Source of the DNA: an uncultured Eggerthellaceae bacterium
GTDB taxonomy: Bacteria; Actinomycetota; Coriobacteriia; Coriobacteriales; Eggerthellaceae
DNA: 64,000 nt
NCBI GenBank assembly: GCA_944321455.1
Contig: CALULI010000006.1
Location: 186,001 to 250,000 of the forward strand
Reading direction: 5' to 3'
This document shows, piece by piece, positions 1 through 64,000 of the stretch (its first letter is position 1; every line of letters begins with the position of its first letter). Under the pieces are notes generated by a model, which did not search any database, had not been told where the DNA came from, and worked only from the letters and a program-made list of their open reading frames with translations. Both the position numbers and the translations under genes were made by a program.

Positions 1-991
1 CCAAGGGTGAATTTGCTACCGTACGTGCTGCCTTATCAGCATCTTCTTCTGTTGCTGCACCACGCACCACTACGGTTACTAACTTAGTAGCACCTTCACC
101 GTCAGCCGCCATTTGGCGTGCCAAGGTTTGCGTTACCTGGTTAAGAGCGGTGCAGAATTCCTGATAGGCAATGCTCTCTGCAGCAAACGGGGACGCATTT
201 GGTGCCGCCTTGCCCGAAGCCATCACATAGCACGTGTCATTAGTGGAGGTATCAGAATCAACCGTTACCTTATTAAAGCTTTGATTAGCAGCGGCTACCA
301 GCGCTTCGTGAAGTTCGGTGCTTGCCACGGGAGCGTCGGTGGTAATAACGGCAATCATGGTTGCCATGTTAGGCATAATCATGCCAGAGCCTTTAGCCAT
401 ACCACCTACCGTAAAGGTGATTCCTTTGTAGTCAGGGTCTTCAGATACATATGAAACGGCCGTTTCTTTTGGATGGGTATCGGTGGTCATAATGGCACGA
501 GCGGCATCAGCGCCGTGGGTGCCACATACCGCCTCCGTATTGGCCTGTTCATTATTGAGGCGTTTATGAAGAAGGGGTACCGCCACCGTAAAAGGCGTGG
601 TATCAAGAAGCTGGCCAATAACGCCCGTAGAAGCTACCAGCACATCTTCTTGCGCACAGCCAAGCGCATCGGCCACAATGGCGCATGTTTGACGCGCCGC
701 ATCAAGACCGATAGATCCCGTTGCCGCATTGGCAGTACCTGAATTAATAACAACCGCACGAGCAAGACCCGCACCGTTACCGTTGAGATGTTCGCGTGAA
801 ACAATGACAGGAGCAGCACAGAAAATGTTTTGCGTAAAAACGCCCGCTGCAGCGCACAGTTCATCGGCTTCCACTAAAGCCATATCCATACGGTTTGGGT
901 CATTCCTAAAGCCAGCGTGAATACCGCCTGCCTTAAAACCCGCAGCGCTGGTAACGCCACCGTTTTCAATCGTATGGATTTGAGCTGTCAT
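1..991 (-). CDS. argJ: Bifunctional glutamate N-acetyltransferase / ornithine acetyltransferase (3' end outside window)
   Basis: ArgJ moves the acetyl group from N-acetylornithine to glutamate, closing the acetyl cycle of arginine synthesis in the cytoplasm; many homologues can also use acetyl-CoA. About 330 codons are visible and the C-terminus lies beyond the left edge. Seen in the translation: a start MTAQIHTIENGGVTSAAG, the motif INSGTANAATG near residue 80, and KGSGMIMPNMATM, in which the Ala-Thr pair is the self-cleavage site that makes the alpha and beta chains (Thr at about residue 211 is the nucleophile). argC lies directly upstream on the same strand with a 138-bp gap, so the pair probably belongs to one arg operon continuing to the left. 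Whether it is mono- or bifunctional cannot be told from sequence. Confidence 0.95.
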   Translation of the reverse strand, partial: MTAQIHTIENGGVTSAAGFKAGGIHAGFRNDPNRMDMALVEADELCAAAGVFTQNIFCAAPVIVSREHLNGNGAGLARAVVINSGTANAATGSIGLDAARQTCAIVADALGCAQEDVLVASTGVIGQLLDTTPFTVAVPLLHKRLNNEQANTEAVCGTHGADAARAIMTTDTHPKETAVSYVSEDPDYKGITFTVGGMAKGSGMIMPNMATMIAVITTDAPVASTELHEALVAAANQSFNKVTVDSDTSTNDTCYVMASGKAAPNASPFAAESIAYQEFCTALNQVTQTLARQMAADGEGATKLVTVVVRGAATEEDADKAARTVANSPL

Positions 992-1088
992 AACCTATCT
1001 TTCTAATACGTTTTCTTTAACGGTGTATTCTAGCGCAGTCTGTCAAAGAGCGCAGTACAGCAAAGAAAAGACACCTATTTCTGCACAT

Positions 1089-1144
1089 GGTCTATACAGG
1101 AGATGCTCTATCTACACGAAAAGCGTTGTTTACACAGGAAGTGC
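1089..1144. repeat. Degenerate short repeats at the argC 3' end
   Basis: Three related 15-16 bp copies (TCTATACAGGAGATGC at 1091, TCTACACGAAAAGCG at 1111, TTTACACAGGAAGTGC at 1129) follow each other at 18-20 bp spacing and run into the last codons of argC. One of several similar repeat patches in this window. Confidence 0.5.
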
Positions 1145-2185
1145 TGTTGTGGTCAATCCTGCATCCTCCGAAAAGCCGCACGCGATATTGGCACACTGAA
1201 CTGCCTGCCCCGCTGCACCCTTGGCAAGGTTGTCAATGGCGCCAACCGCAATTAAGCAGTGAGTTTTTTCATTAAGCGCAATACCCACATGAGCACGATT
1301 GGTCCCTACCACTGAAGATGTCTTGGGCATTTCCCCTAAGGGCAGCACATCCACAAAGGGCTTGCCTTCGTATGCCGCAACGTAGCGTGCATAAATATCG
1401 TGCGCCGAAAGACTGCAAGCTTCGTCATTGAGCTGCAAGGTAACCGTTGAAAGAAGACCACGAGAAGCAGGAGCCAAATGCGGTGTAAACACCAAGCGGT
1501 CCTTGATGCCTAAAATCTGCTCAATTTCGGGCGTGTGGCGATGATGCGCCACCCCGTATGCCTCAAAGTTTTCGTTAGCGGAGCAGAAATGGGTACGGCT
1601 TGTAGCACTTCGGCCAGCACCCGTTACCCCCGAAATGGCATCTACCACCACAACCCCTTGAGAAAGATCAATGGCTGGATATGCCGCAAGTGATGTTGCT
1701 GTTGGATAACATCCTGCACACGCCACCAAGACAGGGTTGCCTTGAGCGTAGCGCTCATGCGCTGTCGTGAGTTCGTCTCCCGTAATTTCAGGAAGACCAA
1801 AAGCTGCCGTCGTAAGCAAATCAGCAGAGGTATGCTCAACGCCATACCATTGTTCGTAGGTAGCAACGTCTTTTAAACGATAGTCTGCCGAAAGATCAAT
1901 GACCGTGATGCCTTTTCCCAATAAGCCAGGAGCCATGTTCATGGACACCGTATGAGGCGTAGCCGTAAAAACGACATCACACGCAGCTACCGCAGGATCA
2001 TCATGAGAGGACAGAGGTAAATCGCACACACCTTTAAGCGCGGGATACAAAGATGAAATTGACTGCCCTTCGTCTGAATTGGAGGTAATAACACGCAGAT
2101 CAAAATGAGGGTGACGGGAAAGCAAACGGACCAGTTCCACGCCAGCAAACCCTGCCGCTCCAACAATGCCAACCTTGAGTGTCAT
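1130..2185 (-). CDS. argC: N-acetyl-gamma-glutamyl-phosphate reductase
   Basis: Catalyses the NADPH-dependent reduction of N-acetylglutamyl phosphate to the semialdehyde, the third step of arginine synthesis. The 351-residue product has the usual length. It begins with a Rossmann fold (VGIVGAAGFAGVELVRLL, residues 5-22) and carries the catalytic cysteine in ACAGCYPTATS (Cys159). The C-terminal dimer/catalytic region contains GVTGAGRSAT and HRHTPEIEQ. The ATG follows an AAGGAGG-type ribosome site. It is upstream of argJ on the same strand. The last codons fall in a patch of degenerate short repeats, so the extreme C-terminus may vary between strains. No ARG-box palindrome was recognised upstream. 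Confidence 0.96.
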   Translation of the reverse strand: MTLKVGIVGAAGFAGVELVRLLSRHPHFDLRVITSNSDEGQSISSLYPALKGVCDLPLSSHDDPAVAACDVVFTATPHTVSMNMAPGLLGKGITVIDLSADYRLKDVATYEQWYGVEHTSADLLTTAAFGLPEITGDELTTAHERYAQGNPVLVACAGCYPTATSLAAYPAIDLSQGVVVVDAISGVTGAGRSATSRTHFCSANENFEAYGVAHHRHTPEIEQILGIKDRLVFTPHLAPASRGLLSTVTLQLNDEACSLSAHDIYARYVAAYEGKPFVDVLPLGEMPKTSSVVGTNRAHVGIALNEKTHCLIAVGAIDNLAKGAAGQAVQCANIACGFSEDAGLTTTALPV

Positions 2186-2299
2186 GAAAGCCTCCTTGTA
2201 GATACCTTGTCGAGATATAGCTTATCCACGCTGTCAGTCTAGCGCTTTTTGTACACACGCGGGTTACGAGCAGATAAATTCTTGCTATCAAAACACACC

Positions 2300-2329
2300 T
2301 TGTTCGCTGTCTTCGGCACGCATTAGGAT
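2300..2329 (+). promoter_or_regulatory. Candidate sigma70-type promoter for the FKBP gene
   Basis: TTGTTC at 2300 and TAGGAT at 2324 are separated by 18 bp and lie about 50 bp before the FKBP start. Match to consensus is moderate; inference only. Confidence 0.35.
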
Positions 2330-2380
2330 AGACTGTCATGATAGTTCTTTACTGCAATACACCCGTGAAAGGATTTTTTC

Positions 2381-2812
2381 ATGAGCAATAATGGCAAGCG
2401 TGTTCGCACGCACTACGTTGGCACCTTTGACGATGGCACCGTTTTTGACTCTTCAGTTGAACGCGGTGAGCCCTTGGAATTTGTGTGCATGGCTGGACAG
2501 ATGATTCCTGGTTTTGACAAGGCTGTTGAATCTATGGAGGTTGGCGAAACTAAAAACGTTCATATCCCTGCAGCCGATGCCTATGGCGAATACAACGAAG
2601 AATTGGTTCAGAAAGTGCCCGTAAGCAACATTCCTGGCGCAGACGAATTGCCTGTTGGACAGACGGTATATCTACAGGGTCCTGGCGGTCAGCCCTTCCC
2701 TGCTAAGGTTGCTGCCATGGATGACGAATATGTCACCTTTGATATGAACCACGAAATGGCTGGCAAAGATTTGAATTTTGAAATTACCTTGGTAGAAATT
2801 GTTGAAGAATAG
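2381..2812 (+). CDS. FKBP-type peptidyl-prolyl isomerase, SlyD-like
   Basis: A cytoplasmic prolyl isomerase and chaperone. The 143-residue product begins with an FKBP half (VRTHYVGTFDDGTVFDSS, then PLEFVCMAGQMIPGFDKAVESM), is interrupted by an insert-in-flap chaperone domain (about residues 70-120), and closes with DMNHEMAGKDLNFEITLVEI, the signature of the SlyD branch. The C-terminal histidine-rich metal-binding tail of E. coli SlyD is absent; the protein stops at VEIVEE. The ATG has a GAAAGGA site upstream. The gene stands alone, with a strong terminator at 2884-2916. Confidence 0.93.
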   Translation: MSNNGKRVRTHYVGTFDDGTVFDSSVERGEPLEFVCMAGQMIPGFDKAVESMEVGETKNVHIPAADAYGEYNEELVQKVPVSNIPGADELPVGQTVYLQGPGGQPFPAKVAAMDDEYVTFDMNHEMAGKDLNFEITLVEIVEE

Positions 2813-2883
2813 CCCGTGTTGTTCTTCCTTTGATCTTCTGGTTTTGGCTGAGAAACCAGTCAAAGCTACTCACAAGAGTACGA

Positions 2884-2916
2884 AAGAGGCGCAGATTGCT
2901 GCGCCTCTTGTTTTTG
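2884..2916 (+). terminator. Rho-independent terminator after the FKBP gene
   Basis: Perfect 11-bp stem AAGAGGCGCAG / CTGCGCCTCTT with a 4-nt loop, followed by GTTTTTGTCTT. Confidence 0.9.
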
Positions 2917-3016
2917 TCTTATATGTCTATTGTTGTCCAATATGCCTTTGCTCCACACGCCACCTTTTGCTGGCAGCAAAATTGGTCGACCACGAAAACG
3001 TGCTTGTTACCAAATC

Positions 3017-5275
3017 CTACAAAGGAGTCTTTGCACCATCACCCATGTTGTACTCGTAAATCTGACGGGTTGCTTTATCCATGACATACGTATTCACCAT
3101 AGCAACATGATCAGGAAAATCACGATAACCTCTTACCATGATTTCTGTGTCATCTTCCCTCCACAGTTCAAAACCATCCACGTTTTCAGCAAGACCCATC
3201 TGGGTTAATTGATCGGTCATATAGCCGTAATAGTCAAACGTTTCAGGATCAAAAGTTTGCTCTCCACTTACGTATTCAATCGAATCAAGGTGGTAGCCAA
3301 ATACACTTTGATCATCTTTAACCGCGGTTACGTTAAAGGTTGTCTCGTAGGTGTCTCCCAGCGTGCCACCAACTGTTTCTACAACAACGGTTCCTGAAAC
3401 GAAGGATCCATACGACTTCCATTCACTTGAGGTTGCCGAAACAGCCACGGGTGTCGTTCCGTATCCCATGCTCCAGGTGTTTGCTTCACCATTGTTGTCT
3501 TCTTCGTTATTTCCCTCTTTGCTGTCTTCGTCCCCGTTGTAAACAAAATGTAAGGGGGATTCAGGATCAGATAAATAGGATAGATCATCAGGGCAAGAAC
3601 CATAATACGAGCTCAATACCTTGCGCACAGCCTCATCAGGAACCGTAAGATACGGATCAGCAGCTGAATAATCAGGCTCATAGCCAAAATCGTACACTTC
3701 GCTTACCTTGCTTGTTGCTTGCATTTGAGCGCCTTGCGCGTTGGCGTTATCAGCGGCTTCGCTGTTGTCTTGAGCAAGCACAACCCCGTAGCTGGTAGCT
3801 AGCGTCTCAAAAATAAGTCCTCGGTCTTGATCAGGCAGCTCTCCTGCCGCAAGAGCAATTTCTGTATCTTCACTCAGATCCTCTGCGCTCAAGGCGTTGC
3901 CATTTGCAACACCCAGGTAAAAGAGTAAAACCATATCCTGAACAGGATTGGTAATAGAGGCATCTTCTATTGGATCGCCCACAACGGCAGATTCAGTATC
4001 AAGCTGCGCATCAGATAAGTTGGACGATTGAGAAAGATCAACTTCAGACAGATCATTTCCTGTTGCATGAAGCGAAGAGAGACTGTCACCTTCAGGAACT
4101 TTCAAATCAGTCATCTGATTATTGGAACAATCAACCGACTCTAACTGTGTATTCGCAGACAAATCAAGCGATGGAATGGCGTTGTCAGAGCAATCAACCT
4201 GCTTCAGGTCGGTATTGTTAGATACATCAAGGCTTGTCAGCTTATTTCCGCTGCAGGAAAGGTTCTTCAGCTTGGTGTTGTGCGATACATCAAGATTGGT
4301 GAGCGCGTTACCGTTGCAAGACAGCGTCTCTAAATTAGTGAAGGCATCCAGGAACGGAAGTGAAGGAATTCCTAAGCCATCAATGCCCGCATGCCCGTCT
4401 TCCGAGCTGATAACCACAACAGCTTCGGCTTCCCTAACTGAAACAGCACCGCTATGGTCAGTGTCTACATTGTTGCCTAAAAAGTCTTTCCAGGGCCCTT
4501 CTTCTACCTCTTCCAAACTAAAAGCGACTGCCTCAGGGGCGGCAAAAGGGCCAACTTGCAAAACAGCCATCACGCCTATCACGCACACAACCGCAAGCAC
4601 TGCAGCACCAGAAGCAATGCCCGTAATAATTCTGTTTCGTTTACGTGTTACCTGTGTAGGCGCGTCATCTTGAAGAGCTTCAGGCTGCAAGGGCATCGGC
4701 GCGGTCACTGATGCACTTGATGCTTCTGCCGAAGCGGATGCATCCCCTGGAGCGGGCGCGTCTACCTGAATCGGCTCGCCCGTTGGCGCTGGCTCACTCA
4801 TTGCGGCATCTACGGAAGGTAGCGGGGAGGTTGACTCGCTTGAAATGGCTTCTGTATCAAGCGGCACCGTTTCTGCTGCAGCTTCTTCTGAGGCGTCCTC
4901 TACGCCTTCATCTTTGTCAGCAGAAGCGTCTGCGCTATCTTCTTCGCCAGCTGCCTTTTCTTCCGAAGCCTCTTCTGCTGCATCTTCTGAAGGGTCTTCT
5001 GCAGACGAATCTTCTTCAGTCTCTTCTGCAACGCCTTCAGTAGCGTCTTTGTCAACAACTTCATTCGCGACAGTCTCTTCTATATCTGCATCTACACTCT
5101 TGTCTTCAACACTGTCTTTGACAGACATGCCACATTCTGAACAGAACAGAGCAGTTGCAGGATTTTCTTGCCCACAAGAAGGACAAGACCACGTGTCAGC
5201 CTGAGCGTACGTTCCGCATTCAGGGCAGACAATGGAATCTTCGGGAACTTGGTTTCCGCAGTGCACGCAAAACAT
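3017..5275 (-). CDS. Zinc-ribbon / LRR single-pass membrane protein of unknown function
   Basis: A 752-residue protein with a mosaic layout. Residues 1-50 hold two zinc ribbons (FCVHCG...CPECG and CPSCG...FCSECG). Residues 50-205 are an acidic Ala/Ser/Glu linker. A single membrane helix follows at about 215-240 after a basic RKRNR stretch, placing the ribbons inside and the rest outside. Next come an EF-hand/dockerin-like loop (DTDHSGAVSVRE, about 267-278), then four or five short leucine-rich repeats of the type LxxLDVSxNTxLKxLxCSxN (about 310-400). The C-terminal 300 residues match nothing I recognise and contain an acidic GNNEEDNNG segment. Zinc ribbon plus TM plus external domain is a common plan for envelope sensors in Gram-positive bacteria, but no function can be assigned. 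Confidence 0.8.
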   Translation of the reverse strand: MFCVHCGNQVPEDSIVCPECGTYAQADTWSCPSCGQENPATALFCSECGMSVKDSVEDKSVDADIEETVANEVVDKDATEGVAEETEEDSSAEDPSEDAAEEASEEKAAGEEDSADASADKDEGVEDASEEAAAETVPLDTEAISSESTSPLPSVDAAMSEPAPTGEPIQVDAPAPGDASASAEASSASVTAPMPLQPEALQDDAPTQVTRKRNRIITGIASGAAVLAVVCVIGVMAVLQVGPFAAPEAVAFSLEEVEEGPWKDFLGNNVDTDHSGAVSVREAEAVVVISSEDGHAGIDGLGIPSLPFLDAFTNLETLSCNGNALTNLDVSHNTKLKNLSCSGNKLTSLDVSNNTDLKQVDCSDNAIPSLDLSANTQLESVDCSNNQMTDLKVPEGDSLSSLHATGNDLSEVDLSQSSNLSDAQLDTESAVVGDPIEDASITNPVQDMVLLFYLGVANGNALSAEDLSEDTEIALAAGELPDQDRGLIFETLATSYGVVLAQDNSEAADNANAQGAQMQATSKVSEVYDFGYEPDYSAADPYLTVPDEAVRKVLSSYYGSCPDDLSYLSDPESPLHFVYNGDEDSKEGNNEEDNNGEANTWSMGYGTTPVAVSATSSEWKSYGSFVSGTVVVETVGGTLGDTYETTFNVTAVKDDQSVFGYHLDSIEYVSGEQTFDPETFDYYGYMTDQLTQMGLAENVDGFELWREDDTEIMVRGYRDFPDHVAMVNTYVMDKATRQIYEYNMGDGAKTPL

Positions 5276-5399
5276 CAGAAGCCTCGTTTCAACGAGAATC
5301 GTGATTAAGAAAATTATCGCTTGGCGAAATTATAGCGCGCAACCTCGAAACCAAGAAGAGAGACGAAATACGAACAAGCCACAAAAACCAGGAAGGGTT

Positions 5400-5876
5400 C
5401 TATTCGTCTTCAGGAATAGGATGATTGTCAAAATAACCCGTTTGGCCGCGAACATTCCAGGCACATGCCGCAAGGAACAAAACCAGCATAAGCGAAATAA
5501 CCGAAGAAGGACTTACCTTGCCCAAAGACATAAAGCTGGCAAAATCCCACACCATCACAAGAGCGTTTACAAGAACAAGCCAGAAAAACATAGCGCTTTT
5601 GTAGGGGTTATGAGCGCTTCGAACCCCCAGAATACCAACCGCCAAGTTGAAAAGGCCGTTGACAACCGTATTAGGACCAAGCGCAAACTGACTCATGATC
5701 AGCGGCATCTGAATGGGAAGCAGTTCCACAGCTGTCACAAAACCCATGCCAAACGCAATCTCAATCAGCGCCCACACAATAATAATCAAGCAGAAAATGC
5801 GCGTGCGTTCTTGCCACACTGAATAAGGAGTGCCGTCGGCAGAAATATGGGTCTTTTTTTGACGAGCGTGAGCCAT
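5400..5876 (-). CDS. Small multi-pass membrane protein, unknown function
   Basis: A 158-residue hydrophobic protein with about four membrane helices (roughly residues 28-50, 70-90, 96-118, 125-142), a basic N-terminus (MAHARQKKTH) and an acidic C-terminal tail (NHPIPEDE). I do not recognise the family. A good AGGAG site precedes the ATG. It lies downstream of an 18-bp tandem repeat patch and upstream of the zinc-ribbon/LRR gene on the same strand (124-bp gap), so co-transcription is possible. Confidence 0.7.
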   Translation of the reverse strand: MAHARQKKTHISADGTPYSVWQERTRIFCLIIIVWALIEIAFGMGFVTAVELLPIQMPLIMSQFALGPNTVVNGLFNLAVGILGVRSAHNPYKSAMFFWLVLVNALVMVWDFASFMSLGKVSPSSVISLMLVLFLAACAWNVRGQTGYFDNHPIPEDE

Positions 5877-5891
5877 GAAACTCCTCTCTTA

Positions 5892-5992
5892 TATCAGCAA
5901 GGCACTTCGTGTTCGTGGTGCACAGCGTCGGCACCTCATGTCAGCAAGGCACCTTGTATCAGCAAGGTACCTTATGTCAGTGGCGCGCATTG
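5892..5992. repeat. 18-bp imperfect tandem repeat upstream of the small membrane protein gene
   Basis: Units TATCAGCAAGGCACTTCG (5892), a diverged copy (5910), an 11-bp break, then TGTCAGCAAGGCACCTTG (5939), TATCAGCAAGGTACCTTA (5957) and TGTCAGTGGCGCGCATTG (5975). It occupies the 5' flank of the leftward gene starting at 5876, so it may carry or space its promoter. Confidence 0.8.
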
Positions 5993-6027
5993 TCTTTACT
6001 TTATCCCAGAAACAACCCCTCCACAGA

Positions 6028-6062
6028 AAAAGCCACCAACCCGTTACGGATTGGTGGCTTTT
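6028..6062 (-). terminator. Terminator downstream of pheT
   Basis: 12-bp stem AAAAGCCACCAA / TTGGTGGCTTTT with an 11-nt loop; the A/T ends make it usable in both directions. About 105 bp past the pheT stop. Confidence 0.85.
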
Positions 6063-6168
6063 GTACAGATACTTTGGTAGCACTAAGGCTGCTTATGCCC
6101 CGCAAGCCGCTGAAAGCATTTTCTTACAGAACACTCATTAAGCAACTCGCAGACATATCGGTGCGGAA

Positions 6169-8664
6169 TTAACCGCGAATTTCAGCGCCTGTTGCTGCGC
6201 ATACCTTCTTGACCAAGCGCTCGTGCTGCTTATCAACTTCTTCGCTAGTAAGCGTACGATCAGCTGCACGATACGAAAGCGCATAGGCCATAGACTTCTT
6301 GCCAGCGCCCAAGCGCTCTTCATCACGGTACACATCAAAGAGATGTGCCGACTCAAGCAACTTGCCGCCCGCTGACTGCATGCGCTGCATCAGCATCTCA
6401 TGCGTTACCTCTTCATCAACGACAAACGCAACGTCAATAGATACGGCAGGATACGTTGGTACATCAACATAGTCGCGAGCAGGACGGCATGCCTTACCCA
6501 GCACCTCAACATCCAGCTCAAACGCAACTACAGGAGCTTCGGCATCATAGGCATTAACAGCCAGCGGATGAATTTCGCCAACCCAACCAAGCAAGCTACC
6601 GCCTGAATACACCTCAGCAGCGCGACCTGGCTGCAAATGAGAATACTGTGCAGGATCGGCAACCTTGAAGCGAACCTTAGGAAGTGCCAATTCGCGCACG
6701 AGCGATTCAATAACGCCCTTGCCATCAAAGAAGTCAAAACCAGCAGGAGCATTGTTCCACGCAGGAGCTGTCATAGCGCCCGCCATAACACCTGCAAGCT
6801 TTTCCTTTTCTTTTGGCTTCTGCTTGCCTTCGTGAGCGAAGAACACGTTACCCAATTCGTAGAGCTGAATGTTAGCAACGCCGTGGCTTTGGTTGTATGC
6901 AACGCTACGCAACAGACCAGGAATAATGCTGCGGCGCATAACAGCCTGTTCAGCATTCATGGGGTTGATCAGCTCAACCGCATCAGCCATGTCTTCAGTG
7001 TTCATGCGAAGCTTTTCAAGCTCATCGGTTTCGGCGAAGGAATACGTCATGGTTTCGTTCAAACCGCAGGACTGCATGGTCGCGTTAATCTTGTCGCGCA
7101 AGTGCTCAAGCGCGCTGCGCGTACCAATGCGGCCACGACCACCAGGCAAGGTGGATTCAATGCGATCCATACCATAAAGACGCAGCACCTCTTCATAAAG
7201 GTCAATTTCGCGCTCAAGGTCAGGACGATACGTTGGCGAAACAACACGAAGCACATCCGCGTCATCCGTTTCGGAAACCTGGCAACCTAGACGCGTGAGA
7301 CTATCCACAATGAAATCACGTGGAATGTCAGCACCCATCATGCCACAGAAGCGCGGTATGCGGAATTGCAAGTCAGGAGCAGCGGTTGGCAGAGGATATT
7401 CATCAACAATGCCTGCGTCGTTCGAAGAAGCAGCGCTCACGGTACCGCCTGCAACTTCAACCATCAACGCAACCGCAGCCGCACTGCGTGCGTCAATGTC
7501 GTGGTCGTCTACGCCGCGCTCATAGCGCATAGAACTTTCGCTGATCAAGCCAAGATTGCGGCTGGTGCGGCTGGTGCGACCCGCCTCAAACGTAGCTGCC
7601 TCAATCAAAATATCCGTGGTTTCTTCGGTAACTTCCGAATCAAGACCACCCATAACACCAGCAAGAGCAATAGCGCCTGCTTCAGGAGTAGAAATAACCG
7701 TCATGTCAGAGGTAAGCGTGCGCTCTTCTCCATCAAGGGTAGTCAGCGTTTCGCCCTCTTGCGCAGCGCGAACCACAATGTGGGCCACGCCTTCGTCGTT
7801 TTTAATCTTGTTCAAGTCAAACGCATGCAGAGGCTGACCGAAGAGGAACAAAATGTAGTTAGTCACGTCAACAATGTTGTTGATGGAGCGCTGTCCAATA
7901 GCAGCCAAGCGCTCAACCATCCAGTCAGGACTTGGGCCAATCTTGACACCCTTGATCACGCGTGCCGTATAGCGAGGGCATCGAGTTGGATCCTCAATGG
8001 TGATCTTAACCTCTTCATCAACAGGAGTTGCTGATGAGTCAAGCTCAAGTTTTTCTACCATTGCCTTCAAGGGGCTGGCGTAGTCCTTGCCATACATAGC
8101 GCCCACTTCGCGCGCCATGCCTACCATGGACAAGCAGTCAGGACGGTTTGGCGTAATCTCTAAATCAAGCACCGTGTCGCCCAACTGAGCATAGTCAGCA
8201 AAAGGCATACCAATAGGAGCGTCTTCAGGAAGGATCATGATGCCTTCGTGATCATTGCCCATGCCCAATTCACGAGCAGAGCAGTTCATACCCATAGACG
8301 CAATGCCGCGCAGCTTGGACTTCTTAATCTTGAAGTTTCCTGGCAGCACCGCACCAATCATGGCTACTACCACGTGGTCGCCTTCGTTAAAGTTCTGAGC
8401 ACCACACACAATTTGCAGTGGCTCTGGATTTCCATTTTCATCAACATTTTGCTGACCCACGTTAACACGCGTTACCCACATGTGATCAGAGTCAGGGTGC
8501 TTTTCCTTAGAAACAATCTGGCCCGTAACCACCTTGTCATAAGCAGCACCTAATTTTTCTACGCCTTCAACGCCTGTTCCTGTCAGATCTAAACGATCGC
8601 AGAATTCCTTGAGATCGCTGGGCGTTTCAACGTATTGATTCAACCATTTCAAAGATACTTTCAT
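6169..8664 (-). CDS. pheT: Phenylalanine-tRNA ligase beta subunit
   Basis: Large subunit of the alpha2beta2 enzyme that charges tRNA-Phe. The 831 residues match the usual bacterial length. In order: an N-terminal region and OB-type tRNA-binding domain (about 40-150, including GQIVSKEKHPDSDHMWV and ELGMGNDHEGIMILPEDAP), the B3/B4 editing region (about 215-400), the B5 domain (about 415-490), the catalytic-like core, and a C-terminal FDX-ACB anticodon-binding domain (VPTYPAVSIDVAFVV to the end). The ATG has a GGGAG site and lies 13 bp after pheS, so the two are translated from one mRNA controlled by the upstream T-box. Confidence 0.97.
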   Translation of the reverse strand: MKVSLKWLNQYVETPSDLKEFCDRLDLTGTGVEGVEKLGAAYDKVVTGQIVSKEKHPDSDHMWVTRVNVGQQNVDENGNPEPLQIVCGAQNFNEGDHVVVAMIGAVLPGNFKIKKSKLRGIASMGMNCSARELGMGNDHEGIMILPEDAPIGMPFADYAQLGDTVLDLEITPNRPDCLSMVGMAREVGAMYGKDYASPLKAMVEKLELDSSATPVDEEVKITIEDPTRCPRYTARVIKGVKIGPSPDWMVERLAAIGQRSINNIVDVTNYILFLFGQPLHAFDLNKIKNDEGVAHIVVRAAQEGETLTTLDGEERTLTSDMTVISTPEAGAIALAGVMGGLDSEVTEETTDILIEAATFEAGRTSRTSRNLGLISESSMRYERGVDDHDIDARSAAAVALMVEVAGGTVSAASSNDAGIVDEYPLPTAAPDLQFRIPRFCGMMGADIPRDFIVDSLTRLGCQVSETDDADVLRVVSPTYRPDLEREIDLYEEVLRLYGMDRIESTLPGGRGRIGTRSALEHLRDKINATMQSCGLNETMTYSFAETDELEKLRMNTEDMADAVELINPMNAEQAVMRRSIIPGLLRSVAYNQSHGVANIQLYELGNVFFAHEGKQKPKEKEKLAGVMAGAMTAPAWNNAPAGFDFFDGKGVIESLVRELALPKVRFKVADPAQYSHLQPGRAAEVYSGGSLLGWVGEIHPLAVNAYDAEAPVVAFELDVEVLGKACRPARDYVDVPTYPAVSIDVAFVVDEEVTHEMLMQRMQSAGGKLLESAHLFDVYRDEERLGAGKKSMAYALSYRAADRTLTSEEVDKQHERLVKKVCAATGAEIRG

Positions 8665-8677
8665 CGTCTATCTCCCT

Positions 8678-9739
8678 TTAGAACTGACGCAAGAAACGCA
8701 TGTCGCCTTCAAGCAGCATACGCAGGTCAGGAACGTTATATTTCAGACATGCCACGCGCTCAACGCCAACGCCAAACGCGAAGCCCGAATACTCTTCAGG
8801 GTCAATGCCACACGCAACCAACACGTTAGGGTCAACCATGCCGCATCCCAGAATTTCCAGCCAACCGGTTCCCTTACAGAAACGGCAGCCTTCGCCATGA
8901 CAAATGCCACAACTAACGTCTACTTCTGCAGAAGGTTCCGTAAAGGGGAAATAGTGAGCACGGAAGCGCGTCTTGCGATCAGGGCCAAACATTTCCTTGC
9001 AGAAATATTCGAGCGTGCCCTTCAAATCACCGAAGGTAATACCTTTGTCCACAACCAAGCCTTCAATCTGGTTGAACTGGGGCAGATGGCTGGGGTCTGC
9101 TACGTCGCGACGATACACCTTGCCAGGGGCGATGATATAAATAGGAGGCTTTTGCTCTTCCATAACGTGAACCTGCACACCAGAAGTTTGGGTGCGCAGC
9201 AAAACGTCAGATTCGCCCTTAACTGCGCGATGACCGCCCGAACGGTCAACAACATAGAAGGTGTCCTGCATGCTGCGGCTTGGGTGATCAGCAGGAGCAT
9301 TGAGTGCCTCAAAGTTATAGAAGTCGGTTTCAACTTCTGGACCATGAGCAACCGAATAGCCAATGCCCAAAAAGATCTCTGCCACTTCTTCGGTAATACG
9401 CGTAATTAAGTGACGCGTACCCATCTGCTGAACGCGACCAGGAAGCGTGATATCAACCGCGCCTGCTTCCATGCTTGCTTCAAGTTCGGCCGTCTTCAGT
9501 TCGGCCTTTTTCGATTCCAGCGCCTCTTCGATTTCGTTGCGCGCTGCGTTAACCGTCTTGCCTACTTCGGCACGCTGATCAGCAGGAATCTGACCCATCG
9601 AACGAAGATAGGCCGTTAACGTGCCTGATTTGCCCACTACCTTGATGCGAATGTTATTCAAGGCATCGGAATCAGCGGCGCCTGCAATGGCATCCATCGT
9701 TTCGGTGCGAAGCGCCTGAATTTCTTCAACTACTGACAT
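8678..9739 (-). CDS. pheS: Phenylalanine-tRNA ligase alpha subunit
   Basis: Catalytic subunit of PheRS, 353 residues. The start chosen is MSVVEEIQALR, which has an AAAGGCG site 5 bp upstream. The frame stays open further upstream, but that stretch is the T-box terminator and antiterminator and should not be translated. Seen: the N-terminal coiled coil (about 1-90), class II motif 2 region (FTEPSAEVDVSCG), cysteines in CGICHGEGCRFCKGTGW that suggest a zinc site, and motif 3 GFAFGVGVERVACLKY near the C-terminus. Followed by pheT. Confidence 0.96.
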   Translation of the reverse strand: MSVVEEIQALRTETMDAIAGAADSDALNNIRIKVVGKSGTLTAYLRSMGQIPADQRAEVGKTVNAARNEIEEALESKKAELKTAELEASMEAGAVDITLPGRVQQMGTRHLITRITEEVAEIFLGIGYSVAHGPEVETDFYNFEALNAPADHPSRSMQDTFYVVDRSGGHRAVKGESDVLLRTQTSGVQVHVMEEQKPPIYIIAPGKVYRRDVADPSHLPQFNQIEGLVVDKGITFGDLKGTLEYFCKEMFGPDRKTRFRAHYFPFTEPSAEVDVSCGICHGEGCRFCKGTGWLEILGCGMVDPNVLVACGIDPEEYSGFAFGVGVERVACLKYNVPDLRMLLEGDMRFLRQF

Positions 9740-9760
9740 TGTTCGCCTTTCTTTACCTAC

Positions 9761-10180
9761 AAAAAAAGAGCCCTTCTCATCCTTACTTCCAAGGACGAGA
9801 AGGGCTCTCGCGGTACCACCCTGGTTGACGAAGTGCTGCACGATTGTGCAGGGCCTTCGCCCGCTCATGTTGCTCTGTTTCGGGAGCTCCCGATTCACCT
9901 ACTAACATCCGCAGAAAAGCCAGCATCCGTATGGCAGCTGCACGTGCGAGTTAAATTGCATCATGAGCATCTACCATCGCGCCTGCGCAAGCATTCAATC
10001 TGCCTTGCGTTCAATGAATTGCTGATGAAGGGAATCACAACGCGCGCTGCTAAGTCTTTTCAGCCCACCAACCACACGTGACACTTCGTCTTTGAGCGGC
10101 TATGCCCTTCGCAGACGTGGTGCCGTGTGTTTAGCTACGAGACTTTTCTCTGTAAACGGCGCTTGAGCGATGTGCTGTCT
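9761..10180 (-). promoter_or_regulatory. T-box riboswitch leader of pheST
   Basis: Read on the minus strand, the leader holds the near-universal T-box sequence AGGGTGGTACCGCG at 9822-9809. Right after it comes an 18-bp terminator stem, AGAGCCCTTCTCGTCCTT paired with AAGGATGAGAAGGGCTCT, and a run of seven T (9808-9761). The T-box sequence overlaps the 5' arm of the terminator, as expected for an antiterminator switch that reads uncharged tRNA. About 330 nt upstream form stem I and the other stems, including GGTTGGTGGGCTGAAAAG. Several UUC triplets are present, so the phenylalanine specifier is plausible, but I could not fold stem I well enough to choose one. The gene order makes tRNA-Phe the expected ligand. 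Confidence 0.93.
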
Positions 10181-10314
10181 TCGTCTTCGCATTTACTCAA
10201 GTGTCAGGGAGTATAACGCAAAAGAGGGGTTAATCGCTAGGGCTGAGCGCGAAACTCAACGAAAATTAACCACGCGCTAACATACGACGCAGGCAAACGG
10301 CTGGGATGAGCGAT

Positions 10315-10632
10315 TTAGTCAAACGAACGATAAAAGCAGGAGCGCTCACCCGTGTGGCAAGCGGGCCCCGCTGCGTTAACAAGGGCTAAAAGTGTGTCGG
10401 CATCGCAGTCGTAGCGCAACTCCACCAATTCTTGTGTGCTGCCCGACGTTTCGCCTTTATGCCACAATTCCTGCCTACTGCGCGACCAAAACCACGTGGT
10501 TTTTTGCTCAAGCGTCAAAGCAAGCGATTCTTCGTTCATCCAGGCCATCATCAGCACTTCTTTTGACGTGGCATCCTGAACAATGCACGGAATTAAACCG
10601 TCTGCGTTATAGGTAAGTGAAGCTATATCCAT
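10315..10632 (-). CDS. hisI: Phosphoribosyl-AMP cyclohydrolase
   Basis: Opens the purine ring of PR-AMP, the third step of histidine synthesis. The chosen start ([12 protein letters not shown]) has AAGGAG 7 bp upstream; a nearer ATG six bases before it sits on top of that site. The 105-residue product is the cyclohydrolase domain only. Metal ligands are visible in [12 protein letters not shown] and in [15 protein letters not shown]. There is no HisE pyrophosphohydrolase domain at the C-terminus, unlike the fused HisIE of enterobacteria. Last gene of the his operon, 78 bp after hisF across a repeat-containing spacer. Confidence 0.95.
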
Positions 10633-10662
10633 AAACATCTCCTTCACGCACAAGACAAAAGA

Positions 10663-10718
10663 CACCCACTACGGGCACGAATGCGCCTACCGAAAGTAAC
10701 AACGCACCCACTACAGGC
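10663..10718. repeat. Direct repeat in the hisF-hisI spacer
   Basis: ACACCCACTACGGGC (10663) and GCACCCACTACAGGC (10704) flank a related but degraded stretch between the hisF stop and the hisI start. Confidence 0.5.
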
Positions 10719-11475
10719 GGACAGGAATACCGCACGATGCCATGTATTCCTTCACTTCGCGAATAGTCAATTCGCCAAAATGGAAAACGCTTGCCGCAAG
10801 CACCGCATCCGCTTCGCCTTCAAGAATGCCTTCAGCGAAGTGCTCCAACTTGCCAACACCACCCGATGCAATAACGGGAATGTTGACCGCCCGTGCAACA
10901 GCGCGCGTCAGCGGAATATCGAAGCCGTCTTTGCTGCCATCGCGATCCATACTGGTCAGCAAAATTTCGCCCGCACCGCGCTTGGCTGCTTCGGCAGCCC
11001 ACTCAACCGCATCAATGCCCGTAGCCTTGCGACCACCGTGCACATAGACCTCCCACTTGTTGGGGTTGCCAGGTACCTGCTTAGCATCAATGGCGCACAG
11101 GATTGCCTGCGTGCCGAAAGCGGCGGCTGCCGTGGTGATCAAGGACGGATCTGCGATAGCGGCCGAATTGATAGACACCTTGTCCGCGCCTGCCGCAATC
11201 ATGGTACGGATATCATCAACCGACCTAAATCCGCCACCCACGCAATAAGGCAGGTGCAGCTCTTCGCTGGCGCGGCTTGCCATATCAACCGTGGTCTTGC
11301 GGCCATCGCTGGTAGCCGTGATGTCCAAAAAGATAACTTCATCGGCGCGTTGTTCGTCGTAGCGCTGAGCAAGTTCAATAGGATCGCCCGCATCGCGCAA
11401 GTTCACGAAGTTAACGCCTTTTACGACGCGACCATCTTTAACATCCATGCACGGAATAACGCGCTTAGTAAGCAT
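10711..11475 (-). CDS. hisF: Imidazole glycerol phosphate synthase, cyclase subunit
   Basis: TIM-barrel cyclase that, with HisH, converts PRFAR plus ammonia to imidazole glycerol phosphate and AICAR. The start chosen is [12 protein letters not shown], giving 254 residues, the normal length. Asp11 ([12 protein letters not shown]) and the second catalytic Asp in CAIDAKQ (about 130) are present, as are the phosphate-binding loops GGGFRS and ASGGVG. The reading frame is open upstream, but that stretch is the repeat-derived end of hisA. The hisF start lies 11 bp inside the end of hisA, so translation is probably coupled. Confidence 0.96.
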
Positions 11476-12340
11476 TACGGGCACCGCCCTCACAGGTACC
11501 ATCCGTGCGAACGCCACCCTCGCAAGCACCATCTTCGAAAAGACCATCCGCGCAGCCATCACCCATGCATTCGCCGCAGTGCTTGTCGCGCACAAAGCGT
11601 GCAATTACCTTGTTGGTAGCCGCATCACACTGTTCAAAGCCCTGCGCAACATTGAGAGTGCCCTCATACACAGCGCGTCCCGCAATAACACCTTCAATAT
11701 AGGCGGCCACTTCGCCTAACTGGGCAATGTCGTTGTTATTAGCAACGCCACCCGAAGCAATAACGGGGTGGCCAAAGATCTTGGCAATTTCAACATAGCG
11801 CTGGGTATCAATGCCAGTCTGCATGCCATCACGAGCAATATCGGTAAAGATGAGATGCTTAAAGCCCATCTTGCCCACTTCAGCAATCAGCTCTTCCGCA
11901 GGAACACCCGCACCTTCGCGCCAGCCCTCAACAGCCACTTCGCCATCTTTGGCATCAATGCCTGCTGCCAGTAAGTCACCATACTGCGCAAGTGCTTCCT
12001 TGGCGAAGTCCCGATTGGCAACCAGCGCCGTTCCCAACACCACGCGCGAAACGCCCGCATCATAGAGACGCTTGATGGTGTCCAAGCTGCGAATGCCACC
12101 ACCAACTTCAACCTTGAGGAAGGTGCCATCCAAAATGCGCTCGATGGTTTCAATGTTTTCAGGAGTTCCCGTACGCGCACCATCCAGGTCAACCACGTGA
12201 ATCCAACGCGCACCTGCTCGCTCAAATTCACGCGCCTGCGCTACAGGATCATCGTTATAGATAGTTACGGCGTCGTAGTCGCCTTTTGCTAAGCGAACCA
12301 CCTTGCCGCCAAGAATATCAATTGCTGGTAGAAGTTCCAT
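11465..12340 (-). CDS. hisA: ProFAR isomerase (HisA) with a Cys/Gly-rich C-terminal extension
   Basis: Isomerises ProFAR to PRFAR on a TIM barrel. Catalytic Asp8 ([15 protein letters not shown]) and the second Asp ([15 protein letters not shown], about 128) are present, with EVGGGIRS and IASGGV phosphate loops. The fold should end near residue 245. Here the chain runs to 291 residues, adding about 45 rich in Cys, Gly and Asp ([26 protein letters not shown]). The matching DNA is a 15-bp imperfect tandem repeat, so the tail looks like a repeat expansion that removed the old stop. CxxC pairs could bind metal, but I infer no function. It overlaps hisF by 11 bp. Confidence 0.93.
11470..11572. repeat. 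15-bp imperfect tandem repeat in the 3' end of hisA
   Basis: Plus-strand units such as CGTGCGAACGCCACC, CTCGCAAGCACCATC, TTCGAAAAGACCATC and CGCGCAGCCATCACC follow each other in register. They encode the extra C-terminal residues of HisA and resemble the units in the aroE 3' end. Confidence 0.75.
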
Positions 12341-12382
12341 GTCTATCCTTTTCTGCTTGGTGTCATCTCAGATTTGCCTCGT

Positions 12383-12415
12383 ATCATTTCAGATGAAAGT
12401 GTCATCTGAAATGAT
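12383..12415. other. 13-bp inverted repeat between hisH and hisA
   Basis: ATCATTTCAGATG and its exact complement CATCTGAAATGAT surround a 7-nt loop. A third related copy, GTCATCTCAGAT, lies just before (12362-12373). No T-run follows on either strand, so it is more likely an mRNA-stability or operator element than a terminator. Confidence 0.7.
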
Positions 12416-12449
12416 CTGCTTAGCGGTCTCTCAGACGATCACAATCTTC

Positions 12450-13109
12450 TTAGCCGCGTGCACTCCTGACAATGTTCAAAAAGTTTTTCAGTACGCATGC
12501 TCCTGCATCGGAGGATTTTTCTGGGTGAAATTGCACGCCATAAATCCACGTTCCCACGCGAACAACACTGGGAAATGTAATAGAGTGCGTAGTTGTTGCC
12601 ACAGTATATTCGTTTTCGGGAGCACAGAAGCTATGCGTGAAGTAGAAGTATTCGCCTGGTTTAATGCCTGCTAAAAGAGGGCACGTATCTTCAATGTTTG
12701 TGCTATCAAATTCAATTGAATTCCATCCCACGTGCGGAATCTTATAGCGCTTGCCCTGTGCGTCAGTTTCAGGCAAACGGTCAACCACACCAGAAATAAT
12801 GCCTAAGCCGCTTGGGTTAGTACCCGCATCAGAACCTTCGGCACCTTCGCTAAACAAGAGATGCTCCCCCAAACAGATGCCCAAAAAGGGAACGTCGCGT
12901 GAAAGCGCATCACGAATGGCTGCCATCTGCCCCGTAGCTTGCATGGTGTCGGATGCGTCCTTAAACGCGCCAACGCCGGGCAGGACAATAGCGTCTGCCT
13001 GAGCAATTACCGCAGGATCATCCGTAATCGCAGCATCGCCACCAACACCGCGCAAACCGCGCTCGACGCTTTTCAGGTTTCCCTTGCAATAATCAACCAC
13101 CGCAATCAT
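12450..13109 (-). CDS. hisH: Imidazole glycerol phosphate synthase, glutamine amidotransferase subunit
   Basis: Class I amidotransferase that feeds ammonia to HisF. The start MIAVVDYCKGNLKSVERGL gives 219 residues, slightly long but normal. Visible: oxyanion region PGVGAF, nucleophile Cys in GICLGEHLLFSEG (most homologues have GICLGMQ, so two neighbouring residues are changed), and the His-Glu of the triad in GVQFHPEKSS. It starts 4 bp after hisB and is followed by a 109-bp spacer with a perfect inverted repeat before hisA. Confidence 0.95.
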   Translation of the reverse strand: MIAVVDYCKGNLKSVERGLRGVGGDAAITDDPAVIAQADAIVLPGVGAFKDASDTMQATGQMAAIRDALSRDVPFLGICLGEHLLFSEGAEGSDAGTNPSGLGIISGVVDRLPETDAQGKRYKIPHVGWNSIEFDSTNIEDTCPLLAGIKPGEYFYFTHSFCAPENEYTVATTTHSITFPSVVRVGTWIYGVQFHPEKSSDAGACVLKNFLNIVRSARG

Positions 13110-13113
13110 TGCG

Positions 13114-13713
13114 CTACAGAACCCCCTTCGTGGAAGGAAGCGCTTCAGCAGTGCGTGGATTAATTTCGAGCGCAGCGCACAGGGCACGACCTGTTGCCTT
13201 AAAGCATGCCTCAATAACATGGTGAGCGTTTTCGCCCGCAAATTCATGAAGGTGGAGGGTTATCTGCGCATTGGTGGCCAACGCAATAAAGAATTCCTTA
13301 GCAAGCGAAGTATCAAAGACACCCAGCATGCAAGGGGCAACATCCACAGCATAGTGAAGCTGTCCGCGACCCGACACATCAACGGCAGCCATAATCAGCG
13401 CTTCATCCATTGCAATAGAAGGAGAAGCGAAGCGCACAATGCCACGCTTGTCCCCCATGGCCTGGGCAAACGCTTGACCCAGCACAATACCCACGTCCTC
13501 AACCGTGTGGTGAGCATCAACGTGCAAATCCCCCGTTGCCTTGACAGTCAGATCAAACAGACCGTGGCGACCAAATGCCTCTAACATGTGGTCGAAAAAA
13601 CCCACGCCCGTATCAATATCCGTCACACCCGTACCATCAAGGTTCAGGTCAACCATAATCTTTGTTTCTTTGGTTTCACGTTCAACATGAGCGCAACGAT
13701 TCTGTGAAGCCAT
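13114..13713 (-). CDS. hisB: Imidazoleglycerol-phosphate dehydratase
   Basis: Dehydrates imidazole glycerol phosphate to imidazole acetol phosphate. The 199-residue product is the monofunctional form: the N-terminal histidinol-phosphatase domain of enteric HisB is missing. Manganese-binding motifs are seen in GFFDHMLEAFGRHG, DLHVDAHHTVEDVGI and HHVIEACFKATGRAL. An AAGGAA site precedes the ATG. Located between hisC and hisH. Confidence 0.96.
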   Translation of the reverse strand: MASQNRCAHVERETKETKIMVDLNLDGTGVTDIDTGVGFFDHMLEAFGRHGLFDLTVKATGDLHVDAHHTVEDVGIVLGQAFAQAMGDKRGIVRFASPSIAMDEALIMAAVDVSGRGQLHYAVDVAPCMLGVFDTSLAKEFFIALATNAQITLHLHEFAGENAHHVIEACFKATGRALCAALEINPRTAEALPSTKGVL

Positions 13714-13758
13714 TGCCCATTCCTTTCTTGGGTGAGACGCCTTAGTGAAGTGGGCGCC

Positions 13759-14826
13759 TTAGCGCTGCTGCAAAATTTCTTTTAGCGTATCAAAGAAAAT
13801 ACGATTTTCTTCAGGCGTTCCAATGGAAACTCGCAAACAGTTCTCCAGCATCGGTGCATGCGAGAAATCACGCACCAAAACACCCTTGTCGTAGAGCTTC
13901 TGCCAAATTTCATCGGCGCCTTCAAGACGAACCAAGACAAAGTTTGCATCCGAATCAAACGCTTCTACTCCGTCAAGACTACGCAGGCGCTCAAGCAAAA
14001 GATCACGCTCAGCAATAATTTCGTCAATCTCTTGCTCAAAGACCGCACGGTTACGATACACCACGCACGCGATTGCCTGCGAAACAGCGTCAACCGAATA
14101 GGGCTGACGCACTTTGATAAATTCCGTAATCACTTCAGGATGAGCGAAGATATATCCCAAACGCACGCCCGCCAAGCTATACGCCTTGGAGAAGGTGTGC
14201 AAAATGACCAAGTTCTTGTGCTTTTTTAAAAGCGGCAGCACCGTGCAACGTGAAAATTCAGAATACGCTTCGTCAATCATGACAAGCGCATCGGTTGCCT
14301 CAAGCAAGCGCTCTACGAAGTCTTCGCTTATCACCTTGCCCGTTGGATTGTTGGGGCTAGTCAAAATTACGTAGTCAATGTCGCCCTGAGAAACGCGATT
14401 GATCACGGCATCTTCATCAACATCAAAGGTATCCGTACGCGCCACGTTAACCACATCGGTGCCCGTCAGATACGCATTGGCCTCATAGACCGAAAACGCA
14501 GGAGGCACGTTAAGCATGGTGCGACCTGGACCACCCCACGCAAGCGCAATGTTAAACAGCAGCTCATCGCCGCCGTTGCCTAAAATAACCCAGTCGCGCG
14601 TAAGGCCGTTAGCCTGCGCAATCATATCGCGCAGTTCGTTGCCTAACGGATCTGGATAGCGATTCAGCGCAACAGCACTAATCTCTTCGCTAATTTCCTG
14701 GCGAAGGGCTTCGGGCACATTGCGCGGGTTTTCGTTAGCCGAAAGATACTCATCGGCGGGAAGATACTTGGGGTCATACGGCACAATATTTGCCAAGCGT
14801 GGCTGAGAAGAACGCACGGTATCCAT
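13759..14826 (-). CDS. hisC: Histidinol-phosphate aminotransferase
   Basis: PLP-dependent class I/II aminotransferase making histidinol phosphate. It has 355 residues, standard for HisC. The PLP lysine is in LHTFSKAYSLAGVRLGYIF (about residue 215); other landmarks are NENPRN near the N-terminus, the substrate-loop GNGGDELL, and SPNNPTG. A GGAGGAG site precedes the ATG, which lies 2 bp after hisD. Confidence 0.96.
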   Translation of the reverse strand: MDTVRSSQPRLANIVPYDPKYLPADEYLSANENPRNVPEALRQEISEEISAVALNRYPDPLGNELRDMIAQANGLTRDWVILGNGGDELLFNIALAWGGPGRTMLNVPPAFSVYEANAYLTGTDVVNVARTDTFDVDEDAVINRVSQGDIDYVILTSPNNPTGKVISEDFVERLLEATDALVMIDEAYSEFSRCTVLPLLKKHKNLVILHTFSKAYSLAGVRLGYIFAHPEVITEFIKVRQPYSVDAVSQAIACVVYRNRAVFEQEIDEIIAERDLLLERLRSLDGVEAFDSDANFVLVRLEGADEIWQKLYDKGVLVRDFSHAPMLENCLRVSIGTPEENRIFFDTLKEILQQR

Positions 14827-14828
14827 GG

Positions 14829-16154
14829 TTACTCCTCCACTTCTCGCGCAACGCCTTCAACGCTACCCTGTTTAGCCAGCTCGCGGCGCAGGCGAACGCT
14901 TTGAGCGTGCGCCCAAAGGCCTTCGTGATCGGCGATGGTGATAATAGCTTCAGCATCATTGAGCAACGCCTGAGGCGAATACTGAATGACGCTTGATTTC
15001 TTGATGAATTCATCGACCGAAAGCGGGGACGAAAAACGTGCCGTACCACCCGTTGGCAAGGTGTGATTAGGACCTGCGACGTAGTCTCCCACCGCCTCTG
15101 GCGTCCATTCGCCCATAAAAATTGCACCCGCATGACGAATAGAACCCAAAAGCTCCATTGCATGAGGAAGATGCAGCTCGAGGTGTTCAGGAGCGATAAC
15201 GTTGACCGTTTCAAGAGCTGCATCCATGGTGGGACACACAATAATGATGCCCTTGTCGCGCAGCGATGCCGTGGTAATTTCAGCGCGTGCCGAATTAACC
15301 ATGTGCGCGTCAATAGCCTTTTCAACCGCATCAGCATATGCGGTACTAAAGGTAACCAGATAGCAGCTTGCCAGCGGATCGTGTTCGGCTTGCGCCATCA
15401 GGTCAATGGCCACCATTTCAGGAAGCGCTGTTTCGTCAGCCACCACACACACTTCGGAAGGACCCGCAATCATGTCAATGCCCACGTCACCCGAAACCAG
15501 CTTTTTAGCGGCAGCAACAAAGGCGTTACCAGGACCCGTAATTTTATCGACCGCCTTGATGGATTCGGTGCCATAGGCAAGAGCGGCAATAGCTTGAGCG
15601 CCGCCAGCGGAATAGATTTCGGTCACGCCCGCAATGCGGCATGCTTCCAAGATAGCAGGATCAAGGCTGCCATCCTTGGTAGGCGGCGTCACGCACACAA
15701 TGCGCTTTACGCCTGCAACTGAAGCAGGGATTGCGTTCATCAATACCGAAGAAGGATAGAGCGCACGGCCACCAGGAACATAAATACCGACCGAATCAAG
15801 AGGCTCTACCTTAGCGCCAACCAGCGCACCGTCTTCGCGCAGCGCAAACCAACCCTGCTGCTTTTGGCGCTCGTGAAAATCACGAATCTGATGAGCAGCA
15901 TGATCAAGCGCTTTGGCCACCTGCGGGTCAACGTTGGTCAGGGCCTCATCAATAGCAGCCTGGCTAACGCGAAAGTCTTGAAGGTCCACCCCATCAAAAC
16001 GCAAGGTGTAGTCGCGCAGGGCAGCATCGCCCTTGGTGCGCACTTCAGCAATAATATCGGTAGCTGCCTTGAGCGCATCAGCATTAAACGCGCTGGTGCG
16101 GTTAAGCAGGGATTCTTCAAATACTTGATTAGGCGCCAGTTCAATTCGTCTCAT
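14829..16154 (-). CDS. hisD: Histidinol dehydrogenase
   Basis: Zinc- and NAD-dependent enzyme oxidising histidinol to histidine in two steps. The 441-residue length is typical. Seen: [78 protein letters not shown], covering the zinc- and NAD-binding regions. Its ATG overlaps the stop of the upstream hisZG gene by one base (TAATG), indicating coupled translation. Confidence 0.97.
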
Positions 16155-17773
16155 TATTGTTCTTTCTCCTTAACACATTGCAGCAAGGTGTTAGCCAGCT
16201 GGCCCACCTGTGGGTTTGTTCTAAAGGAACAGGGGTTAGCGAAGAAGCGCGCCGTTGAGGAAAGCACTTCATCAACCACCACTAAGTTATTTTCGCGCAA
16301 GGTGGTTCCCGTTGCCGTGATATCCACAATACGTTCAGCCATGCCCGTAATAGGACCCAGCTCAATATTGCCATGAAGCTGCACGATTTCTACCTGCATA
16401 CCAATTTTGTCGAAGTACGAACGGGTGATGCGGGGATACTTCGTTGCAATACGGATGGATCCCAAGCTGCGATAGCGCTGCTCCACCACTTCGGTGGTGC
16501 CTGCCGATTCTGCCACCACAAAGCGGCAGCCGCCAAACTTCAGATCGGCAAGTTCAACCACATCAGGCGATGCTTCCAAAAGCGAATCTTCGCCGCAGAT
16601 GCCGCAGTCCGCAGCACCTAACGCCACAAAGATAGGCGCATCGGTTGGACGCACAATAATGTATTCCACGTCCTTATTGCGAAACATCAGAGTGCGGCCA
16701 GGATCTTCTAAGTCAGACACATCAAGGCCTGCTTCGCGAAGAGCATTGACAGCACCTTCGTTAAGAGAGCCTTTGGGAACCGCAATACGCAGCGGACGAT
16801 CAACCTGAGGCGTTGAAAGCGCCTCCATCACCTGTTCAAGATAAAACGCAAAGCCTGCAGAAGGAATGGCTTCTGCGCCATACGCCGCTAAAAGGTTGTC
16901 GTAGCGGCCACCTGAGCCAAGGGGAGAACCCAGCCCTGGCGCATATGCCTCAAACACAATGCCCGTGTAGTAGTCAAACGAGCTCATAACCGAAAAGTCA
17001 ATCAAGAGCGCATCAGCAAGACCCTGATCAACCAGCAGATTGTAGGTTTCTTCCAGATCATCAATGCCCTGCGTGCAGCCAAGAGGCTCCAGCATAGAGC
17101 GCATGGCCTGTATGGCATCGCGACCACCGCGCAAACGCGGCAGATTATAGATTGCCTGCGCAATTGCCTCTTGGGCCTCGCCCGATGAAACAAGCTCATC
17201 CAAATCCACATAATTGGAGTTGTGGAAGGCCTGCAAAACGCCTGATTTCCACTCTTGCGATGCCTGCGAAAGATCAAGCAGGTCGCGCAAAACGCGTGCA
17301 GAACCCAAAGCAATCTTGAAGGTCTTGAGACCACATTCGTTTAAGGCCTGAGCAAGCAAGCCGACCATTTCGGCATCTGCCTGAGCGCCTGCCGCACCAA
17401 TACATTCAATACCAATCTGGGTAATTTCGCGCGCGGATGCTTCCGTTGCATTTTCGCGAAACACGCGCTGTGTATAGCGAAGACGCAGCGGCAAAGTGGC
17501 AGCAGCAAGGCGCGTTGCGCACATGCGCGCTACCTGCATGGTTACGTCAGGGCGCATAGCCAAGAGGTCACCATGAGAATCAAAGAACTTAAACGGAGCT
17601 TCAGGAACATGACCGCCCGCTTCCATCACGTCAAGCACTTCAAGTGTTGGCGTTTCAATAGGGCGGTAGCCGTGCTGGCTAAAACATTCTTGGACGCGAG
17701 AGGTTAGTTTTTCGCGAACGAGCGCCTCGTCACCCATCACATCGCGAAAGCCAACTGGTGTCGTGAAATTCAT
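16154..17773 (-). CDS. hisZG: Fused HisZ-HisG: ATP phosphoribosyltransferase regulatory and catalytic subunits in one chain
   Basis: One 539-residue reading frame. Residues 1 to about 325 are a HisRS-like HisZ (TTPVGFRDVMGDEALVREKL; RPDVTMQVARM; TQRVFRENA; SFDYYTGIVFEAYAPG; GSGGRYDNLLAAYG). From about 330 (PLRIAVPKGSLNEGAVNALREAG) to the end is a short-form HisG (RPTDAPIFVALGAADCGICGEDSL; ATKYPRITRSYFD; the PRPP loop VDITATGTTLREN). Short-form HisG needs HisZ for activity and allosteric inhibition by histidine, and the two are normally separate proteins of a hetero-octamer. No stop or frameshift separates the parts. The start MNFTTPVG follows AAGGAAGG. First gene of the his operon. Confidence 0.95.
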   Translation of the reverse strand: MNFTTPVGFRDVMGDEALVREKLTSRVQECFSQHGYRPIETPTLEVLDVMEAGGHVPEAPFKFFDSHGDLLAMRPDVTMQVARMCATRLAAATLPLRLRYTQRVFRENATEASAREITQIGIECIGAAGAQADAEMVGLLAQALNECGLKTFKIALGSARVLRDLLDLSQASQEWKSGVLQAFHNSNYVDLDELVSSGEAQEAIAQAIYNLPRLRGGRDAIQAMRSMLEPLGCTQGIDDLEETYNLLVDQGLADALLIDFSVMSSFDYYTGIVFEAYAPGLGSPLGSGGRYDNLLAAYGAEAIPSAGFAFYLEQVMEALSTPQVDRPLRIAVPKGSLNEGAVNALREAGLDVSDLEDPGRTLMFRNKDVEYIIVRPTDAPIFVALGAADCGICGEDSLLEASPDVVELADLKFGGCRFVVAESAGTTEVVEQRYRSLGSIRIATKYPRITRSYFDKIGMQVEIVQLHGNIELGPITGMAERIVDITATGTTLRENNLVVVDEVLSSTARFFANPCSFRTNPQVGQLANTLLQCVKEKEQ

Positions 17774-17820
17774 AACCCTTCCTTCTCTTCGACGTTTCTC
17801 TTCGACTCTCATCTAAAAGC

Positions 17821-17838
17821 GTGATACCTATCATAGCG
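17821..17838. promoter_or_regulatory. TGATACCTATCA dyad upstream of hisZG
   Basis: TGATA-CC-TATCA at 17822-17833 overlaps a possible leftward -10 (TATGAT). A second TACCTATCA copy is at 17951, and related copies lie upstream of the NSS transporter gene. Possible regulator site; inference. Confidence 0.35.
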
Positions 17839-17967
17839 TTTTTTCAACGCTTCGTGGTTGATCACTTTATCACAGTAGAGAACTAAAGCAAGCGCACCAC
17901 GCCTTTCACCGCAGTGATTTTCACGGTTTGTTCACGTTTAACGATTCTTTTACCTATCACGGCTATC

Positions 17968-17999
17968 TTGACTGGCATCAAAGTATTGCCCGTTATAAT
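17968..17999 (+). promoter_or_regulatory. Candidate promoter of the universal stress protein gene
   Basis: TTGACT at 17968 and a perfect TATAAT at 17994; the 20-bp spacer is longer than usual. About 40 bp before the start at 18038. Confidence 0.45.
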
Positions 18000-18037
18000 A
18001 AGAACAGACAAAACAACACCTGAGGGGGCGATCCATA

Positions 18038-18514
18038 ATGGGATACACAAACGTTTTGGTTCCCTACGATGAATCGGAGCATGCTCGCAACGCACTGCGC
18101 GAAGCTATTAAAGTCGTAAACAACAGTCCTGATGCAACCATTACTATTGTTGAGGTTTCTGCACCACCGCAAGACTTGGTGCTCAGCAGCATTAACAAGA
18201 GCGGTTTTGGCATGGGCTCTTCCCTTGTTCCTAAGGACGAATTCGCCAAGGTAATGGAGTCACGCACCGAAGAAGGTGACGAAGAACTTCGCAAGGATAT
18301 TGCCGATATTGTGGTGAACTTCCCCGGAACGGTAAATGTGCAGTTAACCTACGGCATCTATACCGTGGAAACCATCATTGATGCTGCAAAGCACAACGGG
18401 TGCGAACTGATTGTTATGGGATCGCGCGGACTGGGCGCTATTCGCGGCATGATTGGCAGCGTTAGCTATGGCGTGTTGCGCGAATCTGAAGTTCCTGTCC
18501 TCATTACTAAATAA
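18038..18514 (+). CDS. Universal stress protein (UspA family)
   Basis: A 158-residue single-domain Usp. N-terminal NVLVPYDESEHARNAL carries the ATP-ribose Asp, and the C-terminal nucleotide loop VMGSRGLGAIRGMIGSVSYGVL is intact (G-2X-G-9X-G-S/T type), so ATP binding is expected. The ATG follows a GAGGGGG site. It is divergent from the his operon. A second, clearly related copy is at 50568-51044 and a more distant one at 27553-27990. The physiological role of such proteins is stress tolerance, but no specific trigger can be inferred. Confidence 0.93.
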   Translation: MGYTNVLVPYDESEHARNALREAIKVVNNSPDATITIVEVSAPPQDLVLSSINKSGFGMGSSLVPKDEFAKVMESRTEEGDEELRKDIADIVVNFPGTVNVQLTYGIYTVETIIDAAKHNGCELIVMGSRGLGAIRGMIGSVSYGVLRESEVPVLITK

Positions 18515-18607
18515 CATGTAAAATTACTTCACCCGCACATGACGAGGCACCTCTGCGTGCCTCGTGTTATGTATAGCCCCTTCGTTAAAGAAAGAGTGTT
18601 TATATCT

Positions 18608-19654
18608 ATGAGCAACGACAGCTATGAAGCAAGCCGCAAGCGCAGCGATGAAGTAACGGCTGATCTTTCGGTTCATCCTGAAAAATACCTCATGCTCACG
18701 GGTGACCGCCCAACTGGCCGCCTTCACATGGGACACTATTTTGGCACCATCAAAGAGCGCGTTGCCCTTCAAAATCAGGGAATTACCACGCGCATTGTTA
18801 TTGCGGACTATCAGGTAATCACCGACCGTGACACCACCGAGCATATCCAGGACAACGTCTTCAACATGGTGGTTGACTACATGGCTTGCGGTATTGATCC
18901 TGAAAAAACGCTGATCTTTACCCATTCGGCTGTTCCTGCCTTAAACCAGCTCATGCTTCCTTTCCTGTCTTTGGTAAGCGAATCTGAACTTGAGCGTAAC
19001 CCTACCGTTAAGGCTGAAATGGAAGCATCGGGTCATGCGCTGACGGGCCTTCTTTTGACCTACCCCGTTCATCAGGCATGTGACATCTTGTTCTGTAAGG
19101 GCAACATTGTTCCTGTTGGCAAAGACCAGCTGCCTCATATTGAAATCACGCGCCAGATTGCTCGCCGTTTCAACGAACGCTATGCACCGGTGTTCCCTGA
19201 GCCGATAGGTCTGCTCAATGATGCTCCTGAAATTCCTGGTCTTGATGGTCGCAAGATGTCAAAGAGCTACGGCAACGCTATTAGCCTTGCCTTTACCGAA
19301 GAAGAAACAGCCAAGCTGATCAAGAAGTCCAAGACGGACTCTGAGCGCATGATTACCTTCGATAAGGAAAATCGTCCTGGTGTTTCGGCGCTGCTTACCA
19401 CCGCAGCATTGTGCACGGGCCGCAGCGAAGTTGAAATTGCTGAAGAAATTGGCAATGACGGCGCTGGTGCTTTGAAGAAATACGTCACCGAAAGCGTTAA
19501 CGCCTATCTTGCTCCTATTCGTGAGCGCCGCCGTGAACTGAGTGAGCAGAAGTCATACGTTCAGGAAGTTCTCCACGAAGGCAATCGCCTTGCAAACGAA
19601 ATTGCTAATGCCACTCTTGATGAAGTACGCGAAGCTATGAACATGGTGTACTAA
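18608..19654 (+). CDS. trpS: Tryptophan-tRNA ligase
   Basis: Class I synthetase charging tRNA-Trp, 348 residues. The start MSNDSYEASRKRS was preferred to upstream in-frame ATGs because the upstream part overlaps a stem-loop and has no family similarity; the ribosome site (AAAGAAAGAG) is weak and about 9 bp away. The HIGH-type motif is in TGDRPTGRLHMGHYFGT and the KMSKS motif in LDGRKMSKSYGN. Followed by a hairpin at 19687-19719. Confidence 0.95.
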   Translation: MSNDSYEASRKRSDEVTADLSVHPEKYLMLTGDRPTGRLHMGHYFGTIKERVALQNQGITTRIVIADYQVITDRDTTEHIQDNVFNMVVDYMACGIDPEKTLIFTHSAVPALNQLMLPFLSLVSESELERNPTVKAEMEASGHALTGLLLTYPVHQACDILFCKGNIVPVGKDQLPHIEITRQIARRFNERYAPVFPEPIGLLNDAPEIPGLDGRKMSKSYGNAISLAFTEEETAKLIKKSKTDSERMITFDKENRPGVSALLTTAALCTGRSEVEIAEEIGNDGAGALKKYVTESVNAYLAPIRERRRELSEQKSYVQEVLHEGNRLANEIANATLDEVREAMNMVY

Positions 19655-19686
19655 GCATTTCGCACACATAATGAAGGCATAGATAT

Positions 19687-19726
19687 GTGGAGGCGTCACC
19701 GTTTGAGGGGCGCCTCCACGTTCTTC
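19687..19726 (+). terminator. Terminator between convergent trpS and the MFS gene
   Basis: 9-bp GC-rich stem GTGGAGGCG / CGCCTCCAC with a 15-nt loop, followed by a weak pyrimidine tract (GTTCTTCCTC). Confidence 0.6.
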
Positions 19727-19758
19727 CTCATCGTGTTTGCATTTATGCTGCTGAAAAA

Positions 19759-20925
19759 TTACGCATGGTTGTTTGGCACAACAGCAATGCGCCAAACAAC
19801 GCACGCGATGCCAAGCACTAAAAAGATCAATGAACCCATAAGCGAAAAGTGGGTACCTAAAAGCGTAATGAAAGCACCGCACAATGCAGTTGCAACGGTT
19901 GTACCCAGATTTGCTGCCGTCAAATACAACCCATTGCTAAAGTCAGGTGCTTCAGGAGCAGAACGAGCTACCAAGAATTGATTGGCATTATTAACAACAC
20001 CTGCCACAATACCCAACACGAAAATCGTTATAAACGTAGCAACTTCACAGGCTCCTACCGCAAACAAGACAGCGTAGAGCACAACCAGCACGCAAGGTGC
20101 CAGCACTATAGTAAGGCGTGGGTTTTTCGCAAGGGCATGCCCCGAAACAACATTGCCAACAATATTCATTGCACCATAGATCAGCAACGCCGCACTTACC
20201 GCAAAGGCTCCCATGTGAGACACTACCCCGAAATAATCAGCCATATAGCTGTAGAAACCAAACATGGCACCGTTCAAGAAAATCGTTACAAATAGTGATG
20301 CCCACAACACAGGCTTTTTCAAAATAGCAATTTGCCTGCCGTAGGTCATACCTTTTTCAACAGGCAGAGAGGGCACCAGAAAAATCGTCGCAATGAATAC
20401 CGCAATAGTCACAACAGCGAAGAAACTCAGTGATGCCTGCAGCATGGCAACACTCGCCAAAAAACTGGCAATAGGAACACCGAGCACCATTCCTGCCGAC
20501 ACGCCGACAAATACTCGTGATGATGCCTGCGCGGATTCTGCTTCTGTGCGACCTGTCTGCGCCGCTACCGCAAGCGCCATCGACACATAGAGCGGATGAA
20601 AAGCAGCGGGCGCTATGCGTGTTACCATCAAACATTCGAACGTTGGTGCAACAATGGCCGCCATGTTACACAGCGAAAAAACACCAAGCGCAAGCAGCAT
20701 AACGGTCTTTCGGTTCATCTTCGAAAACAACAGGGGCATCGTAGGACCCGCTAGCGCTACCACCAAGGCAAAGCCACTTACAAGCCAGCCTGCCGTTGGA
20801 ATGCTTACGCTGAAATGCTCCGATACTTGCGGAATAATGCCTACGACACCCATTTCGGTGTTGAGAATACCGAATACGCCAACCGCCAAAATGAACACTA
20901 AAAGGCCGTTGTTTGTTCTTGCCAT
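19759..20925 (-). CDS. MFS transporter, DHA1-type (putative drug or metabolite exporter)
   Basis: A 388-residue protein with about 12 predicted membrane helices, as in the AraJ/YdhP/Bmr-like branch of the major facilitator family. Seen: helix 1 with VFGILNTEMGVVGIIPQVSEHFSV and the helix 2-3 region SGFALVVALAGPTMPLLFSKMNRKTVMLL, the counterpart of MFS motif A; helix 5 has AGMVLGVPIASFLA, the motif C region of antiporters. This supports proton-driven export; the substrate is not predictable. A GGGGGCG site precedes the ATG. Stands alone. Confidence 0.88.
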   Translation of the reverse strand: MARTNNGLLVFILAVGVFGILNTEMGVVGIIPQVSEHFSVSIPTAGWLVSGFALVVALAGPTMPLLFSKMNRKTVMLLALGVFSLCNMAAIVAPTFECLMVTRIAPAAFHPLYVSMALAVAAQTGRTEAESAQASSRVFVGVSAGMVLGVPIASFLASVAMLQASLSFFAVVTIAVFIATIFLVPSLPVEKGMTYGRQIAILKKPVLWASLFVTIFLNGAMFGFYSYMADYFGVVSHMGAFAVSAALLIYGAMNIVGNVVSGHALAKNPRLTIVLAPCVLVVLYAVLFAVGACEVATFITIFVLGIVAGVVNNANQFLVARSAPEAPDFSNGLYLTAANLGTTVATALCGAFITLLGTHFSLMGSLIFLVLGIACVVWRIAVVPNNHA

Positions 20926-21073
20926 AGCGCCCCCTTTTCCATCAGGGCAACTTGCTTTTTACTGCGCCCCATCGCGTTAAATAACACGATTGTAAAAAGG
21001 AGTCTTAGCTATGTCTAAAGCCTATAAAGTATGAATACCTATAAACAATTGGCATGGGTTATGACTTTCGGGC

Positions 21074-22519
21074 TTAGAACCCTAACCACAGCTGAATCTT
21101 GGGAATCCAACCCATCACGAAGATGACAATAATCAACACGGGAATGCCAAACTTTACCCAACAATAGGCCCACTTCGGAAACGATATGCCCTTGCCCTTG
21201 TCAGCTTCGACAACAAACTTATCCCAGCCCCAACCGCGCTTGCTCATACAGAACAGAACAAAGATCAGGCCACCTAATACTAAGAAGTTGTTAGAAACCA
21301 AGAAGTCTTCGATTGACTGAATGTCGCCAATACCAGGAATGGTAATGCCCGACAAAACGCTGAAGCCCAGTACACATGGCATAGAAAGTACCAGCAAGGC
21401 AGGAGCCGCAATAGCAATAGAGCGGCGGCGGGTGATATTCCATTCATCCATCATGAAGCGCAGGATATTTTCGAATACCGCAATAACCGTTGAAAGGGCT
21501 GCAAACGCCAAGAACAGGAAGAACAGAGCGCCCCATACCTGACCAAACGGCATCTGAATAAACACATGAGGAAGAGTAATAAACACCAGACTTGGACCAG
21601 CATCAGGATTTACGCCATAAGCAAAACAAGCAGGGAAAATAATCAGGCCTGCCATAATGGCAACCAGCGTATCCAACCCTGCGATGTTGAGCGCTTCGCC
21701 CGTGAGCTTTCGGTCGCGTCCGATATAGCTACCAAAAATTGACATGGAGCCTGCACCAATTGACAGCATGAAGAATGCCTGGCTCATAGCCGCATAGACA
21801 ATTTCGCCAAAACTTGCGTTGGGATTGTTGAACAGGTTTTCAAAGTTAGGCAGCAAATAGAAGGCCAGGCCCTCTTCGCCACCTTCAAGGGTCACCGAAT
21901 GAATGCACAGCACAATCATGATGACAAAAAGCGCCGCCATCATAATCTTAGTTATGCGCTCAACGCCCTTTTGCACACCCAGGGCGCACACGCCAAAACC
22001 AAGAAGCGTTACTAAAAGCATCCAGCCTGTCAGCTCCAACGGATCGCCCGTCATGGCGCTAAAGACGCCAGGAACATCAACATCACCCGTAAACGTGCCT
22101 GCGGCCATCTTGAACAGATACGCTACCATCCAGCCACAAACCGTGGTGTAAAACGCCATCAGCAAAACATTGCCTGTGAGGGCCATCCACTTAAAGCGGT
22201 GCCATTTAGATCCGTGTGGCTCAAGTGCATCGAAGCTTCGTGCAACTGATCGATAGCTTGCACGACCCACAGAAAATTCCATGACAAGAATGGGGATGCC
22301 CAATACAACAAGGAAGAACAGGATAAGCAACACAAACGCTGCGCCGCCGTATTCGCCCGTAATATAAGGAAAGCGCCAAATGTTACCTAAACCAATGGCG
22401 CATCCCGCGCTGATAAGAATAAAGCCTAAGCGGCTTGAAAATCCCTCACGTCCTGCAGGAACACCTTCGCCTGTTTTTGATGCGGCGCTGTCCTGATTAG
22501 CGTTTTGTTGTTCGGCCAT
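21074..22519 (-). CDS. Sodium-dependent amino acid/neurotransmitter symporter family (NSS) transporter
   Basis: A 481-residue LeuT-fold transporter with about 11-12 membrane helices. The diagnostic first helix is FILISAGCAIGLGNIWRFPYITGEYGGAAFVLLILFF, including the unwound substrate/Na+ region. Other landmarks are VMEFSVGRASYRS, the helix 6 region AMSQAFFMLSIGAGSMSIFGSYIG, and LAALSTVIAVFENILRFMMDEW (helix 8). Bacterial members import amino acids such as tryptophan, leucine or tyrosine, so an amino acid is the likely substrate. The ATG has AAAGG upstream. The 375-bp upstream region carries an 18-bp perfect palindrome and three CTATCATTTT repeats. Confidence 0.93.
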   Translation of the reverse strand: MAEQQNANQDSAASKTGEGVPAGREGFSSRLGFILISAGCAIGLGNIWRFPYITGEYGGAAFVLLILFFLVVLGIPILVMEFSVGRASYRSVARSFDALEPHGSKWHRFKWMALTGNVLLMAFYTTVCGWMVAYLFKMAAGTFTGDVDVPGVFSAMTGDPLELTGWMLLVTLLGFGVCALGVQKGVERITKIMMAALFVIMIVLCIHSVTLEGGEEGLAFYLLPNFENLFNNPNASFGEIVYAAMSQAFFMLSIGAGSMSIFGSYIGRDRKLTGEALNIAGLDTLVAIMAGLIIFPACFAYGVNPDAGPSLVFITLPHVFIQMPFGQVWGALFFLFLAFAALSTVIAVFENILRFMMDEWNITRRRSIAIAAPALLVLSMPCVLGFSVLSGITIPGIGDIQSIEDFLVSNNFLVLGGLIFVLFCMSKRGWGWDKFVVEADKGKGISFPKWAYCWVKFGIPVLIIVIFVMGWIPKIQLWLGF

Positions 22520-22661
22520 AAAGCCAGCCTTTCAGCTCTTTATCACTACAAACGCAATATAATACGCCTAATTTCTGCGCAGGACGCCACAATCTTTTAA
22601 CGCCCCTCTTCCTGAAACAGCGGCACGCGCCCATAAAGAAAATCTTCGAGCGAGGTGCTGT

Positions 22662-22714
22662 CTATCATTTTGATAGGTATACCTATCATTTTTTATTCGC
22701 AAACCTATCATTTT
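22662..22714. promoter_or_regulatory. Perfect 18-bp palindrome and CTATCATTTT repeats upstream of the NSS gene
   Basis: TGATAGGTATACCTATCA at 22671-22688 is a perfect palindrome. CTATCATTTT occurs three times in this stretch (22662, 22682, 22704), the first pairing with TGATAG. It lies 150-190 bp upstream of the leftward NSS start. Most likely a regulator-binding array. The rest of the 375-bp gap (22520-22894) holds only the gat terminator; I see no gene in it. Confidence 0.6.
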
Positions 22715-22800
22715 GGATCATAGGCTGCCCGCCTGAACCCAATCCCGTTTCAAATGTTGTCGATTTTTTTACCCGTTTAGCAGCACTACCCCAACACACA

Positions 22801-22838
22801 AAAGCTCCCTATCAGGATTGTTTATCCTGATAGGGAGC
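22801..22838 (-). terminator. Terminator of the gatCAB operon
   Basis: 15-bp perfect stem GCTCCCTATCAGGAT / ATCCTGATAGGGAGC, 5-nt loop; on the minus strand it ends in TTTTGTGTG. About 57 bp after the gatB stop. Confidence 0.9.
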
Positions 22839-22894
22839 CACAACTCACTATGTATAGTCGCTTTCGCTAGGTAATAAGCAACCAAGAAACCTTT

Positions 22895-24481
22895 TTAATC
22901 GCCGAGCTTCTGCGTAAGCAGCTGATTGATAACTTTAGGGTTGCCTTGGCCTTTCGTCTCCTTCATGCACTGACCAACGAAGAAGCCAAGCAAGCCTTTC
23001 TTGCCGCCCTTATACTGTTCTACCTTGTCAGGGTTTTCTGCCAAAACCTTATCAACGACCACTTCGATAGCGCCCGTGTCAGACACCTGCTTCATGCCAC
23101 GTTCGTCCACAATAGCGGCAGGATCTTTGTCCTCTTCCAGCACAGCAGTAAACACCTGCTTTGCCTGCTTGGATGAAATGGTGTCATCAGCCAGCAGTTT
23201 CACCAGTTCAACCGCACGTTCAGGTGTCAGAGGCGACGTTGGCAAGTCGAAGAATTCATCAGCGTTCATGTGAGCGGTGATGTCATTGATGATCAGGTTA
23301 GCAAGAGGCTTTGCTAAATCGCCCTGGGTCAAATCCATGCATGCTTCAAAGAAGTTTGCGGTCACACGATGGTCAACCAAGTGGCGGGCGTCGTAGGCCG
23401 AAAGACCATACGTATCGGCATAGCGCTGAGCTTTTTCATCAGGAAGTTCAGGCAGCTTAGCGCGAACACGGTTGATAAATTCATCACTCAAATCATACGG
23501 CGCCAGGTCAGGCTCAGGGAACAGACGATAGTCATCAGCCGTTTCCTTAACACGCATCACAATGGTGCGCTTCTTGGAAGGGTCCCAATGGCGCGTTTCC
23601 TGATAGATAATGCCGCCTTCTTCAAGTACTTCAGCCTGACGGCAGATCTCATAAGCCAAACCATCATGAAGGTTCTTGAAGCTGTTCATATTCTTGAGTT
23701 CTGTCTTGGTGCCGAATTCTTTCGTACCACGACGGCGCAAGCTGACGTTGCCGTCACAACGCAGACTTCCCTCTTCCATCGAGCAGTCAGAAATACCAAT
23801 AGCAAGATAAATCTGGCGCAGCTTCTGCATGAACAGACGCGCTTCTTCAGGGGTGCGCAGATCAGGTTCGGTAACCAGCTCGATCAGCGGCGTGCCAGCG
23901 CGGTTGTAGTCAACCAGCGAATGGGTAGCGCCTGCAATGCGGCCTTCGCCACCACCAACGTGGACCATCTTGCCTGCGTCTTCCTCCATATGGATACGCG
24001 TAATGCCAACGTGAGCCACATACCCATCTTCGGTACGCGTTACGTTTGCTGCTGTCGAATCAGCAGCACCCGTCTCACCTGGCTTCAAATTGCCCAGATC
24101 AATGCGCTCCTTAGCGCCTACACCATCCACTTCCAAGTCCAAGTGGCCGCGCATACAGAATGCGATAGGGCCCTGCGTGGTCTGGAAGTTTTTGGACATG
24201 TCAGGGTACATGTAATTTTTACGATAGAACATTGAATGCTTTTCAATGTCGCAATTAGTTGCCAAACCTGCCAACACAATTGATTCAATAGCTGCCTTGT
24301 TAGGCACAGGCAAAGCACCTGGCAGGCCAAGACAAACAGGGCAGGTATGAGTGTTAGGATCGGCACCAAATTCTAGCTTGCAGCCACAAAACATCTTGGT
24401 GGTAAGCGTGGTTAATTCGGCGTGAACCTCCAGGCCAATAACCGCTTCCCAATCCTGTAATACTTCTTCAAGTTTGCGCAT
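22895..24481 (-). CDS. gatB: Asp-tRNA(Asn)/Glu-tRNA(Gln) amidotransferase subunit B
   Basis: Kinase/transfer subunit of GatCAB, which activates the side chain of mischarged Glu-tRNA(Gln) or Asp-tRNA(Asn) for amidation. Start MRKLEEVLQDWEAVIGLEVHAEL gives 528 residues, somewhat longer than common GatB. Landmarks: EVHAELTTLTTKMFCGC, THTCPVCLGLPGALPVPN (zinc cysteines), DYNRAGTPLIELVTEPD, EEGSLRCDGNVS. The C-terminal third is the helical plus YqeY-like tail region. The ATG lies one base after the gatA stop. Confidence 0.96.
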   Translation of the reverse strand: MRKLEEVLQDWEAVIGLEVHAELTTLTTKMFCGCKLEFGADPNTHTCPVCLGLPGALPVPNKAAIESIVLAGLATNCDIEKHSMFYRKNYMYPDMSKNFQTTQGPIAFCMRGHLDLEVDGVGAKERIDLGNLKPGETGAADSTAANVTRTEDGYVAHVGITRIHMEEDAGKMVHVGGGEGRIAGATHSLVDYNRAGTPLIELVTEPDLRTPEEARLFMQKLRQIYLAIGISDCSMEEGSLRCDGNVSLRRRGTKEFGTKTELKNMNSFKNLHDGLAYEICRQAEVLEEGGIIYQETRHWDPSKKRTIVMRVKETADDYRLFPEPDLAPYDLSDEFINRVRAKLPELPDEKAQRYADTYGLSAYDARHLVDHRVTANFFEACMDLTQGDLAKPLANLIINDITAHMNADEFFDLPTSPLTPERAVELVKLLADDTISSKQAKQVFTAVLEEDKDPAAIVDERGMKQVSDTGAIEVVVDKVLAENPDKVEQYKGGKKGLLGFFVGQCMKETKGQGNPKVINQLLTQKLGD

Positions 24482-24482
24482 C

Positions 24483-25964
24483 TTATGCACCTGCCTTTTC
24501 GAAATCAGGAGCAACGCAAGCGCTGCCGTAAACCGTTTCCAACGCAGCTGCAGCGCGGAACATATTTTCATCTTTAAATGCAGGGCAAATCAGCTGCGCA
24601 CCAATAGGCAAATGAGAATCATTGCCCAAACCAACGGGAACATTCATGCCGCCGTTGCCTGCAATGTTGATTGGAATAGTAAACGTATCAGAAAGATACA
24701 TAGCCGTTGGGTCCTTCACTTCGCCCAACTTAAAGGCGGTATAAGGGCTGGTAGGCATCAAGATGCAGTCACACTTTTCGTACGCACGAACATAGTCTTG
24801 CGTGATAAGCGTACGAATCTGCTGTGCTGGATAGTAGTACGTGTCATAGACGCCCGAAGACAGCAAATAGCTGCCCAGCATAACGCGGCGACGAACTTCA
24901 GGGCCAAAGCCAACCGAACGGCTGGCTTCATACTGACCGTTCAAATCCTTATGACCAGGATCGCGATAACCGTAGCGAACCGAATCAAAGCGCGCCAAGT
25001 TTGAGAATGCTTCACAAGGACCTAAGACATAGTAAGCACTCAGCGAAGCATGAACATTAGGAAGCTCAATTTCGACAATTTCAGCACCCATGTTCTTCAG
25101 TTCATTCATGACTTCATTGAGCTTGTCACGAACCTCATCGTCCATGCCTTCGCCTTCCATAAATTCTGGAATGACGCCAATGCGCATGCCCTTAACGCCT
25201 TCAGCAAGGTTGGCGGTAAAGTCCGTATCAATATGCTGGCTGGTGCAATCAAGCGGATCGCGGCCAGAAATAGCATTGAGCGCAATAGCCGCATCCTCAA
25301 CAGAGCGAGCAAGCGGTCCTACCTGGTCAAGAGAGCTTGCAAACGCAACCACGCCGTAGCGGGAAACAACTCCATAGGTAGGTTTAACGCCGACCACACC
25401 GCAGAAGCTGCCTGGCTGGCGAATAGATCCGCCCGTGTCAGAACCAAGAGTGACCGTAGCAAGACCCGCTGCCACAGAAGCAGCCGATCCACCCGAAGAA
25501 CCACCAGGAACGCGGTCGGTATCCCAGGGGTTGCGGGTAGGCCCGAAAGCAGAAGATTCAGTAGAGCCACCAAACGCAAATTCGTCCATATTCAGCTTGC
25601 CCAGCACAATAGCGCCCTGATCAAGCATGTTCTGAACGCACGTTGCGGTGTAGGGCGAAACATAGGATTCCAGCATACGCGAAGCGCAGGTGGTATGCGT
25701 GCCCTTTAAATTCAGATTGTCTTTAAGCGCAACGGGAATACCTGCCAAAATGCCCAGATCATCATAGGCGCCTGCCTGAATAGCAGCATCCACTTCTTTT
25801 GCCTGGGAAAGCGCGCTATCCTTCGTTACCTCCAAATAGGAGTGAATCTTAGGGTCGAGCGCCTCAATGCGACCAAGCATGGCCTGGGTCAGTTCGGTTG
25901 CGGAAAATTCCTTTGAACGAAGACCACGACGAAGATCAGCAATTCCTAAGGTATGCAAATCCAT
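24483..25964 (-). CDS. gatA: Asp-tRNA(Asn)/Glu-tRNA(Gln) amidotransferase subunit A
   Basis: Amidase-signature glutaminase that supplies ammonia to GatB. It has 493 residues, the usual length. The Ser-cisSer-Lys triad is complete: Lys81 in PVALKDNLNLKG, Ser156 in PGGSSGGSAAS, Ser180 in GSDTGGSIRQPGSF. Its ATG overlaps the gatC stop by one base (TAATG), and gatB follows after one base, so the three genes form a tightly coupled operon. Confidence 0.97.
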   Translation of the reverse strand: MDLHTLGIADLRRGLRSKEFSATELTQAMLGRIEALDPKIHSYLEVTKDSALSQAKEVDAAIQAGAYDDLGILAGIPVALKDNLNLKGTHTTCASRMLESYVSPYTATCVQNMLDQGAIVLGKLNMDEFAFGGSTESSAFGPTRNPWDTDRVPGGSSGGSAASVAAGLATVTLGSDTGGSIRQPGSFCGVVGVKPTYGVVSRYGVVAFASSLDQVGPLARSVEDAAIALNAISGRDPLDCTSQHIDTDFTANLAEGVKGMRIGVIPEFMEGEGMDDEVRDKLNEVMNELKNMGAEIVEIELPNVHASLSAYYVLGPCEAFSNLARFDSVRYGYRDPGHKDLNGQYEASRSVGFGPEVRRRVMLGSYLLSSGVYDTYYYPAQQIRTLITQDYVRAYEKCDCILMPTSPYTAFKLGEVKDPTAMYLSDTFTIPINIAGNGGMNVPVGLGNDSHLPIGAQLICPAFKDENMFRAAAALETVYGSACVAPDFEKAGA

Positions 25965-26272
25965 TACTGATCACCTCCACCCAAAATGGAAGGAATCAAG
26001 AAATAGCCATCCTGTTGGGCAGGAGCATTTTCAAGTGCTTGTTCCTGCGTGAAGCCCTGTACCTCAACATCTTCGCGCATCACATTCGAAAGGCTGCCGA
26101 TAGGATGAAACGTGGGCTCTACGCCTTCCAGGTCGTATTCCGTGATGGGCTTGAGCATTTCTATCGTGTTGTTAAGATCTTTCGTCATTTGCGGTATTTC
26201 TTCATCGGTAAGCCCGATGGAGGTATACGCCGCAATGTCGCGAACATCTTTTTCGGTTAAGTATTCGGTCAT
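25964..26272 (-). CDS. gatC: Asp-tRNA(Asn)/Glu-tRNA(Gln) amidotransferase subunit C
   Basis: Small belt subunit that wraps GatA and GatB. The chosen start is MTEYLTEKDVRDIA (102 residues); an in-frame GTG four codons upstream lies inside the GGAGG ribosome site, so it is not used. Typical features: N-terminal LTEKDVRDIAAYTSIGLTDEEI helix pair and the C-terminal MREDVEVQGFTQEQALENAP. First gene of gatCAB. Confidence 0.94.
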   Translation of the reverse strand: MTEYLTEKDVRDIAAYTSIGLTDEEIPQMTKDLNNTIEMLKPITEYDLEGVEPTFHPIGSLSNVMREDVEVQGFTQEQALENAPAQQDGYFLIPSILGGGDQ

Positions 26273-26480
26273 GTACGCCTCCACAAACGGTTAGTTTGAA
26301 GCATCATCATAGCTGATCTGCTCTGTCCCTATCAAAGTTATGATACCTTCTGCATTATCGCTTGATCGGTTTGCTCAAATCAACGCTATCATGAAAAATC
26401 ACGAGCAAAACAAGATGAAAAGCCGCAAACCGCGCAAAGCAACAGCTTGGCGAAACTACTAAAACGAATAAGGGGCACTC

Positions 26481-27062
26481 ATGAACTTTAACAACATAGA
26501 ATTCAAGGGATCCTATGGCGTTTCAACACAAATCCCCGCTTCCAAGCGCCCTGAGGTGTCCTTTGTTGGTCGCTCAAACGTGGGCAAATCATCCCTTATA
26601 AATAAGTTACTCAATCGCAAGCAACTTGCGCGCGTATCGTCCATGCCAGGCAAAACCAGCACCATCAATTTCTTTGGCAACAACGACATTGATTTTGTGG
26701 ACCTGCCAGGATACGGCTACGCAAAGGTGGCGAAATCAGAAAAGGGCCGCTGGTCTGAATTGATCAACGGATACTTTGACCAGTATCGTTTTTATGCCCT
26801 GGTTCTTTCGTTAATTGACATTCGCCACCCTGCCACGGCTCTTGACGAACAGATGGTTGAATTTTTGCGCGCCTGCGAACTCCCCTTCTGCATTGTGCTT
26901 ACCAAAGCGGACAAGGTTAGCCGCAATGTGGCCAATCAACAAAAAGCGGCCATTCGCAAGCAGCTTCACTTAGATGATTCAATCCCTATGGTTGTCTGTT
27001 CATCATCAAAAGGCACGGGCTTTGATGAACTGCGCCGCGTTATTGAAAAGGCATGCCAATGA
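26481..27062 (+). CDS. engB: Ribosome biogenesis GTPase EngB/YsxC
   Basis: TRAFAC GTPase needed for 50S subunit assembly. The 193 residues carry all G motifs: G1 GRSNVGKSS (about 31-39), G2 SSMPGKTSTINFF, G3 DLPGYGYAKV, G4 TKADK, G5 CSSSKGTG. Its stop overlaps the rnhA ATG (ATGA), so the two are co-translated. It is divergent from gatC; a possible 15-codon reading frame (26415-26462) precedes it but cannot be supported as a gene. Confidence 0.95.
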   Translation: MNFNNIEFKGSYGVSTQIPASKRPEVSFVGRSNVGKSSLINKLLNRKQLARVSSMPGKTSTINFFGNNDIDFVDLPGYGYAKVAKSEKGRWSELINGYFDQYRFYALVLSLIDIRHPATALDEQMVEFLRACELPFCIVLTKADKVSRNVANQQKAAIRKQLHLDDSIPMVVCSSSKGTGFDELRRVIEKACQ

Positions 27063-27535
27063 ACGTAGAAATTTTTACTGACGGAGCATCTCGCGGCAAT
27101 CCTGGCCCTGGCGGCTATGGCACCATCCTGAAATACATCGACCCTCAAGGGGTCACCCATCAAAAAGAACTTTCACAGGGCTTTCGTTGCACCACCAATA
27201 ACCGCATGGAATTGCTGGCGGTTATCGTAGGCTTTGAGGCACTCAAGCGCCCCTGCACGGTTGATCTGTATTCGGATTCTAAATATGTTGTTGATGCGTT
27301 CAACCAGCACTGGGTTGATGGCTGGCTTAAGCGCAATTGGAAAAACGCTAAAAAGGAACCCGTTAAAAACATTGATCTGTGGCAGCGTCTTCTGAAGGCA
27401 AAAGAGCCCCACACGGTAACTTTTCACTGGGTAAAAGGCCATGCAGGCCACCCCGAAAACGAACGCTGCGATGAACTGGCAACAACAGCCGCCGACGGAT
27501 CACATCTGCTTGAAGATGAAGGATTTGTCCAGTAG
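27059..27535 (+). CDS. rnhA: Ribonuclease HI
   Basis: Degrades RNA in RNA-DNA hybrids. Start MNVEIFTDGASRGNPG gives 158 residues. The four acidic active-site residues are visible: Asp in FTDGASRGNPGPGG, Glu in NNRMELLAV, Asp in LYSDSKYVVDAF, and Asp in ENERCDELA; the basic handle WLKRNWKNAKKEPVKN is also present, marking the bacterial E. coli-like type. It overlaps engB by 4 bp and converges on the Usp gene, whose stop is 17 bp away. Confidence 0.96.
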   Translation: MNVEIFTDGASRGNPGPGGYGTILKYIDPQGVTHQKELSQGFRCTTNNRMELLAVIVGFEALKRPCTVDLYSDSKYVVDAFNQHWVDGWLKRNWKNAKKEPVKNIDLWQRLLKAKEPHTVTFHWVKGHAGHPENERCDELATTAADGSHLLEDEGFVQ

Positions 27536-27552
27536 ACCAGCGCGTATGCGCC

Positions 27553-27990
27553 CTACCACACCTCTTCGTCATCTGCTTTAAGCACGATAACGCCTGACTT
27601 GGTGCCACGAATAACCGCTTGGCTTACCGATCCCAGATAACCCCTGAAACCGCCCTTACCGCGGTTACCAATAACAACGAAGTCGCACTGCTCTTCTTTG
27701 CAGCACTTAATAATCATATCCGCTGGAGACGACCCTTTAAGAATTTTGACGTACGCCTCACACTCAAGAGAATCCGCAACGTCTTGCAGATAGTGGCGAA
27801 CCCTCTCAGCCTCTTCGGCAAGTGCTTGATTTAAGCCCATATCCCCAATAGCAGGAGAAGCGATGGTTAACGCATATACAAAAATGACACAGCAGCCAGG
27901 GTGTTTGTGCGCCATAGCACACGCTGTTTGAAGCGCTTTTTCTGAAGGCGCCGATCCGTCATACGCTACCAAAAGCTTCGAATACCACAT
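27553..27990 (-). CDS. Universal stress protein (UspA family)
   Basis: A 145-residue Usp, less similar to the other two in the window than they are to each other. N-terminal KLLVAYDGSAPSEKALQTA and C-terminal VVIGNRGKGGFRGYLGSVSQAVIRG match the nucleotide-binding fold, with Asn replacing the more common Ser in the GSRG loop. A stretch with two cysteines (IIKCCKEEQCDFV) precedes the loop. It is downstream of tRNA-Leu and its terminator, on the same strand. Confidence 0.92.
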   Translation of the reverse strand: MWYSKLLVAYDGSAPSEKALQTACAMAHKHPGCCVIFVYALTIASPAIGDMGLNQALAEEAERVRHYLQDVADSLECEAYVKILKGSSPADMIIKCCKEEQCDFVVIGNRGKGGFRGYLGSVSQAVIRGTKSGVIVLKADDEEVW

Positions 27991-28044
27991 AAAAATCGCC
28001 TCTTAGTTTGTAGGGGGGTGAGCCGTAACATGTGTATCGTATAC

Positions 28045-28071
28045 CAAAAAACCTCGGCGAACCGAGGTTTT
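28045..28071 (-). terminator. Terminator of tRNA-Leu
   Basis: Stem AAAACCTCGG / CCGAGGTTTT with a CGAA loop; on the minus strand it ends in a run of T, 12 bp after the tRNA. Confidence 0.9.
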
Positions 28072-28082
28072 CAAAATTCGTA

Positions 28083-28169
28083 TGGTGCGGGTGAAAGGAC
28101 TTGAACCTTCATGGAGTTGCCTCCATACGGACCTGAACCGTACGCGTCTGCCAATTCCGCCACACCCGC
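28083..28169 (-). tRNA. tRNA-Leu (anticodon CAG)
   Basis: 87 nt with encoded CCA. Acceptor GCGGGTG pairs with the 3' CACCCGC; the anticodon loop TTCAGGT gives CAG; the long variable arm TGGAGGCAACTCCA is typical of class II tRNAs, and the T loop GGTTCAAGTCC is standard. Reads CUG codons. Confidence 0.97.
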
Positions 28170-28187
28170 ATATGAAGTGCGTATGAC

Positions 28188-28216
28188 AGAATATCGTAGT
28201 TTGCGCCCATTAGCAA
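28188..28216 (-). promoter_or_regulatory. Promoter of tRNA-Leu
   Basis: On the minus strand, TTGCTA (28216-28211), a 17-bp spacer and TATTCT (28193-28188), about 19 bp before the tRNA. The rest of the gap to 28360 shows no clear element apart from the AAGGAG ribosome site of fhaA. Confidence 0.6.
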
Positions 28217-28359
28217 GAGATAAAACCGACGTTTACCTTACAAAAGCATGGCGTTTCCGTAGATTCGATTGCCTTACGTTTGTTTTGTGGCAAGATATCT
28301 AATGGATCATTAGGCATACAACTCATGATTTCTATACACATATGACAAGGAGTTTAAGG

Positions 28360-29313
28360 ATGGGATTCTTCTCTAAATTTGAGCGTCGCGTTGAAGACGG
28401 CTTCGACGGTATGGGGGATAAATTTTTTGACGCTCCTATTTCTCCTGTGCAAATAGCGAAAAAGGCTGAAAAGCAAATGCGCCGTGAAAAGATGGTTGGC
28501 GCTGGCAAAGAATATGCCCCGACGCTCTACACCGTTTTGGTAAATCCTGAAGATGATGAGCGCCTGTTTGGGTACTACCCAACGCTTGCGGGCGAAACAG
28601 AAACCTACCTGCGCGCTAAAGCAAGCGAAGAAGGCTTAGCCATGGATGGCGCGCCGCTTGTTCGCTTCATTGTTGACGACGAACTGAAGTCAGGCAAGTT
28701 TGACATTATTGCTGAAATGGTTTCGGCACCTATCATCGAACAGCTCCGTGACGAAGAAATGCAGCGCTACGGCATCATGCAACCTTCGAACCACTACGTT
28801 TCTCCTCAAAACTACGCGCCTGCCCCTCAGCCTGCTGCTCCTTACCCACAGCCAGCAGCGCCTGTGGTCAACCAAGAGCAGCCTCACTATGCAAGTTCAG
28901 GCATTGATGTTATGGCAGAAGATCCTCAAGTCTATGACCAGGGTCCCGCCGCAGCCCCTGCCCCTACACCACAAACCATGGTCTTTCCTGGCGCGGGCGC
29001 AGCACCTGCCCCTATGCAGACAGCTCCTGGAGAAGCTGAACTGGTCAACCTTAATACTGGTCAAGCTTTCCCGCTGACGGGCAACCAGATCACCATTGGT
29101 CGCGCTTTGACCAACGATATTGTTTTGGACGATCTTAACGTCAGCCGCACCCACTGCGAACTGCAGCGCAAAAACGCGCGCTTCTGGGGCGTGGCCGACC
29201 TGGGATCCACCAATGGCACGCTGGTTAATGGCAAGCACATTGCATCGGTTACCTTAAACGAAGGGGACCGCATTACCGTTGGAACCACCACGTTTCTATT
29301 CACCACCAACTAG
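28360..29313 (+). CDS. fhaA: FhaA-type protein: DUF3662 plus C-terminal FHA domain
   Basis: A 317-residue cytoplasmic protein. Start MGFFSKFERRVEDGFDG has AAGGAG 6 bp upstream. The N-terminal 125 residues match the DUF3662 domain of actinobacterial FhaA (DAPISPVQIAKKAEKQMRREK). A Pro/Ala/Gln-rich linker follows (about 140-225), then an FHA phosphothreonine-binding domain (ITIGRALTNDIVLDD, VSRTHCEL, DLGSTNGTLVNG). In mycobacteria FhaA binds phosphorylated MviN and peptidoglycan regulators; a similar role is inferred from the shared operon order. First gene of the kinase/phosphatase cluster. Confidence 0.94.
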   Translation: MGFFSKFERRVEDGFDGMGDKFFDAPISPVQIAKKAEKQMRREKMVGAGKEYAPTLYTVLVNPEDDERLFGYYPTLAGETETYLRAKASEEGLAMDGAPLVRFIVDDELKSGKFDIIAEMVSAPIIEQLRDEEMQRYGIMQPSNHYVSPQNYAPAPQPAAPYPQPAAPVVNQEQPHYASSGIDVMAEDPQVYDQGPAAAPAPTPQTMVFPGAGAAPAPMQTAPGEAELVNLNTGQAFPLTGNQITIGRALTNDIVLDDLNVSRTHCELQRKNARFWGVADLGSTNGTLVNGKHIASVTLNEGDRITVGTTTFLFTTN

Positions 29314-29362
29314 AAATGCAAGCTAGACTAGAAGCACAGCTAGACTAAGAAGCACCCCTAGA
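29314..29362. repeat. Degenerate tandem repeat in the fhaA-fhaB spacer
   Basis: AGCTAGACTAGAAGCAC and AGCTAGACTAAGAAGCAC are near-identical adjacent 17/18-bp units, flanked by CTAGAAATGC and CTAGAAACGT. The spacer is otherwise unremarkable. Confidence 0.65.
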
Positions 29363-29426
29363 AACGTAAGAGAACGTTGTATATAAACAGGCTGCACCTT
29401 GCTAGGTGCAAAAGAGAGGGATCTCT

Positions 29427-29840
29427 GTGATTGATATTATTCTGCTGATCGGTCGATTACTTTTAGTAGTACTGCTCTATCTGTTTCTCTTTGCCATTAT
29501 GAAAACAGGTATTGGGCTGGTAAAAGGTCAGCGCACGAAACAAAAAGGCTGGTCGATCGCAGTTGAAAAAGGCCCCAAGGAATTGCGCGGGGTCAACATC
29601 GACGTACACGGACCAATCATTGTTGGTCGCAGCCCTGGTGCCGATATTGTGATTGGCACCGAATACGTTTCCTCTCGCCATTGCCGCTTTGTTTTAATGG
29701 GACAAAATTTATTTGTTGAAGATTTAGGATCCGTTAATGGCACCGCCGTAAACGGTGTCTATATCACCGAACCCACCGCACTCAAAAATGGTGACAAAGT
29801 TATTGTCGGTGACGTAACAATGAGAGTCAGGTTCGCGTAA
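29427..29840 (+). CDS. fhaB: FhaB-type membrane-anchored FHA protein
   Basis: A 137-residue protein starting at GTG (VIDIILLIGRLLL); GAGAGGG lies 6 bp upstream. One N-terminal membrane helix (about 3-26) anchors a cytoplasmic FHA domain: IIVGRSPGADIVIGTEYVSSRHCRF, EDLGSVNGTAVNG. FhaB/FipA-type proteins link the Ser/Thr kinase system to division and elongation complexes in actinobacteria. Its stop overlaps the PP2C start by one base (TAATG). Confidence 0.93.
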   Translation: MIDIILLIGRLLLVVLLYLFLFAIMKTGIGLVKGQRTKQKGWSIAVEKGPKELRGVNIDVHGPIIVGRSPGADIVIGTEYVSSRHCRFVLMGQNLFVEDLGSVNGTAVNGVYITEPTALKNGDKVIVGDVTMRVRFA

Positions 29841-31033
29841 TGCCAAAAAACACTGCTCAAACGAACAACACCCCTGGAATCTCCTTCGGCAGTCGAACCG
29901 ATGTTGGTCACGTTCGTGACCATAACGAAGATAGTCTCACCGTTGTTCCTCCCCTGTTTGCTGTTGCAGACGGCATGGGTGGACACGAAGCGGGCGAAGT
30001 TGCTTCCGAACTTACCATCAAGACGCTTGAACAATTAGCTCCTGCTCACCCTGATGCTCAGGCACTTGAGCGCGCCGTAGAGGCGGCTAACCTCAACGTG
30101 CTGCAAGCACCAAGCCAGGGCATTGGACGCGAAGGCATGGGCACCACCCTTACAGCTGCCATGATTGAAGGCGAGCGTCTGTTGATTGCCCAGGTGGGTG
30201 ACTCGCGCGCCTACCTGCTTCATCAAGGCGAATTGCAGCAGCTCACGCGCGACCATTCGCTGATGATGGACCTGATTGAAGCGGGACAGATTACCCCAGA
30301 AGAAGCACGCGTTCATCCTAACCGTTCGGTTATCACGCGCGCTATTGGATCTGACCCCCATATGAAACCTGACATCTACGAGCTCAACATTAGTGCGGGA
30401 GATCGTTTGCTGCTCTGCTCTGACGGCTTGAGCACCATGCTTGAAGATGACGAAATCCAAACCATCATGCGCCATACACCAAGTCCGCAGCAATGCGCTT
30501 CTGATTTGGTGGATGCCGCACTGCAAGCAGGCGGCTATGACAATGTCACGGTCGTTGTTGTTGATATTGAAGGCTTTAAACACAACAAGGTTGTTAAAGA
30601 GCGCCGTAAATCACATGCCTTAGTTATTGGTATTGTTATTGCCTTTGTTCTTGCTTTTGTTCTGGGCATTTTCGCAGGATATCAGTACGTCAATAATTCA
30701 GCGTATCTTATCGAAGAAAACGGCACGGTCAGTGTCTATCGCGGCATTAACGACAATCTGTTTGGCATACCGCTTTCATCCCTTGAACGGACAACCGATA
30801 TTGCGGTGGATGATTTACAGCCAGGCGTTGCTAACCGCATCAAAGAAGGCATGAGTGTTGGCGGTATTGATGAAGCAAATCGCCTGATCGAATCCTACGA
30901 GCAAGATATCACCCGCCAAAACACGGAAGATCTTGCCCAGAACGCGCCAAACAGCGCTGATGCAAACGACCATGACAATGCATCGCAAGCAGATCGCAGC
31001 TCTGCAGACGAAAAACCAGCGGACGGTGATTAG
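29840..31033 (+). CDS. pstP: PP2C-type Ser/Thr phosphatase with a transmembrane segment
   Basis: A 397-residue PPM-family phosphatase that would reverse the PASTA kinase. The catalytic domain covers about 10-245, with metal-binding aspartates in VRDHNEDSL, VADGMGGHEAG, CSDGLS and YDNVTVVVVD, plus GMGTTLTAA and VGDSRAYLL. A membrane helix follows at about 260-283, then a 115-residue external tail that is acidic and Asn/Asp-rich at the end. Same architecture as mycobacterial PstP. Overlaps fhaB by one base; the rodA-pbp fusion begins 2 bp after its stop. Confidence 0.95.
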   Translation: MPKNTAQTNNTPGISFGSRTDVGHVRDHNEDSLTVVPPLFAVADGMGGHEAGEVASELTIKTLEQLAPAHPDAQALERAVEAANLNVLQAPSQGIGREGMGTTLTAAMIEGERLLIAQVGDSRAYLLHQGELQQLTRDHSLMMDLIEAGQITPEEARVHPNRSVITRAIGSDPHMKPDIYELNISAGDRLLLCSDGLSTMLEDDEIQTIMRHTPSPQQCASDLVDAALQAGGYDNVTVVVVDIEGFKHNKVVKERRKSHALVIGIVIAFVLAFVLGIFAGYQYVNNSAYLIEENGTVSVYRGINDNLFGIPLSSLERTTDIAVDDLQPGVANRIKEGMSVGGIDEANRLIESYEQDITRQNTEDLAQNAPNSADANDHDNASQADRSSADEKPADGD

Positions 31034-31035
31034 GC

Positions 31036-33795
31036 ATGACCCGTCGAAACATGGAGCTGGTGCTTCTTTGCTTAGCGGCACCAATCGTTATTGTCTTATT
31101 TGCGATGATCGCCCTGAGTGCAGGGGAAGATCTTTCGTTTAATAACCTGTTAGTTCCCTTAGGGTTGTTTGCAACCTTTATTGTTGCTCATCTTTTGGTG
31201 CGCAAGTTAGCACCTGCTGCAGACCCCGCTATTATGCCAATCTCGTTTGCCTTATCAGGCATTGGCATTGCCTTTGTTACACGCCTTGCTCCTGATCTGG
31301 CGATTCGCCAATTAGGCTGGCTCTTCTTGGGCGTTGTGCTGATGGTTTTGGTGCTGGTGTTCTTGCGCAACTTGGATAAGGTGGCATCATACAAGTACAC
31401 CCTTGCTATTTTTGGTGTGCTTTTGTTACTGTCCCCTATGCTTCCTTTTGTTGGCCAAGAAATCTATGGCAGCCGCATCTGGCTTTCCATTGGTCCTTTT
31501 TCATTCCAGCCAGGCGAAATTGCTAAGATCTTAATTGTTCTGTTCTTAGCTGCTTACCTGGCACAAAACAGAGAAATGCTTTCAGTTTTCACGCATCGCG
31601 TAGGCCCCTTCCATCTGCCTGACATGCGTGCGTTGATTCCTGTTTTGATCATGTGGGCTTTGGCTCTCTTGATCGTTGTCTTCGAACGCGACTTAGGTTC
31701 TGCACTGGTGGTATTCTTCGTGTTTATCACGATGCTCTACGTTGCAACGGGACGCAAATTCTATTTAATTGCAGGCCTTCTCTTGATTGCCATTGGTGGC
31801 ATTGGTGCGTTTTTGCTCTTCAGCCACGTACAAGTTCGTGTTAACACCTGGCTTGACCCCTTCGCCGACCCAACGGGCACGGGTTATCAGCTGGTTCAGT
31901 CAATTTATTCGCTTGCTGATGGCGGCTTATTTGGCGTTGGCATTGGCAACGGCATGGCAGAACAGATTCCTATTGTAGAGAGCGACTTTATCTTTGCAGC
32001 TATCGCCGAAGAAACAGGTCTTCTTGGTGGCGCTGCCCTGTTGCTCTTGTATCTGAGCTTCGCCATTCGTGGCTTGATCACCGCGGCACGTGCTCGCTCT
32101 GACGTGAGTTCGTTTATCGCCGTTGGTTTGACGGCAACCATCATCTTGCAGGCTTTCATCATTGTTGGTGGCGTTACCCGCGTTATTCCTCTGACGGGCT
32201 TGACGCTACCCTTCGTCAGCCAGGGTGGTTCGTCACTTTTAGCAAGCTTTATTGCGGTTGGTTTTCTCCTGCGCTGTGGCGACCAATCAACGGGCCTAAG
32301 TACTGAAATGGTTTCGGGTACGGGCGCTATTAAATCGCTCGGTGTTTTGGGACGCGTTTCCCTTGGCAAGCGCCTGACTAACACCATGATTGTCTTTTCG
32401 CTCATGTTTGCACTGTTGGTTGCTAACTTGACCCTGGTCATGATTATTCAACAGGATTATTACCAGAACATGGCAGGCAACAATCACACCTTGGCAAAAG
32501 AATCCAAGATTGAACGTGGCACCATTTCCACCTACGACAACGTGGTCTTAGCGCAAAGCGTTCTGCAAGAAGATGGAACGTATAGCCGCGTTTATCCATC
32601 GGGTGATTTGGCAAGCCATGTGGTTGGCTACGCCTCTGAAACCTACGGCACTTCGGGCATTGAAGCATCGTGCAACGACGCGCTGAAGGGTCAGAGCAAC
32701 TACGCCACCTGGATTGACGTTATCAACTCCTACACGGGTCAAGGCACCGCTGGCAATGATGTCAAACTGACCATCAATTCCACCATCCAGCAAGCTGCCC
32801 AGGATTCCTTAGAGGGCTTCTCTGGTGCCTGCGTGGTAATGGATCCTGAAACGGGTGCCATCTTGGCGCTTGCTTCTTCGCCAACCTACAACGCAGGAGA
32901 CATTGATTCCATCTTAGCAAGCGATGCTGATTCGTCGGCGCTGTTCAACCGTGCAACCCAGGCCCTCTATTCGCCTGGCTCCACGTTTAAGTCGCTCACG
33001 CTTTCAACAGCGCTTGAAAATAACATTGCTACCGAAGACACCGTTTTCGATTCGCCGGCAAAAATGGAAATTGGCAACGGCGAAGTAAGCAACTCGCAAG
33101 ACCGCGCGTACGGAGAAATTACCTTGCGTCGTGCAACTGAGGTTTCCTCCAACACCGTCTACGGTCAGCTTGGTACGCGCATTGGTCCTCAGCTCTTGGT
33201 TGAATCAGCGGAAGAGTTTGGCTTCAACAAAGAGATTGCCTTTGATTTGCCGCTGGTAACATCGCTGATGCCTGATCCTGATGAAATGACCGAATGGGAG
33301 ACGGCTTGGGCAGCAGCAGGCGAACCAGTAGGCGAACATGAAAGCCCCGCTGGACCTCAGGCAAGCGTATTGCAGATGGCTATGGTTGGTAGCGCTATCG
33401 CAAACGACGGCACCATCATGCAGCCTTACTTACTGGATAGCGTCTATAACGCTGATGGCGAATGCAGCTACACCGCTTCGCCAAGCAGCTACGCAAGTCC
33501 TATCAGCAGTTCCACCGCTAACCGCGTCAAAGACGTTTTGGAAGGCGTTGTTAATAATGGTACTGGTACAGCAGCAGCTATTAATGGCGTACAAATTGCG
33601 GGCAAAACAGGTACCGCCGAAACAGGTAAGGAACATCCTGACTCCTGGTTTATTGGCATGGGTCCTTCCGAGGATTGCAGAGTGGTCGTAGCCATTGTCC
33701 TCGAAGAAGGTTCAGGCCAAGTCAGCGGCGGTGCAGCAGCACGTGCTCAAAACGTGTTGCTAACTGCGCTGCAAGTACAAGGTGTACTAAATTAA
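31036..33795 (+). CDS. RodA/FtsW (SEDS) glycosyltransferase fused to a class B penicillin-binding protein
   Basis: One 919-residue chain carries both peptidoglycan polymerase and crosslinker. Residues 1 to about 425 are a SEDS protein with about 10 membrane helices, the catalytic Asp219 in VFERDLGSAL, and GNGMAEQIPIVESDFIFAAIAEETG. After a cytoplasmic linker (LGVLGRVSLGKRL) comes the single PBP membrane helix (about 455-478), the pedestal (ERGTISTYDNVVL), and the transpeptidase with Ser649 in SPGSTFKS, Ser704-Ser705-Asn706, and Lys857 in KTGT. All three active-site motifs are intact. In most actinobacteria rodA and pbpA are adjacent separate genes at this place in the operon. It lies between the PP2C phosphatase and the PASTA kinase. 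Confidence 0.96.
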   Translation: MTRRNMELVLLCLAAPIVIVLFAMIALSAGEDLSFNNLLVPLGLFATFIVAHLLVRKLAPAADPAIMPISFALSGIGIAFVTRLAPDLAIRQLGWLFLGVVLMVLVLVFLRNLDKVASYKYTLAIFGVLLLLSPMLPFVGQEIYGSRIWLSIGPFSFQPGEIAKILIVLFLAAYLAQNREMLSVFTHRVGPFHLPDMRALIPVLIMWALALLIVVFERDLGSALVVFFVFITMLYVATGRKFYLIAGLLLIAIGGIGAFLLFSHVQVRVNTWLDPFADPTGTGYQLVQSIYSLADGGLFGVGIGNGMAEQIPIVESDFIFAAIAEETGLLGGAALLLLYLSFAIRGLITAARARSDVSSFIAVGLTATIILQAFIIVGGVTRVIPLTGLTLPFVSQGGSSLLASFIAVGFLLRCGDQSTGLSTEMVSGTGAIKSLGVLGRVSLGKRLTNTMIVFSLMFALLVANLTLVMIIQQDYYQNMAGNNHTLAKESKIERGTISTYDNVVLAQSVLQEDGTYSRVYPSGDLASHVVGYASETYGTSGIEASCNDALKGQSNYATWIDVINSYTGQGTAGNDVKLTINSTIQQAAQDSLEGFSGACVVMDPETGAILALASSPTYNAGDIDSILASDADSSALFNRATQALYSPGSTFKSLTLSTALENNIATEDTVFDSPAKMEIGNGEVSNSQDRAYGEITLRRATEVSSNTVYGQLGTRIGPQLLVESAEEFGFNKEIAFDLPLVTSLMPDPDEMTEWETAWAAAGEPVGEHESPAGPQASVLQMAMVGSAIANDGTIMQPYLLDSVYNADGECSYTASPSSYASPISSSTANRVKDVLEGVVNNGTGTAAAINGVQIAGKTGTAETGKEHPDSWFIGMGPSEDCRVVVAIVLEEGSGQVSGGAAARAQNVLLTALQVQGVLN

Positions 33796-33840
33796 TGTTG
33801 TTACTGATTAGCAATATATTTGACAAGCGAAATAGGGTAT

Positions 33841-33871
33841 GCTTAGCAAAGACAATTATCACTTGTTAAGC
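33841..33871. other. Imperfect inverted repeat before the PASTA kinase gene
   Basis: GCTTAgCAA and TTGtTAAGC pair with one mismatch around a 13-nt loop in the spacer between the fusion gene and the kinase start. No T-run follows. Confidence 0.4.
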
Positions 33872-33895
33872 ATGGATTCCAAAAGGAGATAAAAC

Positions 33896-35668
33896 GTGGC
33901 CGGAAACATGGTTGGCAGAGTTTTAAACGACCGCTACAAAATTACCGAGCGCGTCGGCCTGGGAGGCATGGCCGAAGTCTACCGCGCGCAGGACAACGTA
34001 TTGGGGCGCATTGTAGCCGTTAAGGTTATGTTGCCGCAGTACGCAGCAGATCCTACCTTCACTCAACGCTTTCGCCAAGAAGCTGCTTCTGCAGCTAAAC
34101 TTCAGAGCCCTTACATCGTAAGCATCTACGACTGGGGTCTTGATGATGACACGTATTACATTGTCATGGAGTTCTTGCGCGGCACCGACCTGAAAACTGC
34201 CATTAAAGAACGTGGCAGCATCAATCAGCGCAAGGCTGCTGAAATTGGCTCTCAGGTAGCACAGGCATTAAGCGTTGCTCATGCTTCAAACATTATTCAT
34301 CGTGATATCAAACCGCAGAACATCATGATTCAGCCTGATGGCAACATCAAGGTAATGGACTTTGGTATTGCGCGTGCAGGTGATGCTGGCCTTTCACAGA
34401 CCTCTACGGTGCTTGGTACGGCACACTACGTTTCTCCTGAGCAAGCACAGGGTAAAGAACTTACCCCTGCAAGCGATATTTATTCGTTGGGAATTGTTCT
34501 CTACGAAGCAGTCACGGGTAGGTTGCCTTTTGATGGTACCGATGCGGTAAGCGTAGCGGTTAAGCAGGTCAATGAAATTCCTGCTCCACCAAGCAGCATC
34601 AACCCTAACATTGATCCAACCCTTGAATCCATCATCTTGAAGGCAATGGAAAAAGATCCTGCAAGGCGCTTCCAGTCTGCCTCTGAAATGCGTCATGCCT
34701 TGAATGATTGGCTTGCTGGCCGCCCTGTTAACGTGGGCGACGTTTCCAATATGCAAACCCAGGTTATGGGTGGTCCTGTTCCTGTTATTGATGGCGGCAG
34801 CACCGCAGTTCTTCCTGCTACGGCAGATCCCTCTAACAAAACGGCGAAGGGCTTCCATTCCAATGAACCTGAGCCAAAGAAGAGCAAGCGTGGCCCCATT
34901 ATTGCGGGTATTATAGCTGTTTTGGCCATCATCGCCATTGCAGCAGGCGTTTTCGCCATGAGCAATCAAGGCGAAATGACTACCGTGCCTGACGTTACCA
35001 ACCAGCCAGTTGAAACAGCACGCAAGATGCTTGAAGACGCAGGCTTTGTGGTTGGCACAGAAACACAGGTCTATAACGCTGATATTCAAGCGGGCAACGT
35101 GGTAAGCACCAACCCAACCGCTAACTCGCAAGCGCGCAAGGGCTCAACGGTTAACTTGAACGTTTCACGCGGTACTGAACAGGTCACCGTGCCTGATTTG
35201 AAGAATCAAACAAGCGATGAAGCTATGAGAACGCTGAGTAACTTAGGCCTGACAGGCCAGATTGGCGATCCTGTTTATTCGGACGAGGTTGAAAAGGACC
35301 GCGTTGCGAGCCAGGATACCGCTGCAGGTACCACGGTTAACAAGGGTGACACCATTGTTATTCACCTGTCCCAGGGACCTGAAGAAGTCAACGTCCCTAA
35401 TGTTCAGGGCATGGACTTTGAATCAGCACGTGATCGCCTTGAAAACGCTGGATTTACCGTCAGCCTTCAGTGGGTAGACAACAGCGCGGCCACTAATACG
35501 GTTATTAGGCAAAGCGTAACGGGCACTGCCGAAAAGGGCACCAACATTACGCTGACTATTTCTAACGGTCCGAAGGAAGAGCCTACGCCAGAGCCAACCG
35601 ATCCTGAGGATCCAACTGATCAGGAAGGTTCAGGCTCTGACCAAAACCAATCGGACGGTACTAACTAG
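33896..35668 (+). CDS. pknB: PknB-type Ser/Thr protein kinase with three PASTA repeats
   Basis: A 590-residue membrane kinase starting at GTG (AGGAG 7 bp upstream). The Hanks kinase domain (about 10-275) has GLGGMAEVY, catalytic Lys43, HRDIKPQN (Asp136) and DFGIARA (Asp154). A juxtamembrane linker leads to one membrane helix (about 333-356), then three external PASTA domains (TTVPDVTNQPVE, VTVPDLKNQTSD, VNVPNVQGMDFE) that bind muropeptide or lipid II, and an acidic Thr/Pro/Asp tail. It is the only kinase in the operon: the PknA partner found in mycobacteria is absent. Expected targets are the FHA proteins and the RodA-PBP chain. Confidence 0.96.
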   Translation: MAGNMVGRVLNDRYKITERVGLGGMAEVYRAQDNVLGRIVAVKVMLPQYAADPTFTQRFRQEAASAAKLQSPYIVSIYDWGLDDDTYYIVMEFLRGTDLKTAIKERGSINQRKAAEIGSQVAQALSVAHASNIIHRDIKPQNIMIQPDGNIKVMDFGIARAGDAGLSQTSTVLGTAHYVSPEQAQGKELTPASDIYSLGIVLYEAVTGRLPFDGTDAVSVAVKQVNEIPAPPSSINPNIDPTLESIILKAMEKDPARRFQSASEMRHALNDWLAGRPVNVGDVSNMQTQVMGGPVPVIDGGSTAVLPATADPSNKTAKGFHSNEPEPKKSKRGPIIAGIIAVLAIIAIAAGVFAMSNQGEMTTVPDVTNQPVETARKMLEDAGFVVGTETQVYNADIQAGNVVSTNPTANSQARKGSTVNLNVSRGTEQVTVPDLKNQTSDEAMRTLSNLGLTGQIGDPVYSDEVEKDRVASQDTAAGTTVNKGDTIVIHLSQGPEEVNVPNVQGMDFESARDRLENAGFTVSLQWVDNSAATNTVIRQSVTGTAEKGTNITLTISNGPKEEPTPEPTDPEDPTDQEGSGSDQNQSDGTN

Positions 35669-35677
35669 CACTTCCAA

Positions 35678-35712
35678 TGAGAGCTCCTAGAAAGCACTTC
35701 TAGGAGCTCTCA
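35678..35712 (+). terminator. Strong hairpin after pknB, no T-run
   Basis: 15-bp perfect stem TGAGAGCTCCTAGAA / TTCTAGGAGCTCTCA with a 5-nt loop, ten bases after the kinase stop. The following TAAAAGC is not a T-tract, so termination is uncertain; it may instead protect the mRNA 3' end. Confidence 0.5.
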
Positions 35713-35822
35713 TAAAAGCACTAACCAGAGGCACCAACGAGAAGGGTTTTGCCACTAGCGATTGGTCTGCTTCTTTGGTCGCAGGGGTGTGATACCATAG
35801 CTAAACTATGAATCACGCATAA

Positions 35823-35898
35823 GCCCCCGTAGCTCAGAGGATAGAGCGTCGGTTTCCTAAACCGTGCGTCGGTGGTTCGAGTCCACTCGGGGGCGCCA
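35823..35898 (+). tRNA. tRNA-Arg (anticodon CCT)
   Basis: 76 nt with encoded CCA. Acceptor GCCCCCG / CGGGGGC, D arm GCTCAGAGGATAGAGC, anticodon loop TTCCTAA (CCT), T arm with TTCGAGT. Reads AGG codons. Confidence 0.97.
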
Positions 35899-35908
35899 CT
35901 AAAACAAC

Positions 35909-35948
35909 AACCCACCATGCGTTGATTCCATGGTGGGTTTTATTATTG
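35909..35948 (+). terminator. Terminator after tRNA-Arg
   Basis: 11-bp stem AACCCACCATG / CATGGTGGGTT, 9-nt loop, then TTATTATT. It ends just before the ECF gene, whose ribosome site (GAAGGAG) follows directly. Confidence 0.85.
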
Positions 35949-35959
35949 AAGGAGTATCT

Positions 35960-36547
35960 ATGGTTGCAGGGACACCAAAAACACCAACAGCTAACACCAA
36001 TATCTGGAGCACCCGCCAATTGGTTACCATGGCGCTCATGTGCGCTATTGCCGCACTGCTTTCCTTTATTGAGTTTCCTCTGCTTCCTGGTGTTACGTGG
36101 CTGAAGTTTGATGCTTCCAACATGCCTGCCATGGTAGCGGGCTTTGCCTATGGTCCTGCTGGTGGCATTGCCGTTGGCATTATTACTGCTATCATCCACG
36201 GTCTTTTGATGGCAGACTTCACCGGTACGCTGATGAACATCATGGTTGTTGTTTGCTTTGTGTTGCCTGCGGCGCTTATCTACAAAAAGATGCACACCTT
36301 CACGGGCGCTATCATTGGTCTGGTCTTCAGCATTATTGCTGGTGTCATTGGCGCTATTATTGGCAACTTGCTCTTAACGCCTTCGTGGTTGGGCGTTCCC
36401 TTTGATGCTGTCGTTGCTCTGATTATTCCCGTGCTTATTCCCTTCAACATTATTAAGGGCTTGATCAATGCAGTCTTGACGCTCATTATCTACAAGTCCA
36501 TTTCAAACATCATCACCCCGAAGAAAGACCAGGTTAAGGGACGCTAA
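35960..36547 (+). CDS. ECF transporter substrate-binding (S) component, RibU-like
   Basis: A 195-residue membrane protein with about six helices, starting MVAGTPKTP with AAGGAG 6 bp upstream. The N-terminal basic segment and helix 1 (WSTRQLVTMALMCAIAALLSFIEFPLLPG) and the stretch WLKFDASNMPAMVAGFAYGPAGGIAVGII resemble the riboflavin-type S components (FLKYDxSDxPxLxxxxxxGP). The vitamin assignment is a guess from that resemblance; no FMN riboswitch is seen upstream. It is 3 bp before ecfA1, so it has a dedicated rather than shared energising module nearby. Confidence 0.85.
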   Translation: MVAGTPKTPTANTNIWSTRQLVTMALMCAIAALLSFIEFPLLPGVTWLKFDASNMPAMVAGFAYGPAGGIAVGIITAIIHGLLMADFTGTLMNIMVVVCFVLPAALIYKKMHTFTGAIIGLVFSIIAGVIGAIIGNLLLTPSWLGVPFDAVVALIIPVLIPFNIIKGLINAVLTLIIYKSISNIITPKKDQVKGR

Positions 36548-36550
36548 GCC

Positions 36551-37387
36551 ATGATTACCTTTGATCACGTATCGTTTACTTACGACGGCGAACAATTTGT
36601 TCTTAAAGATATTGACCTGACTATTGAGGCAGGTCAGTTCGTCTGCGTTTTAGGAGCGAACGGATCAGGTAAGTCTACCTTGTCAAAACTTATTAACGCG
36701 CTTCTTCTTCCTGATAAGGGGCATGTTTTCACCAAGGACATGGATACTGCAGAGTCTGAAAACCTCTTTTTGATTCGCAGCAACGCTGGTGCCGTTTTCC
36801 AAAACCCTGATGATCAGCTGGTTGCCAGCCTGGTGGAAAATGACGTTGCCTTTGGTCCAGAAAATCTTGGCATTGAAAACCCTGAGCTGCGCGATCGCGT
36901 GACGGAAGCGCTTCATATTGTTGGTCTGTCTGGCTCTGAAAAACGCGAAACCACGGCCCTTTCAGGTGGACAAAAGCAGCGCGTTGCTATTGCAGGCATT
37001 TTGGCTATGCATCCTGAAATTCTTATTTTTGACGAAGCCACCGCCATGCTTGACCCGCGTGGTCGCCGTAGCCTCATGCGCGTTTGCAAGGACCTTCACC
37101 AGCGCGGCATGACCATTATCATGATCACCCACTTTATGGAAGAGGCGGCACAGGCTGACCGCGTTATTGTGCTTGATGAAGGAAGCGTTGTTCTGGACGG
37201 AACGCCTGATGAAATTCTGACGCAGGACGAAAAGCTTCGCGAGCTTAACTTAGACGTTCCTTTCGCAGCCCAGCTTTCCCGCATGCTGCAAGACCGCGGC
37301 ATTGATGTTGCAACGCATATAGAAACAGAATCGCTCCAGAAAGAGCTCCTGGAGCGATTTAACATCACACTTAATACTGAAGCGTAA
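36551..37387 (+). CDS. ecfA1: ECF transporter ATPase EcfA1
   Basis: A 278-residue ABC ATPase. Walker A GANGSGKSTLSKLI, Q-loop VFQNPDDQLVASLVENDVAFGPENLG (the NPDDQ form is typical of ECF ATPases), signature LSGGQKQRVAIAGILA, Walker B ILIFDEATAMLDP, and switch His in MITHF. It pairs with EcfA2 to drive vitamin uptake. Directly downstream of the S component. Confidence 0.95.
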   Translation: MITFDHVSFTYDGEQFVLKDIDLTIEAGQFVCVLGANGSGKSTLSKLINALLLPDKGHVFTKDMDTAESENLFLIRSNAGAVFQNPDDQLVASLVENDVAFGPENLGIENPELRDRVTEALHIVGLSGSEKRETTALSGGQKQRVAIAGILAMHPEILIFDEATAMLDPRGRRSLMRVCKDLHQRGMTIIMITHFMEEAAQADRVIVLDEGSVVLDGTPDEILTQDEKLRELNLDVPFAAQLSRMLQDRGIDVATHIETESLQKELLERFNITLNTEA

Positions 37388-37391
37388 GTAT

Positions 37392-37772
37392 TTATTTGTG
37401 AACCTTCTTCAGGTACATGGTCATCTGAGAAGCGTTGAACATGGCACCATCGCTTAAACGGAACTGCTCAACCTTCATCACGCGAATGCGGCCACCTTTG
37501 TGCAGTGGCGTTGCAACCGTCTCAACGGTATCGCCTTCAAATACCGGCATGATATGCGTTGAAATAAGCTCCAGACCAAGCGCATGAACCTGGTTGATGT
37601 CGGTATGATCGGTAATGCATTCGCTTGCTGCATTTTCTGCCAAAAAAGCACTCACGCCACCATGCAAAACGCCATGAGGTTGCAAAACGTCTTTGGTCAC
37701 CTTCATATGAGTAACGTAACGATCCTCTTCATTCGTTACGACTTCAACTCCTAAAATGTCACACAGTCCCAT
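37392..37772 (-). CDS. PaaI/hotdog-fold thioesterase
   Basis: A 126-residue single-domain hotdog protein. The family motif is HGVLHGGVSAFLAENAAS, where the residue after the HGG loop (Glu46-like) is the usual catalytic acid. The start at ATG (MGLCDILG) was preferred to a TTG one codon earlier. Members hydrolyse acyl-CoA or aryl-CoA thioesters; the substrate cannot be named. The gene is inverted and sits between ecfA1 and ecfA2, splitting an otherwise continuous ECF cluster. Confidence 0.88.
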   Translation of the reverse strand: MGLCDILGVEVVTNEEDRYVTHMKVTKDVLQPHGVLHGGVSAFLAENAASECITDHTDINQVHALGLELISTHIMPVFEGDTVETVATPLHKGGRIRVMKVEQFRLSDGAMFNASQMTMYLKKVHK

Positions 37773-37952
37773 CAATGACCCCTTTCTTGTGCCCTACTAT
37801 CCACAAATAAGCCGCTGCGGCTTACTGTTCTCACATAATCTTATATCATGACCATCTGAGATTCAGGATATCAACATTGCCTTTTGAAAGATATCCCAAA
37901 AGCAGCTAACATAGACTTTTGTGTCTGTAGTGTCCTATGAAAGGAGGGTTAT

Positions 37953-38831
37953 ATGTCTATCGCCTTTGAGCAGGTGAGCTATTCCTATACTCCTCTTTCT
38001 AAGCGACAAAAGAAGAAGGGCGAAACAGCAAAATACGCCCTTAAAAACGTCAGCTTCACGCTAGAAGACGGCGAATTCCTTGCTATTGCAGGACACACGG
38101 GATCAGGCAAATCAACCCTTACACAGCATCTCAACGGCTTAGTGCACCCTACCGAAGGGCGCGTGCTGTGGAACGGACTTGATATGGCAGACAAAAAAGT
38201 TGCCACCCAAGCCCGTGGCGATATTGGCCTTGTCTTTCAATATCCCGAACATCAGCTCTTTGCCGCAAGCGTGTATGAAGACGTAGCCTTCGGCCCGCGC
38301 AATCTAGGCTGCAGCGAAGACGAAGTTGAGCTGCGCGTTCAAAGCGCCCTTGAAGCGGTTGATCTTGATTACGAAAAGCTGCGTGACGTGTCCCCCTTTG
38401 AACTTTCTGGCGGACAGCAGCGCCGCGTTGCCTTCGCAGGTGTTTTGGCCATGAAGCCAACCACCCTGGTGCTTGACGAGCCCGTAGCGGGCCTTGATCC
38501 TGCATCGCGCGCTGACTTCCTAAAGCTTATTGGATCCTTTCATGAATCTGGCATGACCGTGGTTATGGTTTCTCACAATATGAACGATATTGCGCTGTTA
38601 GCTGATCGCGTCATGGTTTTAAATGAAGGCGAAATTGTGTGGCTGGGATCACCTGACGAGGTGTTTATGCACTTCGACGAACTGCGCGCTATTGGCCTTG
38701 GCGTTCCCCATGCGCAGCGCTTCGCTAAAGAAATGCGAGAGCTTGGCTTTCCTTTGGAAGAAAAGCTCTATAGTCCTGAAAGCCTGGCTGATGCGATTGC
38801 TGCCCGCCTTAAAAGCGGTGAGCAATCATGA
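37953..38831 (+). CDS. ecfA2: ECF transporter ATPase EcfA2
   Basis: A 292-residue ABC ATPase. Walker A GHTGSGKSTLTQHLNGL, Q-loop VFQYPEHQLFAASVYEDVAFGPRNLG, signature LSGGQQRRVAFAGVLA, Walker B LVLDEPVAGLDP, switch His in VMVSHNM. A lysine-rich insert (SKRQKKKGETAK) near residue 20 is a common EcfA2 variation. An AAAGGAGG site precedes the ATG. The stop overlaps the ecfT start (ATGA). Confidence 0.95.
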   Translation: MSIAFEQVSYSYTPLSKRQKKKGETAKYALKNVSFTLEDGEFLAIAGHTGSGKSTLTQHLNGLVHPTEGRVLWNGLDMADKKVATQARGDIGLVFQYPEHQLFAASVYEDVAFGPRNLGCSEDEVELRVQSALEAVDLDYEKLRDVSPFELSGGQQRRVAFAGVLAMKPTTLVLDEPVAGLDPASRADFLKLIGSFHESGMTVVMVSHNMNDIALLADRVMVLNEGEIVWLGSPDEVFMHFDELRAIGLGVPHAQRFAKEMRELGFPLEEKLYSPESLADAIAARLKSGEQS

Positions 38832-39673
38832 ACATTGAAGCAATCTTTGGCCGCTACATTTCCAAAGACTCCCCCGTCCACCGCATGGACCCCCGTGCAA
38901 AGCTGTTGCTTGCCCTGCTGTTTATGGTAATGGTCTTTGCCGCTCAGTCGTATTTCACCTTGTTCGTTGCGGCGCTCTTTACCTTCGGCATTCTGGCGTT
39001 TTCGCGCATTACTCCACGCCAAGCGTTTATCTCTATTGCGCCACTTGCTTTTTTGATTATTCTTACGGCACTGCTCAATATCTTTTTCGTGCAAAGTGGG
39101 CAGGTGTATTTCCAGCTTGGTATTTTGTGCATCAGCGAAGGCGGTCTTTCTCAAGCGCTGTTTATTGCAATTCGCCTGACGCTTTTGCTGTTAGGCATGA
39201 GTCTTCTGACGCTCACCACTACTACCCTTGATATCACCGATGCGTTCGAGCATTTGCTCAGGCCGTTTAAACGCATTGGTCTTCCTGCTCACGAACTTTC
39301 AATGATGATGGGTATTGCCCTGCGCTTTTTGCCTCAGTTCGCCATTGAGCTGCGCACCATCTATCGCGCGCAAATCAGCCGCGGTGCTAATTTCAAAACC
39401 AGCACCAAGGGCTCTATTCAGATGATGACATCGCTTATTGTACCGCTGTTTACCAGCGCGTTTCGCCATGCCGAAACGCTCTCTCTTGGCATGGATGCCC
39501 GTTGTTATCACGGCAGCGAAGGACGCACGATGTTGCGTGAATTATCGTATGAGCGCCGCGATGCGATTGGCGCACTCTATATTGCGGTGGGTGTTGCGCT
39601 GGTAATCGCGCTTGATATTGTTATTCCGCTACTTACTCCAGCCATCGCCGCGTTGTTTGGCATTACGCTGTAG
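38828..39673 (+). CDS. ecfT: ECF transporter transmembrane scaffold EcfT
   Basis: A 281-residue membrane protein with about six helices that couples the two ATPases to S components. The two coupling-helix Ala-Arg-Gly type motifs are visible as RAQISRGANF and MDARCYHGSEGRT. The N-terminal HRMDPRAKLLLALLFMVMVF is typical. Overlaps ecfA2 by 4 bp. Last gene of the ECF set; the downstream spacer is repeat-rich. Confidence 0.95.
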   Translation: MNIEAIFGRYISKDSPVHRMDPRAKLLLALLFMVMVFAAQSYFTLFVAALFTFGILAFSRITPRQAFISIAPLAFLIILTALLNIFFVQSGQVYFQLGILCISEGGLSQALFIAIRLTLLLLGMSLLTLTTTTLDITDAFEHLLRPFKRIGLPAHELSMMMGIALRFLPQFAIELRTIYRAQISRGANFKTSTKGSIQMMTSLIVPLFTSAFRHAETLSLGMDARCYHGSEGRTMLRELSYERRDAIGALYIAVGVALVIALDIVIPLLTPAIAALFGITL

Positions 39674-39681
39674 TAAAGCAA

Positions 39682-39795
39682 CTCGATACAGCAGAACCGC
39701 AAGACGAAACAAGCCAACAGAGTGAAGTAAGCCGCAGGATCAAGCAACCCAACAGGAAGAAGTAGGCAACAGGACCTACTTAAACCGCAGGAAAG
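39682..39795. repeat. Degenerate 17-19 bp repeats downstream of ecfT
   Basis: Consecutive segments CGCAAGACGAAACAAGC, CAACAGAGTGAAGTAAGC, CGCAGGATCAAGCAACC, CAACAGGAAGAAGTAGG and CAACAGGACC fill the spacer between ecfT and the PNPOx-like gene. Confidence 0.6.
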
Positions 39796-39805
39796 GACGT
39801 ATCCC

Positions 39806-40213
39806 ATGGATGAAATTATTGAATACCTCAGATCAGTACCTGCGTGGTATCTTGCAACCACCGAAAACGATCAGCCTCGCGTTCGTCCTTTTAGCTTCGT
39901 TGAGCAGTACCAGGACAAATTGTGGTTTTGTACCGCAACCAACAAAGACGTTTACGTGCAGCTTAAAGAAAACCCTAAGTTTGAGTTGTGCGCTTGGAAG
40001 CCAGGACATGGCTGGCTGATTATCACCGGCGTTGCTGATATGACCGATGCAGTAGACGAACAAACCCGCCTGGAAGGATACCTTCACATGACGGGTTTGG
40101 GAGAAACATATGACGGTCCTGACGATCCACGTCTGACCTTTTTTTCGCTTGCCCAGGGAACAGCCAAGATGGCCGACATTGATGGCAGCGAACGCACTAT
40201 CGAACTTGCTTAG
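39806..40213 (+). CDS. Pyridoxamine 5'-phosphate oxidase-like flavin-binding protein
   Basis: A 135-residue split-barrel protein. RSVPAWYLATTENDQPRVRPFSFVEQYQDKLWFCTATNKDVYVQLKENPKFELC is the typical N-terminal half of FMN- or F420-binding PNPOx-like proteins. The family includes flavin reductases and nitroimidazole-reductase-like proteins; the exact activity is unknown. An AGGAAAGG site precedes the ATG. Its stop overlaps the convergent gene at 40210 by 3-4 bp. Confidence 0.88.
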   Translation: MDEIIEYLRSVPAWYLATTENDQPRVRPFSFVEQYQDKLWFCTATNKDVYVQLKENPKFELCAWKPGHGWLIITGVADMTDAVDEQTRLEGYLHMTGLGETYDGPDDPRLTFFSLAQGTAKMADIDGSERTIELA

Positions 40214-40728
40214 CGCATCGAAAGTTTATCAACTACCAAGCGGGCTGCATCGCGAACTGAAAGACCATCAATTTCAATGGTAACTTCTGCGTACTTTTCG
40301 TAGAGAGGTTCGCGCTCTGCATAAAGATCGGCCAAGCTCATGCCCATGCCGTTCTTCATAACAACGCCGCGCTCATGCAAGCCGCCCAAGCGGCTTTCCA
40401 GCTCTTCGTAAGACACGTAGAGATATACGATCGTGCCAATTTCACTGAGGTGCTTCATAGCATCTTCGGAATAAACAGCCGAACCACCCGTTGCAACAAC
40501 CGTGCGATCAGCCTGCAAGGTGCACAACACTTCGTTTTCAACTTCAATGAATCCGTCAGGGCCCAGCGCGTCAATAACCTTTTGAAGGGTTTTGTCGCAT
40601 TGATTCTGGATCAGAAGGTCTGCATCAATAAAGTTGTAGTTAAGGATTTTTGCCAGTACAACGCCAAGAGTTGACTTGCCTGCACCTGGCATACCAATAA
40701 GGATGATGTTTGACGTATTGTTAAGCAT
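40210..40728 (-). CDS. Shikimate kinase-like P-loop kinase (variant active site)
   Basis: A 172-residue kinase of the AroK fold. Walker A is GMPGAGKST (about 12-20); NFIDADLLIQ keeps the Asp pair that binds Mg2+ and shikimate; the lid (ERGVVM) and the C-terminal EREPLYEKYAEVTI Arg are present. However, the shikimate-binding Arg of the usual FRxxE motif is missing (GFIEVENEVL here) and the GGG motif reads ATGGSAVY. This matches a sub-branch commonly labelled shikimate kinase, but its substrate may differ. An aroE-like gene with unusual motifs is 4 kb away on the same strand. Confidence 0.8.
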   Translation of the reverse strand: MLNNTSNIILIGMPGAGKSTLGVVLAKILNYNFIDADLLIQNQCDKTLQKVIDALGPDGFIEVENEVLCTLQADRTVVATGGSAVYSEDAMKHLSEIGTIVYLYVSYEELESRLGGLHERGVVMKNGMGMSLADLYAEREPLYEKYAEVTIEIDGLSVRDAARLVVDKLSMR

Positions 40729-40761
40729 GAGATTCCTCTTCTGTTTCGTTGTGTGAAGTCA

Positions 40762-42615
40762 CTATAGCACGAGCAACAACAACCGTGCCGCTAAATCGGC
40801 TTCGATACTCTTTGGAGTTGAGCGTTCGTCAAACGCCCCTAAGGCGAAAGCGTAGCTGTACCATGCGGCTTCCTTGGTGCAAGAACCCTGTGTTTTACAA
40901 GAGTCCTGTGCTACAAGAGAACGAAGTGCCACGCATTCGCTAAAGTGTTCAGCGCCGCTCTTTGTTCGACGCTTTAAGCGCAGCGAAGCAAGCGCCATGA
41001 TTAGCGCACTGGCAACGCCAGGGATAAGCAAGGCGGGGTGATTACCAATCAGAGCGCCAATAACGCTAACCACCACAAGCAACAGCATTATCAGCGTAAG
41101 CGGAGTCTTCTTTGCCTGGAAATACGTTTCGAAGCATTGGTGATCCTGCACGCTGCGGTCAAGCTCCTTGTTCCACGCATCAAGCGCTTCACGATATGCC
41201 GTTGGCTGTTGATGCTTGAACGCCTCAATAGTGCTTACCTTGATTGATTGACCATCGAAAGAAGCTGAACTTTGAACAGGGGTAGCCGTTTGGGTGTGTG
41301 CCATCGCAGGTGCGATGGTCTTGAACAGCACCGTTAGCGCGCTTCGCTCAATACCAACAGGAAGCGCGTTGGCTATTTCCCCAACCGCAGTCAAACAATA
41401 GTCTTTGCCAGCGATTACCTGATTGGCATCTGCTTGATCCTTCGAATCGCAGGACTCCACCTCAAGCGCGCCCTGAGCAACCAAATCCAAAAGCGTGGCA
41501 TAAAAATCTTTTTCATCACGATGATTAAAGCGATCAATACGTCCTATGATTGCTGCAGGAATTCCCGATGCAAGCAGTGCATCGCAGGCCTGCTGCGCGC
41601 TTTGAACGCTTGCTTGATCAAGAGATTTCGCCTTGTCCTGAACAAGCGCTTGGTCCTCCGCCTTTGTTTCGCGCCTAAAGCGCACCAAGGAAACCAAGAA
41701 CCACACCAGCGCAAGTGCACTGAGCAGCGACAGAACAACAAGCACAACCAACAGTCTGACAAAGTTGGCATTACCCCAGTCAGACCACGCTTGCTCTTCG
41801 TTCAATACGCTGTCAAAACGCTGCGTGAGCATGTCTGCGTTATCATCGTCAGCCTGCACGCCTGAGAGCCATTCTGCAGGGAACAGTACACGAACCTGTG
41901 CAAACTGTTTCGCTTCAACCTCTTCGGTAAAACAACGAATAACGCCGCTCTGGTCAATTTCAACGCTTAAGTCCGAGGGACCATGGCTCCATGCATACAC
42001 CGTTTCGCCTGGCACCACCGAAGCATCCTCTTTGACGGGAAGCGTCAACACAAGCGAAACATTCTGGGAGTTTTCTGCCCATTCAGGACTAATGAACTGC
42101 CAGAACAGTTCGCCATAGTCAGAATAGAGAACCGCCATGTCTTCGATGACGTAGTCAATATCAATGGTCGTTGTTGTTTGGCTGGCATCGCAAAACACGT
42201 AGAGTTTATGTTGCGGCTCGTCATACGAATAAGCAGGACTGTCAGACATTGAGCCTGTGCGCCAGTCAAGATTGAACGGCTCCTCAAGCAAGGGGCGCGT
42301 CACGCCTTCCTGGGTAAAGGTTATATCAGTTACGCGCAACGTTGCGCCTTCTTCAAGATTGTCGAACGACCAGATAAACGCATCGTTTTGATGAGTGGGC
42401 TCAATCGTGCGCTTTTCGTGCACAATCAGATCGCCCTGATCGTTGATTTCTGCTTGAATTTCAACCTGCGAAGATAAACCCCAAGCGCTTTGCGGAGTGC
42501 CCCCTATAAGAACAACAGCCGCCGCGAAAGCAGCCAGCATCAATGCCAACACGTAAGAAAAGCGCCGTGAAGCACCTGAAATGGGGTCTTTTTGTGGGGT
42601 GGTGATGTTTTGCAT
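40762..42615 (-). CDS. DUF2207 membrane protein
   Basis: A 617-residue protein of the DUF2207 family. It has an N-terminal signal anchor (about 20-45), an external beta-rich domain (about 48-265, beginning SSQVEIQAEINDQGDLIVHEKRTIE), a membrane helix near 285-310, a long cytoplasmic region (about 315-500) and two closely spaced helices (about 505-550) near the C-terminus. Such proteins are widespread in Gram-positive bacteria and have no established function. The C-terminal segment after the last helix has several Cys (LVAQDSCKTQGSC). It is upstream of the shikimate kinase-like gene on the same strand, 33 bp apart. Confidence 0.88.
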   Translation of the reverse strand: MQNITTPQKDPISGASRRFSYVLALMLAAFAAAVVLIGGTPQSAWGLSSQVEIQAEINDQGDLIVHEKRTIEPTHQNDAFIWSFDNLEEGATLRVTDITFTQEGVTRPLLEEPFNLDWRTGSMSDSPAYSYDEPQHKLYVFCDASQTTTTIDIDYVIEDMAVLYSDYGELFWQFISPEWAENSQNVSLVLTLPVKEDASVVPGETVYAWSHGPSDLSVEIDQSGVIRCFTEEVEAKQFAQVRVLFPAEWLSGVQADDDNADMLTQRFDSVLNEEQAWSDWGNANFVRLLVVLVVLSLLSALALVWFLVSLVRFRRETKAEDQALVQDKAKSLDQASVQSAQQACDALLASGIPAAIIGRIDRFNHRDEKDFYATLLDLVAQGALEVESCDSKDQADANQVIAGKDYCLTAVGEIANALPVGIERSALTVLFKTIAPAMAHTQTATPVQSSASFDGQSIKVSTIEAFKHQQPTAYREALDAWNKELDRSVQDHQCFETYFQAKKTPLTLIMLLLVVVSVIGALIGNHPALLIPGVASALIMALASLRLKRRTKSGAEHFSECVALRSLVAQDSCKTQGSCTKEAAWYSYAFALGAFDERSTPKSIEADLAARLLLLVL

Positions 42616-42626
42616 CGCTTCACTCC

Positions 42627-42655
42627 TTGCACAAAGTTGTCTTGCAGGTTATTAT
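42627..42655 (+). promoter_or_regulatory. Promoter of tRNA-Ser (GCT)
   Basis: TTGCAC, 17-bp spacer, TATTAT, ending about 31 bp before the mature tRNA. Confidence 0.65.
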
Positions 42656-42686
42656 GCTTATTCGCATACGTAAATTACATCATAAT

Positions 42687-42777
42687 GGAGAGCTGACCGA
42701 GAGGCCGAAGGTGCTCGCCTGCTAAGCGAGTATACGCCAAAAGCGTATCTAGGGTTCGAATCCCTAGCTCTCCGCCA
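42687..42777 (+). tRNA. tRNA-Ser (anticodon GCT)
   Basis: 91 nt with encoded CCA. Acceptor GGAGAGC / GCTCTCC, anticodon arm CTCGC-CTGCTAA-GCGAG (GCT), long variable arm TATACGCCAAAAGCGTAT, T loop GGTTCGAATCC. Reads AGC/AGU. Confidence 0.97.
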
Positions 42778-42787
42778 GAAATTTTTT

Positions 42788-42827
42788 AAAGCGGTTTGAC
42801 TGTTTTTCCTGGTCAAACCGCTTTTTT
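42788..42827 (+). terminator. Terminator of tRNA-Ser (GCT)
   Basis: 13-bp stem AAAGCGGTTTGAC / GTCAAACCGCTTT with an 11-nt loop and a T-run. The remaining 128 bp to ispE show no other element. Confidence 0.9.
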
Positions 42828-42955
42828 ATTCATTTTTGAACTTCCGAAAATTAGCAGCAGGCATTGAGCCGATCCTCCACAGCTTTCGAAACCTCTCCAT
42901 GAGATGATGCATAGGAAATAATCTCACCATTAACCGTTGATTTCCACGCATTTAT

Positions 42956-43936
42956 TTAGTAAGCCTCAACCGCGGCGGCACCAACACGCGAAAATGACGT
43001 AATGCGTGTCCACCAACCGTGGCTAAAGGCCTCTGCGGCAAGCTTCTGTGCTTGGTCATGAGACCGACAGAAAAGACAAAACGCCGATCCGCTTCCGCAC
43101 AACAAAACCCCGTCAATATCATCGTGACTTTCAGCCCACTGCTGCACTTCCACCAATTCGGGTGTCACAGCCGCTGCTGCAGGCGCTAAATTGTTCCACG
43201 GCTTCACATCACTAGCAGCATCAATGCTCTTCAGCTCTTCTAGATAGGAAGCCTCTGGCACAAGCGGATTCCGATCAAACTCTTTGTACGCAGCCGCCGT
43301 TGAAACGCCCGCATCAGGACGAACAAGCAGCACAAAATCGCGACGTGGCTCTAAACGGCGAACAAACTGTTCACCCTTACCTTCCAACAAAACACAGCCA
43401 CCATGAAGGAAGAAACTCACGTCAGAACCAAGTTCAGCGGCAACTTCAAAAATGTGCTCATCATCAGTAGGAACATCCCACAACAGCGCCGCGCCCACCA
43501 GCGCAGCAGCCGCATCAGACGATCCACCGCCTAAGCCTGCTTCGTGAGGAATCTGCTTTTGCAGCTTGATGTGAATTTCCTCACCGTGTCCACGGTCAAG
43601 CACACGTGCCAAATTCATGACAGCCTTGTAAACCAGGTTGTTTTCGGGGGCCACCTCAAGCGCATTGATATCCCCTGCGCTTTCGGTAAAAAGACGAAGG
43701 GTAAGATCTTGGGTGTTGGCACTACCTTCGACTACACCATCTTCAGCTGCGCCATTCGCGCCTGCGCCCTCTTGAATTTCATCGTTTTCAGCTTCAAAAC
43801 GACGCATGATCAGTGTGTCGTGAAACGCCAAGCTGTGCATGATGGTATTGACCTCATGAAAGCCATCCTCACGCTTTTCGCCAACCGCTAAAACCAGGTT
43901 TACCTTAGCAGGAGCTATCAGTCTTACGTAATTCAT
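42956..43936 (-). CDS. ispE: 4-diphosphocytidyl-2-C-methyl-D-erythritol kinase
   Basis: GHMP kinase of the MEP isoprenoid pathway, phosphorylating CDP-ME. N-terminal APAKVNLVLAVGEKREDGFHEVNTIMHSL holds the Lys/Asp substrate residues; the ATP loop is GLGGGSSDAAAALVGA; the C-terminal motif is LLCGSGSAFCLF. At 326 residues it is longer than the usual 280-300, because of a Gly/Ala/Glu insert (QEGAGANGAAEDGVVEGSA, about 55-73) that is not part of the conserved fold. The ATG overlaps the tadA stop (TAATG). Confidence 0.96.
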   Translation of the reverse strand: MNYVRLIAPAKVNLVLAVGEKREDGFHEVNTIMHSLAFHDTLIMRRFEAENDEIQEGAGANGAAEDGVVEGSANTQDLTLRLFTESAGDINALEVAPENNLVYKAVMNLARVLDRGHGEEIHIKLQKQIPHEAGLGGGSSDAAAALVGAALLWDVPTDDEHIFEVAAELGSDVSFFLHGGCVLLEGKGEQFVRRLEPRRDFVLLVRPDAGVSTAAAYKEFDRNPLVPEASYLEELKSIDAASDVKPWNNLAPAAAAVTPELVEVQQWAESHDDIDGVLLCGSGSAFCLFCRSHDQAQKLAAEAFSHGWWTRITSFSRVGAAAVEAY

Positions 43937-44418
43937 TACTCCTCCGTTTTGCTCTTCTTGCGCGCAAGGCGCTTTGCTGCAAAAAAGTCTTTCAGAAGCT
44001 GTGCGCAGGCCTCTTCTTCAACGCCGCCTTCTACTTCGAAGGTATGATTGAGGCGCTCATCTTCGTTGATGCGATAGAGCGATCCCAGCGCACCCGCCTT
44101 AGGATCAAACGCGCCAAACACACAGCGATCAATACGCGCTTGATACATCAAGCCCGCGCACATCAAGCACGGCTCAAGCGTGACGTACACCGTGCATCCG
44201 CTTAAGCGCCATGCACCCAGATAGCGCGCTGCCCGCTCCATGGCAATAAATTCTGCATGACCAGCAGGATCGCGATCTATTTCGCGACGGTTGTACGCCT
44301 GCGCAATCACGCGACCTTGATATACCACAACCGCGCCAATGGGCACTTCGTCAATTGAAGCCGCTTGTTTTGCTTGCGCAAGTGCGCGTTTCATGTAGGT
44401 AATATCGTCAAAATACAT
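43936..44418 (-). CDS. tadA: tRNA-specific adenosine deaminase
   Basis: Converts A34 to inosine in tRNA-Arg(ACG) so that one tRNA reads three codons. The 160-residue protein has the zinc deaminase motifs GHAEFIAMERA (His ligand and catalytic Glu) and TLEPCLMCAGLM (Cys ligands). AYNRREIDRDPAGHAE is typical of TadA rather than a cytidine or guanine deaminase. Upstream partner of ispE by a one-base overlap. Confidence 0.96.
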   Translation of the reverse strand: MYFDDITYMKRALAQAKQAASIDEVPIGAVVVYQGRVIAQAYNRREIDRDPAGHAEFIAMERAARYLGAWRLSGCTVYVTLEPCLMCAGLMYQARIDRCVFGAFDPKAGALGSLYRINEDERLNHTFEVEGGVEEEACAQLLKDFFAAKRLARKKSKTEE

Positions 44419-44425
44419 TTTTGCT

Positions 44426-44454
44426 TTGTTCTTGTCCTATAAATGTGCTATTCT
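44426..44454 (+). promoter_or_regulatory. Promoter of tRNA-Ser (TGA)
   Basis: TTGTTC, 17-bp spacer, TATTCT; mature tRNA starts 16 bp further. Confidence 0.6.
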
Positions 44455-44470
44455 TTTTGCCGCATCACTT

Positions 44471-44558
44471 GGAGGAATGGCAGAGTGGTTGAATGCGGCG
44501 GTCTTGAAAACCGTTGTACCGAGAGGTACCGTGGGTTCAAATCCTACTTCCTCCGCCA
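44471..44558 (+). tRNA. tRNA-Ser (anticodon TGA)
   Basis: 88 nt with encoded CCA. Acceptor GGAGGAA / TTCCTCC, anticodon loop CTTGAAA (TGA), variable arm TTGTACCGAGAGGTACC, T loop GGTTCAAATCC. Reads UCA and related codons. Confidence 0.97.
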
Positions 44559-44566
44559 GACGTATC

Positions 44567-44599
44567 AAAAGCCGAAACAGTTGTTGTTTCGGCTTTTTT
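44567..44599 (+). terminator. Terminator of tRNA-Ser (TGA)
   Basis: 13-bp stem AAAAGCCGAAACA / TGTTTCGGCTTTT with a short loop and T-run. Confidence 0.9.
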
Positions 44600-44619
44600 C
44601 ATGCCTGTTTTTACGCACT

Positions 44620-45609
44620 CTAGAATTCAGCGTCTCCCTGGCGAAAATCTCCCTGGAGAGAGCCGCCCTGGTGAACACCACCCTGATAAAGATCATCCTG
44701 GCAAAGGCCAACCTGATGATCTTCCTGATGAAGGAAGAACGTTTCCATGACGTAATCAATGGGCATTTCGCGACCAATCCACAAACGCTCAGCCATAGCA
44801 GCCTGCTGAACAAAGATGCCTGCGCCATTGATAACCTTGTTGCCGTGGTTGCGTGCCATCTTAATCAGCTGCGTTTCGCACGGTAGATACGTGGTATCAG
44901 CCACAATCAAGCCATCATGAAGATAGCTTTCATCCAGCAATGATTCAGGATGCTGCTCTGATCCTGCAAGCGTTGCATTCAGCACCAACGTAGACTCCGC
45001 AAGGGAAGCGCGCAACTGATCCGTGTCGGCAAGGTCATAGATATGAATCGCACACGATGAATGCTCCTTCAAGCGCTCAATAAGCGCCTGCCCGCTTTCG
45101 AAAAATTCGTCCTTGGCATTAAAGACGTCAATCTGAGCGACCCCATCAAGAGCAGCCTGCGTGACCACGGCCGATCCCGCACCACCAGAACCTAAAACGG
45201 TAATCTTGCGACCTAAAATGTTGACGCCGTTGAGCACCAGCGTGCGCATAAAGGCAGAACCATCAGCGTTGTCCCCCAAAAGGCGACCATTTTGGATAAC
45301 GACCGTATTAACAGCACCCATAATTTCTGCCACTTCAGAAATTTCATCCAAGTACGGCAGGATTTGCGTCTTAAACGGAGAGGCAACGGTAAAGCCAAGA
45401 AAGCCCAAAGCCTTCATGCCACGAACGGCCTCTTCTAAATTTTCGCGTTCAATATCAAAGGGAATGTAGGCAAAGTTGTATCCCATTTTTTCAAAAACAG
45501 CATTATGGACAACAGGAGAGCCCGAATAGCGAACCCCGTTGCCAATAATGGCAATCAGGCGCGTTTCGCCGTTGATGTGAAGGCCCTTTCCCCCTTTAAA
45601 AGCGTTCAT
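44620..45609 (-). CDS. Shikimate dehydrogenase family protein (AroE-like) with a repeat-derived C-terminal tail
   Basis: A 329-residue AroE-fold NAD(P) oxidoreductase. The start MNAFKGGKGLHING was preferred to an ATG two codons earlier that abuts the AAGAAAG ribosome site. Substrate region: GVRYSGSPVVHNAVF; catalytic Lys in VASPFKTQ (canonical N-V-T-x-P-x-K is altered to F-T-V-A-S-P-F-K); catalytic Asp in GDNADGSAF (usually NTD); Rossmann loop VLGSGGAGSAV; C-terminal GAGIFVQQAAMAERLW. So the Lys-Asp pair is kept, but flanking residues differ and this may be a quinate- or other polyol-type relative. The last 35 residues are repeats of about five residues (QGGVH, QGGSL, QGDFR) encoded by 15-bp tandem DNA repeats. 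Confidence 0.88.
   Translation of the reverse strand: MNAFKGGKGLHINGETRLIAIIGNGVRYSGSPVVHNAVFEKMGYNFAYIPFDIERENLEEAVRGMKALGFLGFTVASPFKTQILPYLDEISEVAEIMGAVNTVVIQNGRLLGDNADGSAFMRTLVLNGVNILGRKITVLGSGGAGSAVVTQAALDGVAQIDVFNAKDEFFESGQALIERLKEHSSCAIHIYDLADTDQLRASLAESTLVLNATLAGSEQHPESLLDESYLHDGLIVADTTYLPCETQLIKMARNHGNKVINGAGIFVQQAAMAERLWIGREMPIDYVMETFFLHQEDHQVGLCQDDLYQGGVHQGGSLQGDFRQGDAEF
44629..44738. repeat. 15-bp imperfect tandem repeat in the 3' end of the aroE-like gene
   Basis: Plus-strand units CTGGCGAAAATCTCC, CTGGAGAGAGCCGCC, CTGGTGAACACCACC, CTGATAAAGATCATC, CTGGCAAAGGCCAAC, then two shorter copies. Period 15 keeps the frame and encodes a pentapeptide repeat in the C-terminus. Confidence 0.88.
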
Positions 45610-45768
45610 ACACATTCTTTCTTATCGGTGTATAGGTAGTTGATACTTTAGCGCAAGACAATCCCGCTTGGCTAAATAAGCGCAATATCACTATGAATAT
45701 TTCGTTTTGTTAGCGGCATAAAGCAACACCGCCGTGCTACCATCATGGAGAACAGAGAAGGGGGTTGT

Positions 45769-47055
45769 ATGACCCAAGCAGAACAAGCAATCTATCGCGA
45801 AAACATTGAGCGCATAGCTGGCTATATAGCAAGCGGCTGCAAGCAGTCTCAGTGTCTTGGCGTTGAATTTGAAAACATCCTTGTCCATAAAGCCGACGGA
45901 AGTCCCGTTGCCTATGACGGACCCCATGGCGTTGAACAGATTCTTGAACGCTTAAGCGCCACCTATCCCGAAAAAACCTGCCAGGACGGGCACGTGTTGG
46001 GCCTTCAAGGCGGCAATGCCACCATCACGCTTGAGCCTGCCGCCTGTCTGGAATACAGCGCAGGTCCTTTTACCACTATCGACCAGGTTAAAGACTCGCT
46101 GGAGCAGTTCCGTGCAACGCTTGATCCCATTCTTGATGAATTTGGTCTTGAAATAGCTGATCTGGGCTATCATCCTTCTGCGTGTGCCCAGGAGCTTTCC
46201 TTAATCCCTAAGAAACGCTACGAAGCCATGAGCCGCTATCTGGGCGAAATTGGCCCCTACGGCGCTTGCATGATGCGCGGGTCGGCGTCGCTACAGGTAT
46301 CTCTTGACTACACAAGTGAAGAGGACGCTATCAAAAAGCTGCGCTTAGTGGACACGCTTGCGCCCCTGCTTTCGCTTCTGTGCGACAATTCGCCTATTTT
46401 CGAAAAGAAGCGCGCTCACCAGCATATGGTCCGCACGTTAATCTGGAAAAACTACGACCCTGCCCGTTGCATGGTTATCCCCCACACCTTTGATGATTCG
46501 TTTGGTTTTCGCGATTATGCCGAATTTGCCTACAACCAGGCCGCCATTATTGCGCCTCACTCTGACGGATCGTGGTCATATGCGGGATCAACCACCTTCG
46601 CGCAACTCTATCGTGATCGGCTGATGGAAGACGCTGATATTGAACATGCGCTTTCGATGATTTTCCCTGATGGACGCCTGAAACGCTTCTTGGAAATTCG
46701 TCCTGCGGATGCCCTGCCAAAGCCTTACGCGCTTGCCTATGTTGCGCTGCTTAAGGGCGTGTTTTACAACGAAGACAACCTTGACGAACTCAGCGCTGCG
46801 TTTGCTCGCGCTCACGTCAACGAAGAGCGCATTGCGAAGGCCAAGGAAAGCCTGATGAGCAAAGGTTATGACGGATGCGCGTATGACCGCCGTCCTGCCG
46901 AATGGCTTGAAATGGTGTTTGAGGCAGCACAGCGCGGATTAAGCGAAGAGGAAGCCGTATACTTAGCGCCTCTCCATGATCTGGTGTGCCAAGAGCAAAC
47001 CTTAGCGCAGCGTTATCCTGAGGATTTCTATACGCATTACCTAGGATTGCGCTAG
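45769..47055 (+). CDS. Glutamate-cysteine ligase family (GCS2/plant-type) protein
   Basis: A 428-residue ATP-dependent carboxylate-amine ligase. The start MTQAEQAIYRENIER has AAGGGGG about 6 bp upstream. The core shows GVEFENILV (metal-binding Glu residues), the family hallmark GGNATITLEPAACLEYSAGPFTTI, MMRGSASLQVSLDY and FLEIRPADALP. This fits gamma-glutamylcysteine synthetases of the GshA/EgtA branch. No gshB or ergothioneine gene is nearby, so the end product (gamma-glutamylcysteine, glutathione or another gamma-glutamyl compound) is unknown. It converges on the Uup gene, stops 4 bp apart. Confidence 0.87.
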   Translation: MTQAEQAIYRENIERIAGYIASGCKQSQCLGVEFENILVHKADGSPVAYDGPHGVEQILERLSATYPEKTCQDGHVLGLQGGNATITLEPAACLEYSAGPFTTIDQVKDSLEQFRATLDPILDEFGLEIADLGYHPSACAQELSLIPKKRYEAMSRYLGEIGPYGACMMRGSASLQVSLDYTSEEDAIKKLRLVDTLAPLLSLLCDNSPIFEKKRAHQHMVRTLIWKNYDPARCMVIPHTFDDSFGFRDYAEFAYNQAAIIAPHSDGSWSYAGSTTFAQLYRDRLMEDADIEHALSMIFPDGRLKRFLEIRPADALPKPYALAYVALLKGVFYNEDNLDELSAAFARAHVNEERIAKAKESLMSKGYDGCAYDRRPAEWLEMVFEAAQRGLSEEEAVYLAPLHDLVCQEQTLAQRYPEDFYTHYLGLR

Positions 47056-47059
47056 GCAC

Positions 47060-48934
47060 TTACGATAAGCGCTCCGATAGCTCCAGCCAGGTTTCTTCAA
47101 GCGCGTCCATATCGTCTTGAAGCGCCTGGATTTCTTTTTGGACCTCGCCCAGCTCAATATAGTTGGATGGATCAATCTCAAGCTGCTTTTGACGCGCTTG
47201 CGCAATCTTTTTCTCCAGCGTGTTCATCTTGCGCTCGGTGGAGTTGAGCTGCTTGCGCAACTCGTGCACTTCGCCACCGCTCAAACCTGATACGGGGGTG
47301 CCTGCACCGCCTTGCGCGTTTGCGCCACCTTGCGCGTGCGCATCGCTTTGCACGCTAGCATCGTTTTGCGCGCTTGTGCCACGCTGATTGCGTGCATTAC
47401 CCTGTCTGCTCGCACTGGCGTCGCCTGTGCGAGCAGACTCCAAAAGCTCTAGGTATTCATCAACCCCACGTGGAACATGACGAATCTTGCCATCAATAAG
47501 CGCATACTGATGATCCGTCACGCGCTCCATAAGCGCACGGTCATGCGTCACCAAAATCAAGGTACCTGGCCAGGTATCCAGCACGTTTTCCATAGCAACC
47601 AACATGTCCGTATCAAGGTCGTTGCTGGGCTCGTCCAAGATCAGCACGTTAGGCGCATCCAGCAAAATAAGCATCAGCTGCAAGCGTCGTTTCTGCCCGC
47701 CTGACAACGCCTTGACCTGCGTTTTAAGGTAGCGGCTATCAAAACCAAGATCTTCCATCAGCTGCGCAGGAGACACGGTCTTGCCGTCGATCACGTAATG
47801 GGACTGATAGTGGCCAAGCACAACACGCACGTAGTCATCGGCGAATTCGTCAAGCTCTTCTAACTTCTGAGAGAGAAACGCTATCTTGACCGTCTTACCA
47901 ATCTTGACGGTTCCCGTCTGGGGATGAAGCGTGCCGCGAATAATATCAAGAAGCGTTGACTTACCCGCGCCGTTTTCGCCCAAAAGACCAAAACGGTCTC
48001 CTGGCCCAATGAGCCAGGTTGCATCATCAATCACGCGCTTTTCATCATAGGCAAACGTGATGTTTTCTAACGTGATGCACTGCTTGCCCAATCGAGACAT
48101 TGCCGCCCGTTTTAATTCAATGGAGTTGCGAAGCGGCGGCTCTTCGGCAATCAATGCACGCGCCGCTTCCACGTGAAACTTTGGCTTTGTCGAACGCGCC
48201 CGCGCACCACGCGAAAGCCACGCAAGCTCACGACGCATCAGGTTCTGGCGCTTCTGTTCAGCCAACTGAATCTGACGCTCACGTTCTACCCGCTGCAAAA
48301 TGTAGGCTGAGTAGCCGCCCTCAAACGGCGTCACGCCGCCATCGTGAACTTCCCACATGCGCAGGCAGACCTCATCAAGAAACCAGCGGTCATGCGTTAC
48401 CACGATAAGCGCTCCAACACCGCGCGAAAAGCGCTTCTTCAGATGGTCCGCCAACCAAGCAATGCCGCCAATATCAAGATGATTGGTGGGCTCGTCAAGC
48501 AAAACAACATCAGCATCGGCAACCAACACGCGCGCCAAATCGACGCGACGGCGCTCCCCGCCCGAAAGGTTATCCACCGTCTCATGCCAATCAAGATCAG
48601 ACACCAACCCGTCAAGAATAGAGCGAATGCGCGCATCACTTGCCCATTCATATTCAGGAATATCGCCCACAATGTTTTCTGCAACGCTTTTTGCATCATC
48701 AAGCTGATCCTTTTGCTGAAGGTGAGCAAAGCGAACACCGCGGCTGCGCAAAACGCGTCCCTCATCAGGCTCCACCGAACCTGAAAACAATCCCAAAAGC
48801 GATGATTTACCATCTCCGTTTCGGCCAACAACACCAATACAGTCTCCCGCATCAACACCAAGAGAAAGGTTGTCGAAGATGACCTTCGTTGGATATTCCA
48901 AATGAACTTTTTCGCAGCCAAACAAAAAGGTCAT
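47060..48934 (-). CDS. ABC-F ATPase, Uup-like
   Basis: A 624-residue protein with two ABC cassettes and no membrane helices. First cassette: Walker A VGRNGDGKSSL, signature LSGGERRRVDLARVL, Walker B VVLLDEPTNHLD. Second: LGENGAGKSTLLDII, LSGGQKRRLQLMLILL, LILDEPSNDLD. The linker RRELAWLSRGARARSTKPKF and a C-terminal coiled coil (about 560-624) assign it to the Uup group, which acts on ribosomes or branched DNA/RNA. Between the second cassette and the coiled coil is a Gln/Ala/Asn/Gly stretch of six-residue repeats (AQNDAS, VQSDAH, AQGGAN, AQGGAG). Confidence 0.93.
   Translation of the reverse strand: MTFLFGCEKVHLEYPTKVIFDNLSLGVDAGDCIGVVGRNGDGKSSLLGLFSGSVEPDEGRVLRSRGVRFAHLQQKDQLDDAKSVAENIVGDIPEYEWASDARIRSILDGLVSDLDWHETVDNLSGGERRRVDLARVLVADADVVLLDEPTNHLDIGGIAWLADHLKKRFSRGVGALIVVTHDRWFLDEVCLRMWEVHDGGVTPFEGGYSAYILQRVERERQIQLAEQKRQNLMRRELAWLSRGARARSTKPKFHVEAARALIAEEPPLRNSIELKRAAMSRLGKQCITLENITFAYDEKRVIDDATWLIGPGDRFGLLGENGAGKSTLLDIIRGTLHPQTGTVKIGKTVKIAFLSQKLEELDEFADDYVRVVLGHYQSHYVIDGKTVSPAQLMEDLGFDSRYLKTQVKALSGGQKRRLQLMLILLDAPNVLILDEPSNDLDTDMLVAMENVLDTWPGTLILVTHDRALMERVTDHQYALIDGKIRHVPRGVDEYLELLESARTGDASASRQGNARNQRGTSAQNDASVQSDAHAQGGANAQGGAGTPVSGLSGGEVHELRKQLNSTERKMNTLEKKIAQARQKQLEIDPSNYIELGEVQKEIQALQDDMDALEETWLELSERLS
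47290..47430. repeat. 18-bp imperfect tandem repeat in the Uup linker
   Basis: Plus-strand units TTGCGCGTTTGCGCCACC, TTGCGCGTGCGCATCGCT, TTGCACGCTAGCATCGTT, TTGCGCGCTTGTGCCACG, CTGATTGCGTGCATTACC follow at exact 18-bp spacing, encoding a hexapeptide repeat. Confidence 0.85.
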
Positions 48935-48948
48935 GATAGCGTTCTCCT

Positions 48949-49004
48949 CAAATTCTCAAATTCTCAAATTCTCAAGTTTTCAAATTTTCCAATACTCAAA
49001 TTCT
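48949..49004. repeat. 8-bp x 7 tandem repeat upstream of the uup-like gene
   Basis: CAAATTCT x3, CAAGTTTT, CAAATTTT, CCAATACT, CAAATTCT: seven contiguous 8-bp units, starting 15 bp before the leftward uup-like ATG. A looser 14-15 bp repeat (GCATTCGCGCAAA, GCCATTCGAACAAAA) follows at 49050-49094. The 264-bp spacer must contain both divergent promoters. Confidence 0.9.
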
Positions 49005-49198
49005 GCATCGCGTAGACAAACCTACACAAGCAGGCCCGCATAGACGGACTTTCGCAGGAAGGCATTCGCGCAAAGCCATTCGAACAAAAGTTTACCCCGT
49101 CTATCTTAAGTATCGTTTCTTTCATTTCAGTATGAACGATTTCCCTTTACCATACTCCTTTAAAAAGAAATTCTGTTACGGCAAGGAACGTTTCATCT

Positions 49199-50281
49199 AT
49201 GGGCACCGATCGGACAACACAACCCTCGCTTGATCAAGCAGCTTCGTCCGCAGTGTCTACCAGTGCGCAAGCGCCCGCAAAGGAACAATCGACCATCGGC
49301 GTGCTCCTGATTAACACAGGCACCCCCGCCTCACCTGACCCTCAAGATATTAAGCCCTACCTTGCAGAATTTTTATCAGACAGGCATTTAATTCAGGTGC
49401 CGCGTTTAATTTGGTGGCCCATTTTGCACGGCATTATTTTAAACACGCGGCCGAAGAAAACGTCAAAGCGCTATCAGCGCATTTGGACTGATGACGGATC
49501 GCCCTTTTTGCTTAATGCGTATCGCCAACGCGATCGCCTTCAAGACTACTTTGATCACGCAGGTCTTTCCTGTCAGGTACGTGTAGGCATGCGCTATGGC
49601 ACACCCAACATTGATGAGGCGCTACAAGCATTCGAGGAGAACGCCATTACTCATGTGATTGCTTTACCGCTCTTTCCCGAAACAGCCTTCTGCACCACCA
49701 AGACCTGTCTCGATAAGGTCCGCGAAGAAGCCGCGCATCATCGCGCCATCACTACCGTTACCACCTTGGCTGGCTATGCTCACCGCAAACGCTATCAGCA
49801 CGCTCTTGCACAAAGCATCGCGGATGTGTGGGACTATCAACCAGGATCAAAACTTTTGTTTTCGTTTCATTCGGTGCCGCTTTCTGACCTTGCCAAAGGA
49901 GACACCTACGTCGAAGAAATAGAAACCAGCGTTGCTGCCGTCATGGACCTTCTTGGTATTCCTGAAGAGGATTGGGAAATTGCGTACCACTCGCGTTTTG
50001 AGGACAATCGTCGTTGGAAGGGGCCTCACCCCCGTTCAGTATTAACCAGCTGGGCGCAAAAAGGAATCACCCGCGTTGGACTTGTGGCACCAGGGTTTAG
50101 TACTGACTGCCTTGAGACGCTCTATGACTGCGCAATTGTGCAAAAGTACTATTTCGAACAATCCTGCCGCGAACAGGGCACCACCGCAGATTTTACCTAC
50201 ATTCCCTGCCTTAACGACCGCCCTGATCATATTGAAGCATTAGCGCAGGTCATCATTGAGGCAATTCCTCAAGCACAATAA
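49199..50281 (+). CDS. hemH: Ferrochelatase
   Basis: Inserts Fe2+ into a porphyrin. The 360-residue product starts with about 33 extra Ser/Ala/Gln-rich residues before the conserved GVLLINTGTPASPDPQDIKPYL. The segment FLSDRHLIQVPRLIWWPILHGIIL...RYQRIWTDDGSPF looks like the proteobacterial/eukaryotic ferrochelatases rather than the coproporphyrin ferrochelatases usual in Actinobacteria. The active-site His is in LLFSFHSVP and the Glu in APGFSTDCLETLYD. The ribosome site AAGGAA is 12 bp from the ATG, farther than normal. No other haem genes are in the window. Confidence 0.93.
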   Translation: MGTDRTTQPSLDQAASSAVSTSAQAPAKEQSTIGVLLINTGTPASPDPQDIKPYLAEFLSDRHLIQVPRLIWWPILHGIILNTRPKKTSKRYQRIWTDDGSPFLLNAYRQRDRLQDYFDHAGLSCQVRVGMRYGTPNIDEALQAFEENAITHVIALPLFPETAFCTTKTCLDKVREEAAHHRAITTVTTLAGYAHRKRYQHALAQSIADVWDYQPGSKLLFSFHSVPLSDLAKGDTYVEEIETSVAAVMDLLGIPEEDWEIAYHSRFEDNRRWKGPHPRSVLTSWAQKGITRVGLVAPGFSTDCLETLYDCAIVQKYYFEQSCREQGTTADFTYIPCLNDRPDHIEALAQVIIEAIPQAQ

Positions 50282-50315
50282 AACAAGCATTCGAAATGGA
50301 TAATCACCTATAAAC

Positions 50316-50371
50316 TTTCGCGTTCGCATAAATATGTGCCCTCTATGTCTTGTTTTTCGCGTTCGCATAAA
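50316..50371. repeat. 17-bp direct repeat downstream of hemH
   Basis: TTTCGCGTTCGCATAAA occurs exactly twice, at 50316 and 50355. The rest of the 286-bp gap holds no supported gene. Confidence 0.85.
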
Positions 50372-50503
50372 ACGGAAGGCATAACAAAAATGGGGGCGGT
50401 TTTGGAATCCACCCCCCTCCATTGCTGATGATTTAATTGAAGGCATCCTTCCCAGAGAAGCTGTTCTCAAGAAGTTTTGCGAATTGTAGTTATTCGGCAT
50501 AGA

Positions 50504-50538
50504 AAACAAAAGAGGGTGTTACTTCACGTAACACCCTC
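50504..50538 (-). terminator. Terminator of the third Usp gene
   Basis: 11-bp stem GAGGGTGTTAC / GTAACACCCTC, 5-nt loop; on the minus strand followed by TTTTGTTTTC. Confidence 0.9.
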
Positions 50539-50567
50539 AAACAGACACAGATTGCGTCTTACAAATC

Positions 50568-51044
50568 TTATTTAACGACCAAAACAGGGATTTCAGATTC
50601 GCGCAGTACTGCATAGCTAACAGAACCGAGTACGCCACGAATAGCGCCCAAGCCACGAGAACCCATAACAATCAGGTCAGCATCAATCTTCTTTGCGAAA
50701 GCAAGAAGGTCTGCAGCTGGGGTATAACCAGGAACAACGTCGATAGAAACCTGAGATTCCATATCATCAAACGTGTCGCCAATACCCTTCTTTACCGTTT
50801 CGGTTTCTTCGTCAATGGTCTTGTTATACAGATCCATGATGTCATCAACGGAAAGCAGATACTGCTGTGGATCAAATGATGCGCTGTTGAAATTAGCAGG
50901 CAACTGAGCATTTGGATGCGTTGTGATGTAAACGATGTGCACTTTGATGCCTTCATTGAGCTGTGCAATTTCGTGAGCCTTGCGAACAGCCTGCAAAGCC
51001 TGTTCTGAACCGTCATAAGCAACAACAACATTATTAAAGACCAT
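50568..51044 (-). CDS. Universal stress protein (UspA family)
   Basis: A 158-residue Usp, same length as the one at 18038-18514 and sharing its C-terminus (VMGSRGLGAIRGVLGSVSYAVLRESEIPVLVVK), so the two look like paralogues. N-terminal NVVVAYDGSEQALQAV is standard. The middle part (about 55-100, PQQYLLSVDDIMDLYNK) is divergent. A GGAGGGG site precedes the ATG; a strong terminator follows. Confidence 0.93.
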   Translation of the reverse strand: MVFNNVVVAYDGSEQALQAVRKAHEIAQLNEGIKVHIVYITTHPNAQLPANFNSASFDPQQYLLSVDDIMDLYNKTIDEETETVKKGIGDTFDDMESQVSIDVVPGYTPAADLLAFAKKIDADLIVMGSRGLGAIRGVLGSVSYAVLRESEIPVLVVK

Positions 51045-51196
51045 AACAAACCCCTCCTATTTTTCGTGGTGGTTAGGCATATAACCCCAATTTATGAGCC
51101 TTTTTACCCTCGTCACTACCTTATCACGACAGCGAATAGTTTGTTGAGATATTTATCGAAAACATGGCACGTAATAAAAGTGTCAACATTGCCACG

Positions 51197-51859
51197 TTAC
51201 TCAAAACAGCCTGGTTCAAGAGGTTCAAGATTAATTTCAATGGTAGGGTCAACCGCAATGGAGCGCAAGTACAGCGTCAGCATTGAATCAGCTTGGTAGG
51301 CAATGTTGAATTTGCCCTTAAACGTGCACCAGTAAAAGAGCAGGCCCGTTACCGTGCCCGCGATGCGCAGCAGCGCTTCATCAATATCAATGTCAGGCTT
51401 AATGATGCCTTCCTGCTTACCTTCTTCAAGGTATGAACGCACCGCACCAAGAATAAGTTCATCTTCAGTTTCGCGGTGGAGAAAGTCAAAAAACGGATTC
51501 AGATTTGCTGAATACAGGCCTGATACAAATTCCAAGCCCACTTCTTTACAGCAATCAATGTAGAAACGATAAATGATGAGCGTTTTTTCAAGAGCGTTAT
51601 GGCCTGCTTCACTTTCTTCAGCCTGCAGCTTAAAACGATAGAAGGCATGTTTGAGGTAATACGCAATCAGTTCGTCTTTACCGGAAAACAGGTTGTAAAA
51701 GCTGCCCGTAGACAGGCCCGCTTCATCGCAAACATTGCGCACTGTCAGGTACTTCATGCCATGCTGATTTACCAGCTTGATAGCAGCCGCCAATAGTTTT
51801 TCACGCGTCACTTGCGCGCGCGTTTCCTGAACAGAAACGTATTTGTTCTTGCGTCCCAT
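51197..51859 (-). CDS. TetR-family transcriptional regulator
   Basis: A 220-residue regulator starting MGRKNKYVSVQETRAQ with GGAGGAAGG upstream. The N-terminal helix-turn-helix is VTREKLLAAAIKLVNQHGMKYLTVRNVCDEAGLSTGSFYNLFSGKDELIAYYL (about 15-65), a textbook TetR DNA-binding domain. The C-terminal ligand/dimer domain contains several Cys (DCCKEVG, YWCTF). A perfect 8-3-8 palindrome 27 bp upstream probably serves for autoregulation. No adjacent exporter reveals a ligand; cysS is immediately upstream on the same strand. Confidence 0.93.
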   Translation of the reverse strand: MGRKNKYVSVQETRAQVTREKLLAAAIKLVNQHGMKYLTVRNVCDEAGLSTGSFYNLFSGKDELIAYYLKHAFYRFKLQAEESEAGHNALEKTLIIYRFYIDCCKEVGLEFVSGLYSANLNPFFDFLHRETEDELILGAVRSYLEEGKQEGIIKPDIDIDEALLRIAGTVTGLLFYWCTFKGKFNIAYQADSMLTLYLRSIAVDPTIEINLEPLEPGCFE

Positions 51860-51885
51860 GCCTTCCTCCCCTCGTTGTATATACA

Positions 51886-51904
51886 TATATCACAAAGTGA
51901 TATA
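51886..51904. promoter_or_regulatory. Candidate TetR operator
   Basis: TATATCAC-AAA-GTGATATA is a perfect inverted repeat located between the cysS stop and the tetR start, the usual place for an autoregulatory site. Confidence 0.6.
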
Positions 51905-51925
51905 ACAAAGCTGCTCAATCGTGAG

Positions 51926-53422
51926 CTATTTGCGGCTCACGCGTGCGCCCTGAGGCGTATCTTCAATCAGGTAGCCCAGGTCATTCAAGCCATCTCTGAT
52001 CTGATCAGCTACGGCAAAATTCTTGTCGCTGCGTGCCTGTGCGCGGCAATCAAGCAAGCACTGGATAGCTGCTTCGCCTTCGCTACCGTCATAGCCTGCA
52101 ACATCGTGAGCAAGTGCAAGCAATGCCGCCGAGCACTCGCACACGTCCGTGCATTCCGCTTCAACGCTGATGCCCAACACGCCCACAAGCTCAATAACGC
52201 TCTGCACGCTTTCCTGAAGAGCGGCGCTATCAGCAGCGTTTAAGCTGGCGTTGGTCATGTAGGTATTAGCTTCACCAATAAAGCTAAAGATGGCGCCCAG
52301 CGCTCCTGCCGTATTGAAGTCATCATCCATCGCTTCAATAAACGCTTCACGCATAGCGGCAACATCACGCTGAAGCAATGCCATATCAAACGTTGTTTCG
52401 CCATCCTGGGCATTTTGGCACAGCCACTGCGCATTCTTAATAAAATTGGTAATGCGGCACAACGCCGAAGAAGCCTCACACAAGCGCTCGTCCGAAAAAT
52501 CAAGCGGACTGCGATAGTGTGTTTGCAGCATCAGCATGCGCAACACCGAAGCTTCCGTAGTCTTCAAAACATCGCGCAGCAACAAGAAGTTGCCCAGCGA
52601 CTTAGACATTTTTTCCGAATTGATCTGCAGCATGCCACCGTGCATCCAATAGTTAGCAAAGGTGCAATCGCAAGCTGCCTCAGACTGAGCTCGTTCATTT
52701 TCGTGATGAGGAAATGCCAAGTCGGCACCGCCACCGTGAATATCAAAAGGAAGACCCAGGTACTTTTCAGACATGGCAGAGCATTCAATATGCCAACCAG
52801 GCCTACCCTGACCCCAGGGAGATTCCCAGCTTGGTTCGCCTGGTTTAGCGGCTTTCCACAGTGCAAAGTCAAGCGGATCGCGTTTGCGATCTTCCAAGCC
52901 CTGACCATCAGCACGCAATTCACGATGACCTGATTCCATTTCGTCCACATTGCGGTTAGACAGTTCGCCATAATGTTTGTAGGAGCGAACCGCAAAGTAG
53001 ACATCGCCATCCACCACGTAGGCATGGCCCTTCTCAATCAGCTTTTCGACCAGCGCAATCATGGTGTTGATTTCTTCCGTTGCACGTGGGCGAATGTCAG
53101 GATCAAGCACGCCTGCTGCATGCATATCTTCGATAAAGGCATCCGTATATTCTTTTGCAACCTCAGCAGGCGTTCTGCCCTCTTCGGCTGCCTTAGCAAT
53201 AATCTTGTCATCAACGTCAGTGACGTTCTGAACGAAGGTAACCTCGTAGCCGCGCCACATCAGATAGCGACGCACGGTGTCAAACGAAATAAAGGTGCGC
53301 GCGTTGCCAATGTGAATGTAGTTGTAAACGGTAGGACCACAAACATACATGCCTACCTTACCTTCATGCACGGGAACAAACTCGCGCTTCGTACGCGCCT
53401 TTGTGTCGTAGATCTTGATCAT
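51926..53422 (-). CDS. cysS: Cysteine-tRNA ligase
   Basis: Class I synthetase, 498 residues from MIKIYDTKARTKRE (AAAGG upstream). Zinc Cys in MYVCGPTVYNYIHIGNAR, which also holds the HIGH-type motif; second zinc ligands WHIECS and FPHHENE; KMSKS in NSEKMSKSLGNF. The C-terminal helical domain ends VADQIRDGLNDLGYLIEDTPQG. Lies downstream of ispD-ispF on the same strand, 33 bp after ispF. Confidence 0.96.
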   Translation of the reverse strand: MIKIYDTKARTKREFVPVHEGKVGMYVCGPTVYNYIHIGNARTFISFDTVRRYLMWRGYEVTFVQNVTDVDDKIIAKAAEEGRTPAEVAKEYTDAFIEDMHAAGVLDPDIRPRATEEINTMIALVEKLIEKGHAYVVDGDVYFAVRSYKHYGELSNRNVDEMESGHRELRADGQGLEDRKRDPLDFALWKAAKPGEPSWESPWGQGRPGWHIECSAMSEKYLGLPFDIHGGGADLAFPHHENERAQSEAACDCTFANYWMHGGMLQINSEKMSKSLGNFLLLRDVLKTTEASVLRMLMLQTHYRSPLDFSDERLCEASSALCRITNFIKNAQWLCQNAQDGETTFDMALLQRDVAAMREAFIEAMDDDFNTAGALGAIFSFIGEANTYMTNASLNAADSAALQESVQSVIELVGVLGISVEAECTDVCECSAALLALAHDVAGYDGSEGEAAIQCLLDCRAQARSDKNFAVADQIRDGLNDLGYLIEDTPQGARVSRK

Positions 53423-53455
53423 AGTTAAACCTTTATCTCCCAATAATCCTTGCGT

Positions 53456-53971
53456 TTACGCATCAACTTTTACCACTAAGGCAACTGCCTGCGCAGAAAT
53501 TCCTTCTTCGCGGCCTTCAAATCCAAGATGCTCTGTGGTGGTAGCTTTTACGCCAATATTTTCTACGGGAATACCGCACGCTTGTGCTAAGTTTTCGCGC
53601 ATTTGATCGCGATACGGGGACAGCTTAGGTGCCTGAGCAGCAATAACGCTATCGATGTCAAGAATTTCAAAGCCTTCGGCACGGACAAACTTGGCCACTT
53701 CAGACAAAAGCACCAAGGAATTAGCGCCTTTATAGTTTGGATCAGTATCAGGGAATAGCTTGCCAATATCGCCCCCACGGATAGCGCCAAGCAGTGCATC
53801 AGAAATGGCATGAGCAAGCACATCAGCATCAGAATGGCCATCAAGCCCCTGGTGATGAGGAATTTCTACTCCACCCAAAATAAGCTTTCGGTCGGGAGCA
53901 AAGGCATGTACGTCATACCCCAAGCCCGTGCGTAAGCGTTTTAAGGCAGCAACCATAGAAGGATTGTACAT
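53456..53971 (-). CDS. ispF: 2-C-methyl-D-erythritol 2,4-cyclodiphosphate synthase
   Basis: MEP pathway cyclase making MEcPP. The 171-residue protein has the zinc-binding GLGYDVHAF and HSDADVLAHAISDALLGA, plus the trimer-cavity signature GVKATTTEHLGFEGREEGISAQAVAL. About ten residues (MYNPSMVAAL) precede the usual start region. Follows ispD by 54 bp. Confidence 0.96.
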   Translation of the reverse strand: MYNPSMVAALKRLRTGLGYDVHAFAPDRKLILGGVEIPHHQGLDGHSDADVLAHAISDALLGAIRGGDIGKLFPDTDPNYKGANSLVLLSEVAKFVRAEGFEILDIDSVIAAQAPKLSPYRDQMRENLAQACGIPVENIGVKATTTEHLGFEGREEGISAQAVALVVKVDA

Positions 53972-54025
53972 AGTGCTTTATTCCTCTCGAATCACCAATT
54001 GCATCCGTGAGCACCGAACGCTGCG

Positions 54026-54868
54026 TTATTCTTCTCGTCGCGCTTCAAGAGCGGCACGAACTGCTGCAGAAACCAACAGATAGTCTTCGGGAACCGTCAA
54101 TTTGATATTGTCGCGCTTTCCTTCTACTACTAAAACGCGGCCACCCAATCGCTCGATGAGCGATGAGTCATCCGTACCCACAAAGCCGTCAGACAGCGCT
54201 GAGGCATGAGCACGGCGATAAATTCCTGCACGGAAAATCTGAGGTGTTTGCGCGTTCCAGAACACTGATCTGTCAGGCGTGCCCACAATGACGCCATTTT
54301 CAACAACTTTGAGCGTATCAATTGAAGGATGGCCTACAACTGCACCGTCGCAGTCAATATTGCCCTTAAGCGTATTGATGGTGTGTTCAATCAGCTCTTT
54401 GGAAATCAAAGGACGAGCGCCATCATGCAACATGACGTATTCAAAGGTCTCAGGAACTTTTTCCAAGCCAGAAAAGGCTGATTCCTGGCGAATAGAACCC
54501 GCTGGTGCCATCACAATAGGCGTGGCAAAAGGGAACGGATCAATAGCGCGCTCCAGATATTCATCGGTGCGCTCTTCGGGACATACGACAACAATAAGAC
54601 CCACATCGCCAACAGCATCAAAGGCTTCGGCGCTGCGCGTCAAAATAGGCTTGCCCGCAATTTCAACAAGCTGCTTGCCGCCTTCACGACCAAAGCGCTC
54701 GCCGCTGCCGCCTGCAAGAATAATGGCAGCAGTCTTGGGGTTTTTATCAACAACACCCTCCAGTCGAAATTCCGTCTGGAGGGCATCAAATGACATGTCG
54801 TCAAACATATCAATAGCATTCTTTAATGCTGAAGGGCTGTAGACAGGATCGATTAGCTTGTCAGTCAT
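54026..54868 (-). CDS. ispD: 2-C-methyl-D-erythritol 4-phosphate cytidylyltransferase with an N-terminal extension
   Basis: Nucleotidyltransferase making CDP-ME from MEP and CTP. The catalytic domain starts at about residue 47 with AAIILAGGSGERFGREGGKQLVEIAGKPIL (CTP-binding loop with the key Lys) and continues with HDGARPLIS, NAQTPQIFR and GTDDSSLIERLGG. About 45 residues precede it (MTDKLIDPVYSPSALKNAIDMF...), lacking in typical 230-residue IspD; no internal ATG with a good ribosome site replaces the first, so the extension is probably translated. Upstream of ispF. Confidence 0.94.
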   Translation of the reverse strand: MTDKLIDPVYSPSALKNAIDMFDDMSFDALQTEFRLEGVVDKNPKTAAIILAGGSGERFGREGGKQLVEIAGKPILTRSAEAFDAVGDVGLIVVVCPEERTDEYLERAIDPFPFATPIVMAPAGSIRQESAFSGLEKVPETFEYVMLHDGARPLISKELIEHTINTLKGNIDCDGAVVGHPSIDTLKVVENGVIVGTPDRSVFWNAQTPQIFRAGIYRRAHASALSDGFVGTDDSSLIERLGGRVLVVEGKRDNIKLTVPEDYLLVSAAVRAALEARREE

Positions 54869-54902
54869 GAGCTAGCTCCCCTTACGTATCAGAAGTAGTA
54901 AT

Positions 54903-57470
54903 TTAATCTGCTACCTGATCACTTGAGCCTGACCCACGCGAGCCTAATCCCGCATGCCCCAAATCATAGCTACCAAGAATCAGTTCAGCTTCCTTAGCTA
55001 TAGTATCACGCTTACGGGGCTCAGGGATAGCGCCACTACCTGGTGTAAAAACCAACTTGCCGTCAACCACATCCACGTCAATGACCGAGCCGCTGGTCCA
55101 CTTGCCTTCCAGAATCTCTTCGGAGATAGGATCTTCAAGCAGACGCTGAATTGCACGGCGAAGAGGACGCGCGCCAAAGGAAACGTCGGTACCTTCGTGG
55201 GCAACAAACTTGCTTGCTTCAGGCGTCAGGTTGATGGTCATATTCTGCTCAATCAAGCGCTGGCGCAGTTCGTCAACCATAAGTTCAACAATTTCGACAA
55301 TTTCATCTTCGGTCAGCGACTTGAATACAATAATCTCATCAATACGGTTCAGGAATTCAGGACGGAAGAGCTTCTTCACTTCGCTCATAACGCGACTCCT
55401 GATTTCCTTGTCATCCATGCCGCCGCGATCGTTCGTTGCAAAGCCCAAAGGAGCGCTCTGCGTAATTTCACGGGCACCAACATTGGAGGTCATGATGATG
55501 ACGGTATTGCGGAAGTCCACCACGCGGCCCTGCGCGTCAGTCAAGCGACCCTCTTCCAGAATCTGCAACAAGATGTTGAAGATATCAGGATGAGCCTTTT
55601 CAATTTCGTCAAACAGCACCACCGAATAAGGACGCTGGCGAACTGCCGTTGTTAACTGGCCTCCTTCGTCGTAGCCAACGTATCCAGGAGGCGAACCAAT
55701 AAGACGAGACACCGCGTGCTTTTCCATGTACTCAGACATATCAAACGAAATGAGCGCTGACTCTGAATTGAACAGGAATTCTGCCAGGGCCTTGGAAAGC
55801 TCGGTTTTGCCGACACCCGAAGGACCCAAGAAGATAAACGAACCCACCGGGCGCTTAGGATCCTTCAAGCCCGAACGGCTGCGACGAATAGCCTTCGACA
55901 GAGCAGTAATGGCTTCATCCTGACCAATAACGCGCTCATGCAGTACCGATTCCATGCGCAGAAGCTTTTCTGTTTCAGCTTCCGTCAAGTTAGACACAGG
56001 CACACCCGTTGTCATGGATACCACATCAGCAATATCTTCTTCGGTAACTTCGCTGATTGCCTTTTGTGACTTTTCTTCCCAGTCCTTTTGAGCCTGCTTG
56101 CGCTCTTCTTGAAGCGTAGCTTCCTTGTCACGAAGCGATGCTGCTTTCTCAAAGTCCTGGCTTGAAATGGCTGCGCTCTTTTCAGTGTGAACTTGGCGCA
56201 GTTCATCGTCAATCTTCTGCACTTCTTCAGGCAGCACCATATGGCGAATGCGCATGCGCGCACCCGCTTCATCAAGCACGTCAATTGCCTTGTCAGGCAA
56301 ATAGCGGTCCTGAATATAACGATCTGCCAGCGTTACCGCAGCAAGGAGTGCGTCGTCAGTAAAGTGGACCTTGTGATGCTTTTCGTAGCGATCACGCAGG
56401 CCCTCCAAGATGCGTACTGCCTGCTCTTCGGAAGGTTCCTTGACCAACACGGTCTGGAAACGACGCTCAAGCGCGGAGTCCTTTTCAAGGTACTTGCGGT
56501 ATTCATCAAGCGTTGTTGCACCAATGATTTGAATTTCACCACGGGACAGCGGTGGCTTCAAAATAGCCGCAGCATCAATTGAGCCTTCAGCAGCACCAGC
56601 ACCAATCAAGGTGTGCAGCTCGTCAATAAACAGGATGATGTCTCCTGCTTGCTCAACTTCCTTGATGCATTTCTTTAGGCGCTCTTCGAATTCGCCACGA
56701 TACTTAGAGCCAGCAACCAACGCCGATACATCCAGCGTTACCAGGCGAATGTTGCGCAAAATATCAGGAACTTGATCGGCAACAATCAGTTGCGCCAAAC
56801 CTTCAACCACGGCCGTTTTGCCAACGCCAGGCTCGCCAATAAGCAGCGGGTTGTTCTTTTGGCGGCGCGAAAGAATTTGCATCACGCGCTCAATTTCGCC
56901 CGCACGACCAATAACAGGGTCCAGCTTTCCATCAGCTGCTTTCTGCGTCAAATCAGTGCCAAACTCTTTGAGCATGGCATCCGATGATCCCGTTGTTGAA
57001 TCAAAAGTGTTCTGACCTGCATATACCGCAGACTGCCCCACCAAATCATTCAAGGCAGCACGCACCGCATCACCTGATACGCCCATGCGTGAGAGCACTT
57101 CAATAGCCGTGCCTTCGCCTTCACGCACAATACCTAAGAGCAGGTGTTCGGTTGAGATATAGCTTTTACCCATCTGCATGGCTTCACGCAGAGAGTTTTC
57201 CAACACGCGCTTAACGCGCGGCGTAAAGCTTAAGTGGCCCGACACTTCCGTATCAGGATCAATGGTGACAATCTGGCGAATTGCTGCCACCGTTGCTTCA
57301 TAGTGCACACCCAAGCGCTCAAGCGCCTGAGCTGCGAGGCCATCTTCTTCGCGAAGCAAAGCCAGCAGCACGTGTTCAGTGCCAACATAAGGCTGATGAA
57401 GCGCTCGAGCCTCTTCTTGAGCTAAGACAAGGACCTTGCGCGCCTTGTCAGTAAATTTATCAAATGCCAT
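54903..57470 (-). CDS. clpC: ATP-dependent Clp protease ATPase subunit ClpC
   Basis: AAA+ unfoldase, 855 residues. Two N-terminal Clp repeats (about 3-145), first AAA module with [13 protein letters not shown], a UVR-bearing middle domain ([28 protein letters not shown]), second AAA module with [17 protein letters not shown], then the C-terminal D2-small domain ([27 protein letters not shown]). The P-loop tripeptide for ClpP contact is expected in D2. No ctsR or mcsAB neighbours and no CIRCE element upstream, so it is not in the Firmicutes-type operon. Confidence 0.97.
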
Positions 57471-57487
57471 AGTGCCTCACTTCATTT

Positions 57488-57560
57488 CTTATACGGATAA
57501 ATCCACGTTTCTTGTGCAGATAAATCCTCGTACGATAAACCCTCGTACAAATAGACTCTA
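57488..57560. repeat. Degenerate repeats between lysS and clpC
   Basis: GATAAATCCACGT, GATAAATCCTCGT and GATAAACCCTCGT recur at uneven spacing in the 87-bp lysS-clpC gap, which is also the clpC leader. Confidence 0.6.
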
Positions 57561-59069
57561 TTGGGCTTCAGGACGCATGTGGGGGAACAACAGTACATCA
57601 CGAATGCTTGCCTGATCTGTTAACAGCATAACAACGCGGTCAACACCTATACCAATGCCGCCTGCAGGAGGCATGCCATATTCAAGTGCACGAACGTAAT
57701 CCGTATCGTATTCCATGGCTTCATCGTCCCCCGATGCCTTTTCTTCCATTTGCTTCTGGAAGCGTTCAGCCTGATCCACAGGATCGTTAAGCTCAGAGAA
57801 CGCATTGGCATATTCGTGACCAGCAATAACCAGCTCAAAGCGATGCGTCAAACGAGGATCATCCGCAAAGCGCTTAGCAAGCGGGCTCACCTCAACAGGG
57901 TAATCAACCACGAAGGTAGGATTAACAATGGTTGGCTCGCCAATTTCGTCATAGAGTTCAGCAATCAGCTTGCCAGCTGTCCAATCCTTGTTAACCTCAA
58001 TGCCGTTTTTCTTGGCCAGCTCCGCCAAATGCTCAACAGGCGTATCAAGGTCAACTTCTTCACCGAGGGCATCGGAAACAACCTTGGTCATAGGAATTGA
58101 AGGCCAATCACCCGAAAGGTCAATGGTTTGGCCATGGTATTCAAGCTGCTCGGTGTCATTCACCGCTGCGTTTGCTGCCTTGATAACACCTTGAGCCAGC
58201 TCCTTCATACCCTCCAAATCGCTAAAGGCGCGATAGGCTTCCATGGTGGTGAATTCAGGGTTGTGCGTTGGGTCCATGCCTTCGTTGCGGAAAATGCGGC
58301 CAATTTCAAACACGCGCTCAAAGCCACCAACCAGCAAGCGCTTCAAGTGAAGTTCCGTTGCAATGCGCAGGTAGCATTCCTGATCAAGCACGTTGAAGTG
58401 CGTGATGAACGGCTTTGCCGTTGCGCCACCCTGAATGGTTTGCAGGATAGGTGTTTCTACCTCAAAGTAACCATCCGTTTCCATGTAATGGCGGAATGCC
58501 GAAATAATCTTTGAGCGCTTGATAAACGTTTCGTACACGTCTTCGTTGGCAATCAGATCAACGTAGCGCTGGCGATAGCGCAGCTCTTTGTCAGACAAGC
58601 CATGGAACTTTTCAGGCAAAGGACGCAATGCCTTTGACAAAAGCTCATACGTATCGACTGCGACAGAAAGCTGACCGCGGCGCGTGCGCATCATAAGACC
58701 TGAAACGCCAATCCAGTCGCCTACGTCTAAATCTTTCATAGCAGCAAACGTATCTTCGCCTAAAGCGTTAATACGGCAGAACAGCTGGATGCGACCCGTT
58801 GCATCTTTAAGCTCCATAAAGATAATCTTGCCCTGGTCGCGCTTGGCCATAATGCGGCCTGCAATTTGAACGCGATCTTCCGTGTTGGCGCCGTCTTCAA
58901 GATCAGCGTAGCGGCTATTCAACTCTTCAATATGGTCACTGATATCAAATGCGTGACCATACGGATTTTCTCCTGCATCAATAAGCGCTTGGCGCTTATT
59001 GCGACGAACCTCAATAGGATCGTCTTCAATAATTTCTTCAGGCGTTTGATTCTTCGTTTCTTCTGACAT
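57558..59069 (-). CDS. lysS: Lysine-tRNA ligase (class II)
   Basis: Class II synthetase, 503 residues. N-terminal OB anticodon-binding fold (about 60-155, AGRIMAKRDQGKIIFMELKDATGRIQL), motif 2 FRNEGMDPTHNPEFTTMEAY, motif 3 GMPPAGGIGIGVDRVVMLLT. About 30 acidic residues precede the conserved start. It follows the greA terminator by about 40 bp, so it has its own promoter in a short spacer. Confidence 0.97.
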   Translation of the reverse strand: MSEETKNQTPEEIIEDDPIEVRRNKRQALIDAGENPYGHAFDISDHIEELNSRYADLEDGANTEDRVQIAGRIMAKRDQGKIIFMELKDATGRIQLFCRINALGEDTFAAMKDLDVGDWIGVSGLMMRTRRGQLSVAVDTYELLSKALRPLPEKFHGLSDKELRYRQRYVDLIANEDVYETFIKRSKIISAFRHYMETDGYFEVETPILQTIQGGATAKPFITHFNVLDQECYLRIATELHLKRLLVGGFERVFEIGRIFRNEGMDPTHNPEFTTMEAYRAFSDLEGMKELAQGVIKAANAAVNDTEQLEYHGQTIDLSGDWPSIPMTKVVSDALGEEVDLDTPVEHLAELAKKNGIEVNKDWTAGKLIAELYDEIGEPTIVNPTFVVDYPVEVSPLAKRFADDPRLTHRFELVIAGHEYANAFSELNDPVDQAERFQKQMEEKASGDDEAMEYDTDYVRALEYGMPPAGGIGIGVDRVVMLLTDQASIRDVLLFPHMRPEAQ

Positions 59070-59107
59070 GTACTACCTCATTATCGTCGGTGTTTGAATG
59101 GCGATAG

Positions 59108-59133
59108 ACAAAAAGCGGCCCGCATGGGGCCGC
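59108..59133 (-). terminator. Terminator between greA and lysS
   Basis: GC-rich stem GCGGCCC / GGGCCGC with a 5-nt loop; on the minus strand followed by TTTTTGTC. Confidence 0.8.
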
Positions 59134-59141
59134 CCTCACAT

Positions 59142-59609
59142 TTAATGTTCAATCTTTAGGATTGACATGCTAATCGTGCGACCCGTTGGCCCTTGCGTTT
59201 CAATGTGGTCGCCTTTTTTATGGCCCAAAAGTGCAGCACCCACAGGGGATTCGTTAGAAATCTTACCCTGCGACGAATCGCTCTCTGCGCCACCAACAAT
59301 CGTAAAGACGCGTTCCTTGCCACCCATGTCAACCGTAACGCGGCTGCCAATGTTGACCTTCGAAGAACGCTTAGGCGTGGTAACAACCGTTGCCTCGCTC
59401 AAGATACGGGTGATTTCAGCAATACGTGCTTCCATCATGCCCTGTTCGTTTTTAGCGTCATCATATTCTGAGTTCTCAGAAATGTCGCCGAATTCACGAG
59501 CTACCTTGATGCGCTCGCCAATCTCAGCGCGCTTTTCTGTTTCCAAATAGTGCAGCTCTTCTTCGAGCTTAGTTCTGCCTTCTTGCGTAAGAATATAATC
59601 TGAAGCCAT
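59142..59609 (-). CDS. greA: Transcription elongation factor GreA
   Basis: Cleaves backtracked RNA in stalled RNA polymerase. The 155-residue product has the N-terminal coiled coil with the tip acids (REFGDISENSEYDDAKNEQGMMEARI) and the C-terminal FKBP-like domain (VTVDMGGKERVFTIVGGAESDSSQGKISNESPVGAALLGHKKGD). A GGAGGGG site precedes the ATG. Own terminator follows. Confidence 0.96.
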   Translation of the reverse strand: MASDYILTQEGRTKLEEELHYLETEKRAEIGERIKVAREFGDISENSEYDDAKNEQGMMEARIAEITRILSEATVVTTPKRSSKVNIGSRVTVDMGGKERVFTIVGGAESDSSQGKISNESPVGAALLGHKKGDHIETQGPTGRTISMSILKIEH

Positions 59610-59725
59610 AATCCCCTCCGAGAAGACCCTCTTTCAGGTCTTTTCTCACCTTACCTATGTATGAACAAAGAAAAACACGAACCTCTTACTGGCACGTGCT
59701 CTTCTCTATTGCTGCTATCTGAAAT

Positions 59726-60028
59726 CTATTCAGCCTTTTCCTTAACTTCATCATCGGAAACTTCTGAAACAGGCTTTTTGGTTTCGCTTGCAGACTCTGC
59801 TGCCTTCTTGCCTGGTTCAGGCTTTTCGATAACTTCGATTTCGCCTTCTGTTTCCGTTTCATCTTCTGCCTGAGCGACCTTCTTGTTTCCGCCAAGGCCT
59901 TCACGCAGATTCTTGACTGCCTTACCAATTGCCGAACCCAGCTTTGGAAGGTTTTTAGGGCCAAAAATAATGAGAACTACAACAAGAATGATGATAATTT
60001 CGGTAATTCCAAATGGTCCGATTTTCAT
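59726..60028 (-). CDS. tatA: Sec-independent translocase protein TatA
   Basis: A 100-residue pore-type subunit of the twin-arginine system. The N-terminal helix (GITEIIIILVVVLIIFGPKNLPKLGSAIGKAVKNLREGL) has the conserved FGP-K-LP hinge and amphipathic helix. The rest is an acidic Glu/Lys/Thr-rich tail. tatC is not in the window. A GGAGG-type site precedes the ATG. Confidence 0.94.
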   Translation of the reverse strand: MKIGPFGITEIIIILVVVLIIFGPKNLPKLGSAIGKAVKNLREGLGGNKKVAQAEDETETEGEIEVIEKPEPGKKAAESASETKKPVSEVSDDEVKEKAE

Positions 60029-60134
60029 AAGGTACCTCCATCATCCAGGGTTGTCCTGGGAAATTTACGTTATATAGACCCTACTCTAGCAAACAAAAGA
60101 GGCAATCCAGATGGAATACCCCCTGAGTGGTTAA

Positions 60135-60211
60135 TGGTCGGGATGACAGGATTCGAACCTGCGACCTCTGCGTCCCGAACGCAGCGCTCTACCAAGCTGA
60201 GCCACATCCCG
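60135..60211 (-). tRNA. tRNA-Pro (anticodon CGG)
   Basis: 77 nt with encoded CCA. Acceptor CGGGATG / CATCCCG, D arm GCTCAGCTTGGTAGAGC, anticodon arm CTGCG-TTCGGGA-CGCAG (CGG), T loop GGTTCGAATCC. Reads CCG codons. Confidence 0.97.
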
Positions 60212-60250
60212 TATTGCTTGCAGCGGCTGCTATGTTAACACAAACCACTA

Positions 60251-60279
60251 AAAAGGAAAGCGGCCCCACAGGGCCGCTT
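60251..60279 (-). terminator. Terminator of the first NlpC/P60 gene
   Basis: 9-bp stem AAGCGGCCC / GGGCCGCTT with a CACA-type loop; on the minus strand followed by TCCTTTTTAG. Confidence 0.85.
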
Positions 60280-60303
60280 CATAAGTCAACAACAAACTGT
60301 TAC

Positions 60304-61365
60304 TTAATAGCGTACATACACCATGTCAGAGTGCACACCACTAATCTGAACTACCTTGCCAGGACGTGGCGCATGAATCATCTGACCGCCGCCAATGTAA
60401 ACACCGCAGTGATGGCTGTTTACTACGATGTCGCCAGGCTGAGCTTGGCTTGGGCTAATGCGAGGCCAGTTAATAAACGTGCCAGTGGTACCAAGGCGGG
60501 TGCCATAGCTACCAGAGAGGCAGTAGCTTACCAAGCCTGAGCAGTCAAAGGAACCAGGACCGCAATCGCCCCAACCATAAGGCTTACCAAGCTGAGCATA
60601 AGCACGGTCAACAACAATGTTGCCCGTAACGGTCTGAACCTTGTCATTGTTATAGTTGCCGCCAGAAGAAGAGCTTGGATTGCTTGCAGCCTGCTGTGCA
60701 GCAGCTGCATCAGCTGCAGACTGAGCAGCCTCTTCTGCTTCCATCAGCTCACGAGCTTCAGCGCTCAAGTTGTCATATACTGCCTGAGCTTCGCTCTGTG
60801 CAGCCTGGGCGCTGTTCATAACCTGTTCTGCTTCAGCAGCCTTGTCAGCTGCTACCTGAGCCTGAGTTTCAGCTTCAGTCTTAGCATTTTCAAGTTCGGT
60901 ACGTGCATCCTTGGTTTCCTGAACCAGCTCTGCGTCGTTTTCAGCAATCTTGTTGAACATGCTCATGTTGTTGGCAAATTCTTCAAACGAAGAAGATCCC
61001 AAGAACACATCCAAGAAAGAGGTGCCACCGCTGCGATACATATCATGAGCACGATTGCCTAACTGCTCCTGCAATTCAGCAATCTTTGCAGTGGTCTCTT
61101 CAATTTGAGCTTGTGCTTCCTCTACCTTTTGCTCAGCAGCTTCTTGTTCAGCTACGGCGTTGTAATAGTTGTTGGAAGCAATATCTAGCTCTTCCTGAAG
61201 AGAATTAAGCTTTTCAAGAGCAGCATCGGCTTCTGCCTGTTTATCTGCTGCGGAAGGCGTCGCCTGTGCGGACGTAAATGGAACCATCAATCCCACTGTC
61301 AAAACAACAGCAAGAAAGGCACTAAGAATGGTACGCCTCTTGAGTGCATTTTTATGCTCCGTCAT
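60304..61365 (-). CDS. Secreted NlpC/P60 cell-wall hydrolase (copy A)
   Basis: A 353-residue exported peptidase. The start MTEHKNALKRRTILS has AAGGAGG 8 bp upstream. A signal peptide (about 1-38, ending SAQA) leads to a long coiled coil (about 40-240, similar to CwlO/RipA-type hydrolases), a short Ser/Asn linker, and a C-terminal NlpC/P60 domain (about 250-353) with catalytic Cys in FDCSGLVSY and His in NSHHCGVYIGG. Such enzymes cleave the D-Glu-to-diamino-acid peptide bond of peptidoglycan and are often activated by FtsEX through the coiled coil. Paralogue of the neighbouring gene at 61726. Confidence 0.95.
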   Translation of the reverse strand: MTEHKNALKRRTILSAFLAVVLTVGLMVPFTSAQATPSAADKQAEADAALEKLNSLQEELDIASNNYYNAVAEQEAAEQKVEEAQAQIEETTAKIAELQEQLGNRAHDMYRSGGTSFLDVFLGSSSFEEFANNMSMFNKIAENDAELVQETKDARTELENAKTEAETQAQVAADKAAEAEQVMNSAQAAQSEAQAVYDNLSAEARELMEAEEAAQSAADAAAAQQAASNPSSSSGGNYNNDKVQTVTGNIVVDRAYAQLGKPYGWGDCGPGSFDCSGLVSYCLSGSYGTRLGTTGTFINWPRISPSQAQPGDIVVNSHHCGVYIGGGQMIHAPRPGKVVQISGVHSDMVYVRY

Positions 61366-61423
61366 CGTTTGGTCCTCCTTGCGAGTGAGCATAGTGTTCG
61401 TTTCAAAGCGTAAACTGATAGCT

Positions 61424-61452
61424 ATCCTAACAAACGGCTCAATCGACCGCAA
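61424..61452 (-). promoter_or_regulatory. Promoter of NlpC/P60 copy A
   Basis: On the minus strand, TTGCGG (61452-61447), 17-bp spacer, TAGGAT (61429-61424), about 58 bp before the ATG. The 360-bp gap 61366-61725 otherwise holds only the copy B terminator. Confidence 0.55.
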
Positions 61453-61630
61453 AAGCGTTCACATCTGCTCCACACAAACAAAATCGTGTGGGATAGAGCC
61501 ACTCAAGCACACTATCCTGTGGAAATAACGCCGATAAACAGCGCTCTGATGCGCTATTTGGCTCAGAATTTTCAAAAAACTTCACAGGGTATTCACAACG
61601 AACGGCCTTACGGACAACGCTGCGTACGCA

Positions 61631-61658
61631 ACAAAAAGCGGCTCGTAAGAGCCGCTTT
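61631..61658 (-). terminator. Terminator of NlpC/P60 copy B
   Basis: 10-bp stem AAAGCGGCTC / GAGCCGCTTT with a 4-nt loop and a T-rich end on the minus strand. Confidence 0.9.
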
Positions 61659-61725
61659 GTCAGTTTATTTGTTTGAGAAACCTTCGCTCTAAGCCCTCAA
61701 AAGCTTAAGCGAACCATCTGCCCAC

Positions 61726-62787
61726 TTAGTAGCGGACGTACCACATACCTGACTGAACGCCGCCAATACGAACCACGTCACCCGTTGTTGATGCGTGAAT
61801 CATCTGGCCACCGCCAATGTAGACGCCCGTATGGCCAGGACGAATGCAGATGTCACCAGGCTGTGGGTTGGTGACAGGTGTCCAATTCTGAATAGTGCCT
61901 GTTGAGCACCAGTGATTGCCGTATACGCCCGTCAAGCAATAACCAACAAGACCGGAGCAGTCAAATCCGTTAGGACCTGAAGCGCCCCAAATATAAGGCT
62001 TACCAAGCTGAGCGTAAGCACGGTCAACAACAACATTGCCCGTTACCGTTTGAGGCTTGCCATTATTGGCGGTACCACCTGAATTACCCGTGTTGACAGT
62101 ACCGTTATTGATTGCTTCCTGGGCAGCCTGTGCGTTAGCAGCAGATTCAGCTTCTTCGCGCTGTTCCATCAACTGCTGAGCTTCAGCGCTCAAGTTATCA
62201 TATACTGCCTGAGCTTCGCTCTGTGCAGCCTGCGCGCTGTTCATAACCTGTTCTGCTTCAGCAGCCTTGTCAGCTGCTAGCTGAGCCTGAGTTTCAGCTT
62301 CAGTCTTAGCATTTTCAAGTTCGGTACGCGCATCCTTGGTTTCCTGAACCAGCTCTGCATCGTTTTCATTGAGCTTGTTAAACAGGCTCATGTTGGTTGC
62401 AAATTCTTCAAACGTAGAAGAGCCCAGCAAAACGTCAATGATGGACGTGCCGCCGCTGCGATACATTTCCTTAGCGCGGTCACCTAACTGCTTCTGCAAA
62501 GCAGCAACCTTTTCTGATGTTTCATCAATCTGAGCCTGCGCTTCAGCTACCTTTTCTTCAGCAGCCTTCTGAGCTTCAATAGCTTCCTGGTAATCGTTCT
62601 GCGCAGCATCAAGCTGATCAGAAAGATCGTTGAGCTGAGCGAGTGCTTGATCTGCTTCGCTTTGCGCATCCGTTGCAGGATCTGCTTGCGCTGAAGCGAA
62701 AGGAATCATCAAGCCTACCGTCAAGACTACTGCCAGAATGGCGCTTAACAGTGAACGCTTTGTAATTACCTTAGAAGTATGTACCAT
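61726..62787 (-). CDS. Secreted NlpC/P60 cell-wall hydrolase (copy B)
   Basis: A 353-residue paralogue of copy A with the same plan: signal peptide (LLSAILAVVLTVGLMIPFASAQA), coiled coil (about 40-235), Asn/Gly/Thr linker (NGTVNTGNSGGTANNG) and NlpC/P60 domain with FDCSGLVGYCL (Cys) and RPGHTGVYIGGGQMIHAS (His). The catalytic-domain linker and parts of the coiled coil differ from copy A, but a 190-bp tract inside the coiled coil is almost identical. It has its own terminator, so both genes seem separately transcribed. Confidence 0.95.
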   Translation of the reverse strand: MVHTSKVITKRSLLSAILAVVLTVGLMIPFASAQADPATDAQSEADQALAQLNDLSDQLDAAQNDYQEAIEAQKAAEEKVAEAQAQIDETSEKVAALQKQLGDRAKEMYRSGGTSIIDVLLGSSTFEEFATNMSLFNKLNENDAELVQETKDARTELENAKTEAETQAQLAADKAAEAEQVMNSAQAAQSEAQAVYDNLSAEAQQLMEQREEAESAANAQAAQEAINNGTVNTGNSGGTANNGKPQTVTGNVVVDRAYAQLGKPYIWGASGPNGFDCSGLVGYCLTGVYGNHWCSTGTIQNWTPVTNPQPGDICIRPGHTGVYIGGGQMIHASTTGDVVRIGGVQSGMWYVRY

Positions 62788-62924
62788 AACTGCCTGGCCT
62801 CCTCACCGAGCAGAGCGATTGTTCTTTACTGCCTTCATCGAAGGTAAAGATAGTTTCATACTAGCAGACTCGCTCGTAAAGAGAAGCGCGGCTTCATAGA
62901 TTCTCCGCTTCAACAACACAAGCT

Positions 62925-64000
62925 TTAACTCATGATTGAAGGAGGCTTCTTGTTTTCAGCCTGAAGCTGCTCGTGCTCTTCCCTGTCACGTTCATCACGC
63001 TGGCGGCGCGCCTCTTCAGCACGCTTGCGGCGACGCTCTTTGCGAGCAGCCTCGTGTGCCACGTGAGTTTGCAGGTTAGAAGCATCAGGAAGCGGTGTTT
63101 CGTAGCGAACACCACGCAAGGCAGCAATTTTTGCCTGCATGAACAGGAAGACGAAGCCCACAATGCCTGCCACAAACGAAGCAGAAAGAATAGCCACTTT
63201 CGCTACTACAATGTGTCCAGGATCCACGAAGGCTAAGTTGGCAACAAAGATTGCCATGGTAAAACCAACGCCGCCTAAAAGCCCCGCTCCTAACATGTGG
63301 CCCCAATTGACGTTTTCAGGAAGCGATGAAATTTTGGTTTTCACAATAATGAAGCTAAGAATCATGATGCCTAGGGGCTTACCAATTAAAAGACCAAAGA
63401 AGACACCGAAAAAGACCGAATCGCCCAGAATTTCTCCTAAGCCGCCGCCCACAAATGACACATCGGCATTGGTAAGCGCAAACAGCGGCAGGATAGCAAA
63501 ATAAACCCACGGATAGAGCAGACGCTCCAACCTGGTTGCAGGAGGAACCACCTGACGAGCCACGCGTGCCAAACGCGCTACCCCTTCAAGATAGTCCGAC
63601 TGGCCAATGATGGGCGTATCGGGTATCAAGTTTTGATGCGATTGACGTACCTGTTCACCCGACCAGTCAACAAATTTGCGAATGTTAACGCGCGAACCAG
63701 AAGGAATGGTAAAAGCAAGCAAAACACCCGCAATAGTTGAATGAACGCCCGACATAAACACGCAATACCACAGCAGCACGCCGCCAATAAGATAGGGCGC
63801 CAATGAATAGATGTGATTGCGGTTCATGATCATAAGAACAACCAGAATCACCAGCGCGCAGACAAGCCAGGCAGGCGATGGGCTTTGACCATAAAAGATA
63901 GCAATAATCAAAATTGCAATGATGTCGTCAGCCACAGCAAGGGTGCTTAAAAACACGCGCACACCACTGGGAACGCGCGATCCTAACAGCGCCAAAATAC
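62925..64000 (-). CDS. nhaA: Na+/H+ antiporter NhaA (5' end outside window)
   Basis: Sodium/proton antiporter of the inner membrane. About 358 codons are visible; the N-terminus lies beyond the right edge. The ion-binding Asp pair is in LSTLAVADDIIAILIIAIFY, and later conserved helices include FALTNADVSF and GHMLGAGLLGGVGFTMAIFVANLAF. After the last helix there is a charged, cytoplasmic tail of about 60 residues rich in Arg, Glu and Lys (RKERRRKRAEEARRQRDE), which E. coli NhaA lacks. Confidence 0.94.
   Translation of the reverse strand, partial: ILALLGSRVPSGVRVFLSTLAVADDIIAILIIAIFYGQSPSPAWLVCALVILVVLMIMNRNHIYSLAPYLIGGVLLWYCVFMSGVHSTIAGVLLAFTIPSGSRVNIRKFVDWSGEQVRQSHQNLIPDTPIIGQSDYLEGVARLARVARQVVPPATRLERLLYPWVYFAILPLFALTNADVSFVGGGLGEILGDSVFFGVFFGLLIGKPLGIMILSFIIVKTKISSLPENVNWGHMLGAGLLGGVGFTMAIFVANLAFVDPGHIVVAKVAILSASFVAGIVGFVFLFMQAKIAALRGVRYETPLPDASNLQTHVAHEAARKERRRKRAEEARRQRDERDREEHEQLQAENKKPPSIMS

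Follow-up and report, generated by a model that had tools for sequence, protein, structure and literature searches.

A lineage-specific array of 15-bp repeats, likely an in-frame minisatellite, extends the C-terminus of an AroE-like protein in an Eggerthellaceae bacterium

Short protein repeats tend to sit at the ends of proteins and to overlap disorder (PMC7230257). The array described here lies in an aroE-like gene of an uncultured Eggerthellaceae bacterium, within a 64,000-nucleotide stretch of contig CALULI010000006.1 (hereafter the window), and resembles the known intragenic tandem repeats and minisatellites in having a unit length that is a multiple of three, an in-frame position at a protein terminus, predicted disorder of its product and a lineage-specific distribution. 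It departs from them in the considerable divergence of its units (about 62% identity) and in its host, which codes for a paralog of a housekeeping enzyme instead of a surface protein; moreover hisA, another enzyme gene in the same region, carries a similar unit. The host protein is like the shikimate dehydrogenase family (AroE / YdiB) in fold, in the catalytic K82 and D118 positions and in the NADP motif GSGGAG, but departs from that family by its C-terminal tail and by substitutions where the substrate site is usually conserved (NVTxP to TVASP and NTD to NAD); literature searches found no description of a shikimate dehydrogenase that has a tail of this kind. With the pentapeptide repeat proteins (PF00805) the array shares a five-residue period, and when read antisense it bears a superficial likeness to A(N/D)LXX, whereas the translated frame reads xQGGx, matches no profile and is predicted to form no folded structure. 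We consider it likely that the tail is a lineage-specific in-frame minisatellite extension that arose ahead of the stop codon and is tolerated. It offers a clear before-and-after example of how in-frame growth of repeats ahead of the stop can give a bacterial enzyme a disordered tail, although for now it only illustrates, on a small scale, a process already known.

The aroE-like gene occupies 44620–45615 on the minus strand of the window and codes for 331 amino acids. Both the N-terminal substrate-binding domain (Shikimate_dh_N, PF08501, E = 1.6e-26) and the C-terminal domain (PF18317, E = 8.7e-06, at its cut-off) are present, and NCBIfam shikimate dehydrogenase models match with a best E of 9.7e-89, a value that nevertheless falls under that model's curated cut-off. 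The conserved fold spans residues from about 13 to 294 (44734–45579, minus strand); profile matches end at residues 290–296, and homologs end there or a few residues further on. It had been proposed that the fold reaches to about FVQQAAMAERLW and one further helix, and both the profile ends and an AlphaFold model, with its last helix at residues 286–299, agree. In the substrate-site motifs NVTxPxK and GxNTD the K and the D are kept, while the N and T of NVT and the T of NTD are changed; judged from these residues, the window copy may act on another substrate or be under relaxed constraint. The 1.55-Mb genome holds four AroE-like paralogs, the window gene (44620–45615) and those at L037, L038 and L039.

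The part of the protein past the fold is 37 residues long (295–331; LHQEDHQVGLCQDDLYQGGVHQGGSLQGDFRQGDAEF), so that the original prediction of a tail beyond the AroE fold stands while its length of 35 residues does not. The array codes for 34 of these residues (295–328), which follow the pattern xQ[G/D][G/D]x. AlphaFold gives a good AroE core and a pLDDT of about 30 for residues 298–331 (from a shallow alignment of four sequences), and by sequence the tail matches nothing in Pfam or among solved (PDB) chains; on the model, the tail is most likely a disordered extension.

The array itself covers 102 bp at 44632–44733 on the minus strand, comprises seven units (five of 15 bp, one of 12 bp and one split into 6 and 9 bp) and codes for LHQEDHQVGLCQDDLYQGGVHQGGSLQGDFRQGD. 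It is laid out as CTTCAT, then CAGGAAGATCAT (12 bp), then five intact, in-register 15-bp units (CAGGTTGGCCTTTGC, CAGGATGATCTTTAT, CAGGGTGGTGTTCAC, CAGGGCGGCTCTCTC and CAGGGAGATTTTCGC) and finally CAGGGAGAC, which bears out the earlier proposals that 15-bp tandem repeats lengthened the C-terminus and that at least five in-register units are present. Every part is a multiple of three in length, and the reading frame is open across the whole array to the TAG. Across an 84-bp core the identity at lag 15 is 0.70, a value found nowhere else in the window at lags divisible by three up to 39 and reached by none of 5000 shuffles at any lag from 3 to 30 (maximum 0.52), and an ungapped repeat finder places direct repeats at spacings of 15, 15, 15 and 15. 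Tandem Repeats Finder, run with a minimum score of 30, does not list the array because the copies have diverged: units differ pairwise at about 38% of positions, and the degenerate unit is CAG GNN GRY NYT YNY, with CAG unchanged in all seven. Third-position G+C is 0.44 in the aroE frame, close to the 0.47–0.54 of native genes, but 0.88 in the two frames resembling pentapeptide-repeat proteins, a contrast that favors the minisatellite reading.

The array is genuine and lineage-specific. The tail is absent from about 40 AroE-family C-termini drawn from the three same-genome paralogs, three congeners, the family, the order and three Firmicutes, all of which end at most a few residues past the fold or in unrelated sequence; a tail conserved in other AroE proteins would have marked a true domain. 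DNA, protein and pattern searches of the organism's own genome for further copies of the tail gave short chance matches only. A search of 138 genomes of the family gave mostly weak composition matches and one true 15-bp array, in genome G156, and a pattern scan across the family likewise found no run of such repeats except at that genome's ogt/rlmH locus.

The comparison is limited to one genome per species, and the closest relative in it is a syntenic ortholog in the congener G001 (L042), 61% identical, with the gene order aroE-like, antisense tRNA-Ser(tga), tadA common to both. The congener gene ends ACC TTT TTC GCT GAA TAG, without an array, and the window gene ends ACG TTC TTC, the 102-bp array, then GCT GAA TTC TAG. 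The last 12 bases of the window gene (44620–44631, minus strand), GCT GAA (A-E) followed by TTC TAG, thus appear to be a retained ancestral end, since GCTGAAT is identical to the end of the congener ortholog; for the same reason the array most simply, and from this alignment most likely, entered in frame two codons ahead of the stop without displacing the old end. That the repeat had inserted at the stop codon and replaced it, as first supposed, is not supported, for the ortholog's GCT GAA and a TAG stop persist behind the array. This insertion history is drawn from one ortholog and seven bases, and an additional TTC now precedes the TAG, so that the history of the last bases is less certain.

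The sequence of events we envisage is that, after the split from the congener, an array of roughly 102 bp made of a degenerate 15-bp unit arose or inserted two codons before the stop, the unit having been amplified by replication slippage or unequal recombination, which would be the simplest account of the array. Adding whole units, and in one step 12 bp, would keep the frame, because the unit is five codons without a stop in that frame, and the protein would therefore have gained a disordered 34-residue tail after its last helix. The tail would be expressed and tolerated rather than selected, and the extension is probably near-neutral. The mechanism is a known kind of event. Counting against a minisatellite are the divergence of the units, which excludes a fresh expansion and means that something may preserve the register, and the similarity of the hisA unit, which independent slippage alone does not explain.

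The link to hisA is the sole unexpected part of the case and may reflect shared origin or shared selection. The hisA gene (11465–12340) carries its own C-terminal 15-bp repeats at 11480–11584 on the minus strand, detected by lag scan, 33 kb from the aroE array and on the same strand; the match to the HisA profile extends to about residue 237, the hisA stop overlaps the hisF start, and the array is found in none of the HisA C-termini read from family relatives. Relatives have neither tail. When a weight matrix of the aroE unit was run over both strands of 864 kb of the genome (the window plus sampled stretches, 56% of the total), hisA was the best other place with a score of 36.9, while the next array scored 25.4 and no place outside an array exceeded 17.9; the best scores in samples of other genomes were 11.1 (G001) and 9.3 (G022). 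The two unit profiles also match best when strand and codon phase agree (column shuffling, p = 0.003). These results favor the view, to which we give a minor share of belief, that the tails are related, either by copying of a 15-bp array between the genes or by selection for a common motif x-[QE]-[GD]-[GD]-x; if the arrays do share an origin, they would suggest a repeat able to lengthen proteins while keeping the frame intact. Against it, no linear register of units between the arrays stands out, which makes a recent block copy unlikely, no third gene in the sampled 864 kb has an array as similar to the aroE/hisA unit, and units are identical at 7.7 of 15 positions between the arrays but at 9.3 and 8.9 within them. 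Broader still, and in our judgment improbable, is a 15-bp repeat family that moves among the 3' ends of genes in this lineage (the aroE-like gene, hisA and a look-alike ogt/rlmH array in another genus of the family) and furnishes unrelated enzymes with frame-neutral xQGGx/xEGGx tails; if true, it would amount to a repeat element that extends proteins or to a peptide tag common to them.

Other readings concern the aroE tail alone. Selection for a functional disordered extension (in partner binding, solubility or localisation), which we regard as rather unlikely, would fit the frame left intact across 34 codons, the invariant CAG and the D/G-rich consensus that persists although the units diverged; yet a stop-free array of multiple-of-three length stays open unaided, invariance can be leftover repeat identity, and no relative has a homolog of the tail. 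The plus strand of the array, read as VSLAK ISLER AALVN TTLIK IILAK ANLMI, brings to mind a piece of a PF00805 gene that was captured in antisense orientation to aroE, and on a matrix built from the family's pentapeptide-repeat proteins its score of 17.2 ranks with the highest of random stretches of the window. This best score has p = 0.044 against column-shuffled repeats, however, three translated frames of the array give no Pfam PF00805 match at E up to 10, and neither this genome nor three congeners contain a PF00805 match, so that such a capture is very improbable. We hold an assembly or sequencing artefact to be the least credible of all: tandem repeats are known to cause assembly error (PMC6868369), but 102 bp is shorter than the usual read length, the copies are well diverged, the frame is intact on either side and the flanks are syntenic with the congener.

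HisA C-termini in the bacterial family (L202–L226) are highly variable, and in many whose stop overlaps the start of hisF the last residue is Cys. A lag scan covering 464 kb of the genome found two C-terminal arrays besides that of aroE, the one in hisA and a QQRAE/QQRAG 15-bp array on a 1071-aa ORF (G000:C6:410135-410260; L134:10135-10260), whose unit bears a weak resemblance to the aroE unit on the opposite strand. The same ORF holds a second, internal 15-bp array (SAETT-like, L134:7764-7876). C-terminal 15-bp arrays at z of at least 5 occur in 3 of 740 ORFs of this genome and in 0 of 621 in G001 and G022 together, numbers too small for a claim of enrichment. The array in G156 (L069:1513-1647) has nine 15-bp units (QGGL-like) and lies between convergent ogt-like and rlmH-like genes; none was seen at the matching gene ends of G014 (L141) and G157 (L140). 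Because a similarity search of 138 genomes brought it up, we regard it as a parallel and do not count it as evidence of kinship. A long acidic pentapeptide tail of 15-bp period (PEVVE-like, L099:1290-1820) is found on a MurJ-like membrane protein of G014.

Downstream of the aroE-like gene lies its convergent neighbor, a tRNA-Ser(tga) gene (44471–44558, plus strand) identified by ARAGORN, with matches of 88–96% identity in congeners and the same order in the congener. Between the two, the repeat finder located a perfect 13-bp inverted repeat ending on both sides in T/A runs (44567–44597), resembling a bidirectional terminator. The array alone on the aroE strand is not unusually stable as RNA (z = -1.6), and a longer stretch that contains the array has z = -4.5 with the terminator hairpin included. 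Elsewhere in the window, an ABC-F-like protein that starts at 48934 on the minus strand has an 18-bp-period repeat (SAQNDASVQSDAHAQGGANAQGGA, 47286–47395) in its linker, and directly upstream of its start lies an array of seven 8-bp units (CTCAAATT, 48947–49004), the copy number of which could affect expression of this ATPase.
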